Assembly (NCBI GenBank): GCA_022425945.1 | Contig: JAKMEK010000092.1 | Coordinates: forward strand, 1-64,000 | Direction of reading: 5' to 3' | Source: Flavobacteriaceae bacterium | GTDB lineage: Bacteria; Bacteroidota; Bacteroidia; Flavobacteriales; Flavobacteriaceae | Length of the DNA stretch: 64,000 nucleotides | Part shown: positions 1 through 64,000 of the stretch, one piece after another | How the letters are laid out: each line of letters opens with the position of its first letter | Numbering within the stretch: position 1 is the stretch's first letter | Translations under genes and position numbers: made by a program | Notes under the pieces: generated by a model | What the model saw: only the letters and a program-made list of their open reading frames with translations | What the model was told of the DNA's origin: nothing | Databases searched by the model: none

Positions 1-1245
1 AGCACCTTTTTGGCCGCACTTTTACTTGCTCTTATGGTAGCTTGCACCCCACCAGTTTATGAGCCGCCGACACAAATGGAAGAGGCACAAAATCCGAATT
101 GGGAAAACATTGGAAACATTAATGCAAGCTTTATTTCTACCTCCCGATCGTTCGGAGTGTCTACCAATTCTGGTTCACCAACCTTTGATGTTAGTTTTAT
201 TGCAACTGCTAGCAATATAGATAGTCTAGCTTGGTCCTTTCCGGGAGGGATAACGAATGACTCTATTAGTGAGGTGACCGAAACAGTTTCTTACCAAGCC
301 TATGGCCGATATGATGTAGGCTTGAAGGTATTTAATACGGAAAATGAAGATACTAGTTATTTCGAAAATTTTGTTGACTTGTATTACCAGGATAATTTAT
401 TGTTTTCAGGTTCTGATGCTACCTCTTGGACTGTCAGTGGAACAGCAGCTGGGAATACCGTTTTTACACATCCACTAGATGAAAGTGGGGTTGCTTACGA
501 CAATTGGGCGATGCTTTCGTATGAAATAGGACAAATGATTGAAGCATATAAGAATTTCTCTGATTTTCCTACAAACGATCTTGTACTCGAATTTGATTAT
601 AAGCTAGAGCGTGTACCTGCAGTTTATGTTAACAATACTGTTTTGTCTGGAACTTCTCCTGTTCCTGCTGTTTATGTAACCCCAGCAGAAACAAGCGTTA
701 TTTCGAATACCCGTATAGAGTCGCCCTATACTTATCCTGGAAAAAAACGCCTTTCAATCGAATATAACAATATCTCAATTTGGTCAACGTCTCGTGTTGA
801 CACTGAGTTTTATGAACACGTGCGCTTGAATTTACCTTCTCTCTCTTCATTTAACATTACGCTATTAAGGGAGCCATTATCGATGACAACAAAATCGATT
901 CCCTTTCAACGAGATGCTCAATCGATGACATCAAGTTTAACAGCAGGTACAGCTACATTGTCTACTACACTCAATCCTTCGGGAGATGCAGATAATGACG
1001 GTTATAGCAATATGGCGGATGCTTTTCCAAATAATCCATCGGAGTACTTAGATACCGATGCAGATGGTTATGGAAATGGAATAGACAACGATGATGATGG
1101 AGATGGTTATTTGGATGCTACAGAAGCATCTAATGGATCAGATCCCCTCGATCCTTTCTCTGTGCCAAACTATACGGTTGAGCATGTACAATATCCTTAT
1201 AATTTAAACATAAGGAACATGACCATTAAAATGAAAAACGACTAA
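1..1245 (+). CDS. PKD-domain lipoprotein with calcium-binding repeats (5' partial)
   Basis: The reading frame is open from base 1, so the true start lies upstream of the window; the TTG at base 10 is only a track artefact. The visible N-terminus is the end of a lipoprotein signal, with a hydrophobic stretch and the lipobox LMVAC. A PKD-like beta domain follows (about residues 55-125, with ATASNIDSLAWSFPGG and the YGRYDVGLKVFN strand), then a beta-rich region of unknown type. Residues 325-380 hold thrombospondin type 3-like aspartate repeats (DADNDGYSNMADAFP, DTDADGYGNG, DDDGDGYLDATE), which in this family bind calcium. An outer-membrane or surface-exposed lipoprotein is inferred. The stop codon overlaps the convergent FAD oxidoreductase gene. 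The specific substrate or partner is not recognisable. Confidence 0.7.
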   Translation, partial: STFLAALLLALMVACTPPVYEPPTQMEEAQNPNWENIGNINASFISTSRSFGVSTNSGSPTFDVSFIATASNIDSLAWSFPGGITNDSISEVTETVSYQAYGRYDVGLKVFNTENEDTSYFENFVDLYYQDNLLFSGSDATSWTVSGTAAGNTVFTHPLDESGVAYDNWAMLSYEIGQMIEAYKNFSDFPTNDLVLEFDYKLERVPAVYVNNTVLSGTSPVPAVYVTPAETSVISNTRIESPYTYPGKKRLSIEYNNISIWSTSRVDTEFYEHVRLNLPSLSSFNITLLREPLSMTTKSIPFQRDAQSMTSSLTAGTATLSTTLNPSGDADNDGYSNMADAFPNNPSEYLDTDADGYGNGIDNDDDGDGYLDATEASNGSDPLDPFSVPNYTVEHVQYPYNLNIRNMTIKMKND

Positions 1246-2618
1246 ACGCTGATAATTCTCTCAGGGTTTAGAATGTTTTTTGGGTCGAGTGCTCTTTTTA
1301 AGGTGCGCATCAAATTAATTTCATTTTCGGTTCTAGAGGTAAAAAGATATTTCTTTTTGTCTAGCCCAATACCGTGTTCGGCTGAAAGAGATCCTTTATT
1401 TCTTTGTAGGCAGCCGTAAATGATTGCATTGATTGCGTCAATTATTTCAGGTGAATTTTCCTTTTTCCCAATAATGAAATGTATGTTCCCGTCGGCTACA
1501 TGACCAAAAGGGAAAATCTTTTTGACAAAGTCGAGTTGCTCTAGCGCTTCGATGGCTCTGTCTATTTCCTTTCCAATGACAGGTATGGGTAAGCTGATGT
1601 CAAAATGTTGATCGTATTGAGCCAAGTCGGCTAAGACAGAAACATCTTCTCGAATTTTCCAAATGCTCTGTAATTCTCGCTCACTTTGTGCTAAAACACC
1701 ATCTCCAATGAGTTCTTTTTCATATGCCTGAGCAATGAGCTCTTCCAAACGGTTGAAGTCTGAAGTTGAATCTCCCCCTAAGCTTTCAATGAACACATAG
1801 TAGGGGAAATTGGTAGGGATTGGTGCTGTAAAATCAACAGCAGACGTCATGGCTTTGTAGGTGCGCTTCCACATTAATTCAAAACCTGAAAGTGTACCCG
1901 CGAGGCCTTTTTCCATGAATTTGAGCAGAGCAATTACGTTTTCATAATTGTTTACTCCTACAATGGCAGAAGAGCGACTTTGCGGTTTTTCCTGCAAACG
2001 AAAAACAACCTTAGTTACGATGCCAAGCGTACCTTCGGCACCAATGAACAGCTGTTTTAGGTCGTAGCCAGAATTGTCTTTAATTATTTTCTTCAAAGAA
2101 GAAATAATCGTTCCATCGGGCAATACCGCCTCTAGTCCAAGGACCATTTGTCTGGTCATGCCATAACGAAAAACACGTAAACCACCGGCATTGGTAGATA
2201 CCACTCCACCGACCTGGGCTGATCCTTTTGCCCCAAAACTGAGCGGAAGAAAAAGATTTTTTTCGTTCGCAGCATCGATTGCATTTTCAAGGATGACTCC
2301 CGCTTCCACAGTTATCGTTCTACTCTTCTCGTCGATTTCTTCAATCTGATTCATTTTCTCCAAGGAAATAACCAATTGCTTCGCTTGGCTTTGAGTTCCT
2401 CCCACCAAATTAGTAACGCCACCGTGGACAACTACTTCCTGATTGTGTTTGTTGCAGAGGTGCATAATGGCTGCTACTTCTTTTGTGCTTTTGGGGAAAA
2501 CAACGGCTAATGCAGTCAAGGGTATGTCTGTTTTCCAAATATGGGTAAAGCGGGTTTTTTCTTTTCCCTGGGCAAGAATATTATTTTCTCCGACAATGGA
2601 TGTGAGTTCTTGAATCAT
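1242..2618 (-). CDS. FAD-linked oxidoreductase, GlcD / D-lactate dehydrogenase family
   Basis: This 458-residue protein has the two-part VAO/PCMH architecture. The N-terminal FAD-binding domain (about 30-210) carries VVVHGGVTNLVGGTQ, GGVVSTNAGGLRVFRYG and GAEGTLGIVTKVVF. The C-terminal FAD-oxidase domain (about 215-455) includes PFGHVADGNIHFI and the conserved SAEHGIGLDKKKYL. Family members oxidise D-2-hydroxy acids such as D-lactate, glycolate or D-2-hydroxyglutarate and pass electrons to a carrier; the substrate cannot be assigned here. No iron-sulfur domain is fused, so it is the short form. The ATG lies 31 bases after the alanine dehydrogenase stop on the same strand, so the two may be co-transcribed. 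It ends tail to tail with the lipoprotein gene with a few shared bases. Confidence 0.85.
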   Translation of the reverse strand: MIQELTSIVGENNILAQGKEKTRFTHIWKTDIPLTALAVVFPKSTKEVAAIMHLCNKHNQEVVVHGGVTNLVGGTQSQAKQLVISLEKMNQIEEIDEKSRTITVEAGVILENAIDAANEKNLFLPLSFGAKGSAQVGGVVSTNAGGLRVFRYGMTRQMVLGLEAVLPDGTIISSLKKIIKDNSGYDLKQLFIGAEGTLGIVTKVVFRLQEKPQSRSSAIVGVNNYENVIALLKFMEKGLAGTLSGFELMWKRTYKAMTSAVDFTAPIPTNFPYYVFIESLGGDSTSDFNRLEELIAQAYEKELIGDGVLAQSERELQSIWKIREDVSVLADLAQYDQHFDISLPIPVIGKEIDRAIEALEQLDFVKKIFPFGHVADGNIHFIIGKKENSPEIIDAINAIIYGCLQRNKGSLSAEHGIGLDKKKYLFTSRTENEINLMRTLKRALDPKNILNPERIISV

Positions 2619-2649
2619 TATGCGTTTTCAGTACATCAAATGTAGCGAA

Positions 2650-3756
2650 TCAAATGGCGTTTTCATATAACGGAAGCCCAAAAGTGTTGGCCACTGCCGC
2701 ATGTACAATCTTCCCATCATATATCGACAAGCCCTGATTAAGTGACGCATTGTTTGCACACCCCTCTCTCCAGCCTTGATTGGCTAAAAGCTGAACGAAA
2801 GGGAGTGTGGTGTTGTTGAGTGCATTGGTAGCGGTCATGGGCACTGCACCAGGAATATTGGCCACACAGTAATGAACAACACCGTCGACCACATAGGTAG
2901 GGTCTTCATGGGTTGTAGGTTGACAGCTTTCAAAGCAACCACCTTGATCAACAGCTACATCGACCAGTACTGTTCCACGCTCCATATTTTGGAGCATTTT
3001 ACGGCTAATAATATTCGGCGCTTTGGCTCCGGGAATAAGAACAGCACCAATGATTAGATCACTGTCGCTTATATTTTTTGCAATACTTTCTTGAGATGAG
3101 TAAAGTGGTGTCACATTTGGAGGGAGTATTTCACTCAGATAGCGAAGTCGATCCAAGTTAATGTCCAGTAAAAGTACCTGTGCGCCGAGTCCTGCAGCCA
3201 TTTTTGCAGCTTCTGTCCCAACGACACCAGCACCAATAATCATTACTTTGGCTGGGGCAGAACCCGGAACTCCCCCCAAAAGCTGCCCTTTTCCTCCTTG
3301 GGGTTTTTCTAGGTATTTTGCTCCTTGTTGAACGGACATTCTTCCGGCTACTTCAGACATGGGTGTCAGTAAAGGCAAACGACCCTGTTTGTCTTCAACC
3401 GTCTCATAGGCAATACAAATCGCTTTGCTTTTGATCATGGCTTTTGTTAGCTCTAATGAAGAAGCAAAATGGAAATAGGTAAACACAATTTGCCCAGCCC
3501 GAATCAATTCGTATTCTGAAGCCAAAGGTTCTTTTACTTTGACAATCATATCTGCTTGGGCATAAACTTCTTCTGCTGAGGCAACAATGGTTGCCCCAGC
3601 GACGATATAGTCTTCATCTGACATTCCGCTGCCCATACCAGCCCTGGTTTCCAAAAGCACACGATGTCCTTGGTTGGTGAGTGCCATTACACTAGCAGTA
3701 TTTAAACCGACACGAAATTCATTGTTCTTTATCTCTTTGGGAGTGCCTATGATCAT
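2650..3756 (-). CDS. ald: Alanine dehydrogenase
   Basis: Alanine dehydrogenase interconverts L-alanine and pyruvate plus ammonia with NAD in the cytoplasm. The 368 residues match the usual family length (about 370). The N-terminus MIIGTPKEIKNNEFRVGL is the AlaDh/PNT signature with the substrate-binding Arg and Lys region. KVMIIGAGVVGTEAAKMAAGLGA (about 170-190) is the Rossmann NAD site. GAVLIPGAKAPNIISRKML and VDVAVDQGGCFE are conserved core motifs of this enzyme rather than of transhydrogenase alpha. The start ATG is the only sensible one. A TATTTTTG -7 box lies just upstream, and the FAD oxidoreductase follows on the same strand, so the pair may form an operon that feeds carbon from alanine and a 2-hydroxy acid. 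Confidence 0.93.
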   Translation of the reverse strand: MIIGTPKEIKNNEFRVGLNTASVMALTNQGHRVLLETRAGMGSGMSDEDYIVAGATIVASAEEVYAQADMIVKVKEPLASEYELIRAGQIVFTYFHFASSLELTKAMIKSKAICIAYETVEDKQGRLPLLTPMSEVAGRMSVQQGAKYLEKPQGGKGQLLGGVPGSAPAKVMIIGAGVVGTEAAKMAAGLGAQVLLLDINLDRLRYLSEILPPNVTPLYSSQESIAKNISDSDLIIGAVLIPGAKAPNIISRKMLQNMERGTVLVDVAVDQGGCFESCQPTTHEDPTYVVDGVVHYCVANIPGAVPMTATNALNNTTLPFVQLLANQGWREGCANNASLNQGLSIYDGKIVHAAVANTFGLPLYENAI

Positions 3757-4180
3757 TTATATAATTTTTACACAAAAATAGCAATTAATGTTATAAAAAT
3801 TACTTTTCTTTTGCGTTAGCTTATGGAAAAGCAGGGTGTGATTTTTGGATTGTCTAATGCGCTATAAATCAATTTAAAGGAAAAAATAAAGCTCGTATGA
3901 TGACTTTTTCTACCATAAAAGTTTGTGGTTGTATGCCTTCAAAATTGACTTTTAGAAAAGTGCAAGGAGTAATTTAAGTTTCAGAGATTTTCTGGAGAGT
4001 AGACTTTTTTGACTCCTGCTAATAATAGGTCAAATCACAACCACCCATTTAGACTAATGCTATGATATTGGTAAGAACGGTATTGATTTTGAAACAAATT
4101 TCGTTAAATACTTAAATCTTTAATTTACCTGATAGTTATGAGATATGTGAATGTGATGAGAAACGATTTGAAAGAGTGAA
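3757..4180. other. Intergenic stretch without a supported gene
   Basis: This AT-rich gap of 424 bases separates ald from the Lacal_2735 gene. Apart from the ald -7 box I see no promoter, terminator, RNA or convincing reading frame. A 26-codon plus-strand ORF starting near 3898 has no recognisable features and was not called. Confidence 0.5.
3773..3780 (-). promoter_or_regulatory. Candidate -7 box of the ald promoter
   Basis: On the minus strand this reads TATTTTTG, matching the Bacteroidota -7 consensus TAnnTTTG. It sits 17 bases upstream of the ald ATG, which would leave a leader of only about 10 bases. No clear TTG -33 element is present at the usual 19-21 base spacing. Confidence 0.4.
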
Positions 4181-4354
4181 TTATTTTTTCTGATTTAAAA
4201 CGTCAATTTGCTTGGCTATTTCATTTGCTTCAAAGGTTTTTTGGTCGCTCTTACTTCTATTTGTTTTTGACAAATCGAATGCCTCTTTCATTAGGGCTTC
4301 GTATTTGCTTTGTAACTTTTCTACTTCCGTTTTCTTTTTAAAGATTCCAAACAT
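4181..4354 (-). CDS. Lacal_2735 family small protein
   Basis: This ORF is too short for the supplied track; I translated it by hand. It encodes 57 residues beginning MFGIFKKKTEVEKLQSKYEA and ending DVLNQKK, with a TAA stop at 4181. The composition is highly charged and helical and suggests a short coiled coil without a membrane segment. The start MFG-FKKK, followed by a KL..KYE.L.KEA..LS.TNR pattern, is the hallmark of the Lacal_2735 family, which is widespread in Flavobacteriia and has no known function. It lies 157 bases downstream of the GreA/GreB-like gene on the same strand. Co-expression with that gene is possible but not shown. Confidence 0.75.
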   Translation of the reverse strand: MFGIFKKKTEVEKLQSKYEALMKEAFDLSKTNRSKSDQKTFEANEIAKQIDVLNQKK

Positions 4355-4511
4355 TTGATTTGTTATGATGAGTTATATTAACACCCTAAACTACTAAATC
4401 TCTTTGACAGCTTCTTTCTTTTCTTTCGCCAATTTTGTGTGTTGCTTGTATTGGACGTCATAGTAAAGTATGCTCCCTAGCTGTTAAAGAAGAAACTTCT
4501 GTGAAGTGAGT
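4355..4511. other. Gap holding a gene-like frame fragment without a start
   Basis: On the minus strand an open frame from 4483 to the TAG at 4394 reads as a natural protein tail, QLGSILYYDVQYKQHTK followed by LAKEKKEAVKEI. It is preceded by an in-frame TAA and has no ATG, GTG or TTG at its head. It could be the decayed end of a small membrane protein or chance. No homologue was recognised. Confidence 0.2.
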
Positions 4512-4958
4512 CTAAAGTATCTCAGTAATCTCACTCGTTTTTCCATTGAATGAAATCGTGTCTCCAGCTTTTTTCCCTAAGATTAAGGATCCAATGGGGC
4601 TTTGTGTGGAAATGCAATAATAATCGGTATTGTCAAGGTTGACAGCCGGAGTAGATATGGCTATGTAATAGTTGAGCTGATCTGTTTTGACGAGTGAGCC
4701 AAGTCCAGCCTTTTTGGATGTTTTATGATTTTCAAGTGGTATTAAAATGTTTAGGTCTTTCTCCGTTGCCTTTATTTGTTCTCCTAGTTTTTCTCGTTCA
4801 AGCTGTACCATTGCTCTTCCAGTCTCGTGTTTATCGCCTGCACTACTCTTGCTTTCAGATTCAAGAGCAGCTATAATCTCTAGTTTTCTTTTTTCGTACA
4901 GAACTAAGTTGTTGTTTAGGTGGTCCAAGCAATGTTGGAATAATGTCTTTTTTAGCAT
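4512..4958 (-). CDS. GreA/GreB-family transcription elongation factor-like protein
   Basis: The 148-residue product has the two-domain plan of Gre factors. An N-terminal antiparallel coiled coil (about 1-75) has the Bacteroidota-type tip SSAGDKHETGRAMVQLEREK in place of the classical GDLSENAEY acidic tip. A C-terminal FKBP-like domain (about 85-148) ends in SPIGSLILGKKAGDTISF, the Gre signature. Classical GreA and GreB bind the secondary channel of RNA polymerase and stimulate cleavage of backtracked RNA. The altered tip retains D and E residues but differs in spacing, so cleavage activity is uncertain. Homologues in this phylum are sometimes mislabelled 3-oxoacyl-ACP synthase. It stands alone, with the Lacal_2735 gene downstream. 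Confidence 0.75.
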   Translation of the reverse strand: MLKKTLFQHCLDHLNNNLVLYEKRKLEIIAALESESKSSAGDKHETGRAMVQLEREKLGEQIKATEKDLNILIPLENHKTSKKAGLGSLVKTDQLNYYIAISTPAVNLDNTDYYCISTQSPIGSLILGKKAGDTISFNGKTSEITEIL

Positions 4959-5102
4959 AAAACGAATGTAAGTTTAGCAGAAGAACTTATTTCTATAAAG
5001 GTAGAAAAAAGTAATCAACACAAAAGATATTAACTTAGGATAGGTTAGCAAGGCTCATGTTTTTCTTATTCAACTCAGCTGATGACGCATTTAAGGGGCT
5101 AA

Positions 5103-5198
5103 ATGTGTTGGCCATTTATTTGGTTTATACAGGTGACCTCCTTTGTAGGGCTTATACTTTATTTCTTTAAAGATGATATAATCGACAGAATTTTATAA
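5103..5198 (+). CDS. Possible 31-residue single-span membrane peptide
   Basis: A short ORF reads MCWPFIWFIQVTSFVGLILY and then FFKDDIIDRIL before TAA. It looks like one hydrophobic span with a charged tail. An AAGGGG element lies 4 bases before the ATG, and an in-frame stop sits directly upstream, so no longer form exists. Shine-Dalgarno use is weak in this phylum and the length is near the chance level, so this is only a candidate. The rest of the 4959-5262 gap shows nothing else. Confidence 0.2.
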   Translation: MCWPFIWFIQVTSFVGLILYFFKDDIIDRIL

Positions 5199-5262
5199 AT
5201 TGAACTCCCTTTGGGTTTAGGAAATGTAAAATTCCCTCACACCAAATTATCTAAGTATAAAC

Positions 5263-5337
5263 GGGTGTTTAGCTCAGTTGGTTTAGAGCGCTACCTTGAC
5301 AGGGTAGAGGTCATGGGTTCGAATCCCTTAACACCCA
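5263..5337 (+). tRNA. tRNA-Val (anticodon GAC)
   Basis: The 75 bases fold as a complete cloverleaf: acceptor GGGTGTT/AACACCC, D stem GCTC/GAGC, anticodon stem CTACC/GGTAG with loop TTGACAG, variable loop AGGTC, and a T arm with loop TTCGAAT. Anticodon positions 34-36 are GAC, which reads the valine codons GUC and GUU. The 3' CCA is not encoded, because the discriminator A is followed by CTT. The T stem ATGGG/CCCTT contains one T-T mismatch at its second pair. Confidence 0.95.
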
Positions 5338-5664
5338 CTTCTTAAAAATGTCTCACTTTGCAACTAAAGAGACGCCTTCATTTATCCTTTTTCCTTCTAT
5401 TATACACTGCCCTCTTTCTCCAAGCGTATCAAATTAGAAGCTAGCATCAATTTAAGGTTAAGGGAACATTATGCAAATCCCGTGAATTGCCAACTTGAAA
5501 AATAATAACGTTTTCATTCGATGGCTGAGTATTTTTTTCAGCGCTTTTTGAGCATTTTGATAAAAGTGAACTTTTGGTGAATATAGAGAAGTTAAAGTGT
5601 TTTGTGAGGCTGTATTTTTGTACCGAACAAATAGAGATAATCACCCTTTAAACACCCCCCCACT
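5338..5664. other. Intergenic stretch with a -7 box for the ankyrin gene
   Basis: This 327-base AT-rich gap holds TATTTTTG at 5613-5620, a good TAnnTTTG -7 box 44 bases before the ankyrin ATG. No TTG is seen at the right -33 spacing. The 65-codon minus-strand ORF at 5447-5644 looks like chance (see rejected items). No terminator is obvious after the tRNA. Confidence 0.4.
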
Positions 5665-6015
5665 ATGAAAGTATTTTTAATTTATTTTTTGACCGCATTT
5701 TTTTCTAGCCCAGTATCCACTTCAAAAGTTGAGGTTATAAACGCTGCCCAAGTTATTTCAGCAATTGCATCAGATGATTATTTGTTTATTGAAAATGCAT
5801 TGTCCCAAAAAAGTATTCACCCAAATCAGCTTTTTGAAGGTAAAACCATGCTCATTCATGCGGTTATATTAGATAAACCAGAAATGATCAACCTTTTGGT
5901 TCGCAAAGGAGCACAGTTGAGCTACCCGTGCAACGAAGGTCTTACTCCCATGGAATATGCAGAAAAATTTGAATCCATTTATGCCCAAGCAGAAATCATT
6001 GTGATAACCGCATAG
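5665..6015 (+). CDS. Small exported ankyrin-repeat protein
   Basis: This 116-residue protein starts with a plausible Sec signal peptide (MKVFLIYFLTAFFSSPVSTS, no lipobox Cys), so a periplasmic location is inferred. The mature part holds about two ankyrin repeats: residues 33-65 (AIASDDYLFIENALSQKSIH) and a clear one at about 68-100, GKTMLIHAVILDKPEMINLL with RKGAQLSYPCNEGLTPMEYA. It is very short for an ankyrin protein and carries no other domain. A TATTTTTG -7 box lies 44 bases upstream, and a strong intrinsic terminator follows 37 bases after the stop, so it is probably monocistronic. Ankyrin repeats mediate protein contacts; the partner is unknown. Confidence 0.7.
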   Translation: MKVFLIYFLTAFFSSPVSTSKVEVINAAQVISAIASDDYLFIENALSQKSIHPNQLFEGKTMLIHAVILDKPEMINLLVRKGAQLSYPCNEGLTPMEYAEKFESIYAQAEIIVITA

Positions 6016-6052
6016 AATCTTTTATATATATACTTTGTTTGATTTTGAAATG

Positions 6053-6073
6053 CCCTTCCTCGGAAGGGTTTTT
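6053..6073 (+). terminator. Intrinsic terminator after the ankyrin gene
   Basis: A hairpin of stem CCCTTC/GAAGGG with loop CTCG is followed directly by TTTTT. It lies between the ankyrin stop and the next gene. Its presence argues against the ORF-track start at 6039 for the BNR protein. Confidence 0.8.
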
Positions 6074-6125
6074 CTTTTGCTTTAGTTTTGGGAAGATTTT
6101 CTATCTTGTAGGATATTCTTCATCT

Positions 6126-9100
6126 ATGAAAGCACGTTTATTTACTTTATTGATAACTTGGTCAGCGATTATTTTTGCGCAAGATTTCTCACCTTCTTAC
6201 CTAAAAAACACTGCAGCTAGAAATATTGGCCCTGGGGGCATGAGCGGCCGTATCACGACCATTGATGTGGTGAACTCTTCTCCCGATAATATCTATGTTG
6301 GAACGGCTTCTGGTGGGGTATGGAAATCAACGAGTGGAGGAATTGATTGGACGCCAATCTTTAATGATCAAAGCACAGCCTCCATTGGCGCATTGGCCAT
6401 TCAGCAATCTAACCCAGATGTGATTTGGGTGGGGACAGGAGAAGGAAACCCCCGGAATAGTCTCAACGGAGGCTATGGTATTTTTAAGTCATTAGATGGT
6501 GGAAAAACATGGGTCGCTTCTGGTCTGGCTGAAACACGACATATTCATCGTATTGTCATTGATCCTACCCAGCCTAATACTGTATATGTAGCAGCAATTG
6601 GTTCACCATGGGGAGAGCATCAAGAACGCGGAATTTACAAGACCACTAACGGAGGGAAATCATGGAAAAAAATACTCTATCAAAACCCAAAAACGGGTGC
6701 AGCTGATTTGATCATGGATCCTTCCAATCCAAATAAATTAATTGCAGCCATGTGGGAACACAAGCGCGATCCTTGGTTCTTTAAGTCTGGAGGAAAGGGA
6801 AGCGGGATTTTTGTGACCCTCGATGGTGGAGCAACTTGGAAAGAAAAAACGGACGAAGATGGTCTCCCCAAAGGAGAGCTAGGGAGGATTGGTTTGGCGA
6901 TTGCCAAAAACAAGCCCAATATCATTTATGCGCTCGTCGAATCCAAAAAAAATGCACTTTATAAGTCTACCGATGGAGGAGATAAATGGAAGAAAGTAAA
7001 TGAAAAAGAAGGTATTGGAAATCGCCCTTTTTATTACTCAGATATTCGTGTTGATCCTGAAAATGAAAATCGCCTTTATTCGGTCTTTACTTATGTGAAT
7101 GTGTCCGAAGATGGTGGGAAAAACTTTTCACAGCTTATGCCGGCCTATGGAGTGAGTAATGGTGTGCATCCCGATCACCACGCTTGGTGGATCCATCCAG
7201 AAGATGGGGATTTTATGATCGACGGAAATGATGGTGGACTGAACATTACCCGAGATGGAGGAAAATCTTGGCGTTTTGTGGGGAATATTCCTGTCGCACA
7301 GTTTTATCATATAAGTGTTGACAATGAGACACCTTACAACGTTTATGGAGGAATGCAAGACAATGGTTCTTGGAGGGGCCCAGCCTATGTATGGCGTGTT
7401 CAAGGCATTCGAAATTCTTACTGGCAGGAAATTGCCTTTGGTGATGGTTTTGATGTCGTTCCAGACAAAGACAATTCGCGTTATGGCTATGCAATGAGTC
7501 AGCAAGGCTTTGTGTCGCGTTACGATTGGAAAACGGGAAATAATTATCTCGTTCGTCCAACTCATCCAGAAGCAGATACACGTTTGCGCTTCAATTGGAA
7601 TGCAGCAATCGGACAGGATCCTTTTGACAATAGTACGGTTTATTTTGGAAGTCAGTTTGTCCATAAAAGCACAGATAAAGGCTTAACATGGAAAGTTATT
7701 TCACCCGATCTAACGACCAATGATCCAGCGAAATTGAAACAAAGCGAGAGTGGGGGACTTACCTTAGATGCGACTGGTGCAGAAAATCATTGTACCCTCT
7801 TGGTAATTGAGCCTTCTCCCTTGGAGAAAGATATGTTATGGGCTGCATCTGATGACGGTCGAGTTCACTTTACCCAAAATGGGGGAGCATCGTGGAATGA
7901 AGTCACCAAAAACCTAAAGGGATTACCGGCCGGTAGCTGGATTACACAAATCAAAGCCTCCAACAAAAACAAAGGAGAGGCATTGTTGGTAGCCAATGAC
8001 TACCGTCGTTATAACTACACTCCCTATGCCTACAGAACAATTAACTATGGTAAAACTTGGCAGCGAATTGTTGATCAGTCTGATGTTAAAAGCTATGCCC
8101 TGTGTATAGTAGAAGATCCAGAAACGGCCAATCTATTATTCTTAGGGACCGATGATGGTCTGTATTATTCCATAAATGCTGGTGAGAAATGGCAAAAGAT
8201 GGACCCTAAAGTATTTCCAACCGTTTCCACCAAAGATCTAGTTATCCATCCAAGAGAGCACGATTTGGTGATAGGGACTTTTGGTCGAGCTGCATGGGTT
8301 TTGGACGATATTCGTCCAATGCGTGCCATCGCTAAAGCCAATGCTTTATTGGAGAAAAAAGTACATTTATTCGAGCCACCTACGGCCTACATGGCTGCCT
8401 ATCAACAGCCAACAGGTTCTCGTTTTGGCGCAGATGCTATGTACCACGGTGAAAACAGAAAATACGGAGCAATGCTAACCTATTTTTACGCTCCAACTGA
8501 GCAAGTTAAATCGAAGAATAATAAGGCTTCAGACGATAAGAAGAGGATCAAGTCTGATTCCTTGCAATTGCAGATTTTTGATGGAGATCGCTTGATTCGA
8601 ACATTGAAGCGTAAAGCACCCAAGGAGAAAGGACTTCATCGCTGGTATTGGAACATGGATGAAAAAGGAGTAAGTCGTCCAAGTAGAAAAATCCGAAAGT
8701 CCAAAAGAGAACCCTCTGGAGTCGGGGTCAAACCAGGTCTATACCGTGCTGAACTAAGTATGGGGGAGGAATCTAATACCGTTACCATTGAAGTGAAGCC
8801 AGATCCCAGACTGAAGGTCTCACAAGCGGGAATTGACCAACAATACGCTGCCTCAAAACTTTTGGAGGGCTATATGGATACAGCTGCAAAAGCAGTAAAA
8901 CAATTGGTTATTTCAAAGGGTATTTTGAGCAGTTATCAAAAGAGAATTAAGGAAAAGGATTCAATCAAGTACAAAAATCTATTGAAGAAATGCAAGGAGG
9001 TATCCAAAGAGATGGATGCTCTAATTGCCCTCTTTTTGGGAAAGGAAGATAAACGTCAAGGAATTGTTCGTAATCCTGAAAGCACGGTGATGACCCGTAT

Positions 9101-9311
9101 ATCTGGGGCACGACGTTATGTAGCTAGTCGTCCACAAGGCATAACTTCAACCGAAGAAACCTTGATGATGCATGCTGAAAACGAAACCAAAAATGCGTTG
9201 GCTAAAGTGAATGCCTTTTACAAAGAAACATGGGAAACTGTTCAAGCAGAAATTGAAGGATTATCGCTTTCCAGTTTTAAGCCCATCGATTATTTTGAAT
9301 TAAAAGAATAA
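6126..9311 (+). CDS. Exported BNR / sortilin-type beta-propeller protein
   Basis: I chose the ATG at 6126 (1061 residues) instead of the track start at 6039. It gives a clean signal peptide (MKARLFTLLITWSAIIFAQ), while the longer form would run through a terminator hairpin. The first two thirds carry repeated BNR/VPS10-like blades of the type SxDGGxTW: STSGGIDWTP, SLDGGKTWVA, TTNGGKSWKK, TLDGGATWKE, STDGGDKWKK, TRDGGKSWRF, STDKGLTWKV, TQNGGASWNE. These alternate with D/NPxNPxxxYVG strands. About residues 745-1061 form a different, lysine-rich C-terminal region, partly helical. Family members are annotated as glycosyl hydrolases or sialidase-like proteins, but no catalytic residues can be assigned. 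It is convergent with murF with no gap. An envelope or periplasmic location is inferred; no T9SS C-terminal domain was recognised. Confidence 0.8.
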   Translation: MKARLFTLLITWSAIIFAQDFSPSYLKNTAARNIGPGGMSGRITTIDVVNSSPDNIYVGTASGGVWKSTSGGIDWTPIFNDQSTASIGALAIQQSNPDVIWVGTGEGNPRNSLNGGYGIFKSLDGGKTWVASGLAETRHIHRIVIDPTQPNTVYVAAIGSPWGEHQERGIYKTTNGGKSWKKILYQNPKTGAADLIMDPSNPNKLIAAMWEHKRDPWFFKSGGKGSGIFVTLDGGATWKEKTDEDGLPKGELGRIGLAIAKNKPNIIYALVESKKNALYKSTDGGDKWKKVNEKEGIGNRPFYYSDIRVDPENENRLYSVFTYVNVSEDGGKNFSQLMPAYGVSNGVHPDHHAWWIHPEDGDFMIDGNDGGLNITRDGGKSWRFVGNIPVAQFYHISVDNETPYNVYGGMQDNGSWRGPAYVWRVQGIRNSYWQEIAFGDGFDVVPDKDNSRYGYAMSQQGFVSRYDWKTGNNYLVRPTHPEADTRLRFNWNAAIGQDPFDNSTVYFGSQFVHKSTDKGLTWKVISPDLTTNDPAKLKQSESGGLTLDATGAENHCTLLVIEPSPLEKDMLWAASDDGRVHFTQNGGASWNEVTKNLKGLPAGSWITQIKASNKNKGEALLVANDYRRYNYTPYAYRTINYGKTWQRIVDQSDVKSYALCIVEDPETANLLFLGTDDGLYYSINAGEKWQKMDPKVFPTVSTKDLVIHPREHDLVIGTFGRAAWVLDDIRPMRAIAKANALLEKKVHLFEPPTAYMAAYQQPTGSRFGADAMYHGENRKYGAMLTYFYAPTEQVKSKNNKASDDKKRIKSDSLQLQIFDGDRLIRTLKRKAPKEKGLHRWYWNMDEKGVSRPSRKIRKSKREPSGVGVKPGLYRAELSMGEESNTVTIEVKPDPRLKVSQAGIDQQYAASKLLEGYMDTAAKAVKQLVISKGILSSYQKRIKEKDSIKYKNLLKKCKEVSKEMDALIALFLGKEDKRQGIVRNPESTVMTRISGARRYVASRPQGITSTEETLMMHAENETKNALAKVNAFYKETWETVQAEIEGLSLSSFKPIDYFELKE

Positions 9312-10595
9312 TTAAAGTTGATCGAGGAGTTGCTCAAGTTCGATTCCTCGAGAGCCTTTGATCAAAATAGTAGACCCCTTTATGGGGTTTTCTTTCAGGT
9401 GTTTTTTTGCCGTAAGGGTTGATTCAAAATGACTTCTATTAGTTGCTTTCTTTAGGGAGGAAAATAGGGGCCCAACCAAGATAACTTCATCAAATTTTGC
9501 TTCTTCAAGCTGATCAATGACGGATTCGTGTTCCGCTATGGAAAAGTCCCCAAGCTCAAGCATATCTCCCAAGATCACTGTCTTATGTGAAGCCTTAACA
9601 CCAATAAATGAATTGATTGCTGCCTTCATGCTAGAAGGATTGGCATTGTATGCATCTAATAGCACATCATTTTTAGTTGTTTTGGTCCATTGTGAACGGT
9701 TGTTTGTAGGTATATAGACCTCTATTCCATTTTTGATTTGTTCCAGAGAGAGTGAAAAGAATTTTCCAAAACCGATGGCCGCATTGATATTATCGAAATT
9801 ATAATCGCCAGTCAGTTTGCTTTTTATGGTAACTCCTTCTATTGTAGTCACACAATACCCCTCATTACCGATTGTGTTGGTCATTTGGTAATGTGCATTG
9901 CTTTTTCGACCAAATAAGATTTGGTTAATGCCTGTACATTGTTTTAGCTGTAGTTCATTGTCTGCATTTACAAGCACATCCCCCTTGTTTGTTCGTAAGA
10001 AATCATAGAGTTCACTCTTTCCTTTAATGACCCCTTCAATACTGCCAAAACCTTCCAAATGAGCCTTTCCAAAATTGGTGATATACCCCATAGTAGGTTG
10101 CGCAAGTTCACTTAAAAAAGCAATTTCTTTTTGATGATTTGCACCCAATTCTACAAGGGCTATTTCCGTATCGGGCTTTATGCCGAGTAGGGTTAGGGGT
10201 ACGCCAATATGATTGTTTAAATTCCCTTTTGTTGCATGAACCTTAAATTGTTGCGAAAGCACAGTGTAGATAAGTTCCTTTGAGGTTGTTTTTCCATTTG
10301 ATCCGGTAAGGCAAATAACGGGCAGTTCAAATTGTTTTCTATGGAACGTAGCCAAAGCTTGTAAAGTAGCCAGACTGTCTTCTACATGAATTGCATTACT
10401 AGTTGTTGGACGATGATTGAGATCGTCATAAATAACGTATGACGCTCCTGCATCTACAGCTTTTTGAGCAAAGACATTTCCGTTAAAGTTTTCTCCTCTA
10501 AGACAAAAGAATAGTTCTCCCTTTTTTAAGGCACGCGTATCAGTAGATAGTCCGGAGCTTTTTTTGAAGAGCAGATGTAATTCTGAAATGTTCAT
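9312..10595 (-). CDS. murF: UDP-N-acetylmuramoyl-tripeptide--D-alanyl-D-alanine ligase MurF
   Basis: MurF adds D-Ala-D-Ala to the UDP-MurNAc-tripeptide, the last cytoplasmic step of the peptidoglycan precursor. The 427-residue protein has the Mur ligase three-domain plan. The N-terminal domain includes LSTDTRALKKGELFFCLRG, the central ATPase has the P-loop CLTGSNGKTTSKELI (about 95-110), GNLNNHIGVPLTLL and ELGANHQKEI, and the C-terminal domain has DAYNANPSSMKAAI and ILGDMLELG. These last two motifs distinguish MurF from the other ligases. It is separate from the main dcw cluster here. It lies directly downstream of gldJ on the same strand, an arrangement also known in Flavobacterium, but a strong hairpin terminator stands between the two. 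Confidence 0.95.
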   Translation of the reverse strand: MNISELHLLFKKSSGLSTDTRALKKGELFFCLRGENFNGNVFAQKAVDAGASYVIYDDLNHRPTTSNAIHVEDSLATLQALATFHRKQFELPVICLTGSNGKTTSKELIYTVLSQQFKVHATKGNLNNHIGVPLTLLGIKPDTEIALVELGANHQKEIAFLSELAQPTMGYITNFGKAHLEGFGSIEGVIKGKSELYDFLRTNKGDVLVNADNELQLKQCTGINQILFGRKSNAHYQMTNTIGNEGYCVTTIEGVTIKSKLTGDYNFDNINAAIGFGKFFSLSLEQIKNGIEVYIPTNNRSQWTKTTKNDVLLDAYNANPSSMKAAINSFIGVKASHKTVILGDMLELGDFSIAEHESVIDQLEEAKFDEVILVGPLFSSLKKATNRSHFESTLTAKKHLKENPIKGSTILIKGSRGIELEQLLDQL

Positions 10596-10600
10596 GCTAT

Positions 10601-10627
10601 AAAAAAAGGCATTCGAAAATGCCTTTT
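10601..10627 (-). terminator. Intrinsic terminator between gldJ and murF
   Basis: A 10-bp perfect stem, AAAAGGCATT/AATGCCTTTT, closes on loop CGAA and ends in a run of seven U on the minus strand. It lies between the gldJ stop and the murF ATG, so murF must be transcribed by read-through or from a promoter inside gldJ. Confidence 0.8.
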
Positions 10628-10641
10628 AATGTGTTTGTTTC

Positions 10642-12318
10642 TTAGCCTTTTCTTTTGTGACGGGCTGTTTTTTTATTTTTGCTTTTTGATCCCAGACGGG
10701 TCATGGCACATCTAAATCCGATGTAGTCAGTAGCAATATATTGTGGTAGATAGCGTCTTTGTGCTGGATCTAGCCAGTAAGCACGATCTTTCCACGAGCC
10801 TCCTTTAAATACGCGTACTTCATCAGTAATTAACGAGGTTCTTTTTGGCGATTTATCTTTCGAGCGGATTTTGTTTCCATTTTCGTCTGTAGTTACTCGG
10901 GGATGAGTAGGTGCATCATACATTTTCGTGCTTTCTGGACGACCATTTCCTCCTTCTTCACCACTTTGTACATCTGCAAATTGACGGGTAGACTCTATAT
11001 CACCATCACGAAAGTTTCTGTTATCACTTTCAGTAAAGTTCTGACGTAAAAAGGTTTCCTCTTCATCAATAGCTACTTTTTCTAATTGTCCAGGTAAGCG
11101 TTTAAGCAGTACCTTTCCGTTTGGAAGAGTGTCATATACCAGTTGATCAGGAGAAATTACTTGGGCCTTTCCATCTTCTCCAATGACTTCTTTTAGGTAG
11201 ATGTTTCCACGGTAATAGTTAAAGTCATTTGCTTCATCGTCAACAATTGGACGATATACGTCGGCTACCCACTCGGCTACATTTCCAGCCATGTCGTAAA
11301 CACCATAGTCGTTAGGTGGATATGATTTTACTTGAATGGTTATGTCAGCTCCGTCATCGGACCAGCCAGCAATTCCACCATAATCTCCTTTTCCGAGTTT
11401 AAAGTTGGCCAATTGGTCTCCTTCGGATCTTCTCTCCTCTGAACGGGTGTATTCTCCAGACCATGGATATTTTTTCTTTCCTCGGTAGGCGTTGTACTCA
11501 CGCTCACCGCCCAAGGCAAGTGCTGCGTATTCCCATTCTGATTCTGTTGGAAGCCTGTATGCAGGGAGTAGCAGACCGCTATCAACTCCAGCGTAAACAT
11601 TTACTTCAGTTGTGTCTTTTTTCTGACGCCCATTTTTTCCAACCAAACTATCGATCTTTCCGCCATAAGTGGACTCAGGTATTTTCAGGTAGGCACTTGT
11701 GCTAAAGGTACTGTTTGCATCTATTTCTGTGTAACGTACATCTTTTTCGATGTAGGCCTCACGCTCCAAGATGTATTCATTTACACGGTCGGTGCGCCAT
11801 TCAGCAAATTGAACTGCTTGCAGCCAGTTTACTCCAACAACAGGGTATTCTGCGTAGGCAGGGTGGCGTAAATAATTAGTTGTCAACTCTTCAAAGTATC
11901 CCAATTGATTTCTCCAAACCAATGTGTCCGGAATAGCTCCCTCATAAATTTGTTTGTATTGTAAATTGTCTTGGGGAAAAACCAATTTTAACCAGTCCAA
12001 GAACTCAAGGTACATCAGGTTGGTTACCTCTGTTTCGTCAATGTAGAAAGACATTACGTGCTGACGCGTTGGAGTGTTGTTCCAGTCGTGCATTACATCA
12101 TCTTGAACTTGTCCTTTTGTAAAGGTTCCTCCTTCAATAAAAACAAGTCCTGGTCCGGTTTCTTGATCTTCAAAATCAACATTGTACTGAAAGCCACCTT
12201 TTTTGGAGTTAATACTCCAGCCTGTGGCTCTAGATTGGTTGTTTTTTCCGCAAGAGCTGAAAATCATTGACCCTAGGGCAATAAAAAGCGTACATTTTGA
12301 GATAAACTTCACGTTCAT
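10642..12318 (-). CDS. gldJ: Gliding motility / T9SS-associated lipoprotein GldJ
   Basis: The start was moved to the ATG at 12318, giving 558 residues, because MNVKFISKCTLFIALGSMIF-SSC is a proper lipoprotein signal with Cys23. The track version adds 14 unrelated residues. The body is a formylglycine-generating-enzyme-like (SUMF1/FGE) fold: GLVFIEGGTFTKGQ, MSFYIDETEVTNLMYLEF, YPVVGVNWLQAVQFAEWRT, YRLPTESEWEYAA, YGVYDMAGNVAEWVADVY, RVFKGGSWKDRAYWLDPAQR and IGFRCAM. GldJ is known from Flavobacterium johnsoniae as a lipoprotein needed for gliding and for stable type IX secretion components. Length, lipobox and the neighbours murF and porV all agree. It is divergent from porV and ends at a strong terminator. 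Confidence 0.92.
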   Translation of the reverse strand: MNVKFISKCTLFIALGSMIFSSCGKNNQSRATGWSINSKKGGFQYNVDFEDQETGPGLVFIEGGTFTKGQVQDDVMHDWNNTPTRQHVMSFYIDETEVTNLMYLEFLDWLKLVFPQDNLQYKQIYEGAIPDTLVWRNQLGYFEELTTNYLRHPAYAEYPVVGVNWLQAVQFAEWRTDRVNEYILEREAYIEKDVRYTEIDANSTFSTSAYLKIPESTYGGKIDSLVGKNGRQKKDTTEVNVYAGVDSGLLLPAYRLPTESEWEYAALALGGEREYNAYRGKKKYPWSGEYTRSEERRSEGDQLANFKLGKGDYGGIAGWSDDGADITIQVKSYPPNDYGVYDMAGNVAEWVADVYRPIVDDEANDFNYYRGNIYLKEVIGEDGKAQVISPDQLVYDTLPNGKVLLKRLPGQLEKVAIDEEETFLRQNFTESDNRNFRDGDIESTRQFADVQSGEEGGNGRPESTKMYDAPTHPRVTTDENGNKIRSKDKSPKRTSLITDEVRVFKGGSWKDRAYWLDPAQRRYLPQYIATDYIGFRCAMTRLGSKSKNKKTARHKRKG

Positions 12319-12419
12319 ATTAGTTTTTTTATCGGCTATATTGTTACTCTTAAGCTGCAATATACAATTTATTGAGCGGTGTCATTAACAATTAACTCCA
12401 CCAACACAATCCTATAACG

Positions 12420-12427
12420 CAAAAATA
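12420..12427 (-). promoter_or_regulatory. Candidate -7 box of the gldJ promoter
   Basis: The minus strand reads TATTTTTG, a TAnnTTTG match, 102 bases before the gldJ ATG. A -33 TTG at standard spacing is not seen. Confidence 0.35.
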
Positions 12428-12491
12428 ATGCATTTATTGCTGTAAATAATAATGCAATGAAAATGTTTTATTAGGGGCAAGAAAATTAAAA

Positions 12492-12505
12492 TTATAACGT
12501 TATAA
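12492..12505. promoter_or_regulatory. 14-bp perfect palindrome upstream of porV
   Basis: TTATAACGTTATAA is a perfect inverted repeat that ends 25 bases before the porV start codon. Its position suits an operator for a dimeric regulator, but no regulator is encoded nearby. In AT-rich DNA a palindrome of this size can also occur by chance. Confidence 0.35.
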
Positions 12506-12530
12506 ATGCGAAACAAGTACATATTAATCT

Positions 12531-13688
12531 TTGAAGAAACAGTTAGCTTATTTAGGGTGTTTGGTGATGTTTATTGGGGGCAACGCTTTTGCACAGAGTC
12601 AAAGCCGTGTAATTACCACAGGTGTCCCTTTCTTGTTAATTACGCCAGACGCACGCTCCGCCGGTATGGGTGAGTTGGGCGTGGCCACTTCGGCAGATGT
12701 CTTTTCGCAACAATGGAATCCTGCAAAGTATGTTTTCGCGAGAGAAAAGCAGGCAGTTGGGGTGAGTTATACTCCTTACCTGAGTAAGCTTGTCGACGAC
12801 ATATTCTTGGCAAATCTAACCTACTACACTAAAAACACCGAACGAAGTGCTTGGGGGGTAAGTTTAAAATACTTTAGTTTAGGTGATATTCAGTTCAATG
12901 ATTTAATAGGAAATACGATTGTACAACAAGGTATTGAACGTCCCAATGAACTAACCTTGGACCTTTCTTATGGTTTGTTGTTGAATGAGAAATTCTCCAT
13001 GGCTGTTGCAGCACGATATATCCGTTCAGATTTAAAGCTGTCTAGTGACGCCGATGCGACCCCAGCAAGCAGTATAGGAATTGATATTGCCGCATTCTAC
13101 CAAGGAGAGTATTTTGACATGGGAACCAATAAAGCGAGTATGCGTTATGGTTTAAATGTTTCCAATGTAGGTCCGCGTTTAAAATATGATGAAGGAGGAC
13201 AAAAAAACTTTATCCCTACCAACCTTCGACTGGGCGCGGGAATGAATTTGGATTTAGGTGGGAGCAATGTATTGAATTTCAATCTTGAATTTAATAAGTT
13301 ATTGGTACCATCTCCTGTAGAAGTAGGCCAAGAAAATGGAGTGAGGCTCTATGAACAACCAGACATTAGTTTTTTAAATGGGATTGTAGAATCTTTTTCA
13401 GATGCTCCAGACGGTTTAAGCGAAGAGTTGAAAGAAGTTACTTGGGCAACAGGAGTTGAGTATGTTTTTCAAGACGTATTTGCACTGCGAACAGGATACT
13501 TTAACGAAAGTCTAGAAAAAGGCTCTCGACGTTTTTTAACTTTAGGGGCAGGTTTTCAACTCGACTTTGCCACCATAGACATCTCTTATTTATTCTCAAC
13601 ATCTAAGATTAGAAATCCATTGGAAAACACGCTTCGTTTTTCATTGACATTCAACTTAAGCAACCCCTCTGTAGAGCCTGCAGAGTAA
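12531..13688 (+). CDS. porV: Type IX secretion outer-membrane protein PorV (LptO)
   Basis: PorV is an outer-membrane beta-barrel of the FadL type that shuttles T9SS cargo to the surface attachment complex. The 385-residue product has a signal peptide (MKKQLAYLGCLVMFIGGNAFAQ) followed by the PorV hallmark ITTGVPFLLITPDARSAGMGELGVATSAD and SQQWNPAKYVF, then alternating amphipathic strands such as RSAWGVSLKYFSLGDIQF, and a C-terminal strand ending TLRFSLTFNLS. The start is TTG: an in-frame TAA lies only two codons upstream, and the next ATG would destroy the signal peptide. It is divergent from gldJ. PorU is not adjacent in this window. A palindrome lies just upstream. Confidence 0.92.
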   Translation: MKKQLAYLGCLVMFIGGNAFAQSQSRVITTGVPFLLITPDARSAGMGELGVATSADVFSQQWNPAKYVFAREKQAVGVSYTPYLSKLVDDIFLANLTYYTKNTERSAWGVSLKYFSLGDIQFNDLIGNTIVQQGIERPNELTLDLSYGLLLNEKFSMAVAARYIRSDLKLSSDADATPASSIGIDIAAFYQGEYFDMGTNKASMRYGLNVSNVGPRLKYDEGGQKNFIPTNLRLGAGMNLDLGGSNVLNFNLEFNKLLVPSPVEVGQENGVRLYEQPDISFLNGIVESFSDAPDGLSEELKEVTWATGVEYVFQDVFALRTGYFNESLEKGSRRFLTLGAGFQLDFATIDISYLFSTSKIRNPLENTLRFSLTFNLSNPSVEPAE

Positions 13689-13772
13689 TTTAAAAGTTCT
13701 TGGATGTTATTTTTATGACATTAGACTGTTGTTATGTGTGGTAGATATGGTATTATTTTCCGTTAAAAGTCG

Positions 13773-13780
13773 TATTTTTG
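13773..13780 (+). promoter_or_regulatory. Candidate -7 box of the pdhA promoter
   Basis: TATTTTTG fits TAnnTTTG and lies 33 bases before the pdhA ATG, which would leave a leader of roughly 25-30 bases. The -33 element is not clear. Confidence 0.45.
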
Positions 13781-13813
13781 CCCCATAAATAATTCTAAAA
13801 TATTTTTTTTCGA

Positions 13814-14815
13814 ATGAAAAAAATCACCAAACAAACCTATATCGATTGGTATAAAGACATGCTTTTTTGGCGAAAGTTTGAAGACAAGCTAGCGGCAGTC
13901 TACATCCAACAGAAAGTGAGAGGATTCCTCCACTTGTACAACGGACAAGAGGCTATCCTCGCGGGTGCTTTGCATGCCATTGAGTTAGGGAAAGATCGAA
14001 TGATTACTGCGTATAGAAACCACGTACAACCCATTGGAATGGGCGTTGACCCCAAAAGAGTAATGGCTGAATTGTACGGTAAAGCAACAGGTACTTCTAA
14101 TGGATTGGGAGGTTCTATGCACATCTTTTCAAAAGAACATCGTTTTCACGGAGGTCACGGTATTGTTGGGGGGCAAATCCCTTTAGGTGCTGGTATGGCT
14201 TTTGGTGATAAATACAATAATACAGGTGCAGTAACGCTATGCTTCATGGGTGACGGTGCTGTAAGACAAGGCTCTTTGCACGAAACACTCAACCTGGCAA
14301 CCCTATGGGAGCTTCCGGTAGTGTTTATTGTGGAAAACAATGGATATGCAATGGGGACTTCTGTCGCTCGAACAGCTTCTCACCAAGAGATATGGAAATT
14401 AGGTCTTGGTTACGAAATGCCATGTGGACCAGTAGACGGAATGGATCCGGTTGCTGTAGCAAAAGCCCTGGACAAAGCAATTAAGCATGCGCGAGACGGA
14501 AAAGGGCCAACTTTCTTAGAGATGAAGACTTACCGCTACCGTGGACACTCAATGTCAGATGCACAGCATTATCGTACTAAATCTGAAGTAGAAGAATACC
14601 GTAAAATTGATCCAATTACTCAGGTAAAAGACATCATTGTTGAGAAAAACTATTTAACTGAAGACGAGTTTGCTGCCATCGATGCTGATGTGAAAGCACG
14701 TGTGTTGGAATGTGAAAAATTTGCTGAAGATTCTCCATATCCGGAAAAGTCAGTCATGTACGATGCAGTCTACGAAGAACCCAATTACCCATTTTTAAAA
14801 CATAAATTAAGTTAG
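13814..14815 (+). CDS. pdhA: Pyruvate dehydrogenase E1 component, alpha subunit
   Basis: E1 alpha binds thiamine diphosphate and, with E1 beta, decarboxylates pyruvate and acetylates the E2 lipoyl group. The 333 residues are the usual length. The TPP motif runs from GDGAVRQGSLHETLNLA (about 155-172) to VENN. The phosphorylation-loop region YRYRGHSMSDAQHYRTKSE and the substrate region GFLHLYNGQEAI are conserved. The E2 gene follows after 2 bases, so the pair is an operon. The E1 beta subunit is not in this window; a separate pdhB locus is common in this phylum. The ATG is preceded by a TATTTTTG promoter element. Confidence 0.95.
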   Translation: MKKITKQTYIDWYKDMLFWRKFEDKLAAVYIQQKVRGFLHLYNGQEAILAGALHAIELGKDRMITAYRNHVQPIGMGVDPKRVMAELYGKATGTSNGLGGSMHIFSKEHRFHGGHGIVGGQIPLGAGMAFGDKYNNTGAVTLCFMGDGAVRQGSLHETLNLATLWELPVVFIVENNGYAMGTSVARTASHQEIWKLGLGYEMPCGPVDGMDPVAVAKALDKAIKHARDGKGPTFLEMKTYRYRGHSMSDAQHYRTKSEVEEYRKIDPITQVKDIIVEKNYLTEDEFAAIDADVKARVLECEKFAEDSPYPEKSVMYDAVYEEPNYPFLKHKLS

Positions 14816-14817
14816 TC

Positions 14818-16413
14818 ATGGCAGAAGTCATAAATATGCCTCGTTTGAGCGATACAATGGAGGAAGGAACTGTCGCTACTTGGTTTAAAAAAGTAGGTGA
14901 TACAGTTAAAGAAGGCGATATTCTAGCCGAAATTGAAACCGATAAAGCAACAATGGAGTTCGAAGCTTTTTACGAAGGTGAACTATTGCATATCGGAATT
15001 GAAGAAGGACAAACTGCACCAGTAGATACTTTACTTGCCATTATAGGTGAAAAAGGAGAGGATGTTTCTGCTCATCTTGGCGGAGGAACTGCGCCAGTTG
15101 CCGAAGAGGTAACTGCTTCGGAAGCTGCTCCTGCCCAAGCAGAAGTCGCTGCTGCCCCAACACTTCCGGATAACGTGGAAGTCATTACCATGCCGCGATT
15201 GAGCGATACCATGGAAGAAGGTACAGTAGCAAGTTGGCTCAAAAAAGTTGGTGATACTGTCAATGAAGGTGACATACTTGCTGAGATTGAAACAGACAAA
15301 GCAACGATGGAATTTGAAGCATTTTACAATGGAACGCTTTTACACATCGGAATACAAGAAGGAGATTCTGCTCCTGTAGATAGTCTTTTGGCCATTATTG
15401 GTGATAAAGATGCTAATGTTGAACAGGCAATAGCTGCTGCAACTGCCAGTGTTTCTGCGCCAGTTGAAGAGGTCGAAAAAGCTGCTCCAGCTGCTCCTGC
15501 TGTTGCTGCACCAGTTGCAGCCCCTGTGGCATCGCCTGTTGCTGCACCCGTAGCAGTTCAAAATACAAGCGGACGAATCATCGCTTCTCCTTTGGCAAAA
15601 CGTTTGGCCGAAGAGCGAGGAATTCAGCTTGCTACAGTTCAAGGTTCAGGTGATGGTGGACGAATCATTAAACGTGATATCGAAAATTATCAAGCTAGCG
15701 GTAGTGTTGCTTTTGCGGCTCCGCAGGGAATTGAATCTGTCGAGGAAATGGCCAATAGCCAGATGCGTAAAACCATCGCTAAGCGACTGGGTGCATCTAA
15801 ATTTACGGCACCTCACTATTACTTAGGTGTTGAATTTGATATGGAGAATGCCATGGCATTCCGTAAGCAATACAATGCTATTCCAGATACAAAAATCTCG
15901 TTCAATGACATTGTGGTTAAAGCAACTGCTTTAGCGCTCAAACAGCATCCACAAGTTAATTCGCGCTGGTACGATGATAAAATCGTGAAGCATCATCATG
16001 TTCACATGGGCGTTGCCGTGGCGGTAGACGATGGTTTGGTTGTTCCTGTAGTGAAGTTTGCAGATGAATTACCTTTGCCGCAAATTGGGGCACAAGTAAA
16101 AGATTTTGCAGGTAGAGCTAGAGATAAAAAACTTACTCCTGCAGAAATGGACGGAAGTACATTTACGATTTCCAACTTAGGAATGTTTGGTATTGAAACC
16201 TTTACGTCAATTATCAATCAACCCAATTCAGCAATTTTATCTGTCGGTGCAATTGTAGAAAAGCCCGTTGTGAAGAATGGACAAATTGTGGTTGGACACA
16301 CCATGAAGTTGACCCTTGCATGTGATCATCGCTCGGTAGATGGTGCAACAGGTTCTTTGTTCTTACAAACACTAAAATCCTACATTGAAAATCCAATTAC
16401 AATGTTGGTTTAA
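14818..16413 (+). CDS. pdhC: Pyruvate dehydrogenase E2 (dihydrolipoamide acetyltransferase), two lipoyl domains
   Basis: E2 is the core of the PDH complex and transfers the acetyl group from lipoamide to CoA. The 531-residue protein has two lipoyl domains (about 1-78 and 121-198), each with the lipoylated lysine in ETDKATMEFEAF. A first Ala/Pro linker joins the two domains and a second (about 200-260) follows them. A peripheral-subunit-binding domain comes next (about 262-298, ASPLAKRLAEERGIQ with GRIIKRDIENY), then the catalytic domain (about 310-531) with HHVHMGVAVAVDDGLVVPVV and the active-site DHRSVDGATG. The two lipoyl domains are nearly identical to each other. It follows pdhA by 2 bases and ends at a strong terminator. 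Confidence 0.95.
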   Translation: MAEVINMPRLSDTMEEGTVATWFKKVGDTVKEGDILAEIETDKATMEFEAFYEGELLHIGIEEGQTAPVDTLLAIIGEKGEDVSAHLGGGTAPVAEEVTASEAAPAQAEVAAAPTLPDNVEVITMPRLSDTMEEGTVASWLKKVGDTVNEGDILAEIETDKATMEFEAFYNGTLLHIGIQEGDSAPVDSLLAIIGDKDANVEQAIAAATASVSAPVEEVEKAAPAAPAVAAPVAAPVASPVAAPVAVQNTSGRIIASPLAKRLAEERGIQLATVQGSGDGGRIIKRDIENYQASGSVAFAAPQGIESVEEMANSQMRKTIAKRLGASKFTAPHYYLGVEFDMENAMAFRKQYNAIPDTKISFNDIVVKATALALKQHPQVNSRWYDDKIVKHHHVHMGVAVAVDDGLVVPVVKFADELPLPQIGAQVKDFAGRARDKKLTPAEMDGSTFTISNLGMFGIETFTSIINQPNSAILSVGAIVEKPVVKNGQIVVGHTMKLTLACDHRSVDGATGSLFLQTLKSYIENPITMLV

Positions 16414-16435
16414 TTCAATTAGCCTAACATTTAAG

Positions 16436-16459
16436 ACCCGCCTTTGTGCGGGTTTTTTT
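16436..16459 (+). terminator. Intrinsic terminator of the pdhA-pdhC operon
   Basis: The hairpin ACCCGC/GCGGGT with loop CTTTGT is followed by a run of seven T. It lies 22 bases after the pdhC stop. Confidence 0.85.
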
Positions 16460-16477
16460 ATCTTTAAACAAAAATAA

Positions 16478-17146
16478 GTGAAAACATTATTGATTACTGG
16501 TGCCGGAAAAGGCATCGGGTTAGAAACGGCAAAATTAGCTGCATCAGCTGGGCACAATGTTATTGCAATATCAAGGAACATAACTGCTTTGGAAGCCATT
16601 AAAGGAATTCAGGCTTTTAGTGTTGACCTTTCTTCTGAGGATGCCATAGGCACTTTTGTGCAAAAGATAGCTCATGTTCCCATAGATGTTCTAATCAATA
16701 ATGCTGGTTTATTGACCAATACTTCTGTAGCAGAAAGTAGTTTCGAGCTTTTTGAAAAAATCTATAAGGTCAATGTTTTTGGCTTAGCTGAACTGACGCG
16801 TCAATTGTTACCTCAAATTCATTCTGATGGACATGTGGTTAATATCAGTAGTATGGGAGGGATTCAAGGAAGTGCTAAATTTCCGGGTTTATCGATCTAT
16901 TCGAGCAGTAAAGGAGCTTTGATTACATTGACAGAACTTTGGGCAGAAGAATTTAAAGCTTCGGGGCCTAAGTTCAATGTATTGGCCCTCGGTGCTGTAC
17001 AAACACAGATGCTTGAAGAAGCTTTTCCTGGCTTTGAAGCACCCATCACTGCAGAAGGCTTCGCTCCATACCTGCTCAATTTCGGATTAACCGGACATCA
17101 GTACTACAATGGGAAAACACTTCAGGTTTCTTCTAGTACACCCTAA
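16478..17146 (+). CDS. Short-chain dehydrogenase/reductase
   Basis: This is a classical SDR of 222 residues, slightly short for the family (about 250). The nucleotide-binding glycine motif TGAGKGIGLETAK is at residues 7-19, the NNAG motif is in DVLINNAGLLT, the catalytic Ser is in VVNISSMGG, and YSSSKGA (about 146-152) holds the catalytic Tyr and Lys. The NADP/NAD preference and substrate cannot be told from sequence. The start is GTG, which fits the family N-terminus (MKTLLITGAGKGIG). It lies just after the PDH terminator and 7 bases before the SprT-like gene, so it probably opens a new small operon. Confidence 0.88.
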   Translation: MKTLLITGAGKGIGLETAKLAASAGHNVIAISRNITALEAIKGIQAFSVDLSSEDAIGTFVQKIAHVPIDVLINNAGLLTNTSVAESSFELFEKIYKVNVFGLAELTRQLLPQIHSDGHVVNISSMGGIQGSAKFPGLSIYSSSKGALITLTELWAEEFKASGPKFNVLALGAVQTQMLEEAFPGFEAPITAEGFAPYLLNFGLTGHQYYNGKTLQVSSSTP

Positions 17147-17153
17147 GTAGGTA

Positions 17154-17750
17154 ATGATTATGGAGGTTTTTAATTTCATTCCACCAATGGCTCAAGATAA
17201 GGTCAAAGCTCTTTTAGTTGAGTATCCTGTTGAGATGAAAGTGGTCGGAAAACGGAAAACCAAACATGGGGATTTTAGAAAACTGCCCTCCGGACGGGTT
17301 CAAATAACCCTCAATGAACAACAAAACCCTTACCGTTTTTTGATTACACTTTTGCATGAAGTGGGACATCATGTGGCGTTCATCAATCACGGATTTCGGA
17401 TTCAATCACATGGGAAGGAATGGAAAAATTGCTTCAGAAGTGTCAGTGTTCCGTTTTTGGTAGAAGAAATATTTCCTCAGCCACTGTTATCTGTTTTTGC
17501 TCAACATTTAAAAAACCCAAAAGCAAGTAGTGATACAGATCAACAACTCGGACTAGCTTTGCGAGCATTTGATCCACCCACGCATAAAAAAGCTATCTTT
17601 GAGTTGCCCATGGGCATACATTTTAGTTTGGATAACGGCCGCGTTTTTCAAAAAGGGCCACAAAGGCGAAAGCGCTTTGAGTGTTGTGAAATTAAAACAG
17701 GAAAAACCTATCTTTTTCAGCCAAATGCAGAAGTAAATCAAATGAATTGA
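17154..17750 (+). CDS. SprT-like domain protein
   Basis: The 198-residue protein carries a SprT-like zinc metalloprotease signature, TLLHEVGHHVAFINHG (about 63-79), with the HExxH core and a following SHGKEWKN segment that matches the third-ligand region of the family. The C-terminus, RFECCEIKTGKTYLFQPNAEV, is the conserved end of the Bacteroidota form. Eukaryotic Spartan relatives cleave DNA-protein crosslinks; the role of the bacterial proteins is unclear. It sits 7 bases after the SDR gene and 2 bases before the mannose-1-phosphate guanylyltransferase gene on the same strand. Confidence 0.8.
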   Translation: MIMEVFNFIPPMAQDKVKALLVEYPVEMKVVGKRKTKHGDFRKLPSGRVQITLNEQQNPYRFLITLLHEVGHHVAFINHGFRIQSHGKEWKNCFRSVSVPFLVEEIFPQPLLSVFAQHLKNPKASSDTDQQLGLALRAFDPPTHKKAIFELPMGIHFSLDNGRVFQKGPQRRKRFECCEIKTGKTYLFQPNAEVNQMN

Positions 17751-17752
17751 AG

Positions 17753-18835
17753 ATGAACGAAACAAATAATAATTTTGCTTTAATCATGGCGGGAGGCGTA
17801 GGAAGTCGTTTTTGGCCCTCTAGCAGGGCATCCCTCCCAAAACAATTCCTCGACTTAACAGGAGTGGGTAGAACCTTACTTCAGCAAACTTATGATCGAT
17901 TGGAAGGGATTGTTCCATCAGATCAAGTCTATATATTGACCAATGAGCGCTATAAGTCTTTGGTCAAAGATCAATTGCCAGAGGTTAATGTGTCACAGAT
18001 AATTTGTGAGCCAGCCATGCGCAATACAGCCCCTTGCCTCTTATTTGCTGCGCTTAAAATTCAGCACAATAACCCTAATGCTTCTACTGTAATCTTACCA
18101 AGCGATCATTTTGTTGCTGATTTACCATCATTTAAAGAAGACGTTTTAGCTGCCTTTAGTCATGTGTCTAGACATGATGAGCTACTCACCTTCGGTATTC
18201 CTCCAACTTCGCCTCATACAGGTTATGGCTATTTGCAAGTTAAAGAGAAAGATAAGTCACCATCTCCCATCACTGCTTTTACCGAAAAACCAACCCTAAC
18301 GAAAGCAGCTACATTTTTAGAGGCTGGTAATTATTTCTGGAACGCAGGTATTTTTGTCTGGTCAATACGTGTATTGCTAAACGCATTTAAGGATCATCAA
18401 CCTGAGATGTTAGCACTCATGGAAGCAGGAATCCGAACTTTTGACACTGAAGAAGAACAGTCGTTTTTGGCGGAAGAGTATCCAAAAGCAGAGAGTATTT
18501 CAATTGACTATGCAATTATGGAAAAGGCTTCAAATATTTCCATGATTAAAGCGGGGTTTTCTTGGAATGACCTCGGCACATGGACCTCCCTTTATGATCA
18601 ACTGTCTACCGTAGAAGATGAAAACATAGCGGTTAATGCTGATCTACTTGCTGATGAATCAAATAGAAATATGGTGTATTCTTCCGATAAGAAACTAATC
18701 GTTGTAAAAGGGTTGGAAGATTTTGTGATTGTGGAAGAAAAGGATGTGTTGTTGATTTACCCTAAAGGAGATGACCAAAGTGTGAAAGAATTGCGTGATA
18801 AAGCTAAGGGTATAGCTGGTGAATCAATAGCCTAG
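17753..18835 (+). CDS. manC: Mannose-1-phosphate guanylyltransferase
   Basis: The enzyme makes GDP-mannose from mannose-1-phosphate and GTP for surface polysaccharide or glycoprotein sugars. The 360-residue protein opens with the nucleotidyltransferase signature ALIMAGGVGSRFWPSSRASLPKQFLDL. It then shows ILPSDHFV (metal-binding Asp), PHTGYGYLQV, AFTEKPTL, NYFWNAGIFVW and AGFSWNDLGTW, all typical of GMP-type enzymes. The length indicates the single-domain form without the fused isomerase. I chose the ATG at 17753 rather than the TTG two codons earlier, which overlaps the preceding stop. It is convergent with mlaF with no gap between stop codons. Confidence 0.9.
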   Translation: MNETNNNFALIMAGGVGSRFWPSSRASLPKQFLDLTGVGRTLLQQTYDRLEGIVPSDQVYILTNERYKSLVKDQLPEVNVSQIICEPAMRNTAPCLLFAALKIQHNNPNASTVILPSDHFVADLPSFKEDVLAAFSHVSRHDELLTFGIPPTSPHTGYGYLQVKEKDKSPSPITAFTEKPTLTKAATFLEAGNYFWNAGIFVWSIRVLLNAFKDHQPEMLALMEAGIRTFDTEEEQSFLAEEYPKAESISIDYAIMEKASNISMIKAGFSWNDLGTWTSLYDQLSTVEDENIAVNADLLADESNRNMVYSSDKKLIVVKGLEDFVIVEEKDVLLIYPKGDDQSVKELRDKAKGIAGESIA

Positions 18836-19603
18836 CTACTCGCTTTCTTCCAAGTAGACTTTTCGAACTTTTTTAAACAGTTCAGAAGAGTAGACGAAAT
18901 TTGTGACGGCTTCATTGTCGGTTTTAAAAATTTCCTTGTTGCTGCCTTCCCATTTTTTCTCACCGTCTTTTAGGAAAATTATTTTTTCCCCGATTTCCAT
19001 TACTGAATTCATGTCGTGGCTATTGATGACAGTGGTGATTTGGTACTCTTGGGTAATTTCTTGAATGAGGTTATCAATCAAAATAGCTGTTTTAGGATCT
19101 AATCCAGAGTTGGGTTCATCGCAAAACAGATAGTTTGGGTTCATTATAATTGCACGAGCGATGGCTACCCTTTTTTGCATTCCCCCCGAAATTTCTGAAG
19201 GTAGTTTAGCATTAGCATCAATCAGATTTACACGTTTAATGGCAATATTCGCGCGTTCTCGGATTTCATCTGCAGCTGCTTCAGTAAACATTTTCATGGG
19301 AAACATCACGTTTTCCTCTACCGTCATTGAGTCAAATAGCGCGCTACCCTGAAAGACCATTCCCATATCTTGACGCAAGAGAGAGCGTTCCTTTTCTGTC
19401 ATTTGAGAGAGTGGATTTTGATTGTAAGATATTTCCCCTTCACTTGCTTGATGAAGCCCAAGGATACATTTGAGAAAGACTGTTTTTCCAGATCCACTCT
19501 GACCAATAATTAGATTGGTTTTTCCTTGTTCAAAAACGGTTGAAACCCCTTTTAAAACCTCAGTTTCTCCAAACGATTTTTTTAAATTGTTAATTTCGAT
19601 CAT
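18836..19603 (-). CDS. mlaF: ABC transporter ATP-binding protein, MlaF type
   Basis: This is the ATPase of an MCE/Mla-type phospholipid transporter. The 255 residues show Walker A GQSGSGKTV, the Q-loop region MGMVFQGSALFDSMTVEENV, the signature ISGGMQKRVAIARAI, Walker B YLFCDEPNSGLD with the MlaF-type DPKT, and the H-loop VINSHD. ISGGM and the SALFDSMTVEENV region are typical of MlaF rather than of uptake ABC proteins. The start codon follows the mlaE stop directly, so the two are translationally coupled. The MCE-domain partner is not in the window. Confidence 0.88.
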   Translation of the reverse strand: MIEINNLKKSFGETEVLKGVSTVFEQGKTNLIIGQSGSGKTVFLKCILGLHQASEGEISYNQNPLSQMTEKERSLLRQDMGMVFQGSALFDSMTVEENVMFPMKMFTEAAADEIRERANIAIKRVNLIDANAKLPSEISGGMQKRVAIARAIIMNPNYLFCDEPNSGLDPKTAILIDNLIQEITQEYQITTVINSHDMNSVMEIGEKIIFLKDGEKKWEGSNKEIFKTDNEAVTNFVYSSELFKKVRKVYLEESE

Positions 19604-20344
19604 CTAGGTTAGTAAAAAGTTAGTGACAAAGGAATTCATTAAAATGATCGCCACACTGGTCCAGACAAAGGAAGTGGTGCTTGCTTTTCCGACACCTAGT
19701 GCACCTCCTTTCATGAAATAGCCATGATACGAGGGTATGGTAGCCAAAAGCATGGCAAAGAGAAATGTTTTTATAAATGCATAGGTGACATGAAAGGCGT
19801 TGAAGTCTAATTGCAGGCCTTCTACAAAGTCTGCATGGGCAGAAAAACCACCAGTAATACAAGCAACATACCCACCGAAAATTCCTAAAAACATTGAAAT
19901 AACAATGATGAAGGGGTAAAGTGTCATGGCGGCTATCTTGGGAAAAATAAGGTAATTGTAGGTATTTACTCCCATGACTTCAAGTGCATCGATTTGTTCA
20001 GTGACCCGCATGGTTCCAATGGATGAGGTGATGAAAGAGCCCACTTTTCCAGCCATAATAATGGAGATAAAGGTAGGTGCAAATTCTAAAATGATGGACT
20101 GTCGCGTGGCATAGCCAACGAGGTATTTTGGGAGTAAGGGATTGTCAGAGTTAATTGCTGTCTGGATAGCGACAACACCTCCGACAAAAAAGGAGATGAA
20201 TGCAACAATGCCTAGTGACCCGATTATTAGATCGTCAATTTCACGAACGACAAGTTTTCTTAATACAGAAGATTTGGTGAATTTTCCAAAGGTTTTTTGG
20301 AGCATAATAAAATATCTTCCTATGTGCTCAAGCAATTTTATCAT
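19604..20344 (-). CDS. mlaE: ABC transporter permease, MlaE type
   Basis: The 246-residue integral membrane protein has about five hydrophobic segments and the MlaE core: FVGGVVAIQTAI, YATRQSIILEFAPTFISIIMAGKVGS, SIGTMRVTEQIDALEVMGVN and the C-terminal GGALGVGKASTTSFVWTSVAIIL. It is the inner-membrane permease that pairs with MlaF to move phospholipids between the membranes. The gene lies directly before mlaF with no gap. Upstream, 67 bases separate it from the KAS III-like gene on the same strand, and no terminator is seen, so the three genes may be one unit linking lipid synthesis and transport. That link is inference. Confidence 0.88.
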   Translation of the reverse strand: MIKLLEHIGRYFIMLQKTFGKFTKSSVLRKLVVREIDDLIIGSLGIVAFISFFVGGVVAIQTAINSDNPLLPKYLVGYATRQSIILEFAPTFISIIMAGKVGSFITSSIGTMRVTEQIDALEVMGVNTYNYLIFPKIAAMTLYPFIIVISMFLGIFGGYVACITGGFSAHADFVEGLQLDFNAFHVTYAFIKTFLFAMLLATIPSYHGYFMKGGALGVGKASTTSFVWTSVAIILMNSFVTNFLLT

Positions 20345-20411
20345 GCTTAAAAGTACACAATTAAGCGGATTTATGCACCAATTAAAATGGGATTATAAGG
20401 CTTTAACCGAA

Positions 20412-21467
20412 TTAAACGCGGTAGGTAATTGCATTGATGTTCATTCCGGCACCTACGCTGGCAAATAAAACAACATCGCCCTTTTCAAGGCTGTGATTTT
20501 CTAAGTCGTTTTTCAGTACTTGATCGTATAAAGTGGGAACGGTAGCAACTGAACTATTGCCAAACTTCTGAATATTCATGGGTAATACCTGCTCGGGAGC
20601 TGCATGTTTGTATAGACGGAAAAAACGTTTTACAATCGCTTCGTCCATTTTCATGTTGGCTTGGTGAATAAAGATTTTCTTTAGGTTTTCGATCGGAACC
20701 CCTGAGGCATCCATACAGGCTTTCATTGCTTGTGGTACGTTCAAGAGTGCAAATTCATAAACTTTACGCCCTTTCATTTTAATGTAACTTAATTTATCTG
20801 CAGGGTCGTTGGACTGCTCGAAATTTAAGATGTCAATTTCGTTGTTCGCAGTATATGTTACTGATTTATGTGAAAGTATGGCACCGCCATCTTCTTTCTT
20901 TTCAATGATAGTTGCGCCTGCTCCGTCGGCAAAGATCATGGAGTCGCGATCAGCATTGTCAACTACACGTGAAAGTGTTTCAGTTCCAATAACCAAACAT
21001 TTATTCGCCATACCAGCTTTGATGAATGCTTTGGCTTGTACCACACCTTCGATCCAACCTGGGCAACCAAATATAAGGTCATAGGCAACACAATTTGGAT
21101 TAATGATGTTGAGGTTCGTTTTTACGATGGATGCAATGCTGGGTAATGCCATGGATTGGCTTGATCCTGCGGGTGTGTTTCCGAAATTATGCGCTACAAT
21201 GATATAATCAATGCTTTCCTGATCGATGCCAGCATCCTTGATTGCCTTTGCAGCAGCCTCAGAGGCTAGGTCAGAAGAGTTTATTTCATCTGGAGCATAA
21301 CGTCGTTCTTCTATTCCAGTAATTGAAGAAAACTTTTCAATGATCTCTTCATTGCTATTTGCAAAGGGCTCACCCTTCTCATCGAGGAAATGATGGGATA
21401 AAAAGTCACTGTTTTTCTGTATGGAAGTTGGGACGGCTCTTCCTGTACCCGAAATAGAAATATTCAT
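20412..21467 (-). CDS. 3-oxoacyl-ACP synthase III-like (KAS III / FabH family) enzyme
   Basis: The 351-residue protein is a thiolase-fold condensing enzyme. The expected catalytic triad is visible: Cys in AYDLIFGCPGWIEGV (about 134), His in KIFIHQANMKM, and Asn in KFGNSSVATVPTLYD. The N-terminus (ISGTGRAVPTSIQ, ITGIEERRYAP) is of the FabH kind, and GDVVLFASVGAGMNINA is the C-terminal glycine loop. FabH starts fatty-acid synthesis from acyl-CoA and malonyl-ACP. The region before the catalytic Cys (FGCPG instead of ACAGF) departs from canonical FabH, so a secondary paralogue with another acyl substrate is quite possible. A TACATTTG -7-like box lies upstream on the minus strand (21487-21494). 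Confidence 0.82.
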   Translation of the reverse strand: MNISISGTGRAVPTSIQKNSDFLSHHFLDEKGEPFANSNEEIIEKFSSITGIEERRYAPDEINSSDLASEAAAKAIKDAGIDQESIDYIIVAHNFGNTPAGSSQSMALPSIASIVKTNLNIINPNCVAYDLIFGCPGWIEGVVQAKAFIKAGMANKCLVIGTETLSRVVDNADRDSMIFADGAGATIIEKKEDGGAILSHKSVTYTANNEIDILNFEQSNDPADKLSYIKMKGRKVYEFALLNVPQAMKACMDASGVPIENLKKIFIHQANMKMDEAIVKRFFRLYKHAAPEQVLPMNIQKFGNSSVATVPTLYDQVLKNDLENHSLEKGDVVLFASVGAGMNINAITYRV

Positions 21468-21599
21468 AATTAAAGCAATTTCAGTTCAAATGTATAATTT
21501 GCGCTGCATTGTTACATAAATGAGGTAAAAATCGAACGATTTTCAACCTATGCATAATTCTATTTATCTGTTGATAATAAATATTTAATTCACTCTTTT

Positions 21600-21733
21600 T
21601 CAATTGATTGAATAGGATTCTACCGATGGACAACTGCAGATAAGATTACGATCTCCAAAGGCTTCGTCTACTCTTCTGACAGAAGGCCAAAATTTGTTTT
21701 CTCGAACAAATTCTAGCGGATATAATGCTTTTT
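21600..21733 (-). pseudogene. gcvP: Displaced C-terminal end of gcvP
   Basis: In the frame one base away from gcvP the minus strand encodes about 43 residues, including [20 protein letters not shown] and [13 protein letters not shown], then TGA. This is the conserved last segment of GcvP. The switch point is the five-T run at 21729-21733 (plus strand), where one more T would join the two frames. Confidence 0.88.
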
Positions 21734-24430
21734 GCGACTATACTTAAAGTTCCATTCGTCTACCGTAGCCATTTCAAGTGTGTGGGGTGCATTTTTCAAC
21801 AAGCTATGCTCATCATGGTGGTCGCTTGCTGCAATTTCTGCAGCGATGGAAATCATCGCATCACAAAAACGGTCAATTTCAGCTAAATTTTCACTTTCGG
21901 TTGGTTCAATCATCATGGTTCCGGCTACGGGAAAAGATACTGTAGGCGCATGAAAACCATAATCCATTAAACGTTTAGCGACATCTACCACTTCAATGCC
22001 TTGCTCCTTAAATGGGCGCAGGTCAATGATGAGTTCATGCGCAGAGCGACCATTGTCTCCAACATAGAGTACAGGATAGGCCCCTTCTATTCTTTCTTTG
22101 ATGTAATTTGCATTGAGTATTGCAATTTCTGTAGCTTCTTGAAGCCCTTTACTTCCTAGCATTTCAATGTAGCCATATGAGATGAGGCAGGCGAGCGCCG
22201 ATCCCCAAGGTGCTGCAGAAATGGCCTCAATGGCTTGGTCTCCACCAGTAGCGATAATTGGATTAGAGGGTAGGAAGGGAGCCAAGTGTGCAGCTACGCA
22301 AATTGGTCCAACGCCTGGTCCACCTCCTCCATGTGGGATGGCAAAGGTTTTGTGAAGGTTCAGGTGGCATACGTCTGCACCAATGGCTGCAGGACTGGTA
22401 AGTCCAACCTGTGCATTCATGTTTGCTCCGTCCATATAGACTTGGCCTCCATGTTCGTGAATCAATGCCGTGATACTTTTTATATTGGCCTCAAAGACCC
22501 CGTGCGTCGATGGGTAAGTTACCATCAGAGCAGATAAATGATCTTTGTGTTCAAGCACTTTTTCTTGAAGATCGATCCAGTCAATATTCCCTCTTTCGTC
22601 TGTTTTTGTAACGACCACTTTCATTCCTGCCATTACGGCTGAAGCTGGGTTTGTTCCGTGTGCTGAGGCGGGTATAATACACACATCTCGATGATGGTCC
22701 CCACGTGATTGGTGGTAGGCACGTATGACCATAAGACCAGAATATTCACCTTGAGCACCTGAATTGGGCTGAAGAGAGGTTGCTGCAAAGCCAGTAACAA
22801 TATTTAGCTGATGTGTTAAGGCGTTCAATACTTCTTGATAACCTTTCACCTGATCTAGGGGAGCAAATGGATGAAGACTTCCCCACTGCGGTGAGCTAAG
22901 GGGTAGCATCTCACTAGCGGCATTGAGTTTCATTGTACATGAGCCCAAGGATATCATCGAATGGTTTAAAGCCAAATCTTTGCGTTCTAATTTCTTTATG
23001 TAGCGCATCAGGGCAGTCTCCGAATGGTAAGAATTGAACACAGGATGTGTCATGAAATCACTCATTCGAATTAGGTTTGAAGGTATGCGCTCAAGGTCTT
23101 CCGTGACTGTAGGAATTTCTTTTTCAGCATAAGTAGTAAAGACAGAAACCAATTGCTCGAAATCTTCAGAGGTCGTTGCCTCGTTTAAAGAAATTGTTGC
23201 TGAGCTCGTATCGGGATAGAATAAGTTAATCTCATGCTCTAGCGCAATGGGTTGTAACTTTTTTGCATCTACACTAAGGTGCAGGGTGTCAAAATAAGCC
23301 CTGTTGTTTTGTTGAATTCCCAAACCGTTTAAAACGGATTCAAGCTTTTTAGCTTTGTTGTGAATTTCAGTTGCTATGGCTTTCAATCCTTTAGGGCCAT
23401 GGTAAACAGCGTACATACCTGCCATTACGGCCAACAAAACTTGAGCTGTACAGATGTTTGAGGTTGCACGATCTCTTTTTATGTGCTGCTCTCTGGTTTG
23501 AAGCGCCATTCTAAGTGCAGGTTTTCCATCCAAATCCCTTGTTTGTCCAATGATTCTTCCTGGGATATTTCTTTTGTAGGCCTGTTTTGTAGCAAAATAG
23601 GCGGCATGAGGTCCTCCATAGCCAAGGGGAATACCAAAGCGTTGAGTTGTGCCCACCACAACATCAACATCGTATTTTCCCGGAGCCTCTAGGAGGGTGA
23701 GTGATAGTAAGTCAGCTGCAACGACAATTTTTATCTCATGTGCTTTTGCACGCTCTACCAAAGCAGGTAAGTCTACGATTGTCCCATTTTTATCTGGATA
23801 CTGGAAAAAAGCTCCAAAGAATGCTGAACTTGGTGTAAAGTCGCTTTCTTTTCCAAGAATAATTTCAATGCCTACTGGTGTAGCACGTGTGCGTAGGAGT
23901 GCGATGGTTTGTGGGAGCGTATTTTCTGCAACGAAGAATTGATTGGCATTATTTTTCTTTTGCTCTCTTGTGCGAACAGCATAAAGCAGACTCATTGCTT
24001 CAGCAGCAGCCGTGCTTTCGTCCAATAGGGAAGCGTTGGCGAGTTCCATGCCGGTTAAGTCAGTTACCACTGTTTGGTAATTGAATAAGGCTTCCAGTCT
24101 TCCTTGTGCTATTTCTGCTTGATATGGGGTATAAGCAGTGTACCATCCTGGATTTTCTAAAATGTTTCGTTGAATAACGGCAGGTACAATTGCGGGGTGA
24201 TAACCTAGTCCGATATAATTGTCAAATAATACATTCTTGTTGGAAAGCGCTTGAATTTTCTTTTGATAGGCATATTCAGAAATACCCTCGGGTAAAGCAA
24301 GCGGATTGGCTAAACGAATGTCAGCCGGAATGGTTTCGTTGATGAGGGTAGCAATGCTATCTACGCCAATTGTTTTAAGCATTTTTGCTCTTTCATTTTC
24401 ATTTGGACCTAAGTGTCTGTTCACGAACAT
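21713..24430 (-). CDS. gcvP: Glycine dehydrogenase (decarboxylating), P-protein GcvP, frameshifted at the C-terminus
   Basis: GcvP is the PLP-dependent P-protein of the glycine cleavage system, which decarboxylates glycine and passes aminomethyl to the H-protein lipoyl arm. The single-chain bacterial form is seen: the N-terminal half has [12 protein letters not shown] and [13 protein letters not shown], and the C-terminal half has the PLP lysine in [21 protein letters not shown], the motif [14 protein letters not shown] and the glycine-rich PGVGPI. The frame ends in YSRKKHYIR, which is not a GcvP end. After one added A in the A5 run, the sequence continues as [20 protein letters not shown] and on to a TGA at 21600, as expected for this family. 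A one-base deletion or an assembly error is therefore likely. A TAAATTTG -7 box is upstream. Confidence 0.93.
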
Positions 24431-24445
24431 AAGCTACTTTTTTTG

Positions 24446-24453
24446 CAAATTTA
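24446..24453 (-). promoter_or_regulatory. Candidate -7 box of the gcvP promoter
   Basis: The minus strand reads TAAATTTG, a TAnnTTTG match, 16 bases before the gcvP ATG. No -33 TTG is seen at standard spacing. Confidence 0.35.
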
Positions 24454-24540
24454 CTTTAATATTCCAGAAGACTTTGTGCGATTGATGTTCAGTTATGGAC
24501 AAGTTTTCAACCTTACGGTTTAACTTATAAACACTTTCGT

Positions 24541-24548
24541 TAATTTTG
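24541..24548 (+). promoter_or_regulatory. Candidate -7 box upstream of the UbiA-like gene
   Basis: TAATTTTG matches TAnnTTTG but ends only 4 bases before the ATG. If used, the transcript would be almost leaderless. Confidence 0.3.
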
Positions 24549-24552
24549 CCCC

Positions 24553-25356
24553 ATGGGCGTATTAAGTCGATTTTTCCTCGGGTATGTAAAAGGTAATTTT
24601 CATGTGGCTTGCATGGTCCTATGTTTTTATGAGATTACCCAGCTAAGGTGGGGCTTTTCATCGTTTTTAAATGATCAATTGTTGGTATTGTGTCTTTCGT
24701 TTCTAGCTTACAACGGAATCCGTCATTATCCTTTTGTCCACTTTAAGCAGTCATTTCCACCCTACTATTTGGCTTTGTTTTTTGTTGCTTTTTTTTACAG
24801 TGGTTTTTTGTTTTTGGGACGATCCATGGAAGAGCAATTATTGCTTTTTTGTTGCTTTCTTTTGAGTTTGGCATATACCATTCCTTTTCCAAGAAAGCAT
24901 AAAAATCTCCGAAACAGATATGGACTAAAAATATTAATTGTTGCCTTATGTTGGACCTTACTAACGGCAGTATTTCCTTTGCTCGGCCTTGCTGTCTTTG
25001 AGGGTGCTCATTATCTTTTTTTTGTAGAGCGTTTTATCATGGTAGTTGTGGCAACCCTGCCTTTTGAGATTCGAGATTCGTCGGCAGATGATCAAGACTT
25101 AGGTACCATTCCGCAACTTATTGGTTGTCAATTCACTAAGCTTTTGGGCTACGGTTTGCTTTTACTTTTGGTTTTTTTAATTGTGTTTAATCCAGCGTTT
25201 TCCCTTGCAGAAGCCAGTGCAATGGGTGCTATGTTATTGACTTATTGTATATCCTTGTATTTTATTCAGCCTTCGAGTCCAAAAAACAGTACATTGTTTT
25301 GGGTGGAGGCGATTCCTTTGGTGGGCTTCATGATTTATTTTTTTAATCCTTTTTAG
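24553..25356 (+). CDS. UbiA-like integral membrane protein
   Basis: The 267-residue protein is very hydrophobic, with about eight predicted membrane spans. The order of segments, a basic loop after the fourth span (RKHKNLRNRYGLKILIVALCW) and the cytosolic motif LPFEIRDSSADDQDLGTIPQLIG resemble UbiA-superfamily prenyltransferases, whose second Asp-rich motif binds the prenyl diphosphate through Mg. The first Asp-rich motif (NDxxDxxxD) is not visible; the matching place reads YNGIRHYPF. The protein may therefore be a divergent or inactive member. The rhodanese gene begins directly after its stop, so the two are probably co-transcribed. It is divergent from gcvP. Confidence 0.55.
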   Translation: MGVLSRFFLGYVKGNFHVACMVLCFYEITQLRWGFSSFLNDQLLVLCLSFLAYNGIRHYPFVHFKQSFPPYYLALFFVAFFYSGFLFLGRSMEEQLLLFCCFLLSLAYTIPFPRKHKNLRNRYGLKILIVALCWTLLTAVFPLLGLAVFEGAHYLFFVERFIMVVVATLPFEIRDSSADDQDLGTIPQLIGCQFTKLLGYGLLLLLVFLIVFNPAFSLAEASAMGAMLLTYCISLYFIQPSSPKNSTLFWVEAIPLVGFMIYFFNPF

Positions 25357-25357
25357 T

Positions 25358-25705
25358 ATGTATTTTCTATTGTTAGTTCTTTTTTCTCAAACCATCAGTA
25401 ATCTTCAAAGTGTAGATGATTTTGCAGTTTTAATGGGACAAGAGTATGTTTTGGTGGATGTTCGATCGGCCGAGGAATTTGCACAAGGAGCCTTACCTAA
25501 TGCTATAAACATATCGGTGAATGCGATAGATTTCCCCTTTGAAATTAGTCGTTTAGACAAAGATTTACCAGTGCTTATATATTGTAAGTCAGGTGCGAGA
25601 AGTGCACGTGCTGCCATAGCAATGAAGGCCCTAGGGTTCGAAACAATACACGAATTAGAAGGAGGTTATTTGGCTTGGGAGGCAGCAAAAAAATTAAAAC
25701 ACTAG
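25358..25705 (+). CDS. Single-domain rhodanese-like protein, probably exported
   Basis: This is a 115-residue rhodanese domain with the active-site loop YCKSGARSARAA (Cys about residue 73), the CxxGxR type that can carry a persulfide. VLVDVRSAEEFAQGALPNAINI is the N-terminal rhodanese signature and LEGGYLAWE the C-terminal one. The first 14 residues (MYFLLLVLFSQTIS) look like a signal peptide, so a periplasmic location is inferred. The ATG follows the UbiA-like stop by one base, and the 3' end overlaps the convergent M3 peptidase gene by 12 bases. The function, sulfur transfer or redox, is undefined. Confidence 0.85.
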   Translation: MYFLLLVLFSQTISNLQSVDDFAVLMGQEYVLVDVRSAEEFAQGALPNAINISVNAIDFPFEISRLDKDLPVLIYCKSGARSARAAIAMKALGFETIHELEGGYLAWEAAKKLKH

Positions 25706-27709
25706 GCCAGCTCTTTTTAGCAAAGCTTTAGGATCAGGCTTTTTCCCACGGAATCGTTCATACAACTTCATGGGGTGTTCCGTTCCTCCTTTTGATAAAA
25801 CATGATCATGAAAAGACTGTGCAGTTTCGCTGTCAAATATTCCTTTTTCAAGAAATAATTCAAAGGCATCCGCATCCAATACTTCTGCCCATTTGTAACT
25901 ATAATATCCAGCAGAATATCCACCTTGAAATATGTGCGAAAAGGCAGTGCTCATGCAACTTTCTGGACTGTCTTCTGAAAATTGAAAAGGTTGCATTATA
26001 GCTTTTTCATGTGCCTTAACTGCATTGATTTTTGGTCCATTTTCACCATGCCATGAGAGGTCTAGAAAACCAAAACTCAGTTGTCTTAGCGTTTGAAGCC
26101 CCTGTTGAAATTGTCCTGCTTTTTTGATTTTATCAATGTAATCTTGAGGAATAAGTGCATTGGTTTCAAAGTGCTGAGCAAATAGCGCAAGTGCTTCAGG
26201 TTGATAGCACCAATTTTCTAAGACTTGACTGGGCAATTCAACAAAATCCCAAGACACGCTAGTGCCACTCAGTGCCCCATAGGTTGTGTTGGCTAACATG
26301 CCATGAAGGGCATGTCCAAATTCATGAAAAAGTGTTGTCACTTCATTGAAACTGATTAGGGCTGGTTTTTCTTTTGTCGGTGGAGAGAAATTACACACAA
26401 TAGAAATATGTGGACGAACACCTTCGCTTTGAGCGCGATAAGACGTCATCCAAGCCCCATTGCGTTTTCCTTCTCTTGGATGAAAGTCAGCGTATAATAC
26501 AGCATGAAATTCACCTTCTTTTTTTACTTCATAGGCTTCAACATCAGGGTGATATGTTTCAATTTCAGCATTGATTTTGAAGCTTAAGCCGTACAGTTTT
26601 TCTACAATATCAAATAAACCATTCAGTACTTTTGGAAGGGCGAAATAAGGTTTTAATTCCTCTTCATTGAACGCAAAACGTTCTTGTTTTATTTTTTCCG
26701 AAATGAAACTTGTGTCCCATTTTTCTACCTTGTCATAGCCCAATCGATCTTTTCCAAATACTTGAATTTCTTCCCATTCTTCTTTTGCTTTCGGGTATGA
26801 TTTATCCTTCAAGTCATTTAGGAAGCTAAGTACGGTTTCTTCATCTTTGGCCATGCGTTCTTCCAATACAAAGGCTGCATGAGATGCATAGCCTAACAGT
26901 TCAGCGCGTTGGTGCTTTAGCGCTACAATAGAAAGAATGATATTTTCATTGTTGTTCTCATTGTTTTGAAAACCTCGTTGACCAAAAGCGTGACTCATTT
27001 GTTGACGCAATTCCCTATTTTCAGCATAGGTCATAAATGGAACATAACTTGGGTAATCTAGGGTGAATAGCCATCCTTCTAATTGTTTAGCCTCTGCCAT
27101 TTGTTTCGCCATGTCAATAGCACTATCTGGAAGCCCCCTTAGGTCGTCTTCTTTGGAAATGTGCAGGGAAAATGCATTGCTGTCGGCCAATACATTTTCG
27201 CCAAAATTGAGGCTCAATTTAGCGAGTTCTTGATCGATCTCACGCAAACGATTTTTCTGTTCTTCATTGAGTAAAGCACCATTTCGAACAAATCCTTTGT
27301 ATTCTTTTTCAAGAAGTGTTTTTTGTTCTACTGAGAGATTTCCAGTGTCTCCTTCATAAACGGTTTTGATACGTTTAAATAGGGTGGCATTTAGGCGGAT
27401 GTCGTTTTGTAATTTGGTGAGTAGGGGTGCAGCTTTTTGGGTAACTTCTTGTAATTCGGTACTCGTTTCTGCACTATTTAGATTGAAAAGTGCTCCAGAA
27501 ATGATTCCTAGTTTGGCCCCACTTTTTTCAATGGCTTCCAAGGTGTTTACAAAGCTAGGTACTGCGGTATTTGCGCAAATTGTATCTATTTCCTTGAGGG
27601 TAACATCGATTTCATGTTCAATCGCTGGTAAAAAATGAACTGTTTTTATTTGTTCAAATGGTAGGGTCGAGAAGGGGGTCGAAAAGTCGACAAGTAAAGG
27701 GTTTTTCAA
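25694..27709 (-). CDS. dcp: M3-family zinc peptidase (peptidyl-dipeptidase Dcp / oligopeptidase A type)
   Basis: The 671-residue enzyme has the long helical M3 scaffold and the zinc site TTLFHEFGHALHGML (HExxH, about residue 455), followed by WDFVELPSQVLENW, which carries the third-ligand Glu. The C-terminal GGYSAGYYSYKWAEVLDADAF is the conserved substrate-binding Tyr region. Length fits Dcp/OpdA. No signal peptide is present (MKNPLLVDFSTPFSTLPFEQ), so cytoplasmic turnover of short peptides is likely. It heads a minus-strand block that follows purEK, with 10 bases between the purE stop and its ATG. It could be read as the third gene of that operon. Confidence 0.9.
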   Translation of the reverse strand: MKNPLLVDFSTPFSTLPFEQIKTVHFLPAIEHEIDVTLKEIDTICANTAVPSFVNTLEAIEKSGAKLGIISGALFNLNSAETSTELQEVTQKAAPLLTKLQNDIRLNATLFKRIKTVYEGDTGNLSVEQKTLLEKEYKGFVRNGALLNEEQKNRLREIDQELAKLSLNFGENVLADSNAFSLHISKEDDLRGLPDSAIDMAKQMAEAKQLEGWLFTLDYPSYVPFMTYAENRELRQQMSHAFGQRGFQNNENNNENIILSIVALKHQRAELLGYASHAAFVLEERMAKDEETVLSFLNDLKDKSYPKAKEEWEEIQVFGKDRLGYDKVEKWDTSFISEKIKQERFAFNEEELKPYFALPKVLNGLFDIVEKLYGLSFKINAEIETYHPDVEAYEVKKEGEFHAVLYADFHPREGKRNGAWMTSYRAQSEGVRPHISIVCNFSPPTKEKPALISFNEVTTLFHEFGHALHGMLANTTYGALSGTSVSWDFVELPSQVLENWCYQPEALALFAQHFETNALIPQDYIDKIKKAGQFQQGLQTLRQLSFGFLDLSWHGENGPKINAVKAHEKAIMQPFQFSEDSPESCMSTAFSHIFQGGYSAGYYSYKWAEVLDADAFELFLEKGIFDSETAQSFHDHVLSKGGTEHPMKLYERFRGKKPDPKALLKRAGLVF

Positions 27710-27719
27710 AAGCGATAAA

Positions 27720-28205
27720 TTAGGGGTTTAGTTTTTTTGAGGAAGCAATCACCTTTGTTTTTAATACTTCTTTATAGGCTAGGATTCGATCCAAAACTGC
27801 CTTGTCAGAAGACCCAATGATCTGTGCGGCGAGAATACCTGCATTTTTTGCTCCATTGAGTGCAACAGTTGCCACAGGTACGCCTCCGGGCATTTGCAAA
27901 ATGGATAAAACAGAATCCCAACCGTCGATAGAGTTACTTGACTTGACAGGAACACCGATGATGGGGAGAGGGCTTATGGAAGCTACCATGCCTGGTAAGT
28001 GAGCTGCGCCCCCAGCTCCGGCGACAATAACTTTGATGCCACGCTGATGTGCCTGCTGTCCATAAGTCATCATTTTTTCTGGTGTACGATGTGCCGAAAC
28101 GATGTCAACTTCATATTCAATCTTCAATTCGGTGAGTACATCGATTGCTTCTTGCATTACGGGTAAGTCTGATTCGCTTCCCATGATAATTCCTACCTGT
28201 GCCAT
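27720..28205 (-). CDS. purE: N5-carboxyaminoimidazole ribonucleotide mutase PurE
   Basis: PurE converts N5-CAIR to CAIR in purine synthesis. The 161 residues are the normal length. MGSESDLPVMQEA (about 9-21), VSAHRTPEKMM and GAGGAAHLPGMVAS with PLPIIGVPVKSS form the active site of the class I enzyme. The ATG shares one base with the purK stop (TAATG), so translation is coupled and the two consecutive steps of the pathway are made together. Confidence 0.95.
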   Translation of the reverse strand: MAQVGIIMGSESDLPVMQEAIDVLTELKIEYEVDIVSAHRTPEKMMTYGQQAHQRGIKVIVAGAGGAAHLPGMVASISPLPIIGVPVKSSNSIDGWDSVLSILQMPGGVPVATVALNGAKNAGILAAQIIGSSDKAVLDRILAYKEVLKTKVIASSKKLNP

Positions 28206-29359
28206 TAGTTTGAGATTACTGTGATTATTTTTTTTACTTTTTCTGCGACTTCACGAGCGATGTTAATGTCGTCATTGACAATGGTGACATGTCCCATTTT
28301 ACGGAAAGGTCGTGTGTCTTTTTTGCCATAAATATGAGGTGTAACACCTTCTAAGGAGAGGGCTTGTTCAATATTGTTGTAATGAACTTGGCCAGTATGT
28401 CCTTCTGCACCAACAAGGTTGACCATTACTCCGGCAACGGTTGCATTGGTGCTTCCTAGAGGTAGCCCTAACACAGCGCGAATGTGTTGTTCGAACTGAT
28501 CAGTTAAAGAAGTTTCAATGGTCAAATGTCCACTGTTGTGTGCGCGCGGGGCAACTTCATTAACCATTATTTCGCCTTCTTCAGTAAGGAATAGTTCCAC
28601 CGCAAGCAAGCCAACATGAGAAAATGCTTCGGCGGTTTTGATAGCTATTTCTGTAGCTTTTTTCTTGATGCTTTCGCTAATTCGGGCGGGACAAAGAACG
28701 TATTCTACTTGATTTGCTTCAGGATGAAACTCCATTTCAACAACAGGATATGTTTTCATTTCTCCCTTAGCGTTACGTGCGACAATAACCGCCAATTCAT
28801 GGGTGAAGGGCACCAATTCCTCTGCAATACATTCTTGGTCGTTCAGTTGATCGATGTCTTGTTTCGATCGAATAATACTTACTCCATTTCCATCGTATCC
28901 CATAAGTGCTGCTTTCCAAACAAAAGGATAGTTCAGTTTACCGGTTTCCAATGCTTGTCGAAGCACAGCAGTGTTTTCAAAACGTTGATGTTTTGAGGTT
29001 GGAATTTGGTTTTGCTGGTAAAAATCTTTTTGTACACCTTTGTTTTGGATTAATTCCAAGGTGGCTGCGCTGGGGTATACTTGAACGCCTTCTTTTTCTA
29101 ATTGACGCAATGCTTCGGTGTTTACGTGCTCAATTTCGATGGTAATGACGTCTAGGTGCTTGCCAAAGTCGTAGACGGTTTGGTAATCTTTGAAGTCTCC
29201 TTGCGAAAAGTGATCACAGGCTAATTTTGCGGGTGCGCTTTGACTTGGGTCCAAAACATGTGTGGTGATGTCCCACTTTCGTGTGGTATACAAGAGCATT
29301 TTGCCCAATTGGCCTCCGCCTAAGATGCCTAATTTCGCTGTGGAAGAGAAGTATTGCAT
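28205..29359 (-). CDS. purK: 5-(carboxyamino)imidazole ribonucleotide synthase PurK
   Basis: PurK uses ATP and bicarbonate to make N5-CAIR from AIR. It is an ATP-grasp protein of 384 residues with the N-terminal LGILGGGQLGKML, the ATP-grasp core FVWKAALMGYDGNGV and IAEELVPFTHELAVI, and the C-terminal metal site EVAPRAHNSGHLTIE. I chose the ATG at 29359 instead of the TTG at 29374 used by the track, since MQYFSSTAKLGILGGGQ is a natural start. A TATTTTTG -7 box lies just upstream on this strand. purE follows with a TAATG overlap. Confidence 0.94.
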   Translation of the reverse strand: MQYFSSTAKLGILGGGQLGKMLLYTTRKWDITTHVLDPSQSAPAKLACDHFSQGDFKDYQTVYDFGKHLDVITIEIEHVNTEALRQLEKEGVQVYPSAATLELIQNKGVQKDFYQQNQIPTSKHQRFENTAVLRQALETGKLNYPFVWKAALMGYDGNGVSIIRSKQDIDQLNDQECIAEELVPFTHELAVIVARNAKGEMKTYPVVEMEFHPEANQVEYVLCPARISESIKKKATEIAIKTAEAFSHVGLLAVELFLTEEGEIMVNEVAPRAHNSGHLTIETSLTDQFEQHIRAVLGLPLGSTNATVAGVMVNLVGAEGHTGQVHYNNIEQALSLEGVTPHIYGKKDTRPFRKMGHVTIVNDDINIAREVAEKVKKIITVISN

Positions 29360-29371
29360 AAAACTTTTCCA

Positions 29372-29379
29372 CAAAAATA
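29372..29379 (-). promoter_or_regulatory. Candidate -7 box of the purKE promoter
   Basis: The minus strand reads TATTTTTG 12 bases before the purK ATG, which would give a very short leader. The box overlaps the track's alternative TTG start, which argues for the ATG at 29359. Confidence 0.4.
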
Positions 29380-29430
29380 CATATATATCTTTGATTGGTA
29401 AACCTCAATAGAAAAAAGGCTTATTTTAGG

Positions 29431-29438
29431 TATCTTTG
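29431..29438 (+). promoter_or_regulatory. Candidate -7 box of the adk promoter
   Basis: TATCTTTG matches TAnnTTTG 18 bases before the adk ATG. A second copy of the same octamer occurs at 29386-29393. No TTG at -33 spacing is seen for either. Confidence 0.4.
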
Positions 29439-29456
29439 CTCCAATAAACACAAACT

Positions 29457-30029
29457 ATGATTAATTTAGTTCTCTTTGGAAAACCCGGAGCAGGAAAAGG
29501 CACACAAGCTGAATTTTTAAAATCGCATTATCAATTGGTTCATATTTCTACTGGAGATGTTTTCCGATACAACATCAAAAATGCAACAGACCTTGGGAAA
29601 TTAGCTCAATCGTATATGGACAAGGGTGACCTTGTCCCCGATGAAGTTACCATCAATATGTTGGAGGCAGAGGTTGAGAAAAATCCAGCAGCAAAAGGAT
29701 TTATTTTTGACGGTTTTCCTAGAACAGAAGCACAGGCAAAAAGTCTCGATGCCTTCTTGGAAAGAAAAGCAATGTCCATTTCTGGAACAATTGCCTTAGA
29801 GGCAACTGACGATGAGTTGGTGGAACGCCTTTTGAAAAGAGGAGAAACCAGTGGTCGTCCAGACGATCAAGACGAAAGCAAAATTCGCAATCGCTTCGAT
29901 GAATACAACCAGAAAACGGCCCCTCTTCGTTCATTCTATACAGCACAAAACAAGTTTCATAGCATCAATGGAATTGGATCGATTGAAGAAATAACAGCGC
30001 GACTGATGACCGTCATTGACGCACTTTAA
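29457..30029 (+). CDS. adk: Adenylate kinase
   Basis: Adenylate kinase balances AMP, ADP and ATP. The P-loop GKPGAGKGTQAEFLKSHY is at residues 8-25, the AMP-binding segment is HISTGDVFRYNI, and FDGFPRTEAQAKSLD is the family signature. At 190 residues it is the short form: the LID is KRGETSGRPDDQDESKIRNR with no zinc-binding cysteines. It is followed after 9 bases by obg on the same strand. Confidence 0.96.
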   Translation: MINLVLFGKPGAGKGTQAEFLKSHYQLVHISTGDVFRYNIKNATDLGKLAQSYMDKGDLVPDEVTINMLEAEVEKNPAAKGFIFDGFPRTEAQAKSLDAFLERKAMSISGTIALEATDDELVERLLKRGETSGRPDDQDESKIRNRFDEYNQKTAPLRSFYTAQNKFHSINGIGSIEEITARLMTVIDAL

Positions 30030-30038
30030 GATTTATTT

Positions 30039-31049
30039 ATGACCGAAGGAAATTTTGTCGACTACGTTAAGCTAATTGTCCATTCGGGAAACGGAGGAAA
30101 AGGCTCTACGCATTTACACCGCGAAAAATACATCACCAAAGGAGGTCCTGATGGGGGAGATGGTGGAAGAGGAGGGCATATTATCCTTCGAGGGAATCCT
30201 AATTTGTGGACCCTTTTTACCTTTAAATTCAAACGAAGTTTTTCTGCTGGCCATGGAGAGCACGGAAGTAAAAATAGAAGTTCAGGAGCACAGGGAGAGG
30301 ATGTTTTTATTGATGTGCCACTGGGTACCTTGGTAAAGAATACCGAAACAGGAGAGATGATCACCGAGATTACTGAAAAAGGTGAAGAAGTGGTTTTGTT
30401 GGAAGGAGGCTTAGGAGGTCGAGGAAATTGGCACTTTAAATCCCCTACACGTCAAACTCCTCGCTATGCACAACCCGGTATAAAAGGAGGAGAATTGCAA
30501 ATCACTCTTGAGATGAAAGTCTTAGCAGATGTGGGTCTTGTAGGCTTTCCTAATGCAGGTAAATCTACCCTTTTGGCAGCACTTACCTCGGCTAAGCCCA
30601 AAATAGCCGATTATGAATTTACTACCCTGAAGCCTAATCTAGGAATTGTTCAGTACCGCGATTTTCGCTCTTTTGTGATGGCCGATATTCCGGGAATCAT
30701 TGAAGGCGCTGCCCAAGGTAAAGGTTTGGGGCATTATTTCCTTAGGCACATAGAACGTAATTCAGTTTTATTGTATTTGATTCCAGCCGATGCCAAAAAT
30801 GTCAAAAAAGAATTTGAGATTTTGCGCAGCGAACTGCAAGAATTTAATCCCGAATTGTTGGATAAAAACTATATGATTGTTTTATCTAAATGTGATCTTC
30901 TGGATGATGAGTTGAAGGCGGAGTACGCCAAAGAAATGAGCGAAAGTTTTGGTGACATCCCTCACATGATGATTTCTTCAGTAAGCCAAATGGGCATGAT
31001 TGAACTAAAGGATAAACTATGGACGTTGATCAACGAACCAGTCGACTAA
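30039..31049 (+). CDS. obg: GTPase Obg/CgtA
   Basis: Obg is an essential GTPase linked to 50S ribosome assembly and stress signalling. The 336-residue protein has the glycine-rich Obg domain (about 1-158, [25 protein letters not shown] and EGGLGGRGN) and the G domain (about 159-330) with G1 [10 protein letters not shown]2 in [13 protein letters not shown]3 DIPG and G4 SKCD. The C-terminal OCT domain of longer Obg proteins is absent, as is usual in this phylum. It follows adk by 9 bases, and its last 31 bases overlap the TPR gene. Confidence 0.95.
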
Positions 31050-31945
31050 AGAGTTTTCTCTTTTTTTGTTTCATTTCTGCTTTTTGTCTAGGACAACAAA
31101 GTCCTCCGTTTCTAGAAAATGACACGAGTAAAAAAAAGGAATATGAGTTTTTGCGTCAGGAAATTTTAATGACCAAGGGTTCGGCACTCGAAAAAATTGA
31201 ACAAAGAATTCACCTCGCTTCTGTCTATAAAGAGCAGAAAGATGTGCTGACAGCCCTTGAAGAAAAACGTGTTTTAGATGGTGAAACAGCAGGTTTATAC
31301 TATTTAATTGCCGGAACAAATGGTATCATGGCCCTACAGCTAAGTCGCTTTTTTTCCATTCCATATGTGAGGGCAATGTTGGAAAACTTCGATAAGTCAA
31401 TAGCACTAGACCCCACTTTTACGCCAAGCTATGAGGCTTATGTAGAAGCACTCTGTATGGTGCCTGCTTTGTTGGGCGGAGATGTAAACAAAGCGAAACG
31501 ACTTGCTACTGCCTTAGTCAAGTTGAGTCCCTTTGAGGGATATTTTGCTCAGGGATACATTGCAGAAAGTCAAGCGTTAAAAGACCTAGCGGTTGTCAAG
31601 TACATCCAAGCCTTTAATTCATTGCTTAAAGTAGATTTTTGCACTGTAGATTTAGATGTTTTTTTCAGCACCAAATCCATGAATTTGCCCTACAAGATTG
31701 CTGAATTGAGTGTTCAGTATGACTTGGCAAGTGCGATTGGCCTATGTTCAATAGACTATTTCATTGATCGTCAAAGTGCTTTGTATAACCTTCCTTTGGA
31801 GTGGGCCTATTTTCGAAAAGCACAATTGCACAAGAAGATCGGCCAAACTGAAAAAGCTTACCAAAGTATTTCACAAGCACTAGAAATTAACCCTAATTTC
31901 ACACTAGCTAAACAATTTAAACAAACCCACTGGAGTAAAATATGA
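31019..31945 (+). CDS. Exported tetratricopeptide-like repeat protein
   Basis: I do not recognise a specific family. The 308 residues begin with a signal-like stretch ([20 protein letters not shown]), suggesting a periplasmic protein, and continue as helical hairpins. A clear TPR unit lies near the C-terminus: [20 protein letters not shown] with [37 protein letters not shown] is a second. Because no later Met gives a full product, the start at 31019 stands, which means a 31-base overlap with obg. It overlaps mpl by 4 bases (ATGA), so it sits inside an adk-obg-TPR-mpl transcription unit. A link to envelope upkeep is only inferred from mpl. Confidence 0.65.
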
Positions 31946-33300
31946 AACGATTACACTTTATTGCGATTGGCGGAAGTGCCATGCATAATCTTGCCTTGGC
32001 GCTTCAGTCAAAGGGCTATGTGATTACTGGTAGTGACGATGCAATTTTTGAACCCTCCAAGTCGCGCTTAGCAAATGCCGGCTTACTTCCCGAAGACTTG
32101 GGTTGGGATAAAACACGAATTACTCCTGAACTAGATGGTGTAATTCTTGGCATGCACGCCAAAAAAGACAATCCAGAGCTACTCCAAGCCCAAGCCCTTG
32201 GTGTGAAGATTTATTCTTATCCCGAGTTTTTGTATGAGCAAAGTAAGGCAAAAACGCGCGTGGTAATTGCAGGGAGTCATGGTAAGACATCGATTACTGC
32301 GATGGTGCTTCACGTGCTGAATTATCATGAGATAGAAGTTGATTTTATGGTAGGTGCTCAACTCGAAGGTTTCGATACCATGGTTCATCTTACAGATGAA
32401 AATGATTTTATGCTCATCGAAGGCGATGAGTACCTTTCTTCTCCCATTGATTTACAGTCTAAATTTTTGTGGTACAAGCCCCATGTTACACTCATTTCTG
32501 GTATCGCTTGGGACCACATCAATGTTTTCCCAACCTTATCTGACTACGAAGATCAATTCCGAAAATATATTGAAACAATTGTGCCGGGTGGTGCGGTTAT
32601 TTATAACAAAGAAGATGCCGTATTGACCCGCCTGATTTTGCAAAGTGAAAACACCATTCGCAAGCAAAGCTATGAGAGGCCAGAAGCTATGATCGATAAT
32701 GGTATAACCTATCTTCAAACAGAAGAAGGTGATCTGCCTTTGTCGGTTTTTGGTGATCATAACCTCTTCAATTTGGCCGGCGCAAAATGGATTTGTCAAC
32801 TCATGGGAGTAGACGAAATGGATTTCTACGAGGCGATAGAGAGTTTTAAAGGCGCTGCAAAACGTTTGGAGCGAATTGTAGAAGGCAAGAGGTCTTACCT
32901 CTTTAAAGATTTTGCGCATGCTCCCAGTAAAGTAGCTGCAACAGTAAAGGCCGTAAGAGCACAGTTTGAAGGTTTTACAACCATTGGGTGTTTAGAGCTT
33001 CATACTTACAGTAGTTTGGATCCTGCTTTTTTACCGAATTATAAAGATAGTTTGGCAGGCTTGGATAAAGCCATTGTATTTTATGATCCTGAAGCGTTAA
33101 AAATTAAAGGACGTCCAGCGATTGCAGTTGAAGAGATTAAAACGGCTTTTGGAAATCCCGATTTAGAAGTATACACAGAACCAGCTTCTTTACACCGCGA
33201 TCTCTTGGGTCAAAACTATGACCAATCGGTCTTATTGATGATGAGTTCTGGGAACTATGGTGGTTTGGATTGGGATCAGCTCTCTTCTACTATTGTTTAG
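31942..33300 (+). CDS. mpl: UDP-MurNAc:L-Ala-gamma-D-Glu-meso-DAP ligase Mpl
   Basis: Mpl reattaches the recycled tripeptide L-Ala-D-Glu-mDAP to UDP-MurNAc. The 452-residue Mur ligase has the MurC-like N-terminus FIAIGGSAMHNLALALQSKG, the variant typical of Mpl. It also has the P-loop AGSHGKTSITAMV, the LIEGDEYLSSPIDLQSKFLW and SGIAWDHINVFPT motifs, and the C-terminal KDFAHAPSKVAATVKAVR. MurC has different residues at these places, and a genuine murC is present at 57 kb. The presence of Mpl agrees with a meso-DAP peptidoglycan. It overlaps the TPR gene by 4 bases and is convergent with the PaiB-like gene, sharing 11 bases. Confidence 0.9.
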   Translation: MKRLHFIAIGGSAMHNLALALQSKGYVITGSDDAIFEPSKSRLANAGLLPEDLGWDKTRITPELDGVILGMHAKKDNPELLQAQALGVKIYSYPEFLYEQSKAKTRVVIAGSHGKTSITAMVLHVLNYHEIEVDFMVGAQLEGFDTMVHLTDENDFMLIEGDEYLSSPIDLQSKFLWYKPHVTLISGIAWDHINVFPTLSDYEDQFRKYIETIVPGGAVIYNKEDAVLTRLILQSENTIRKQSYERPEAMIDNGITYLQTEEGDLPLSVFGDHNLFNLAGAKWICQLMGVDEMDFYEAIESFKGAAKRLERIVEGKRSYLFKDFAHAPSKVAATVKAVRAQFEGFTTIGCLELHTYSSLDPAFLPNYKDSLAGLDKAIVFYDPEALKIKGRPAIAVEEIKTAFGNPDLEVYTEPASLHRDLLGQNYDQSVLLMMSSGNYGGLDWDQLSSTIV

Positions 33301-33916
33301 TTTTGGTTTTGTGAGCACTGTAGAGTAAGTTGATGGCCTGCTCTACTTTTTTTGTTTCTAGAAGCATGGCTTCTTTGGCTAACTCGCGATCTTTTTGTAG
33401 CTTGTCTTGAGAAATTTTATATTTTCCTTCCCACGATTCAATCACAATACGAAAGCCTACGATATAGTCAAGTGCAGCTGCCATGCGCGGATTGTCTGCC
33501 TTCAATACATAGTTAGGCTGATCTCCCTCCAAAAATGCGGTCATATTGATAAGGCTATGTTTTACTTTTTCTTGATCCGTTTCGATGATTACTCGACCCT
33601 TAAGGTGCGCTTTGAAGTAATTCCATGTAGGGAGCTGCGTGGTGCTGTATACCGAAGGAGAGATGTAAACTTGAGGTCCGTTAAAAATGAGTTGTACCTT
33701 TTCATTTTCTTTAAAATGGGCTAGTTGCGGATTGTATTTGTCTAAATGCCCGATCAATTCGCCTAGACCACCGTTGGGTTGATAGATCAGCGGGGTATGA
33801 CTACTTTCCATTTCATTGTTGAGACAGCTGTTTATGATGGCTAGGGGGTAAGCCTTGATTAGGTTTACAATGTTCTGGTAGCTTTCTTCTTGATGATGAC
33901 CTGGAGGATATTGCAT
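33290..33916 (-). CDS. PaiB-family FMN-binding protein
   Basis: The 208-residue protein matches the PaiB/FMN-binding split-barrel family. It starts MQYPPGHHQ, has GLGELIGHLDKYNPQLAHF and the family signature FNGPQVYISPSVYSTTQLPTWNYFKAHLKG (given here in two overlapping motifs), and ends with GFRIVIESWEGKYKISQDK. Bacillus PaiB was described as a negative regulator of sporulation and protease genes, but most homologues have no proven DNA-binding role; an FMN or heme cofactor role is plausible. It is transcribed alone, convergent with mpl and divergent from radC. Confidence 0.85.
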   Translation of the reverse strand: MQYPPGHHQEESYQNIVNLIKAYPLAIINSCLNNEMESSHTPLIYQPNGGLGELIGHLDKYNPQLAHFKENEKVQLIFNGPQVYISPSVYSTTQLPTWNYFKAHLKGRVIIETDQEKVKHSLINMTAFLEGDQPNYVLKADNPRMAAALDYIVGFRIVIESWEGKYKISQDKLQKDRELAKEAMLLETKKVEQAINLLYSAHKTKTKQ

Positions 33917-33967
33917 AAAATGTGTATTTTTCTTGTCCTGAACGAATGTATTAAAATAACCTAAATC

Positions 33968-34666
33968 ATGTCAGAAAAACCTACACATTTTACCATTCGC
34001 GATTGGTCGATAGACGATCGTCCTAGAGAGAAAATGCTCGCTAAAGGTGCGCAAATTCTATCAAATGCTGAGCTACTAGCGTTGCTTATTGGTAGCGGAA
34101 ATCAAGGAGAATCGGCTGTGCATCTAATGCAACGTTTGTTGGCTTCTGTAGGAAATAATATGGCCAAATTGCATACCATGGCCTTAGAAAAGTTGATGGA
34201 TTGGAAGGGCATTGGTCCTGCCAAAGCAGTCAAAATTAAAGCGGCTTTGGAAGTTGGGAAGCGTATTCAATTAGAGATTCCTAAAGAGCAGTTGCAGTTT
34301 TCGCAAAGTAAGGATGTCTATCAATTGTTTCAGCCAGTATTGAGTTTCTTGGGACATGAAGAATTTTGGGTTGCTTATCTGAATCATCAAAATAGGGTTA
34401 TTGTTCATCAGTGTTTGAGTAAGGGGGGTATTGCGTCAACTACGGTAGATGTTCGTTTGCTTTTGCGGAAAGCACTTGAGGTGGGGGCTACATCAATCAT
34501 TTTAGCACATAATCATCCCACGGGAAATTTACAACCCAGCAGGGCAGACAAACTGCTGACTGCTAAAATTCAAAAAGCGACAAAAGTTATCGATATTCAA
34601 CTGCTCGATCATTTAATTGTTTCTGAAAATGGCTACTTTAGCTTTGCTGACGAAAATATGCTGTAA
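33968..34666 (+). CDS. radC: RadC-family (JAMM/MPN) protein
   Basis: The 232-residue protein has the RadC plan: an N-terminal UPF0758 region (IRDWSIDDRPREKMLAKGAQ and LLALLIGSG), a helix-hairpin-helix (about 80-100, WKGIGPAKAVKIKAALEVGKR), and the JAMM metal motif LAHNHPTGNLQPSRADK near residue 178. The name refers to an old DNA-repair assignment that was later questioned, so the true function is unknown. The stop codon overlaps the ATG of the following NodB-like gene (TAATG), which implies coupled translation. Confidence 0.9.
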   Translation: MSEKPTHFTIRDWSIDDRPREKMLAKGAQILSNAELLALLIGSGNQGESAVHLMQRLLASVGNNMAKLHTMALEKLMDWKGIGPAKAVKIKAALEVGKRIQLEIPKEQLQFSQSKDVYQLFQPVLSFLGHEEFWVAYLNHQNRVIVHQCLSKGGIASTTVDVRLLLRKALEVGATSIILAHNHPTGNLQPSRADKLLTAKIQKATKVIDIQLLDHLIVSENGYFSFADENML

Positions 34667-35970
34667 TGTTATTGGTCTTTTGCCAAAAAATCACTCCTCG
34701 ACTAGATTATGCGTTCAAGCATGTTTTTGAAACTGCTTTGGGGATGGAATTGAGTTACACCACAACCTTAGCTAATTTTATTGCGCATACGGGTCCAAAA
34801 ATGAGTTATGGAAAGGCACCTCTGGGAAACGAATTTTTTGTGGAGGCAGTTGATTTGTTATTTGAGCAAGGTATCCAAGCACTGCCAATAAAAATGAAAC
34901 AGTGGAAGTCATTTCCTTGCTTTTTTGAGGTAGGTCAAAAATCGAGGTTGCCCTTCGATCTTTTTGCGGCATCATTTTACTTAATAGCAAGATATGAAGA
35001 GTACTTACCCCATGTTAAAGATGAGCATGGGCGTTATTTAGTCACCCAGAGTTTGGCTTACGAGAAGAATTTTCTTCAACTGCCCCTAGTTGATCACTGG
35101 ATCGCTGCTTTTTATGAAGAGCTTAAGTTGAGTTTTCCAGATCTTCAACCACTAAAAAAACAAAAAGAACGATTTCTTCCTTTGGTTGAGGTAGTTTCGC
35201 CTTATAAGTACAGTAATAAGTCATTTTTTAGGAATGCATATCAATGGTTCAAATCAATTTTTCAATTGAATTTATGGGAGGTTGTAGAGCATCCACTTGT
35301 TTTGCTTGGACTCCGAGAAGATCCTTGGGATACGTTTGAGGAATTCACCACCTTGTTTTACCAAATGCCCTTTTCGTTGCGATTCTTTTTTCTGTATTCC
35401 AAAGAGTCGTATTTGGATAGGGGGATATCTACCATGAATGCGCCTTTTCAGAGTTTGATCAAAGGCATTGCTGACTATTTCGAAGTTTCACTATTGGCCT
35501 CTTATCCTTCGAGAACTGCAGGAAAACAATTGGGGAAAGAGCGTAACAATTTGAATGCTTTGATTCATAGATCGGTTGAAAACATACGGTTTGCCTGGGG
35601 GGTAACAACTGTCAACGAAACCTATCGTACCCTTTTGGCACAAGAAGTGACGGCTGATTATAGTCTTGGATATTCTACTGTATTTGGATATCGAGCTAGT
35701 ACGGCAATCCCTTTTTTGTATTACGATCTAGCCAATGAAATGTCGACCGCTTTGATGGTTTATCCGGTTGTTGCAAATGAACACGCCTTTTTGGCACAAA
35801 CACCCATTGAGATCATTAAACAACTAAAACACTTAGAGGAGAATCTTCCGTTAGATTCTTGTGTGCATTGCTTTGCAATAAGCAATAAAGTCTTGGAGAA
35901 TTCTGCAGAAAATGAAGCGTTGCGATCAGTCTTTATTTCGTATCTTCAAGCACATGATAGAAAAAAATAG
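34666..35970 (+). CDS. Degenerate polysaccharide-deacetylase (NodB-like) family protein
   Basis: The 434 residues align, by pattern, with the Bacteroidota polysaccharide-deacetylase proteins that have an N-terminal extra domain (about 1-165, ending PFDLFAASFYLIARYEEY) and a NodB barrel. DYSLGYSTVFGYRASTAIPF (331-350) and FRNAYQWFKS are clear family landmarks. The places that normally hold the metal ligands and catalytic Asp look replaced: PLVEVVSPYKY stands where a DID-type motif is expected, LLASYPSRT where GIHPSYRS is expected, and IRFAWGV where a RQHFL-type motif is expected. It is probably catalytically inactive or altered. The gene is coupled to radC through a TAATG overlap and overlaps the HAD gene. 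Confidence 0.65.
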   Translation: MLLVFCQKITPRLDYAFKHVFETALGMELSYTTTLANFIAHTGPKMSYGKAPLGNEFFVEAVDLLFEQGIQALPIKMKQWKSFPCFFEVGQKSRLPFDLFAASFYLIARYEEYLPHVKDEHGRYLVTQSLAYEKNFLQLPLVDHWIAAFYEELKLSFPDLQPLKKQKERFLPLVEVVSPYKYSNKSFFRNAYQWFKSIFQLNLWEVVEHPLVLLGLREDPWDTFEEFTTLFYQMPFSLRFFFLYSKESYLDRGISTMNAPFQSLIKGIADYFEVSLLASYPSRTAGKQLGKERNNLNALIHRSVENIRFAWGVTTVNETYRTLLAQEVTADYSLGYSTVFGYRASTAIPFLYYDLANEMSTALMVYPVVANEHAFLAQTPIEIIKQLKHLEENLPLDSCVHCFAISNKVLENSAENEALRSVFISYLQAHDRKK

Positions 35971-36646
35971 TGTCACAAATATATTCTTCGATTTAGACCA
36001 TACACTTTGGGATTTTGAGACCAATTCAGCGGCTACTTTTGAAAGGATATTACCTCCTTATTTTTTTTCGTTTACAGTGCCTGATTTTATGGCCGCATAT
36101 GCGCCAATCAATCATGCTTACTGGAAACTGTATCGGGAAAATAAAATAACAACAAAAGAGTTGCGTTTTCTTCGTTTGCAAAAAACCTTTGAAGTTTTGA
36201 GGTTTCCCCAATCCGATGAAATTATTCAGCGTATATCTGAGCAATATATTCAGCAGCTATCCACGCACACCCACTTGTTTCCTGGCACACTCGATTTGCT
36301 CGAAAATTTGCATAAAAAGTATCGTTTACACATCATTACCAATGGATTTGAACAGGTGCAGCAAAAAAAAATGAAGCATTCTGGGATTGCCGATTTTTTT
36401 GAGGTGGTACTGACCGCCGAAAAAGCAGGTGTCAAAAAACCAGCTTCGTCTATTTTTCAGCAAGCACTTTCTTTGGCAAATGCTTCTCCTCAGGAAGCAC
36501 TTATGGTAGGAGATAGCTATGAAGCAGATATTGAAACGCCCCTAGCTTTGGGTATGCAAGCCATCCATTTTAACAGTCACCAAGAGCCTTCCCATAATCA
36601 TTGCCTTGTTGTCGATAATCTTAAGGTTATAGCGCAATACCTTTAA
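35954..36646 (+). CDS. HAD-superfamily phosphatase, YjjG-type nucleotidase
   Basis: The product is a 230-residue HAD hydrolase. Motif I is FFDLDHTLWDF, motif II IITNGFEQVQQ, motif III the Lys in GVKKPASSIF, and motif IV MVGDSYEADIE. The helical cap and the DLDHTLWDFETNS start are typical of the YjjG group, which dephosphorylates (noncanonical) pyrimidine nucleotides. The ATG at 35954 is preferred over the track start at 35912, because the extra 14 residues lie within the preceding gene and are not family-like. It overlaps the NodB-like gene by 17 bases and is followed by a promoter for the MazG-like gene. Confidence 0.85.
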   Translation: MIEKNSVTNIFFDLDHTLWDFETNSAATFERILPPYFFSFTVPDFMAAYAPINHAYWKLYRENKITTKELRFLRLQKTFEVLRFPQSDEIIQRISEQYIQQLSTHTHLFPGTLDLLENLHKKYRLHIITNGFEQVQQKKMKHSGIADFFEVVLTAEKAGVKKPASSIFQQALSLANASPQEALMVGDSYEADIETPLALGMQAIHFNSHQEPSHNHCLVVDNLKVIAQYL

Positions 36647-36653
36647 TCATTCC

Positions 36654-36683
36654 TTGGAGATAATTAAACTTAGCGTAATTTTG
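36654..36683 (+). promoter_or_regulatory. Canonical Bacteroidota promoter for the MazG-like gene
   Basis: TTG (36654-36656), a 19-base spacer and TAATTTTG (36676-36683) fit the -33/-7 consensus TTG-N19-TAnnTTTG fully. The ATG is 14 bases downstream. This is the best complete promoter seen in the window. Confidence 0.7.
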
Positions 36684-36697
36684 TAAAAACGTATTGT

Positions 36698-37024
36698 ATG
36701 GACATTCAAAATGCACAAACCGTCGTCGATAATTGGATTAAAACCCACGGTGTTCGTTATTTCAACGAGCTAACCAATATGGCGCAATTGACCGAAGAAG
36801 TTGGGGAAGTAGCTCGTATTATCGCCCGTAGATATGGCGAACAAAGCGAAAAGGAGAGTGATAAAGACAAAGATCTAGGTGAAGAATTAGCCGACGTTTT
36901 ATTTGTAGTGCTCTGTTTGGCAAATCAAACAGGGGTCGATTTACAGGCTTCGTTTGACAAAAAACTCAACCTAAAAACAGATCGCGATCACGATCGTCAT
37001 CACAATAATCAAAAATTAAAATAG
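36698..37024 (+). CDS. MazG-like nucleotide pyrophosphohydrolase
   Basis: The 108-residue protein is a small all-alpha NTP pyrophosphohydrolase of the MazG/iMazG type. The metal-binding helices are visible as LTEEVGEVARIIARRYGE (the ExxE part) and LGEELADVLFVVLCLANQTG (the ExxD part). Such enzymes hydrolyse (d)NTPs to monophosphates and are thought to clear damaged nucleotides. The C-terminus is rich in His and Asp (DRDHDRHHNN). A full TTG-N19-TAATTTTG promoter stands before it, and aroA follows 11 bases after the stop, so both are probably one transcript. Confidence 0.85.
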   Translation: MDIQNAQTVVDNWIKTHGVRYFNELTNMAQLTEEVGEVARIIARRYGEQSEKESDKDKDLGEELADVLFVVLCLANQTGVDLQASFDKKLNLKTDRDHDRHHNNQKLK

Positions 37025-37035
37025 ATCATTAGCCC

Positions 37036-38262
37036 ATGCAGTTAGCCATAGATCATAGTAGCAAGAAGATTGCGACAAAACTAGTCATAACCGGTTCCAA
37101 AAGTGAAACAAATCGCTTGTTACTACTCCAAGCCTTGTACCCAGAATTGACCATTGAAAATGCCTCAAATTCTGACGATTCTGTTGCCATGGCCAAGGCC
37201 TTGAATTCTTCCGATACGCTTAAAGACATTCATCATGCAGGGACGGCTATGCGTTTTTTAACTGCTTATTTTGCGACAAAATTGGATAGTTCTATTGTTT
37301 TGACTGGGTCAAAACGCATGCAAGAACGCCCGATTGGTTTATTGGTCGATGCGCTAAATTCATTAGGAGCCTCCATCGCATATGACAAAAACGAAGGATA
37401 TCCCCCTTTGCTTATTGAGGGTAAGCAATTGGAGGGAGGGGAAGTGAGTTTACCTGCAAACATCAGCAGTCAGTATATTTCTGCTTTGTTGTTAATCGCA
37501 CCAAAATTGACCAATGGTCTGGTATTGCATCTCGAGGGCGAAATCACCTCCTTACCCTACATTAAAATGACCCTTGCTCTTCTTGAGCGAATTGGCATTT
37601 CTACCACATTTGATGGTAAAAGCATAAGGGTTCCCTATCATTCGAATGTTTTGGCTCAGGAACAAATAGTTGAATCTGATTGGAGTTCGGCTTCTTATTG
37701 GTTCAGTAGCCTAGCACTTTGTGAAGAGGGAGAGATTACATTGACGAACTACCGTGAGGATAGTCTGCAAGGTGATAGAGTTCTGCTTGACATTTACCAA
37801 AAACTCGGAGTTCAATATCATTTTGGAAAAGAGGGTTTGCAGCTAAAAAAAGAAAAAGGCTTTGTCTTACCCAACCGGTTAGCATTGGATTTGGTTGAAG
37901 CGCCAGATATTGCACAAACCATTGCAGTTAGCTGTTATGGTCTGGGAGTTGAGTGTGAACTTACCGGCCTGCATACCCTTAAAATTAAGGAAACGGATCG
38001 TTTGCTGGCCTTGGAAAAAGAATTGGGTAAGTTGGGTGCAACCATAACCGTGACCAACGATAGTCTGCATCTTTCTTCCAAACAAAACTTTCAAGAAGGA
38101 CAAGCTATCGATACATATCATGACCATAGAATGGCCATGGCATTTGCTCCACTGGGATTGAAGTTACCGTTAAAAGTAAATGATGCAGGGGTGGTTACCA
38201 AGTCGTATCCAGGTTTTTGGGAGGACATGCAGATTGCTGGTTTTCAAATAGTTGAAAAATAG
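37036..38262 (+). CDS. aroA: 3-phosphoshikimate 1-carboxyvinyltransferase (EPSP synthase)
   Basis: AroA joins shikimate-3-phosphate and PEP in the path to aromatic amino acids. The 408-residue protein shows the double-fold EPSP features: TGSKSETNRLLLLQAL near the N-terminus, HHAGTAMRFLTAYFA, the S3P-binding SSQYISALLLIAP, SDWSSASYWFSSLAL, and LKIKETDRLLALEKELGKLGA with DHRMAMAFAPLGL near the C-terminus. It is slightly shorter than the E. coli enzyme. It lies 11 bases after the MazG-like gene; the queA promoter follows its stop. Confidence 0.93.
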   Translation: MQLAIDHSSKKIATKLVITGSKSETNRLLLLQALYPELTIENASNSDDSVAMAKALNSSDTLKDIHHAGTAMRFLTAYFATKLDSSIVLTGSKRMQERPIGLLVDALNSLGASIAYDKNEGYPPLLIEGKQLEGGEVSLPANISSQYISALLLIAPKLTNGLVLHLEGEITSLPYIKMTLALLERIGISTTFDGKSIRVPYHSNVLAQEQIVESDWSSASYWFSSLALCEEGEITLTNYREDSLQGDRVLLDIYQKLGVQYHFGKEGLQLKKEKGFVLPNRLALDLVEAPDIAQTIAVSCYGLGVECELTGLHTLKIKETDRLLALEKELGKLGATITVTNDSLHLSSKQNFQEGQAIDTYHDHRMAMAFAPLGLKLPLKVNDAGVVTKSYPGFWEDMQIAGFQIVEK

Positions 38263-38285
38263 TCTAGGGAAATACCTTCATTTAC

Positions 38286-38317
38286 TTGACAAGGCCTATT
38301 TCCAGAACGTATATTTG
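38286..38317 (+). promoter_or_regulatory. Candidate queA promoter
   Basis: TTG (38286-38288), a 21-base spacer and TATATTTG (38310-38317) resemble the TTG/TAnnTTTG promoter with a slightly long spacer. The queA ATG lies 44 bases downstream. Confidence 0.45.
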
Positions 38318-38361
38318 CCGCTGGCATTCGACAAAAACCGAATGTTGCATAATCATTCCAT

Positions 38362-39411
38362 ATGAAGCTATCTGATTTTAATTTTGAGTTGCCAGAAGAA
38401 TTGTTGGCAGAATTTCCTGCAGAAAACCGTGACGAATCTCGTTTGATGGTTTTGAACCGTGAGAAAAGAACCATAGAACATCACCAGTTCAAAGACATCA
38501 TTAACTATTTTGATGAAGGAGATGTGATGGTGTTAAACAATACCAAAGTTTTTCCTGCGCGCTTGTTTGGAAATAAAGAAAAAACGGGAGCACGTATTGA
38601 AGTGTTTTTATTGCGCGAATTAAATGAAGAGCAGCGATTATGGGACGTCTTGGTTGATCCGGCTCGAAAAATCCGTATTGGAAACAAGTTGTATTTTGGT
38701 GATGACGATAGTTTAGTCGCTGAGGTAATTGACAACACAACATCACGCGGAAGAACCTTGCGTTTCCTTTTTGACGGTTCGTACGAAGAATTTAGAAAAA
38801 AGCTGAAACAACTAGGGGAAACGCCACTTCCTAAATACATTAAGCGCGATCCTGTACCAGAGGATAAAGCGAGGTATCAGACAATTTACGCAAAAAACGA
38901 AGGTGCTGTTGCTGCCCCTACCGCAGGAATGCATTTTTCCAAGCATTTGCTAAAGCGTCTTGAAATTAAAGGTGTTGATTTAGCTGAGCTTACGCTCCAT
39001 GTAGGTTTGGGTACATTTAATCCCGTTGAGGTAGAAGATTTATCCAAACATAAAATGGATTCAGAAGAATTGATCATCGAGCAGAGCGCTGTTGATACTG
39101 TCAATGCTGCCCTAAAAAATAAACGAAGAATATGTGCAGTTGGAACCACTGTTATGCGTGGTTTAGAGAGTTCTGTTTCCTCCCAACACACATTGAATAC
39201 TTATCAAGGTTGGACCCATAAATTTATTTTCCCTCCTTTTGATTTCTCTATTGCAAACTGCATGATCACAAATTTCCATACGCCAAAGTCAACTTTATTG
39301 ATGATGGTTTCTGCTTTTGCAGATCCAGACTTCATTAAAGAGGCCTATGATGTAGCGGTAAAGGAGAAGTACAACTTCTATTCTTATGGAGATGCAATGC
39401 TCGTCATCTAA
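38362..39411 (+). CDS. queA: S-adenosylmethionine:tRNA ribosyltransferase-isomerase QueA
   Basis: QueA transfers the ribosyl part of SAM to 7-aminomethyl-7-deazaguanine in tRNA, the step to epoxyqueuosine. The 349 residues are the normal length. Conserved segments are [78 protein letters not shown] and [20 protein letters not shown]. Together with rlmN 9 bases downstream it forms an RNA-modification pair. Confidence 0.95.
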
Positions 39412-39420
39412 TTAAACCAG

Positions 39421-40473
39421 ATGACCGCAACCAAAAAAGATATCCGCGCATTTTCCTCTGAGGAATTACAAGCGTTTTTTAAAGCGCAAGGGGATAAAGC
39501 TTTTCGAGGAAAACAAGTTTATCAGTGGTTGTGGAACAAGGGTATTCATCAGTTCGATAAAATGACCAATTTATCCAAAGAAACACGTGCTTTCTTGGAT
39601 GAACATTTCACGATCAACCATATAGCGGTTGATCAACAGCAACGAAGCAAAGATGGCACCATAAAGAATGCTATTCAGCTTTTTGATGGTCGCATTGTTG
39701 AATCTGTTTTAATACCGGTAAAAGACCGCACTACAGCCTGTGTTTCTTCTCAGGTGGGCTGCAGTTTGGATTGTAAGTTTTGTGCAACGGCCAAATTAGC
39801 CCGAATGCGTAACTTGAATGTTGATGAAATTTTCGATCAAGTTGTCGCCATTGACCAACAGAGTAAGGCCTATTTCCATCGTCCATTATCCAATATTGTT
39901 TTTATGGGAATGGGAGAACCGCTAATGAATTACAATAATGTTCTTGGTGCCATCGATAAAATAACATCGCCCTCTGGCCTAGGAATGTCACCAAAACGTG
40001 TCACTTTATCCACTTCTGGCTTGCCAAAGTTAATTAAGAAAATGGCTGATGATGGCGTACAGTTTAACCTAGCTGTTTCCTTACACACTGCTGTTCAGGA
40101 AACCCGAGAGCAAATCATGCCATTTGCCAAAAATTTCCCACTTCCAGACTTATTGGATTCACTTAAATATTGGCACGAAAAAACGGGTAAAATTGTTACC
40201 TACGAATATGTAGTCTGGAAAGGAATCAATGACAATATGGAGCACATACGTGCCTTGGTTGACTTTTGTAAGCAGGTTCCGTCCAAGGTAAATCTAATTG
40301 AGTACAATGCCATCGGAGAAGATGCGTTTAAGCAAGCTAGTCCGGAGATAATTAATCAGTACATGGAATTTTTGTCTGCATCGCACATTACAGCAACTGT
40401 GCGTCGTTCACGTGGGAAAGACATTGATGCTGCCTGCGGGCAATTGGCCAACAAAAACAAGCAAAACACTTGA
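39421..40473 (+). CDS. rlmN: Dual-specificity 23S rRNA/tRNA adenine C2-methyltransferase RlmN
   Basis: RlmN methylates C2 of A2503 in 23S rRNA and A37 in some tRNAs by radical SAM chemistry. The 350-residue protein has an N-terminal helical domain (GKQVYQWLWNKGIHQFDKMT), the cluster motif CSLDCKFCATA with three Cys (CxxxCxxC), the VFMGMGEPLMNYNNV loop, and the C-terminal Cys in DIDAACGQL, which is needed for catalysis. RRSRGKDIDAACGQ is characteristic of RlmN rather than Cfr. It lies between queA and the polyprenyl synthase gene on one strand. Confidence 0.95.
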   Translation: MTATKKDIRAFSSEELQAFFKAQGDKAFRGKQVYQWLWNKGIHQFDKMTNLSKETRAFLDEHFTINHIAVDQQQRSKDGTIKNAIQLFDGRIVESVLIPVKDRTTACVSSQVGCSLDCKFCATAKLARMRNLNVDEIFDQVVAIDQQSKAYFHRPLSNIVFMGMGEPLMNYNNVLGAIDKITSPSGLGMSPKRVTLSTSGLPKLIKKMADDGVQFNLAVSLHTAVQETREQIMPFAKNFPLPDLLDSLKYWHEKTGKIVTYEYVVWKGINDNMEHIRALVDFCKQVPSKVNLIEYNAIGEDAFKQASPEIINQYMEFLSASHITATVRRSRGKDIDAACGQLANKNKQNT

Positions 40474-40493
40474 TGAAAGTGTATATTTAACAA

Positions 40494-41471
40494 ATGAAAA
40501 TTGTCGAGCAAATAAAGGAACCGATTTACGAAGAGATGGAGCTCTTTGAAGAGAAGTTTACTGCCTCGATGTCCTCAAAGGTAGCCTTACTCAATCGTAT
40601 CACACATTTTATTGTCAATAGAAAAGGGAAACAAATGCGTCCTATGTTTGTTTTTCTTACGGCAAAAATGTTGAACGAAGGGAAGGTCAATGAACGAACA
40701 TATCGTGGAGCAGCGGTCATAGAATTGATTCATACAGCTTCTTTAGTCCATGATGATGTGGTAGATGACTCAAATATGCGTCGCGGTTTTTTCTCTGTAA
40801 ATGCACTCTGGAAAAATAAAATAGCTGTTCTCGTTGGAGATTTTATGCTGTCAAAGGGAATGCTGTTGTGTATAGAAAATGATGATTTTGACTTGTTGAA
40901 AATCATTTCTGTTGCTGTAAAAGAAATTAGTGAAGGGGAACTTTTGCAAATTGAAAAGGCCCGAAAATTAGACATCACTGAAGAGGTGTACTACAGCATT
41001 ATTCGCCAAAAAACAGCTACGCTACTAGCTGCTTGTTGTGCCATGGGTGCAAGAACAGTTCAGGATGACGATACTGTTGTTGAGAAAATGCGTTTGTTTG
41101 GGGAATACATTGGCATGGCTTTTCAAATCAAAGACGATCTTTTTGACTACGGTGATGCGGCCATAGGAAAGCCAACAGGAATCGATATCAAAGAGCAGAA
41201 AATGACCTTGCCCTTGATTTATACGTTGAATACAGTTTCTGTGCAGGAAAAAAATTGGCTTATACAATCTATACGTAAATACAATCGTGATAAAAAACGT
41301 GTAAAAGAAGTGATTGCTAAAGTCAAAGCTGCTGGTGGACTTGTTTACGCCGAAGAAAAGATGGAGGAATACCGCCAAAAAGCCATGGATATTTTACTTA
41401 CATTTCCTGAAGGAGAATACCGCAATGCACTGGAGAAAATGGTGAATTACGTAATTTCTCGTAAGCAATAA
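40494..41471 (+). CDS. Trans-polyprenyl diphosphate synthase
   Basis: The 325-residue protein belongs to the trans-isoprenyl diphosphate synthases. The first Asp-rich motif is in LVHDDVVDDSNMRRG, the second is DDLFDYGD, and KGKQMRPMFVFLTAKM holds the substrate-binding residues. The product is probably a long chain such as octaprenyl diphosphate for the menaquinone side chain, but chain length cannot be read with certainty. It follows rlmN by 20 bases; dnaG begins 44 bases downstream. Confidence 0.9.
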   Translation: MKIVEQIKEPIYEEMELFEEKFTASMSSKVALLNRITHFIVNRKGKQMRPMFVFLTAKMLNEGKVNERTYRGAAVIELIHTASLVHDDVVDDSNMRRGFFSVNALWKNKIAVLVGDFMLSKGMLLCIENDDFDLLKIISVAVKEISEGELLQIEKARKLDITEEVYYSIIRQKTATLLAACCAMGARTVQDDDTVVEKMRLFGEYIGMAFQIKDDLFDYGDAAIGKPTGIDIKEQKMTLPLIYTLNTVSVQEKNWLIQSIRKYNRDKKRVKEVIAKVKAAGGLVYAEEKMEEYRQKAMDILLTFPEGEYRNALEKMVNYVISRKQ

Positions 41472-41515
41472 GTCCTTTTTCACTAAGTTTATAGTAGCAT
41501 TAAATTACACTAACA

Positions 41516-43474
41516 TTGATTACAAAATCAACCATTGATCAAGTATATGAAACCGCTCGTGTGGAGGAGGTTATTGGGGATTTTGTATCACTGAAAAAAG
41601 CAGGATCGAATTTCAAGGGGCTCAGCCCTTTTTCGCAAGAGCGATCTCCAAGTTTCATGGTGTCTCCTGTAAAGCAAATTTGGAAAGATTTTAGTAGTGG
41701 TAAAGGTGGGAATGTAGTGGCATTTTTAATGGAGCACGAACGTTTTTCATACCCTGAAGCTATTCGGTATTTGGCCAAGAAGTACAATATCGAAATCGAG
41801 GAAACGCAGCAAACTGACGAGGAAAAAGCCAAGCGAGATGCACGTGAGAGTATGCTGTTGGTGTCTGAGTATGCTCAAAAATATTTCTCCAATAATCTAT
41901 GGGAGTCTCAAGCGGGGATAGCCATTGGTAAAACTTATTTTTCTGAACGTGGTTTTACCGATGAAACCATTAAAGCATTTGATTTGGGGTATGCGCTCGA
42001 TCATAAAAACGCCTTTACTAGTGAGGCGCTTAAACAAGGATATAGCCTGGAGTTTTTATCTCAAACGGGTTTAACCATTGTCAACGAGGACCGACAAATT
42101 GATCGTTTTCGAGGTCGTGTTTTGTTTCCCATAAAAAGTATGGCTGGACGCGTAGTTGGTTTTGGTGGACGTATTCTTGGGGACAATAAAAAAACAGCGA
42201 AATACCTTAACTCTCCAGAAAGCGAAATCTATCATAAAAGTAAAATTTTATATGGTCTCTATGAGTCTAAACAGGCCATAGCGCGAGAGGATTGCTGCTA
42301 TTTAGTTGAAGGCTATACGGATGTAATTCAAATGCATCAGCGCGGAATTCATAATATTGTTTCTTCTTCTGGGACGGCCCTAACACAAGATCAAATTCGC
42401 TTAATACAGCGACTCACGCAAAATATAGTTGTTTTGTTCGATGGAGATGCTGCAGGACTCCGAGCCGCTCTTCGGGGAATTGATATGATTCTTGCCCAAG
42501 GAATGAACGTTAAAGTCTGTTCTTTTCCAGAAGGGGAAGATCCCGATAGTTTTGCCAAATCACACAGTTTGGATGAGGTACATCAATTCTTTGCTGAGAA
42601 TGCTAAAGATTTCATTCAATTTAAGGCATCTCTATTGATGGAGGAGGCCAAAGATGATCCAGTGAAAAAAGCAGCGACTATCAAAGACATGGTAGAAAGC
42701 ATTGCTAAAATACCTGATGCTATTCAGCGTGAAGTTTATGTTCAAAGTTGTGCATCGATTATGCAAATTTCGGAAGAAGTTCTCTTTAGTGCTTTGGCTC
42801 AAAAGAGAGCTAAAGGAGAGGGGAGTCAACGTAAGTCATCGCAGTCACAGCCACAAACCATGCAGGTCGTTCAGCCTGTTACACCTTCTTTATCTGTTGA
42901 TCCACTATATGAATTAGAAAAACAAATCATCACTTTATTGATGTTGTACGGAAATAGAGAGGAGATTTTTCAAGAGTCAATTTTGCAGTTTTCAGAGGAA
43001 TCCCAAGAAGTTGAAGAGGAAATCACCGAGGTTAAGTCCAAGGTGTACGAAAAAATATTTCTCGACTTGCAGCAAGATGAAGTCGAGCTGGCCAATCCAG
43101 ATTTTAAAGCCTTGTTTTATGTCTTATTAGAGCAATTTCAACTGCAAGGAGAGGTTATGGTTGATAAGCTAATGCCGAGCCTTTCTCCAGAATTGAGCAG
43201 TTTGGTGAGTACCATTTTGATGAATGATGAAAAGTACGCTTTACATCAATGGGAAAAGAAAAATATTTTCGTTAAGCAACGCGATGCGCAAGTTGGACTT
43301 ATGGTGACCGAGACCATCTTGAGTTTACGCAAGCATTTGGTCAACATGAAAATTGAATCCCTTCAAGAAGAGATGAATAACCCCCAAGAAGAGCACCAAG
43401 GTTTGCTGGAAGATGTAATGAGCTACTATCAGCTAAGACGTTTGGTTTCTACTAAATTGAATCGAGTGCTATAA
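41516..43474 (+). CDS. dnaG: DNA primase DnaG, with a zinc ribbon lacking its ligands
   Basis: DnaG makes the RNA primers for replication. The 652-residue protein has the N-terminal zinc-ribbon region (about 1-100), the catalytic core with SERGFTDETIKAFDLGYA, FRGRVLFPIKSMAGRVVGFGGR, the TOPRIM motif LVEGYTDVIQMHQRG and VLFDGDAAGLRAALRGIDM, and a helical C-terminus for helicase contact. The CPFH and CFGC ligands of typical DnaG appear as SPFS (residues 37-40) and DFSS (58-61), so all four zinc ligands are gone. The start is TTG; the in-frame upstream codons hold a TAA and no ATG. It is convergent with nadE, sharing 6 bases. Confidence 0.95.
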   Translation: MITKSTIDQVYETARVEEVIGDFVSLKKAGSNFKGLSPFSQERSPSFMVSPVKQIWKDFSSGKGGNVVAFLMEHERFSYPEAIRYLAKKYNIEIEETQQTDEEKAKRDARESMLLVSEYAQKYFSNNLWESQAGIAIGKTYFSERGFTDETIKAFDLGYALDHKNAFTSEALKQGYSLEFLSQTGLTIVNEDRQIDRFRGRVLFPIKSMAGRVVGFGGRILGDNKKTAKYLNSPESEIYHKSKILYGLYESKQAIAREDCCYLVEGYTDVIQMHQRGIHNIVSSSGTALTQDQIRLIQRLTQNIVVLFDGDAAGLRAALRGIDMILAQGMNVKVCSFPEGEDPDSFAKSHSLDEVHQFFAENAKDFIQFKASLLMEEAKDDPVKKAATIKDMVESIAKIPDAIQREVYVQSCASIMQISEEVLFSALAQKRAKGEGSQRKSSQSQPQTMQVVQPVTPSLSVDPLYELEKQIITLLMLYGNREEIFQESILQFSEESQEVEEEITEVKSKVYEKIFLDLQQDEVELANPDFKALFYVLLEQFQLQGEVMVDKLMPSLSPELSSLVSTILMNDEKYALHQWEKKNIFVKQRDAQVGLMVTETILSLRKHLVNMKIESLQEEMNNPQEEHQGLLEDVMSYYQLRRLVSTKLNRVL

Positions 43475-44254
43475 AAGTTCGCTAGGAATTTCACACACTG
43501 GAATCGGATTCATCTTGTGTTTGTTTTGACGGTTGAAGGCGAGGTATATTTTCATGACTTCTTCCTCTCTTTTCGAAAATTGTGAGGCGTCAGAAGTTAC
43601 ATTTCTCATGGCCCATTCCAATTCATCATAAGATGCTCCAAGTTGATCTTCGTCTGTTCGATCGTCTCCCCATAATCCATCGGTAGGGGCTGCGACTTGA
43701 ATTTCTTGGTTAATGTTTAGTGCTTTTGCTAGGGCGAAAACATCAGATTTCATCAAATCAGCAATTGGACTTAGGTCCACACCGCCGTCTCCATATTTGG
43801 TGTAAAAACCGACCCCAAAATCTTCCACTTTGTTTCCTGTTCCAGCAACTAAATAACGTTCGAGTGCCGCGAAGTAATAGAGTGTAGACATGCGCAAACG
43901 TGCGCGCGTATTAGCTAAGCTTAAGAATTCTAGTTCCTGTTTATCGGTCGGAGGAAGCATGGATCTGAACGACTCAAACACTTCGGTCAATGACAGCGAA
44001 TGGTGGGTTACATTTGGGAAATTATCTTCGAGCCAATCAATATGATTTTTCGCTCGCGAAACTTGATTTTCTTGCTGATGTATGTTCATTTCCAAGCAAA
44101 TCACAGGGAAGCCTGTTTTGGCGCATAAGGTTGAGGTGACGGCAGAATCAATTCCACCGGAGACGCCAATAACGAAGCCCTTCATTTTTGTTTGTTCTGC
44201 GTATTCTCTTAACCAAGATACGATATGGGTAATTACTTTTTCTGGACTTTTCAT
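43469..44254 (-). CDS. nadE: NAD(+) synthetase NadE, short form
   Basis: NadE amidates nicotinic acid adenine dinucleotide to NAD. At 261 residues it is the ammonia-dependent form without a glutaminase domain. The PP-loop GVSGGIDSAVTSTL (about 28-41), VAGTGNKVEDFGVGFYTKYGDGGVDLSPIADLMKS (split in two motifs here) and PTDGLWGDDRTDEDQLG are diagnostic. It stands head to head with gldB, a conserved association in Flavobacteria. Confidence 0.95.
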   Translation of the reverse strand: MKSPEKVITHIVSWLREYAEQTKMKGFVIGVSGGIDSAVTSTLCAKTGFPVICLEMNIHQQENQVSRAKNHIDWLEDNFPNVTHHSLSLTEVFESFRSMLPPTDKQELEFLSLANTRARLRMSTLYYFAALERYLVAGTGNKVEDFGVGFYTKYGDGGVDLSPIADLMKSDVFALAKALNINQEIQVAAPTDGLWGDDRTDEDQLGASYDELEWAMRNVTSDASQFSKREEEVMKIYLAFNRQNKHKMNPIPVCEIPSELL

Positions 44255-44275
44255 CGCTACTCTATTTTTTGCTTG

Positions 44276-44283
44276 TAACTTTG
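44276..44283 (+). promoter_or_regulatory. Candidate -7 box of the gldBC promoter
   Basis: TAACTTTG matches TAnnTTTG 46 bases before the gldB ATG, in the gap between the divergent genes nadE and gldB. The -33 element is unclear. Confidence 0.4.
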
Positions 44284-44329
44284 TATAAAAATAAGAAACT
44301 TCTTTCTGGACAAGAAATAAAGCGCAACA

Positions 44330-45313
44330 ATGAAGTTACAAAAACGATTATTTTTATCATTTCTCCTGTTAATTGGATGCTTCATTACATTTTTGTCATG
44401 TACATCAGCGAATCCTGTCGAGGCAGAAATAGCAAAAATCCCAGTTGAGGTAGAGTTTGATCGCTTCGATGTCAAATTCTTCAATGCTTCCCCAAGCGAT
44501 TTTTATTCATTAAAAAAGGACTACCCTTATCTTTTTCCAACACAGTTTCCAGACAGTATTTGGTTGAAGCGCCAACGCGACAGTCTTCAAGTGCTTTTGC
44601 AAAATGAGATTGCCGAGGTATTCCCCAGTCTAAGCCCTTTTGAAGATCAGATACGCCCGCTCTTTCAGCACATTAAATACTATTTCCCTAGGGAGAAAGA
44701 CCCTAAGGTTGTTTTACTGACCAACAATGTTGATTACCAAAATAAAACAGTTTACACCGATTCCTTGGTCTTGATTTCATTAGACACCTTTTTGGGAGAG
44801 AAAAACGAACTTTATGAGGGAATACCTCAATACATCGTCCGCGACATGGATATTGCTTATTTTGGCGCGCATCTGGCAGATGAATTTGCATTAACGGTTG
44901 TTCCTCTACCAACTGATAGAACCCTCTTGGGTCAAATGGTCTATTATGGTAAAAAACTTTACATAAAAGACCTTCTGTTGCCTAAAAAATCGGACGGAAT
45001 TAAGATTAGTTATACCCCCCGTGAAATGGAATGGGTGAGAGAAAATGAGCGTTTTATTTGGCAGTATTTCATTGAGAATGAATTATTGTATAAAACGCAA
45101 GCAACCTATTTTCAGCGATTTATGGAGCCTTCCCCCTTTTCTAAATTTTATTTAGAAATAGATAATGAAAGCCCTGGAAAGATAGGACAATGGTTGGGTT
45201 GGCAAATCGTCCGTGCCTATGCTGAGAAACACCCTGCTAAAAGCCCACAAGAAATCATACAGCTTCCAGCGATGGAATTATTTACTGCTGCTAACTATAA
45301 ACCCGTGAAATAA
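44330..45313 (+). CDS. gldB: Gliding motility lipoprotein GldB
   Basis: The 327-residue lipoprotein has a signal with lipobox TFLSC (Cys24). The mature part matches GldB: VEFDRFDVKFFNASPSDFYS, the LKKDYPYLFPTQFPDSIW segment, VVLLTNNVDYQNKTVYTDS, the FLG...YEGIPQYIVRDMD region, and a C-terminal FSKFYLEIDNESPGKIGQWLGW. GldB is required for gliding in Flavobacterium johnsoniae; its biochemical role is unknown, although the C-terminal part resembles DUF2268-like peptidase folds. Its stop overlaps the gldC start by 1 base, and nadE is divergent. Confidence 0.92.
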   Translation: MKLQKRLFLSFLLLIGCFITFLSCTSANPVEAEIAKIPVEVEFDRFDVKFFNASPSDFYSLKKDYPYLFPTQFPDSIWLKRQRDSLQVLLQNEIAEVFPSLSPFEDQIRPLFQHIKYYFPREKDPKVVLLTNNVDYQNKTVYTDSLVLISLDTFLGEKNELYEGIPQYIVRDMDIAYFGAHLADEFALTVVPLPTDRTLLGQMVYYGKKLYIKDLLLPKKSDGIKISYTPREMEWVRENERFIWQYFIENELLYKTQATYFQRFMEPSPFSKFYLEIDNESPGKIGQWLGWQIVRAYAEKHPAKSPQEIIQLPAMELFTAANYKPVK

Positions 45314-45660
45314 TGAGTGAAGGAAAAGACACCCATATCAAGATTGATGTGCAACTGGATGAAAATAAAATACCTGAAAAAATCATTTGGTCTGCTCCAG
45401 ATGGTGGTGTGAATGAAGAAGAGGCTCAGGCATTGTTGATGTCTCTCTGGGATGGTAAAAATCAAGAAACCTTGCGTATGGATTTATGGGTAAAAGAAAT
45501 GCCTATCGATCAAATGAATGTGTTTTTTCATCAATCTTTGGTGACCATGGCACAAACCTTTTTCCGGGCAACGCAAAATGAGAAAATGACGGCAACCATG
45601 AATGATTTTTGCGAGTATTTTGCAACCAATTTAAATATCGATCGTAACGGAAAATCTTAG
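45313..45660 (+). CDS. gldC: Gliding motility protein GldC
   Basis: The 115-residue cytoplasmic protein (no signal) begins MSEGKDTHIKIDVQLDENKI and contains WSAPDGGVNEEEAQALLMSL and LWVKEMPIDQMNVFFHQSLV, the conserved core of GldC. GldC aids efficient gliding in Flavobacterium; its mechanism is unknown. The ATG overlaps the gldB stop (TAATG). The gene is convergent with engB, sharing 4 bases. Confidence 0.92.
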   Translation: MSEGKDTHIKIDVQLDENKIPEKIIWSAPDGGVNEEEAQALLMSLWDGKNQETLRMDLWVKEMPIDQMNVFFHQSLVTMAQTFFRATQNEKMTATMNDFCEYFATNLNIDRNGKS

Positions 45661-46268
45661 CGTGCTGCGTTGAAGTCTTTGTTTAGCGTGTCGATGTACC
45701 CTAAGACATCTTCTACACCCGATTTATGGAGAGAAGAAGTAATGAAGTGAGGCGGAGTTTCTTCCCACATTTCTTCTTTCATCTTTTCGAGATAAGCATT
45801 GACATTGCGTTCAATCGCGAGTGGTTTAAGTTTGTCAGCCTTGGTAAAGATGATGGCAAAAGGAATGAAGTTGGTTCCTAACCATTCCATGAATTCTAAA
45901 TCTACGGGTTGTGGGTTGTGTCGGATATCAATCAAAACAAAAGCAGAGATCAGTTGCTGCCTTTTGTCAAAGTAACGTGTGATGAGTTGTTGAAAAGCTT
46001 TTTTGGTTGTTTTCGATGTCTTTGCATATCCATAGCCTGGAAGGTCAACAAGAAACCATTGCTTGTTGATCTTGAAGTGATTGATGAGCTGAGTTTTTCC
46101 GGGCCTACCTGAGGTTTTTGCTAAGTTTTTTCGTGAACAGAGTGTGTTGATTAAAGAAGATTTCCCCACATTCGAACGCCCGATAAATGCATATTCAGGA
46201 AGCGGCTCATTGGGACATTTGGCCACATCGGTATTACTGATGATAAATTCGGAATGAGTGACGCGCAT
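45657..46268 (-). CDS. engB: Ribosome biogenesis GTP-binding protein EngB/YsxC
   Basis: This small GTPase acts late in 50S subunit assembly. In 203 residues, G1 is GRSNVGKSSLINTL, G2 is the Thr in TSGRPGKTQLINHF, G3 is LVDLPGYGYAKTS, G4 TKADKLK and G5 TSSLHKSG. The DLPGYGYA motif is specific for EngB. The alpha/beta hydrolase gene ends 9 bases before its start, on the same strand, so they share a transcript. Confidence 0.95.
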   Translation of the reverse strand: MRVTHSEFIISNTDVAKCPNEPLPEYAFIGRSNVGKSSLINTLCSRKNLAKTSGRPGKTQLINHFKINKQWFLVDLPGYGYAKTSKTTKKAFQQLITRYFDKRQQLISAFVLIDIRHNPQPVDLEFMEWLGTNFIPFAIIFTKADKLKPLAIERNVNAYLEKMKEEMWEETPPHFITSSLHKSGVEDVLGYIDTLNKDFNAAR

Positions 46269-46277
46269 GGCGGTTTT

Positions 46278-47042
46278 TTAGAACTGCTTATTTTTGAGCC
46301 ACTGATGAAACAGTTGATTGAATTCATCGGGATGTTCCATCATAGGAGCATGTCCACACTTATCAATCCAAAACAGGTCTGCATTGGGGAGAAGGGTGTT
46401 GAATTCTTCAGCAACATCGGGAGGTGTTACGCCATCGTTTCTTCCCCAGATTAAACAGGTCGGGGTGAGCATCGAAGGAAGGTCTTTCGACATATTGTGG
46501 CGAATGGCACTTTTGGCAATTGCCAATGTTTTGATGAGTTTGTTGCGGTCATTAACGGTTTCAAAAACTTCATCAACAATTTCTTTTGTTGCTACTTTCG
46601 GGTCGTAAAAAACCTCTTCACTTTTGTTTTTGATGTAATCGTAATTTCCACGTTTGGGGTAGCTTTCCCCCATGGCATTTTCATATAAACCTGAACTGCC
46701 TGTTAGGACTAAACCTTTGACAAGCTCTGGGTAGGTTTTTGCAAAAACAAGGCTGATGTGTCCTCCGAGCGAATTCCCCAACAAGATGACATCTTTCAAT
46801 CCCTTGAAGGTTAAGAATCCATGTAAGTACTCAGCAAATGCTTTTACATTGGTTTTTTTTAATGGCAGGTCATAGATGGGTAACTCGGGGGTAATGACTT
46901 GGTATCCATTGTATGGGAAAAATTCGTGAACACCAGCAAAATTGCTCAGTCCACCCATAAGTCCATGTAGGATTACTATGGGTTGTCCTTCTCCTTTTTC
47001 TAAATAGATGTAGTCAGATTCTTTTGTTAATATATTTTCCAT
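46278..47042 (-). CDS. Alpha/beta-fold hydrolase
   Basis: The product is a 254-residue alpha/beta hydrolase. The oxyanion-hole segment is IVILHGLMGGLSNF, the nucleophile elbow is LLGNSLGGHISLVFA (Ser), the acid is the Asp in CLIWGRNDGVTPP, and the His is in WIDKCGHAPMMEHPDEF. The substrate is unknown. I used the ATG at 47042, since the track start is a TTG ten codons earlier without family similarity. It is upstream of engB in the same direction and divergent from the mraZ operon. Confidence 0.85.
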   Translation of the reverse strand: MENILTKESDYIYLEKGEGQPIVILHGLMGGLSNFAGVHEFFPYNGYQVITPELPIYDLPLKKTNVKAFAEYLHGFLTFKGLKDVILLGNSLGGHISLVFAKTYPELVKGLVLTGSSGLYENAMGESYPKRGNYDYIKNKSEEVFYDPKVATKEIVDEVFETVNDRNKLIKTLAIAKSAIRHNMSKDLPSMLTPTCLIWGRNDGVTPPDVAEEFNTLLPNADLFWIDKCGHAPMMEHPDEFNQLFHQWLKNKQF

Positions 47043-47160
47043 GCCTCTAGGCTCGTTCACATTAGCCGACAAAGATAGGCATTAAAAAGGATTAACTCTA
47101 CACATTTTTTTTTCAATTGATAGTCAACTGAATAAGTGCTAGAACGCTAAAGTTATCAAC

Positions 47161-47190
47161 AAAGTGGTATTTAGTGGAAAAAAGTGGTAA
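47161..47190 (+). promoter_or_regulatory. Three 10-bp direct repeats, putative MraZ operator
   Basis: AAAGTGGTAT, TTAGTGGAAA and AAAGTGGTAA follow each other without gap, with AGTGG on the same helix face in each. MraZ proteins of E. coli and Mollicutes bind arrays of short G-rich direct repeats (TGGGN or AAAGTG-type) in front of their own operon. The array ends 8 bases before a -7 box and 41 bases before the mraZ ATG, so binding would cover the promoter. Confidence 0.75.
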
Positions 47191-47198
47191 ATATCAAT

Positions 47199-47206
47199 TA
47201 TATTTG
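47199..47206 (+). promoter_or_regulatory. -7 box of the dcw operon promoter
   Basis: TATATTTG fits TAnnTTTG 25 bases before the mraZ ATG. No TTG lies at the -33 position, which is taken by the repeat array. The pattern suits a promoter controlled by MraZ. Confidence 0.5.
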
Positions 47207-47231
47207 ATCTAATCAATTGCAAGACGTTAGT

Positions 47232-47693
47232 ATGCAGCATTTTATTGGGACATATGAGTGTAAGGCTGATGCTAAAGGAAGAATAATGCTTCCTATGGCA
47301 TTAAAGAAACAGTTGTCGGAGAACCTCCGCGACGGTTTTGTGCTTAAGCGCGCCGTGTTTAACGGATGTCTTGAGTTGTACCCTTTGAAGCAATGGGAGT
47401 CATTGATGGAGAAGGTGAACCAATTGAATCGATTCAATAAAAAGAACAATGACTTTATACGTCGGTTTACGGCGGGTGTGCGTTTGATTGAAATAGATGC
47501 TACCGGCCGCTTATTGATTCCGAAGGATTTGATTATTCATGCCGGAATTAGCCGAGAAACGGTTATTTCCTCCGCGGTAAATATTCTAGAGATTTGGGAT
47601 AAGGAGCGTTATGAAGAGGCGATTAACGAGGCAACACTCGATTTTGGGGCATTGGCAGAAGAAGTAATGGGGGATAAAAATGAACAAGAGTAA
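47232..47693 (+). CDS. mraZ: Transcriptional regulator MraZ
   Basis: MraZ is an AbrB-like DNA-binding protein that opens the division and cell-wall cluster and regulates it. The 153-residue protein carries two SpoVT/AbrB-type repeats: GTYECKADAKGRIMLPMALK (about 5-25), and IEIDATGRLLIPKDLIIHAG with REVVI-like strands (about 85-110). The DxxGR signature is present in both (DAKGR, DATGR). I chose the ATG at 47232; the track start at 47217 is a TTG with no family support. Three GTGG repeats and a TATATTTG box lie just upstream, and rsmH overlaps the 3' end by 14 bases. Confidence 0.95.
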   Translation: MQHFIGTYECKADAKGRIMLPMALKKQLSENLRDGFVLKRAVFNGCLELYPLKQWESLMEKVNQLNRFNKKNNDFIRRFTAGVRLIEIDATGRLLIPKDLIIHAGISRETVISSAVNILEIWDKERYEEAINEATLDFGALAEEVMGDKNEQE

Positions 47694-48585
47694 TTACCAT
47701 GATCCGGTCCTACTTCAGCCGTCAGTAACGGCCCTAATCACTGACCCCGATGGTGTCTATGTAGACGCTACTTTTGGCGGGGGAGGGCATTCACAAGAAA
47801 TCTTAAATCAATTGTCTCCTAAAGGAAGGTTATATGCTTTCGATCAAGATCAAGACGCTTTTGAAAACGCTTTAAAGGATGATCGTTTTACGTTGATTGA
47901 GGCGAATTTCAGAGATTTAAAGCGCTATCTAAAACTTTATGGGGTGAAAGAGGTGAGTGGTGTTCTCGCTGATTTTGGCGTTTCTTCTCATCAATTTGAT
48001 GCTGAAAAACGTGGTTTTTCAATTCGCTTTGATGGGCCCTTGGACATGCGTATGGATCAGGAAGCGAGCTTGGATGCGAAAAAGATCGTAAATGAATATA
48101 GCGTACAAGCGTTGGCAGATTTGTTCAAGTTGTATGGAGAGTTAAGGGGGGCTTATCGCGTGGCAGAGCATATTGTTGCTGCAAGAGAAGAAGGGGTTGT
48201 TGCGACTACGCAGGACTTAATTGCAATTGTCAAGCCTCTAGTGCCTGAACGTTATTTGAACAAAACATTAGCGCAGTTATTTCAGGCTATTCGAATTGAA
48301 GTAAACCAAGAGCTAGAAGTGATTAAGCGCTTTTTAGAGCAAAGCATAGAAGTGCTTCAGCAAGAGGGGAGATTGGTTTGTATCTCCTATCATTCGCTTG
48401 AAGATCGTTTGGTTAAAAATATCATTCGAGAAGGGGTGGTAGAGGGGAAAGCGGAAGAAGATTTTTTTGGTAACCGTAATTGTCCTTTAAAGAAAATGGG
48501 AAAGCTTGTTGTGCCAGATGCTGATGAAATTAAACGGAATAATCGTGCCCGAAGCGCCAAACTTAGAATAGCAGAAAAAAGATGA
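47680..48585 (+). CDS. rsmH: 16S rRNA (cytosine(1402)-N(4))-methyltransferase RsmH
   Basis: RsmH (MraW) methylates N4 of C1402 in the ribosomal P site. The 301-residue protein has the SAM motif YVDATFGGGGHSQEIL (about 27-42), LYAFDQDQDAF, LADFGVSSHQFDAEKRGFS, RMDQ, the LAQLFQAIRIEVNQEL signature and CISYHSLEDRLVKN. It overlaps mraZ by 14 bases and ftsL by 4 bases. Confidence 0.95.
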   Translation: MNKSNYHDPVLLQPSVTALITDPDGVYVDATFGGGGHSQEILNQLSPKGRLYAFDQDQDAFENALKDDRFTLIEANFRDLKRYLKLYGVKEVSGVLADFGVSSHQFDAEKRGFSIRFDGPLDMRMDQEASLDAKKIVNEYSVQALADLFKLYGELRGAYRVAEHIVAAREEGVVATTQDLIAIVKPLVPERYLNKTLAQLFQAIRIEVNQELEVIKRFLEQSIEVLQQEGRLVCISYHSLEDRLVKNIIREGVVEGKAEEDFFGNRNCPLKKMGKLVVPDADEIKRNNRARSAKLRIAEKR

Positions 48586-48890
48586 ATCAACTACTGGCCT
48601 TTTTGAATATTGAGTTCTTGATCAAAGATGATGCACTGCGCAATTGGCGAATTCTTTTGTTTGTGTCATTTCTAGCCTTAGTGATTATTGCTAGTGGTCA
48701 CAGTGCGGATAGGAAAATATTTGAGATCGCTCAATTGAATAGTGATATAAAAGAAATTAAAAGTGAGTTTGTGGAGACGAGAGCACAGTTAATGCGCTTG
48801 AAGATGGAAACCAGGATAACGAAAAAATTAGCCGAAAAGGGTATAGGCCCAGCCGGCACACCACCGATAAAACTGATTCCGAAAAAATAA
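48582..48890 (+). CDS. ftsL: FtsL-like divisome membrane protein
   Basis: The 102-residue protein has one membrane span (about 26-42, ILLFVSFLALVIIASGHS) after a short cytoplasmic segment, followed by a coiled-coil region (QLNSDIKEIKSEFVETRAQL). The C-terminus ends KGIGPAGTPPIKLIPKK, a feature of the Bacteroidota FtsL-like family, which is often annotated only as S-adenosyl-methyltransferase by mistake. FtsL forms a divisome subcomplex with FtsQ and FtsB. Position between rsmH and ftsI supports the call. It overlaps both neighbours. Confidence 0.85.
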   Translation: MNQLLAFLNIEFLIKDDALRNWRILLFVSFLALVIIASGHSADRKIFEIAQLNSDIKEIKSEFVETRAQLMRLKMETRITKKLAEKGIGPAGTPPIKLIPKK

Positions 48891-50878
48891 TGGAACAACA
48901 GAAGCAAATAATGAATCGCTTTTACCTCTTTGTTTTGGGGCTTTTCTTGTTTGCCTTTGTGTTGATTGGAAAGCTGATTTATATTCAAACTCAAGAGGGG
49001 GACTATTACCGTACTTTGGCGGAACAGCGAACAGTAAAAAATGTAATTCTACAGCCAAGCCGTGGAAATATTTATTCGGATGATGAAAGTTTGTTGGCAA
49101 CCACTGTTCCTCGTTATGAAATTCGTTGGGATGCGAAAGTGCCCAGTGAAGGTGCTTTTAACCAAAATAAAAAGGAGTTGGCGAAAGGATTGGCAGATGT
49201 TTTGGGCAACTCAGCCAATCACCAACTTTTAACTCTCGAACGAGCTAAACGAAAAGGAAATCGTTATACCCTCATCGGGCGAAATTTGACCTATTCGGAA
49301 TACAAGCAAATAAAAACATTGCCTCTTTTTTCTTTGCCATCTCTGCGAGGGGGGCTGATTGTGGAATCTAAACTCGTGCGTGAACACCCATTGGGAAAAA
49401 TTGGAGAGCGAACCATCGGCTATGAAAAGAGAGATGTAGCAGGAGATTACTTACGCGTTGGATTAGAAGGGGCTTACAGCCAGTACCTGAAAGGTGAAAA
49501 TGGTCGCAGATTAAAGCAGAAAATAGCCAATGGTCAATGGAAACCCATTAATGACAGTAACGAAAAAGAGCCTACAGAGGGCTATGATGTTTACACGACA
49601 ATCAATGTCAACTTTCAAGACATTGCGCACCATGCCTTGCTTCGTCAGCTAGAGCATTACGAGGCCGACCACGGAACTGTTGTGGTCATGGAAACAAAAA
49701 CAGGAGCCATTAAGGCAATATCAAATTTAGGTCGTACAGCCAAGGGTAAATATTTTGAAAAGCTAAACTATGCAGTCGGAACGACTTATGAGCCTGGCTC
49801 AACCTTTAAATTGATGGCCATGATCGCCGCCTTAGAAGACAAGGTTGCCAAGCCACAAGATTTGGTTGACACCAAAAAGGGTATCCTTACTTTTTACGGA
49901 AAATACAAAGTGCGCGATTCAAAAAAGGGTGGCTATGGTTTAATCCCTCTCTCTAAAGCTTTTGAAGTTTCTTCGAATACTGGAATCGTGCAGTTGATTC
50001 ATTCCAACTACAAAAAACAACCCCGTAAGTTCATTGATCGTTTATATAATATGGGGCTTAATGAGAAGCTTGGTCTTGCCATTTCTGGGGAAGGGCAACC
50101 AAGAATTCCGTATCCCTCCGATGAAAATTGGAACGGCATTACCCTGCCCTGGATGGCTTACGGTTATGGCGTTGAGCTTACACCTCTTCAAACACTTACA
50201 TTTTACAATGCCGTTGCAAATGGCGGTGAAATGGTTAGGCCACGCTTTATAGATCGTATCAATTCTTTGGAAAATGAAACGGTTAAGCATTTTGAAAAAG
50301 AAGTAATCAATCCTTCCATTTGTTCGCAAGAAACGATTGAAAAAGTTCAAAAAATGATGTTCAATGTGGTGGATAAAAAGTGGGGTACGGGTTATGCTAT
50401 CAAAGACGAGACTTTTACGATGGCAGGAAAGACAGGTACTTGTCAGGTAGATTACACCTCAGATGATGTGCAATATATCTCCAGTTTTGTAGGGTATTTT
50501 CCTGCAGAAAAACCCGAATATTCTTGCATCGTTTTGATTTATAAGCCCAACAAAAGCAAAGGCTATTACGGTGCTACCGTTGCAGCGCCAGTCTTTAAGG
50601 AAATTGCTAAAAAAATGTACTATTCTACTCCAGTAGAAATGATGGTTGAGTTAGATGCTTTGGAGCAATCCAGTGAAGATAATCCTTCAGTAGAAGAATT
50701 GGTGCTCGCCAATACTATTCCAAATTTGAAGGGAATGCCAGCAATGGAGGCGCTTTCGCTTTTGGAGCAAATGGGGCTTAAGGTCACCTTGAAAGGAAGT
50801 GGAAAAGTAATTCGCCAATCCATCAAATCTGGTAAAAAAGTTAAGCCCAATACAACCATATTACTTGAATTATCATGA
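48890..50878 (+). CDS. ftsI: Penicillin-binding protein FtsI (PBP3-type transpeptidase) with PASTA domain
   Basis: FtsI is the septal peptidoglycan transpeptidase. The 662-residue protein has a membrane anchor (about 8-27), a dimerisation domain (VILQPSRGNIYSDDESLLATT) and the transpeptidase domain with all three motifs: SxxK in YEPGSTFKLM (about 305), SxN in FEVSSNTGIVQL and KTG in MAGKTGTCQV. A C-terminal PASTA domain (about 610-662, NLKGMPAMEALSLLEQMGLK) is present, which is uncommon in Proteobacteria but usual in this phylum. It shares a base with ftsL and overlaps murE by 4 bases. Confidence 0.94.
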   Translation: MEQQKQIMNRFYLFVLGLFLFAFVLIGKLIYIQTQEGDYYRTLAEQRTVKNVILQPSRGNIYSDDESLLATTVPRYEIRWDAKVPSEGAFNQNKKELAKGLADVLGNSANHQLLTLERAKRKGNRYTLIGRNLTYSEYKQIKTLPLFSLPSLRGGLIVESKLVREHPLGKIGERTIGYEKRDVAGDYLRVGLEGAYSQYLKGENGRRLKQKIANGQWKPINDSNEKEPTEGYDVYTTINVNFQDIAHHALLRQLEHYEADHGTVVVMETKTGAIKAISNLGRTAKGKYFEKLNYAVGTTYEPGSTFKLMAMIAALEDKVAKPQDLVDTKKGILTFYGKYKVRDSKKGGYGLIPLSKAFEVSSNTGIVQLIHSNYKKQPRKFIDRLYNMGLNEKLGLAISGEGQPRIPYPSDENWNGITLPWMAYGYGVELTPLQTLTFYNAVANGGEMVRPRFIDRINSLENETVKHFEKEVINPSICSQETIEKVQKMMFNVVDKKWGTGYAIKDETFTMAGKTGTCQVDYTSDDVQYISSFVGYFPAEKPEYSCIVLIYKPNKSKGYYGATVAAPVFKEIAKKMYYSTPVEMMVELDALEQSSEDNPSVEELVLANTIPNLKGMPAMEALSLLEQMGLKVTLKGSGKVIRQSIKSGKKVKPNTTILLELS

Positions 50879-52335
50879 ATAAGCTAAAAGACCTATTGTT
50901 TGGTGTTCGTCTTGAGGCAGTTCAGGGAGATACAGATTTGCCCATTACTTCTGTTGCTTTTGATTCTCGTAAAGTAAAAGAGGGCGGCCTTTTTGTCGCG
51001 ATTAAAGGAGAGGTGGTCGATGGGCACGACTATATTCAAAAAGCGATAAGCTTGGGTGCGATTGCAATTGTGTGTGAAAATAAACCCAAGAATGCTTCGG
51101 AAGATGTTTTGTGGGTTACTTCGTCGAATAGTCGAGAGGCTCTGGCAATCATCGCGTCTAATTTCTATGATACACCTTCGTCCAAATTAAAATTGATTGG
51201 GGTAACTGGAACCAATGGAAAAACTACTGTATCTACCTTGTTGTATCGTTTATTTGAGAAAGCTGGTTATGCCTCTGGTTTATTGTCAACCATTGCAATA
51301 AAATACAACTCAGCAGATATTCCAGCAACACATACCACGCCAGATCCGTTACAAATTAATGCTCATTTGAATACAATGGTAGAAGCAGGGGTTGCTTATT
51401 GTTTTATGGAGGTTTCCTCTCATGGCATAGATCAGGATCGCATTAAAGGATTGGTTTTTTCCGGAGGGGTATTTACAAATCTATCACATGATCATCTGGA
51501 TTATCACAAGACGTTTGCGGAGTATCGAAATGTTAAAAAGCGATTCTTTGATCAATTACCAAAAACCGCTTTTGCGTTGACCAATGCTGATGATAAGAAT
51601 GGGGCATTTATGCTCCAGAACACCATGGCTACCCATAAATCATTTGGCCTAGAGAATTATGCGGATTATCAAGCAAAAGTGTTGGAAACTCAATTTACGG
51701 GTATGTTGTTGAAGATAAATCAGCAAGAAGTGTGGACTAGCCTTGTGGGTGGATTTAATGCGTCGAATTTAACCGCAGCTTACGCTGTTGCTCAAGAATT
51801 AGGGATCGCACCCATGGAAACCCTAGCAATGATAAGTGAACTAAGCAATGTAAAAGGGCGTTTTCAAACCTTAGCCACTCCCAATAAGGCAACCATAATA
51901 GTAGATTATGCGCACACTCCTGATGCATTGGAAAATGTTTTATTCACTATTCAACAAATACGAACCAAGAACGAAACCCTAACTACTTTGGTGGGTTGTG
52001 GTGGAAATAGAGATCAATCTAAGCGCCCAATGATGGGGAAGGTGGCTGCGCAATTGAGTGATAAAGTAATCTTTACGGCGGATAATCCACGTGATGAAGA
52101 TCCAGAATTGATTATTGATGCAATGGAAGCGGGTGTAAGCCCAGAGAACTACAAGAAAACCCTCCGCATTACGAATCGAGAACAAGCGATTAAGGCGGCT
52201 TGTATGACGCTGACAGCGGGAGATGTCTTGTTGATTGCTGGTAAAGGACATGAAAACTACCAAGAAATAAAAGGGATTAAATCGCCATTTGACGATTATT
52301 TAATCGCCCAAAAAATATGTAAACAACTTTTTTAA
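50875..52335 (+). CDS. murE: UDP-MurNAc-L-Ala-D-Glu--meso-DAP ligase MurE
   Basis: MurE adds the third amino acid to the peptidoglycan precursor. The 486-residue protein has [19 protein letters not shown], the P-loop [18 protein letters not shown], the carbamylated-lysine region [22 protein letters not shown] and the C-terminal [11 protein letters not shown]. The DNPR motif is the marker of meso-diaminopimelate specificity, so this organism should have mDAP-type peptidoglycan, in line with Mpl. It overlaps ftsI by 4 bases; mraY starts 1 base after its stop. Confidence 0.95.
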
Positions 52336-52336
52336 T

Positions 52337-53554
52337 ATGCTGTATTATTTGTTTGACTTTTTAGAAGCACAATACCAATTTCCCGGAGCAAGTCTGTTTC
52401 AGTTTTTGTCTTTCCGTGCTGCGGTTGCTGCGATGATTTCTTTGGTCTTTTCGACCTTGTATGGAAAGACAATCATTGATTTCTTGGCTAAACAGCAAAT
52501 TGGGGAAAGTATTCGTGATTTGGGTCTTGTTGGCCAAAAAGAAAAAGCAGGTACACCTACTATGGGTGGGATCATGATCATTATTAGTACACTGGTTCCC
52601 GTATTGTTGTTAGCGCGAATAGATAATATCTACATCCAACTTTTGCTTTTTACCACAGTGTGGATGGGTGCTATAGGTTTTATCGACGATTACATCAAGA
52701 TTTTCAAAAAAGATAAGGAAGGACTCAAGGGTAAATTCAAAGTTTTGGGGCAAATTTTATTGGGAATAGTCGTTGGTGCTACCCTCTATTTTCATCCAGA
52801 AGTTACTGTTCGACAAGAGGTGCCCCCTAATCAAACAGTTGTTGCAGAAGAGCGATCATCGTTCAAGGCAGATGAAAAATCGACGATTACCACTATCCCA
52901 ATGTTTAAGAATAACGAATTTGATTACGCAGATCTAATTGCTTGGATTCCGGGTGCTAAGTCATGGGCATGGATCATCTTTATTCCCATTGTCATTTTTA
53001 TTGTTACAGCTATTTCAAATGGAGCCAATCTTACTGATGGTATTGATGGACTTGCTGCGGGTAGTTCCGCAATTATGGTTTTTACCCTTGGCATTTTCGC
53101 ATGGGTTTCTGGAAATGTTATTTTCTCTGATTACCTCAATATAATGTATATACCAAATGCGGGAGAGATTTCTGTTTTCGTTGCTGCATTCCTAGGGGCA
53201 TTGATTGGGTTTCTATGGTACAACACTTATCCTGCACAAGTTTTTATGGGCGACACAGGGAGTTTAACCATTGGAGCAATCATTGCTGTTATTGCAATCA
53301 TGATTCGAAAGGAGCTTCTCCTTCCACTCTTGTGTGGAGTGTTCTTGGTTGAAAATTTATCTGTCGTTCTTCAGGTAAGCTATTTCAAATACACCAAAAA
53401 GAAAACGGGCGTTGGGAAGCGAATTTTTCTTATGTCCCCGATTCATCATCATTATCAGAAAATGGGCTACCATGAGAGTAAAATTGTTGCTCGTTTTTGG
53501 ATTGTCGGTATTTTATTGAGCATACTAACCATTGTAACCTTAAAACTGCGTTAA
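52337..53554 (+). CDS. mraY: Phospho-N-acetylmuramoyl-pentapeptide-transferase MraY
   Basis: MraY links the precursor to undecaprenyl phosphate, forming lipid I. The 405-residue protein has about ten membrane spans. Key motifs are [26 protein letters not shown] (catalytic Asp pair), [22 protein letters not shown] and the HHH motif in [16 protein letters not shown] soluble insertion between spans (about 153-190, [19 protein letters not shown]) makes it longer than the E. coli enzyme, as in other Bacteroidota. Its stop overlaps the murD start (TAATG). Confidence 0.95.
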
Positions 53555-54888
53555 TGAAAAAGCTAGTCGTTTTAGGGGGAGGTGAAAGCGGGAAAGGAAC
53601 AGCTATTTTAGGTCATCAACTGGGCTATGATGTGTTTGTGTCTGATGCTGGATTAATCTCTTCTGAAGTGAAAACACGACTAGATTCTATCGGGGTTTCT
53701 TGGGAAGAAGGACAGCATACAATGGATCGTATTTTGACGGCAGACATTGTGATGAAGAGTCCTGGTATACCCAACCACGTTCCGCTCATCAAGCAATTGC
53801 GTGTAGCAGGAATTAGTATTCAATCTGAAATTGAATTTGCAAGTCAACACACTCCAGCCAAGTTAATCGGTATAACAGGGAGTAATGGTAAAACAACTAC
53901 GACACTTTTAATACATCATATCCTAAAAGAGGCAGGGCTTAATGTCGGTATTGCAGGAAATATTGGTGAAAGTTTCGCTCAAAAAGTTGCTGAAAATGAT
54001 CATGACTTTTATGTCTTGGAGATCAGTAGCTTTCAGCTAGATGATATTCAAACTTTTGCACCTGAAATTGCTGTTATAACCAATATAACGCCCGATCATC
54101 TGGATCGTTACAATGATGATTTTTCGCTTTACATAAAATCAAAGTTGCGAATAGCGGCCAATCAAAATCCAAACCAGTTTTTGCTTTTCAACGCAGACGA
54201 TCCTGTGTTGGTAGAGGCGTTAAAGTCGTCTTCTACTGTTGCAAAGAAATTGCCCTTTGGGTTCACTAATACATCGCCAATTGGAGCATCCTATGCGAAC
54301 GAAGAAATTAAACTAATTGAACAAAAATCCACCACTATGATATCTACAACTCAATTTCCTTTACAAGGAAGACACAATTTACTCAATGCCATGGCAGCAG
54401 TCTCTGTAGCTCGCCTTTTGGATGTTAGTAAAGATTCTATTCGTGAAAGTTTGTTAAGTTTTACCAAGGTAGAACACCGTTTGGAACGCGTGTTAAAAAT
54501 TCAAAACAGAACCTACATTAATGATTCTAAGGCAACCAATGTAAATGCTACTTTTTATGCCCTAGAAAGTATGGAAGGACAAACGGTTTGGATTGTTGGT
54601 GGAGTAGATAAAGGAAATGACTATGCTGCCCTTTTGCCTTTGGTTCGAGAAAAGGTTAAGGCAATCGTTTGCTTGGGGGTAGACAATGAAAAAATTATCG
54701 ATGCTTTTTCACCGGTTGTTGATTTGATGGTTGAGACAGAATCCATGAAAGAGGCCGTAAAAATTGCCCATAAGATAGCAGACAAAAAAGAATATGTTTT
54801 GTTGTCACCGGCTTGTGCTAGTTTTGATCTTTTTGAAAATTATGAGGATCGTGGAAATCAATTTAAAGCAGCAATTCGCGAATTATAA
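53554..54888 (+). CDS. murD: UDP-MurNAc-L-alanine--D-glutamate ligase MurD
   Basis: MurD adds D-glutamate. I used the ATG at 53554, which gives 444 residues starting [20 protein letters not shown]; the track start at 53497 lies in mraY. The P-loop is GITGSNGKTTTTLLIHHIL, followed by EISSFQLDDIQTF, NITPDHLDRY, KVEHRLERVL and the C-terminal NDSKATNVNATFYALES with SPACASFDLFENYEDRGN. It is joined to mraY by TAATG and shares its last base with ftsW. Confidence 0.95.
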   Translation: MKKLVVLGGGESGKGTAILGHQLGYDVFVSDAGLISSEVKTRLDSIGVSWEEGQHTMDRILTADIVMKSPGIPNHVPLIKQLRVAGISIQSEIEFASQHTPAKLIGITGSNGKTTTTLLIHHILKEAGLNVGIAGNIGESFAQKVAENDHDFYVLEISSFQLDDIQTFAPEIAVITNITPDHLDRYNDDFSLYIKSKLRIAANQNPNQFLLFNADDPVLVEALKSSSTVAKKLPFGFTNTSPIGASYANEEIKLIEQKSTTMISTTQFPLQGRHNLLNAMAAVSVARLLDVSKDSIRESLLSFTKVEHRLERVLKIQNRTYINDSKATNVNATFYALESMEGQTVWIVGGVDKGNDYAALLPLVREKVKAIVCLGVDNEKIIDAFSPVVDLMVETESMKEAVKIAHKIADKKEYVLLSPACASFDLFENYEDRGNQFKAAIREL

Positions 54889-56090
54889 TGCAAAATAAAC
54901 CCAAACTCATACAAGGTGATTTAGTGCTGTGGGGAATCCTGGCTTTGTTGGCTTTGTTTTCTTTTTTTCCTGTATTTAGTGCGAGCTCCAACTTGAGCTA
55001 TGTTGTCGGAAATGGGACGCCTTGGGGGCATTTGTTCAAGCATATGTTCATTTTGGTGATGGGTTTCGTTTTCATGATCGGAATGCACAAAATTCCCTTC
55101 CATTATTTTAAAGGAATATCAATTTTGTTGCTTCCTGTAGTGGTGGTCTTGTTGATTTATACGGTATCACAAGGAACCATGATAGGTGGTGCAAATGCTA
55201 GTCGATGGATCCGTATCCCATTTGTAGGAATTGGTTTTCAGACCTCTACTTTAGCCTCGCTGGTTTTAATGATGTATGTGGCGCACTATTTGGATAAAAA
55301 TAAAGATAAAAACCTTCGGTTTAGTCAAACCTTAGTTCCGCTTTGGTTGCCCGTGGGGATCATTCTTGCTTTGGTATTGCCAGCGAATTTATCTACGGCA
55401 GTCATTGTGTTTGCCATGGTGTCTTTACTTGCTTTTTTGGGAGGATATCCAATAAAGTATTTATTGGTCATTTTTGGTGTGGGTATCTTGGGTTTTGTCA
55501 TGTTTGTATTGGCCGCAAAAGCTTTCCCAGAAAGTATGCCCAATCGTGTCGATACATGGATCAGCAGAATTGATAACTTTCGTGAACCCACTTCGGGGGC
55601 TGATGGAAATTATCAGGTAGAACGCGCAAAAATTGCCATCGCTACAGGGGGGGTAACAGGCTTGGGCGTTGGTAAAAGTGTCATGAAGAATTTTCTACCG
55701 CAAAGTAGTTCCGACTTTATCTATGCCATTATTGTGGAAGAATTTGGATTAGTGGGGGGTGTGACCATCATTTTGTTGTATCTGCTCATTCTTTTTCGCA
55801 TCATTATCATTGCACATAAAACCACTTCGGTTTATGGAAAATTATTGGTTATGGCCGTCGGTTTGCCGGTCATCGTTCAGGCTTTCATTAATATGGGGGT
55901 CGCCTTAAATGTTTTTCCAGTTACTGGACAAACATTACCTATGGTGAGTAGCGGGGGGACTGCTGCATGGATGACCTGTATCGCTTTTGGAATAATCCTA
56001 AGTATAAGTGTGGCTCAAGAAAAATCTTCTCAAGAAGAAGAGGAAATTAATGAAGAAAACCCATTAGCTGTATTAAGTGAAGCAATCTAA
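54888..56090 (+). CDS. ftsW: Septal peptidoglycan glycosyltransferase FtsW
   Basis: FtsW is a SEDS-family polymerase that works with FtsI at the septum. The 400-residue protein has about ten membrane spans. The SEDS signatures GGANASRWIRIPFVGIGFQ, VLPANLSTAVIVFA, the extracellular loop with the catalytic Asp region NYQVERAKIAIATGGVTGLG, QSSSDFIYAIIVEEFGLVGG and GQTLPMVSSGGTAAW are present. It shares one base with murD and overlaps murG by 14 bases. Confidence 0.95.
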   Translation: MQNKPKLIQGDLVLWGILALLALFSFFPVFSASSNLSYVVGNGTPWGHLFKHMFILVMGFVFMIGMHKIPFHYFKGISILLLPVVVVLLIYTVSQGTMIGGANASRWIRIPFVGIGFQTSTLASLVLMMYVAHYLDKNKDKNLRFSQTLVPLWLPVGIILALVLPANLSTAVIVFAMVSLLAFLGGYPIKYLLVIFGVGILGFVMFVLAAKAFPESMPNRVDTWISRIDNFREPTSGADGNYQVERAKIAIATGGVTGLGVGKSVMKNFLPQSSSDFIYAIIVEEFGLVGGVTIILLYLLILFRIIIIAHKTTSVYGKLLVMAVGLPVIVQAFINMGVALNVFPVTGQTLPMVSSGGTAAWMTCIAFGIILSISVAQEKSSQEEEEINEENPLAVLSEAI

Positions 56091-57177
56091 TTACATCGTA
56101 TCGGGAGGGGGGACTGGCGGCCACATCTATCCTGCATTGGCCATTGCAAATCAAATCAAAGTAGTGGATCCAAACGCCTCAATTGTTTTTGTTGGCGCCT
56201 TGGGGAAAATGGAAATGGAGAAAGTTCCTCAGGCTGGCTATGTTATTCATGGAATTTGGATTTCGGGAATTCAGCGAACGAAGCTGTGGAAAAACCTATT
56301 CTTTCCGTTTAAACTTCTAGTTAGTTTTTTTCAGGCACTGGTTATTTGGTTGCGTTATCGACCCCAAATTATGATAGGAACCGGAGGTTTTGCTAGCGGA
56401 CCAATGTTGTTTGTGGGTGGTCTTATGGGGAGCAAAACATTTCTACAAGAACAAAATTCATATCCCGGCATAACGAATAAATTATTGGCTAAAAAAGCCA
56501 AGGGGATTTCTGTGGCTTACCCAAATATGGAGTGTTATTTCCCAAAGGATAAAATACATTACACAGGAAATCCAGTGAGGGAATCTCTTTTGAATGTTGA
56601 AGCTCTTCGGGAAAAAGGATTGGCGCATTTCGATCTAGATCCCGATAAAAAAACACTGGTTGTACTTGGTGGGAGCCTTGGGGCTAGAGCCATAAATGAA
56701 TTGGTTGCCAAACATGTTGACATGTTTTTAGAATTGGATCTTCAGCTTGTTTGGCAGTGTGGTAAAATGTATCATAATGAATATGTTTCCTACAGTTCAG
56801 AAAAGCTAAAGATTCATTCTTTTGTCAAAGAAATGGATTGCCTCTATGCGGCTGCAGATGTTATTATCTCTAGAGCAGGTGCCTCCAGCATTTCTGAATT
56901 AGCCATAGTGGCAAAGCCACTAATTTTAATTCCTTCTCCAAATGTGGCTGAAAATCATCAGCACAAGAATGCGCAGGTTTTGGAGGAAAGGGGGGCTGCT
57001 ATTTTGTTGAGTGAATCTGAGGCTATGACAACATTTCCATCTGTACTTAAAGCTTTGCTAGATTCTACAGAGCAGCAAATGAGCATGACTGAGTCCCTGC
57101 GAAAAATGGCGCTTCCTACTGCCACCAAAACGATTGTTAAACATATACAAGAATTAGTTTCCTCTCATGCAGAATAG
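56077..57177 (+). CDS. murG: Undecaprenyldiphospho-muramoylpentapeptide N-acetylglucosaminyltransferase MurG
   Basis: MurG adds GlcNAc to lipid I to give lipid II at the inner face of the membrane. The 366-residue GT-B protein starts with the glycine-rich loop IVSGGGTGGHIYPALAIA and contains GTGGFASGPML, FLQEQNSYPGITNKLLAKKA, YTGNPVRESLL, VLGGSLGARAINELV, ISRAGASSISEL and the acceptor region VAENHQHKNAQVL. The start is GTG at 56077, inside ftsW, which fits the family N-terminus; the gene overlaps murC by 11 bases. Confidence 0.95.
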   Translation: MKQSNYIVSGGGTGGHIYPALAIANQIKVVDPNASIVFVGALGKMEMEKVPQAGYVIHGIWISGIQRTKLWKNLFFPFKLLVSFFQALVIWLRYRPQIMIGTGGFASGPMLFVGGLMGSKTFLQEQNSYPGITNKLLAKKAKGISVAYPNMECYFPKDKIHYTGNPVRESLLNVEALREKGLAHFDLDPDKKTLVVLGGSLGARAINELVAKHVDMFLELDLQLVWQCGKMYHNEYVSYSSEKLKIHSFVKEMDCLYAAADVIISRAGASSISELAIVAKPLILIPSPNVAENHQHKNAQVLEERGAAILLSESEAMTTFPSVLKALLDSTEQQMSMTESLRKMALPTATKTIVKHIQELVSSHAE

Positions 57178-58495
57178 TACATTTTATTTTATCGGTATAG
57201 GAGGGATTGGGATGTCTTCTATTGCTCGTTATCTAATTGGATTGGGCGCAAAAGTCGGAGGATATGACAAAACTCCTTCGGCGATTACGGCTTCCTTGGT
57301 CGATAATGGAGCATGCATTACTTTCGATGAAGGGGTAGCGGCTATTCCTAGTGCTTTTAAACAAAAAGAAACTCGTGTGATTTTCACACCTGCAATACCT
57401 GCCAATCATTCGCAATTGCAGTTTTATCAAAAGCAGGGCAACAACTTACTAAAACGCGCTGCTTTTTTAGGAGAAATAACAAAAGAAATGTCAACGCTAG
57501 CGGTTGCTGGAACACATGGAAAGACAACAACGACGTCAATATTAGCTCACTTCTTTTTGTGTTTAGATTCGCCTTTTACGGCTTTTGTGGGTGGAGTTAT
57601 GAATGCGCAGCAGACCAATTTAATCTCAACGGGCAATAGGGTTGCTCTCGTAGAAGCTGATGAATTTGATCGGTCTTTTTTAGCCCTTTCACCAAAAATA
57701 GCTTGCATTACTTCTACCGATGCAGATCATTTGGACATCTATGGGACGGCCGAAGAATTATCCGATTCCTATCGCGCTTTTGGGGAAAGGGTGAGCGATG
57801 TGCTTGTCCTTGAAAAACGGGTTCCTCTCGATGGAGTTACGTATAGTATTTATGAAAAGGCCGATTACTTTATAACTGCGATTAGGCCAGAAGGGTTCGG
57901 TTATCGTTTTGATTTGCAATCTCCTAAAGGAAGCTATGATGATCTTTATTTCAGCCAACTGGGTTTGCATAATCTCTCGAACGCATTGGCTGCTTTTGCA
58001 ATGGCAAGTGAGTTTGGCTTAAAAGAGCAGTTGCTTACCAAGGCCTTCGGAAGTTTTGAAGGAGTGAATCGAAGATTACAATTGATCGTAGAAAATGATC
58101 AACATGTGTTGATCGATGATTATGCGCACCATCCAACTGAAATTAATGCAGTCTTTGAAACCCTTGAAAATGCCTATCCTGATGAGCAGAAAAGTGTAAT
58201 TTTTCAACCGCATTTGTTTACGCGTACACGTGATTTTATGGATGATTTTGCTGCGTCTCTATCTCAGTTTGATGAGGTTATATTGCTCTCTATATATCCT
58301 GCTCGTGAACTGCCGATTCCTGGAGTTGATGCAGAAGCCTTGGCCAAAAAAATCGATTCTAAGAAGACGGTTACTGTGGTTGAAAAAGACCAATTGCTTC
58401 AAAGGGTTAAAGGCTTAACACCCCGTGTTAAAGTGGTCTTGGGTGCTGGAGATATTGGACTTGAAGTTGAAAAAATAAAGCAAATACTAGCCTGA
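57167..58495 (+). CDS. murC: UDP-N-acetylmuramate--L-alanine ligase MurC
   Basis: MurC attaches the first residue, L-alanine, to UDP-MurNAc. The 442-residue enzyme has FIGIGGIGMSSIARYLIG, the P-loop AVAGTHGKTTTTSILAH, ALVEADEFDRSFLALSPKIA, TSTDADHLDIYG, NRRLQLI and DDYAHHPTEINAVFETL, then IFQPHLFTRTRDFMDDFA. These motifs separate it from Mpl at 32 kb. It overlaps murG by 11 bases, and ftsQ starts 1 base after its stop. Confidence 0.95.
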   Translation: MQNSTFYFIGIGGIGMSSIARYLIGLGAKVGGYDKTPSAITASLVDNGACITFDEGVAAIPSAFKQKETRVIFTPAIPANHSQLQFYQKQGNNLLKRAAFLGEITKEMSTLAVAGTHGKTTTTSILAHFFLCLDSPFTAFVGGVMNAQQTNLISTGNRVALVEADEFDRSFLALSPKIACITSTDADHLDIYGTAEELSDSYRAFGERVSDVLVLEKRVPLDGVTYSIYEKADYFITAIRPEGFGYRFDLQSPKGSYDDLYFSQLGLHNLSNALAAFAMASEFGLKEQLLTKAFGSFEGVNRRLQLIVENDQHVLIDDYAHHPTEINAVFETLENAYPDEQKSVIFQPHLFTRTRDFMDDFAASLSQFDEVILLSIYPARELPIPGVDAEALAKKIDSKKTVTVVEKDQLLQRVKGLTPRVKVVLGAGDIGLEVEKIKQILA

Positions 58496-58496
58496 G

Positions 58497-59204
58497 ATGA
58501 AAACAACGAATAAGCTATTCTTTATATTCGTTTCATTCCTACTTATAGGAATAAGTGGATTTGCTGTATTCAAATCTAATCAACGTACTGTCAGTAGTTT
58601 AGATGTTTTGTTTAAAGAAAATGAAGCACGATTTTTATCTTCAGAAATCGTTAATAAGATGTTGATACAAAGCAACGACAGTTTGTTGTTTAAGCAGAAA
58701 GATGTAGTAGCTTTGAAAGTAATGGAGCAACAATTGTTGGCACACCCAATGATTGAAAATGTTCAATTATACACTATTCCGCAAGGAGAATTATTTGTAG
58801 AGGTCGAAGAAAGAACCCCAGTTCTTCGTGTCATAGGTAAGAAGTCGTTTTACATCGACAATACCGGTGCTAAAATGCCTTTATCAAAGCGATATACAGC
58901 GACAGTTCCCTTGTATTATGGTGCCATCGAAGACGCAAATTTGAAGCAGGTGTTGGCTTTGGTTGAGGCGGCCGGGAATGATTCTTTTCTTCAGCAAGAA
59001 ATGATTCACTTGAAGATGGAAAACAATCAATTGGTAATGGGATTACGATCTCATCCTTTTGAAGTTATTTGGGGGAAAGCAAATGGTTTTGCAGTTAAAG
59101 TAAACAAACTTAAACGTGTGTGCGCTTACTACACCAATACCGAGCTTTCACTGCCCGTGAGATTAAATTTAACCTATTCGCAACAAGTAGTTGCGAGCTA
59201 TTGA
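58497..59204 (+). CDS. ftsQ: Cell division protein FtsQ
   Basis: The 235-residue protein has one N-terminal membrane span (about 6-25, KLFFIFVSFLLIGISGFAVF) and a periplasmic part. A POTRA-like domain is suggested by MEQQLLAHPMIENVQLYTIP and GELFVEVEERTPVLRVIGKK. The FtsQ domain follows with SFYIDNTGAKMPLSKRYTAT and a C-terminal beta region. It links FtsL/FtsB to the divisome. It is poorly conserved in sequence, but position between murC and ftsA and topology make the call safe. Confidence 0.88.
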   Translation: MKTTNKLFFIFVSFLLIGISGFAVFKSNQRTVSSLDVLFKENEARFLSSEIVNKMLIQSNDSLLFKQKDVVALKVMEQQLLAHPMIENVQLYTIPQGELFVEVEERTPVLRVIGKKSFYIDNTGAKMPLSKRYTATVPLYYGAIEDANLKQVLALVEAAGNDSFLQQEMIHLKMENNQLVMGLRSHPFEVIWGKANGFAVKVNKLKRVCAYYTNTELSLPVRLNLTYSQQVVASY

Positions 59205-59211
59205 CTAGGAT

Positions 59212-60531
59212 ATGGAAAATAACAAAATAGCCGTTGGCTTAGACATTGGAACCACAAAAATTGTGGTTATGGTCGGCCAAAAAAATGAGTTTGACAAAGT
59301 TGAAATTCTTGGAATCGGGAAGTCCAAAAGTTTAGGTGTTCATCGCGGTGTGGTGAACAATATCACCCAAACTATTCAGTCCATTCAGCAAGCTACACTA
59401 GAGGCTAATGCAAAATCTGGCCTAGATATTAGTGAGGTAGTAGTAGGGATTGCGGGGCAACATATCCGCAGTTTGCAGCACAGCGACTACATAACACGAG
59501 AAAATGCTGATGAGGTAATCAATGAGCAAGATATTGAAACCCTAATCAACCAAGTCTATAAGCTTGTAATGCTTCCAGGTGAAGAAATCATCCATGTGCT
59601 TCCTCAAGAATATAAAGTGGATGGTCAAGCAGAAATAAAAGAACCTATCGGAATGTACGGTGGACGTCTAGAAGCTAATTTCCATGTGGTTGTTGGACAG
59701 GTTTCCTCCATTAGAAATATTGGTAGATGTATTAATAGCTCTGGCCTCGAAATGGGAAACATTACCCTTGAGCCGATTGCTTCATCTGACGCTGTTTTAA
59801 GTCAAGAAGAAAAAGAAGCTGGTGTTGCTTTAATCGATATAGGTGGGGGAACAACAGATCTGGCCATTTTTAAAGATGGTATCATTCGTCATACAGCAGT
59901 TATTCCTTTTGGTGGTAACGTTATTACAGAAGACATCAAAGAGGGATGCTCAATCATTCAAAAGCAAGCCGAGTTGTTAAAAGTGAAGTTTGGTTCTGCT
60001 TGGCCAGGAGAGAATAAAGAAACGGAAATTGTTTCCATCCCTGGACTCCGTGGAAGAGATCCCAAAGAAATTTCATTAAAAACACTTTCAAAGATTATCA
60101 ATGCTCGTGTTATTGAAATCATAGAACAGGCCTATTTAGAGATAAAAAATTATGGTCACGATGACCAAAAGAAGAAACTCATCGCCGGTATCGTTTTGAC
60201 CGGAGGAGGAAGCCAATTAAAACACCTGAAACAGTTGGTCGAATACATTACTGGAATGGATACTCGTGTGGGCTACCCCAATGAGCATTTAGCAGGTGAT
60301 ACCGATGAGCAAACCACAAGTCCAATGTTTTCAACAGCGGTTGGACTATTGATGGCTGCCCTAGAAAAAGCCCCTGCTGAAACACTTTCTGCAGCGCCAA
60401 ATGCTGAGGGAGAAGAGGGAGCTGATGTGCAGGAAAATGAGATTTTGCCAGCACCAGCACTCACGAAAAACAGAAACTCTGTCCTCGAAAGATGGACAGA
60501 TAAGTTTAAAGAATTTTTGGACAAAGCTTAA
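59212..60531 (+). CDS. ftsA: Cell division protein FtsA
   Basis: FtsA is an actin-like ATPase that anchors FtsZ to the membrane. The 439 residues show the phosphate 1 motif AVGLDIGTTKIVVMVG, the 1C domain, phosphate 2 ALIDIGGGTTDLAIFKDG and the adenosine motif GIVLTGGGSQLKHLKQL. The C-terminus ends with an amphipathic helix, RWTDKFKEFLDKA, expected for membrane binding. It lies 7 bases after ftsQ and 10 bases before ftsZ. Confidence 0.95.
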   Translation: MENNKIAVGLDIGTTKIVVMVGQKNEFDKVEILGIGKSKSLGVHRGVVNNITQTIQSIQQATLEANAKSGLDISEVVVGIAGQHIRSLQHSDYITRENADEVINEQDIETLINQVYKLVMLPGEEIIHVLPQEYKVDGQAEIKEPIGMYGGRLEANFHVVVGQVSSIRNIGRCINSSGLEMGNITLEPIASSDAVLSQEEKEAGVALIDIGGGTTDLAIFKDGIIRHTAVIPFGGNVITEDIKEGCSIIQKQAELLKVKFGSAWPGENKETEIVSIPGLRGRDPKEISLKTLSKIINARVIEIIEQAYLEIKNYGHDDQKKKLIAGIVLTGGGSQLKHLKQLVEYITGMDTRVGYPNEHLAGDTDEQTTSPMFSTAVGLLMAALEKAPAETLSAAPNAEGEEGADVQENEILPAPALTKNRNSVLERWTDKFKEFLDKA

Positions 60532-60541
60532 ATAATACAAC

Positions 60542-62575
60542 ATGAGCGAAGAAACCACGGATAACATATCAGGGAACTTTAATTTTGATTTACCCAAAAA
60601 CCGATCGAATGTGATAAAGGTTATTGGTGTAGGTGGGGGAGGAAGTAATGCCATCAATTACATGTTCCAGCAAGGAATTATTGGTGTTGACTTTGTGGTC
60701 TGCAATACCGACGCCCAAGCTTTGGAAAAAAGTAGTGTTCCAATTAAAATTCAATTGGGTGCCTCGCTTACCGAGGGTCTAGGCGCCGGAGCCAATCCAG
60801 AAGTAGGACGTCAGTCCGCACAAGAAAGTGTTGATGCCTTGCACGATTTGCTGTCTACTCAAACAAAAATGGTTTTCATCACTGCTGGAATGGGAGGTGG
60901 AACCGGAACAGGTGCTGCTCCAATTATTGCCAAAATGGCCAAAGAGATGGGTATTTTAACCGTTGGGATTGTTACCATGCCTTTTCAGTTTGAAGGAAAA
61001 ATACGCTTGGAACAAGCGCAGCGAGGGATGGAAGAAATGAAGTCCAATGTCGATTCGCTAATTGTCATTAATAACAATAAACTACGAGAGGTGTATGGTA
61101 ACCTTGGTTTTAAAGCTGGATTTGCTAAGGCTGATGAAGTATTGGCAACCGCTGCTAAGGGGATTGCCGAGGTAATTACACACCATTATACGCAAAACAT
61201 TGACCTTAAGGATGCAAAGACTGTTTTAAGCGACAGTGGATCAGCCATTATGGGATCTGCTTCTTCAGAAGGAGAGAATCGCGCGCAAGAATCAATTGTA
61301 AAAGCATTGGATTCGCCTTTGCTCAATGATAACAAGATCACAGGTTGTAAAAATGTACTCTTGCTGATCGTCTCGGGTGAAGAAGAAATTACCATTGATG
61401 AGATTGGTGAAATAAATGATTACATCCAAAACGAAGCAGGGAACAACACCAATATTATCATGGGAGTTGGAGAAGATCCTGCGCTTGGAAACAGTATTTC
61501 GGTGACCATTATCGCTACTGGTTTCGATTCGGAACAGCAATATGAAATTGTGAATACAGAGGCGAAGAAAATCATTCATGCACTTGAAGAAGATCAAGCT
61601 TTGGTTCACGACTTAACACAGTCGCCTGCTAATCTCGAAACCATTTTTGACACTCCCTTGGAAAAGGTGACCGAAGAAGCTGTAGTGAAGTATACTTTGG
61701 AAGATGAAGCAGAGGAAACGCAGATTCAAGATGAAGTTATGGAATCAGACATGCGTTTTTCGTTGGAAGAAAAAGAAGAAGAGATTTCTCAAGAGATGAT
61801 CAATGAAATTGAGGTAAATGGGCATGAGGAAGTGATCCCTTTATCTGAGATTGAAGTAGTGTCAGAAGTGGTTCCGCCCGAACAGTATATGCCTGCTACG
61901 GCAACCATTGCCGCTGTGGAAGTGAATGAACCAGTTTTTGTGGAATTCAAATTACCAGCGGAAGAAAACTTGAGTTCTATGGAAGTTGAAGATGAGTTTG
62001 TTTTCAATGACATTTCAGCTTTGGTTAATGACATAGAAGTTGTTGCACCAACCCTAGTTGAAGACGAGGAAAAGCAGCAAATCGAATTTGAATTTGAATT
62101 GCCGCTGAGTGCCTCCAGTACAACGGAGGAAGCATCCTCAATTGCTTCTCCTGAAGCAGAGACAGTATTTCAATTAGATGATCATTTTTCTGTTACACCA
62201 TCGCTCAAAGAACTTGAAGAACCAACTGAAGAAGCTATCGATTTTAAAGTAGTCGAGAAAACAGTCTTACCAGTTGGTGATACACAACCCATTTCTTCCT
62301 CGTCTACCAGTCCTTTTGATAAATCCATAGAGGAAAGTATTAGTCAGGAAAATGAAAAACGAAAAGAGCAGTTAAAGCAATTCAATTATACTTTTAAAAA
62401 CAAAATAAATCATATTGAGGAAATGGAGCGTCAGCCCGCCTACAAGCGTTTAGGTTTTGAACCAGACGAAGCCTTGGAGGAGCAATCGCCCTCGACCTTA
62501 AGCCTTGATGCAGACAGCAACGATGATATTCAGTTGCGCTCCAATAATTCATTTTTACACGATAACGTAGACTAA
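60542..62575 (+). CDS. ftsZ: Cell division protein FtsZ with long acidic tail
   Basis: FtsZ is the tubulin-like GTPase that forms the division ring. The globular part (about 1-335) has [14 protein letters not shown], the tubulin signature [16 protein letters not shown] and the T7-loop region [16 protein letters not shown]. The full protein has 677 residues, far more than the 383 in E. coli. Residues about 370-600 are a Glu-rich, low-complexity linker. The end reads [14 protein letters not shown] and finally [13 protein letters not shown], a form of C-terminal peptide seen in Flavobacteria. It is the last clear division gene of the cluster; yqeY follows after 2 bases. Confidence 0.95.
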
Positions 62576-62577
62576 TC

Positions 62578-63030
62578 ATGGGAATACTATCCAACCTTAC
62601 AGAAGAAATAAAGAATGCCATGCGGGCGAAAGACAGTTTAAAACTAGAGGCCCTTCGTGCTGTTAAGTCAGCTGTAATTCTTGAGCAAACTGCCAGTGGA
62701 GGGGGTGGAGATTTGTCTGAGGAGCAAGAGATCAAACTGGTACAGAAATTAGTCAAACAGCGCAAAGACAGTGCGTCAATTTTCCGTGAACAAAATCGCG
62801 TAGACCTAGCTGAACCGGAGGAAGCACAAGCAAATGTCATCGCTGCATTCTTACCCGAACAATTGTCAGAAGAAAAGGTGACTGCCATCATTCAAGAAAT
62901 CATTTCGCAAACCGGTGCAGCTGGGATGAAAGATATGGGGAAAGTCATGGGAATGGCTTCAAAGCAAATGGCAGGTAAGGCCGATGGAAAAACCATTTCT
63001 ACCATCGTTAAGCAACAGCTTTCGTCTTAA
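62578..63030 (+). CDS. yqeY: GatB/YqeY domain protein
   Basis: The 150-residue protein is a stand-alone YqeY domain related to the tRNA-binding tail of GatB. Typical parts are DSLKLEALRAVKSAVI, LVQKLVKQRKDSASIFREQNR, IAAFLPEQLSEEKVTAII and the C-terminal GMKDMGKVMGMASKQMAGKADGKTIS. A role in tRNA-dependent amidation or tRNA binding is presumed but unproven. It sits 2 bases after ftsZ, a conserved position in this phylum, and is probably the last gene of the dcw transcript. It faces the quinone oxidoreductase gene with 5 bases between them and no clear terminator. Confidence 0.9.
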   Translation: MGILSNLTEEIKNAMRAKDSLKLEALRAVKSAVILEQTASGGGGDLSEEQEIKLVQKLVKQRKDSASIFREQNRVDLAEPEEAQANVIAAFLPEQLSEEKVTAIIQEIISQTGAAGMKDMGKVMGMASKQMAGKADGKTISTIVKQQLSS

Positions 63031-63035
63031 TTTTT

Positions 63036-64000
63036 TTACACACTACATTCAATCACAATTTTCCCACGGACTTTTCGGTCCATCATTTCCTCCATAGCTT
63101 TGTGTGCTTTAGCCAAAGGATAGATGGCATGAATGTGCGGTTTTAATTTTCCTTGGGCATGCCATTGCATTAACTCCATGGTATTTTGCATATTGTCATT
63201 GGGAAATTGCATGGCCCAAGAGCCCCAGAAGACACCTACAATTTGGCAACCTTTCAATAAGGCGAGATTCAATGGTATTTTAGGAATTTCTCCAGCAGCA
63301 AAACCAACCACCAAAAAGCGACCTTCCCAAGCAATTGCTCGTAGCGCGGGTTCGGAAAATTTATCTCCAATAGGATCATAAATCACATCGGCTCCTTTTC
63401 CATCGGTTAATTCTTTGATTCGTTTCTTTAAATCTTCTTTGCTGTAATTGATCCCTTCATCCGCGCCATAGGTTTTACACAATGCTAATTTTTCATTTGT
63501 AGAGGCGCAAGCAATTACTCGAGCACCCATACGTTTTCCTAACTCCACGGCAGCTAGTCCGACTCCACCTGATGCCCCCAAAACCACAAGCGCTTCCCCA
63601 TCTTTTAATTGGGATCTATTTTTTAGTGCATGATAGGAGGTGCCATAGGCCATAAGAAAGGAGGCGCCAACCGCATTGTCCATTTTTGGTGGTTTTGGAA
63701 AAACATTTCGTGCAGGGGCAACAACCTCCTCGGCAAATCCACCATTGGCGACAAAACCAAACACTTCATCTCCAACGCTTAAATGTTTTACAGCACTCCC
63801 AACCGATGAAACTATTCCAGCAATGTCACTTCCGGGTGTAAACGGAAGTTCTGGTTTGTATTGATACTTTCCTTGAATAATTAAAGTATCGGGAAAATTC
63901 AAGCTGCAAGCCTTAACCTGAATGACGACCTCTTTTTCTCCCGGACTTAAATTAGGAAGTTCTTTAAGGACGAGTTCTGATGGTGGCCCATATTTTTCAC
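63036..64000 (-). CDS. NADPH:quinone oxidoreductase-like MDR protein (5' partial)
   Basis: This is a zinc-independent medium-chain dehydrogenase/reductase. The frame is open through base 64000, so the start is outside the window; the track start (TTG at 63902) is wrong because EKYGPPSELVLKELPNLSPG and VKACSLNFPDTLIIQGKYQ continue the protein upstream. The Rossmann motif is VVLGASGGVGLAAVELGKRMGA, the N-terminal GroES-like part has TPGSDIAGIVSSVG, and IYDPIGDKFSEPALRAIAWEGRF is typical of QOR. Structural zinc Cys residues are absent. The natural substrate is not known. Only about a dozen N-terminal residues should be missing. Confidence 0.88.
   Translation of the reverse strand, partial: EKYGPPSELVLKELPNLSPGEKEVVIQVKACSLNFPDTLIIQGKYQYKPELPFTPGSDIAGIVSSVGSAVKHLSVGDEVFGFVANGGFAEEVVAPARNVFPKPPKMDNAVGASFLMAYGTSYHALKNRSQLKDGEALVVLGASGGVGLAAVELGKRMGARVIACASTNEKLALCKTYGADEGINYSKEDLKKRIKELTDGKGADVIYDPIGDKFSEPALRAIAWEGRFLVVGFAAGEIPKIPLNLALLKGCQIVGVFWGSWAMQFPNDNMQNTMELMQWHAQGKLKPHIHAIYPLAKAHKAMEEMMDRKVRGKIVIECSV

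Follow-up and report, generated by a model that had tools for sequence, protein, structure and literature searches.

MraZ is among the most widespread bacterial regulators and has been little studied outside a few model bacteria. The MraZ box of E. coli, for which PMC8475190 and PMC7761207 cite Eraso et al. (2014), reportedly lies at the promoter Pmra. A sequence check of the region upstream of E. coli K-12 mraZ (locus L268) revealed the repeats GTGGGAAATT-GTGGGGCAAA-GTGGGAATA, with GTGG at positions 291, 301 and 311 on the strand of the gene. This array begins 37 bp downstream of where TTGACA starts, immediately past the −10 box. In Burkholderia cenocepacia, MraZ binding to PmraBc was detected by EMSA, and the site consists of four 7-nt repeats with 3-nt spacers, which follow the −10 box and cover the transcription start (PMC7761207). 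The Mollicutes site, AAAGTG[T/G] according to Fisunov et al. 2016 as cited in PMC8475190, also consists of direct repeats, and in M. genitalium its sole occurrence is reportedly at mraZ. In both E. coli and M. genitalium, MraZ acts as a repressor of the cluster, and overexpression of MraZ in Mycoplasma gallisepticum was accompanied by raised FtsZ (PMC8475190). A search of the open-access literature yielded neither binding nor expression data on a Bacteroidota MraZ.

Here, we analysed the region upstream of mraZ in a 64,000-nucleotide stretch of DNA from a Flavobacteriaceae bacterium, referred to as the window. MraZ operators can be recognised by at least two G-rich direct repeats that have a GTG(G) core and a 10-bp period and precede mraZ in the orientation of the gene, and this arrangement is found in the window. 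As at E. coli Pmra, there are three copies of a GTGG core; the 10-bp period is also that of the Burkholderia site, and the window's heptamer AAAGTGG is almost identical to the Mollicutes heptamer. The window differs from E. coli in its spacers, which are less G-rich, from Burkholderia in having three repeats instead of four, and from Mollicutes in promoter type. It differs from both E. coli and Burkholderia in location, with the array upstream of the −7 box and over −33. By its letters, the array belongs to an already known type of site and shares its GTGG core with E. coli.

Organisation of the mraZ promoter region

The promoter and the genes behind it comprise the following features, all on the plus strand of the window.

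47153–47161, plus strand: nine-base, DnaA-box-like element TTATCAACA, predicted −58 to −50, ending 2 bp before the first GTGG
47161–47170, plus strand: putative MraZ box repeat 1, AAAGTGGTAT, GTGG at 47164 (−47)
47171–47180, plus strand: putative MraZ box repeat 2, TTAGTGGAAA, GTGG at 47174 (−37), overlapping the −33 region
47181–47190, plus strand: putative MraZ box repeat 3, AAAGTGGTAA, GTGG at 47184 (−27)
47199–47206, plus strand: −7 box TATATTTG of the Bacteroidota primary sigma factor type (consensus from PMC6847099 and PMC9723704)
47211, plus strand: predicted transcription start, placed at about this position from the −7 box by T−12/G−5 numbering (PMC6847099)
47232–47693, plus strand: mraZ, 153 aa, the presumed regulator binding the array
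47680–62575, plus strand: presumed target operon, rsmH (mraW) to ftsZ, with gaps of at most 11 bp

The sequence-only reading had described three contiguous 10-bp GTGG repeats beside a −7 box, placed where a −33 element would be. Both the coordinates and the letters proved exact, and because the three GTGG fall at predicted positions −47, −37 and −27, the array covers −33. The −7 box TATATTTG begins 15 bp past the start of the third GTGG. In flavobacteria, this box is numbered −12 to −5 and the −33 element is generally weak (PMC6847099); a TTTG −33 element is absent from the mraZ promoter in the window. AGTGG-N5-AGTGG has two overlapping matches in the window, both within the array, against 0.02 expected from shuffles. 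Genome-wide, three GTGG at a 10-bp period occur once in the organism's own assembly (1.83 Mb in 98 contigs), at the array itself, a count that is a lower bound because the assembly is only 85.7% complete.

G-rich repeats at the S. aureus mraZ promoter formed a G-quadruplex (PMC11796246), and an element of this kind, as proposed downstream of that promoter, is a very improbable explanation of the array described here. The conserved GT in front of each GG and the exact 10-bp period are needless for a quadruplex. An intramolecular four-tract structure is ruled out, since the strand has just three GG pairs from 47150 to 47210, and four G-tracts are therefore unavailable.

The neighbouring gene upstream, encoding an alpha/beta hydrolase, is divergent (46278 to ~47041, minus strand), and a −7-like box of its own was located by eye near 47068–47075, ~90 bp from the array. 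The second AGTGG-N5-AGTGG of the genome (C34:27865) lies between convergent genes with no promoter and was judged to be a chance match. A single AGTGG placed like repeat 3 before TAnnTTTG is found three times in the genome: at mraZ, at glmM and inside an open reading frame. At the glmM promoter (G000:C34:26440, L315), GTGG lies 15 bp before TATATTTG, the spacing of repeat 3, probably by chance. We considered such single-AGTGG sites too weak to claim an MraZ regulon beyond mraZ.

The mraZ gene starts at ATG 47232; a TTG 15 bp upstream is the start of the mechanically called open reading frame, and relatives use the ATG or its equivalent. The product matches PF02381 (1e-28) in two stretches, representing two SpoVT/AbrB-like MraZ domains, and aligns with the solved MraZ chains 1n0e (1.9e-15) and 9qlg (3.7e-15) over residues 4–135. 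Each half carries a DXXXR motif, DAKGR in the first and DATGR in the second. The first motif is D.KGR in all 81 MraZ proteins compared (the window's and those of its relatives), and the second, D..GR, is conserved in the alignment.

The gene is the first of the dcw cluster and is followed by rsmH/mraW (PF01795), an ftsL-like gene, ftsI, murE, mraY, murD, ftsW, murG, murC, ftsQ, ftsA and ftsZ, all on the plus strand; names other than mraZ and rsmH were assigned by reading translations. From mraZ to ftsZ, the genes overlap or are tightly packed, with a largest gap of 11 bp, which makes it plausible that this promoter drives the entire cluster. Separately, mraZ was undetectable in all nine sampled genomes of one family of the phylum, f24 (G226, G256, G283, G298, G301, G308, G328, G336 and G422).

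Conservation of the array and its association with mraZ

We assembled 80 loci of close relatives from a species-level genome collection, with MraZ 73–96% identical to the window's and mostly recorded as Flavobacteriaceae, Flavobacteriales or Bacteroidetes, giving 81 loci with the window. The pattern GTGG-N6-GTGG-N6-GTGG is kept in every one of them. TAnnTTTG starts 15 bp from the start of the third GTGG in 79 loci and 16 bp in the remaining two. Further upstream than the nine-base element and within the leader, the columns of this alignment are almost devoid of information; taken together, this is how selected protein-binding sites are conserved. A wider family sample of 29 genomes, picked by their MraZ protein and not by the array, has three GTGG in 27 and a partly degenerate array in two (L120 and L125), the latter counting against the operator model.

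The association with mraZ was also seen in genome-wide searches. The strict form, three AGTGG at a 10-bp period, is present in 39 of 201 family genomes, once per genome, and the backward-word control gave zero matches except in one genome (G145). All 30 of the family matches examined immediately precede mraZ and share its orientation. Across the phylum (100 mraZ loci from ~30 families), 75 loci have a GTGG pair at distance 10, 37 have one at distance 20 and 12 at distance 30, and every other distance is found in at most 8. At distance 10, the reversed word GGTG scored 2 and the shuffle 0.25. When GTGT or ATGG is allowed as a unit, at least two units are found at 94 of the 100 loci. A similar array was seen in most of those inspected among 12 further loci with very divergent MraZ. 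In 15 genomes without detectable mraZ, three GTGG with A/T-rich spacers were not found; the matches in those genomes have G/C-rich spacers. On the opposite strand, CCAC pairs at distance 10 occur in 16 of the 100 phylum upstream regions (L144–L243), which may reflect shared ancestry within a family or boxes on that strand.

A/T-rich intergenic DNA does contain short repeats, and a chance or low-complexity repeat without function is an explanation to which we give practically no credence, refuted as it is by the conservation, the spacing statistics and the association with mraZ. Judged from sequence comparison, the array is with near certainty an MraZ box, the operator to which the regulator encoded in the cluster itself would bind. 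The sequence-only reading had proposed this identity and had tied it to conservation of the repeats in close relatives and to AGTGG at a 10-bp period upstream of mraZ in other Flavobacteriales. The proposal is supported by the fixed spacing in 81 of 81 loci, by the 39 family genomes with all 30 examined matches upstream of mraZ, and by the shared core and period in E. coli. Its further suggestion of a Bacteroidota version with its own sequence stands for the A/T-rich spacers and falls for the core, which is GTGG as in E. coli.

Placement of the array and mode of regulation

The position of the array relative to the promoter varies between classes. In families f1–f11, which belong to the window's class, the −7 box lies downstream of the array wherever it is recognisable, and the distance from the start of the last GTGG to the start of the −7 box is usually ~15 or ~25 bp, values one helical turn apart. 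Loci of the other classes have a TTGAC −35 element ahead of the first GTGG, at 36–39 or 28–31 bp in the great majority, and the array begins at or just past the −10 box. Taken from consensus promoters and not from mapped starts, this comparison suggests that the operator changes promoter side between classes and keeps its helical phase with the promoter. Placement downstream of the −10 box, of the E. coli and Burkholderia type, is seen in some members and does not define the operator. What is lineage-specific is confined to the A/T-rich spacers, the location of the array with respect to the promoter and the additional TTATYAACA element.

The best overall explanation, to which we assign a probability of about 85%, is that the three GTGG over −33 form an operator for MraZ, most likely for autorepression of its operon. 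An MraZ oligomer would occupy all three GTGG cores, which follow one another at one-turn intervals on the same side of the helix. It would extend from about −47 to −24 of the sigma-A type promoter (TATATTTG), repeat 2 coinciding with the −33 region. Bound in this way, MraZ would exclude RNA polymerase, and mraZ and the downstream genes would be autorepressed. Binding by the window's own MraZ, repression over activation and control of the whole cluster as far as ftsZ are inferred.

Because the operators of E. coli and Burkholderia lie across the promoter from the array described here, the sign of regulation is not transferable from them. Where a good −33 element is lacking, an array spanning −47 to −24 might also suit an activator: MraZ bound over −33 would replace the missing element and recruit RNA polymerase. 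This reading is the less likely one, and it is nevertheless a serious rival because the array is upstream and there is no −33 element. The midpoint of the array falls near −36, a TTTG −33 element is absent, and the helical phase to the −7 box is fixed, with whole-turn shifts between families (~15 or 25 bp), as protein–protein contact would demand; raised FtsZ upon MraZ overexpression in M. gallisepticum points in the same direction (PMC8475190). However, flavobacterial −33 elements are weak as a rule (PMC6847099), the MraZ proteins of E. coli and M. genitalium are repressors (PMC8475190), and competition between polymerase and MraZ for one face would also give a fixed phase. We weighted repression against activation at roughly two to one, and autorepression of the operon by covering −33 is the most likely mode of action.

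A nine-base element resembling a DnaA box

A conserved element accompanies the array on its upstream side. In 80 of the 81 loci, TTATYAACA is separated from the first GTGG by exactly 2 bp and reads TTATTAACA in 56 and TTATCAACA in 24; the sole exception, L095, reads ATATTAACA. In the wider family sample, the element is found in 28 of 29 genomes, 26 of them with the same 2-bp gap. An exact DnaA box, TTATCCACA, is carried by L143, and one flipped copy is present in L008. The window's TTATCAACA has one mismatch to TTATCCACA, and its position 6 (A) deviates from TTATNCACA. The looser word TTWTYMACA, on either strand, lies within 70 bp upstream of the array at 22 of the class's 36 loci (shuffle mean 1.1, maximum 5) and in 8 of 10 families, the family count being the safer one because loci within a family are related. 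In one family, f4, TTATCCACA or TTTTCCACA is found at a fixed −37 in 5 of 8 loci.

The arrangement is compatible with a dual-input promoter, in which TTATYAACA at −58 to −50 would be a DnaA box, and DnaA and MraZ would jointly set dcw transcription. This reading, which adds to the MraZ operator and is compatible with it, is held tentatively, at somewhat less than even odds. It is favoured by the fixed 2-bp distance to the first GTGG, the recurrence of the element in the wider sample, the exact box in L143 and the DnaA-box-like words upstream of the array in most families of the class. DnaA acts on ftsL, ftsZ or dnaB in other bacteria, and DnaA boxes are likewise found at division-gene promoters in B. 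subtilis (ftsL), E. coli (ftsZ) and C. crescentus (ftsZ) (PMC8203912). The window differs from these DnaA-controlled genes in its fixed arrangement with an MraZ array, which recurs in the class, and in being DnaA-box-like by sequence.

Other genes of family genomes, named by reading translations, bear related words that also speak for DnaA input. TTATYMACA pairs, mostly two helical turns apart (20-bp spacing), lie upstream of dnaB (L255, L250 and L259) and between fmt and the HU gene (L248, L251, L254, L257 and L258), and an inverted pair lies upstream of gyrB (L262). Together, they suggest a possible replication regulon.

Against DnaA input, position 6 departs from TTATNCACA, as described above, and TTATYMACAA has no genome-wide excess (54 versus 49 in the control). 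In one Flavobacteriaceae genome, the origin has been reported at mnmG (PMC12843772), and with the oriC position taken from that genome, no consistent TTATYAACA cluster was found within ~10 kb of mnmG in most genomes examined, with weak clusters in a few. At the dnaA gene, too, the genomes examined have no consistent DnaA-box cluster. The probability given to a DnaA identity was held below one half because of the missing genome-wide excess and the missing mnmG cluster; DnaA input at the mraZ promoter is plausible on sequence grounds. Slightly more doubtful still is a composite switch common to the class, in which a DnaA box about one turn upstream of an upstream-shifted MraZ array would let replication status and MraZ feedback gate the division cluster.

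Two further palindromes were observed in family genomes. Sequences resembling parS, TGTTCCACGTGGAACA, lie near mnmG on either side in many of them (L274, L281, L282, L284 and others of L269–L298) and are consistent with an origin-proximal mnmG. The palindrome TTATTAACAATTGTTAATAA lies between rplS and a downstream isocitrate-dehydrogenase-like gene in three genera (L260, L265 and L267).

What appears to be new here is the lineage-specific placement of the operator and its companion nine-base element. A concrete operator and a predicted promoter are now available for a Bacteroidota MraZ, with an array that seems to switch promoter side between classes and to retain its helical phase. Coordination of replication initiation and division has been described as poorly understood (PMC8203912). 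The nine-base element may link replication initiation to the expression of division genes, and it renders this question experimentally approachable.
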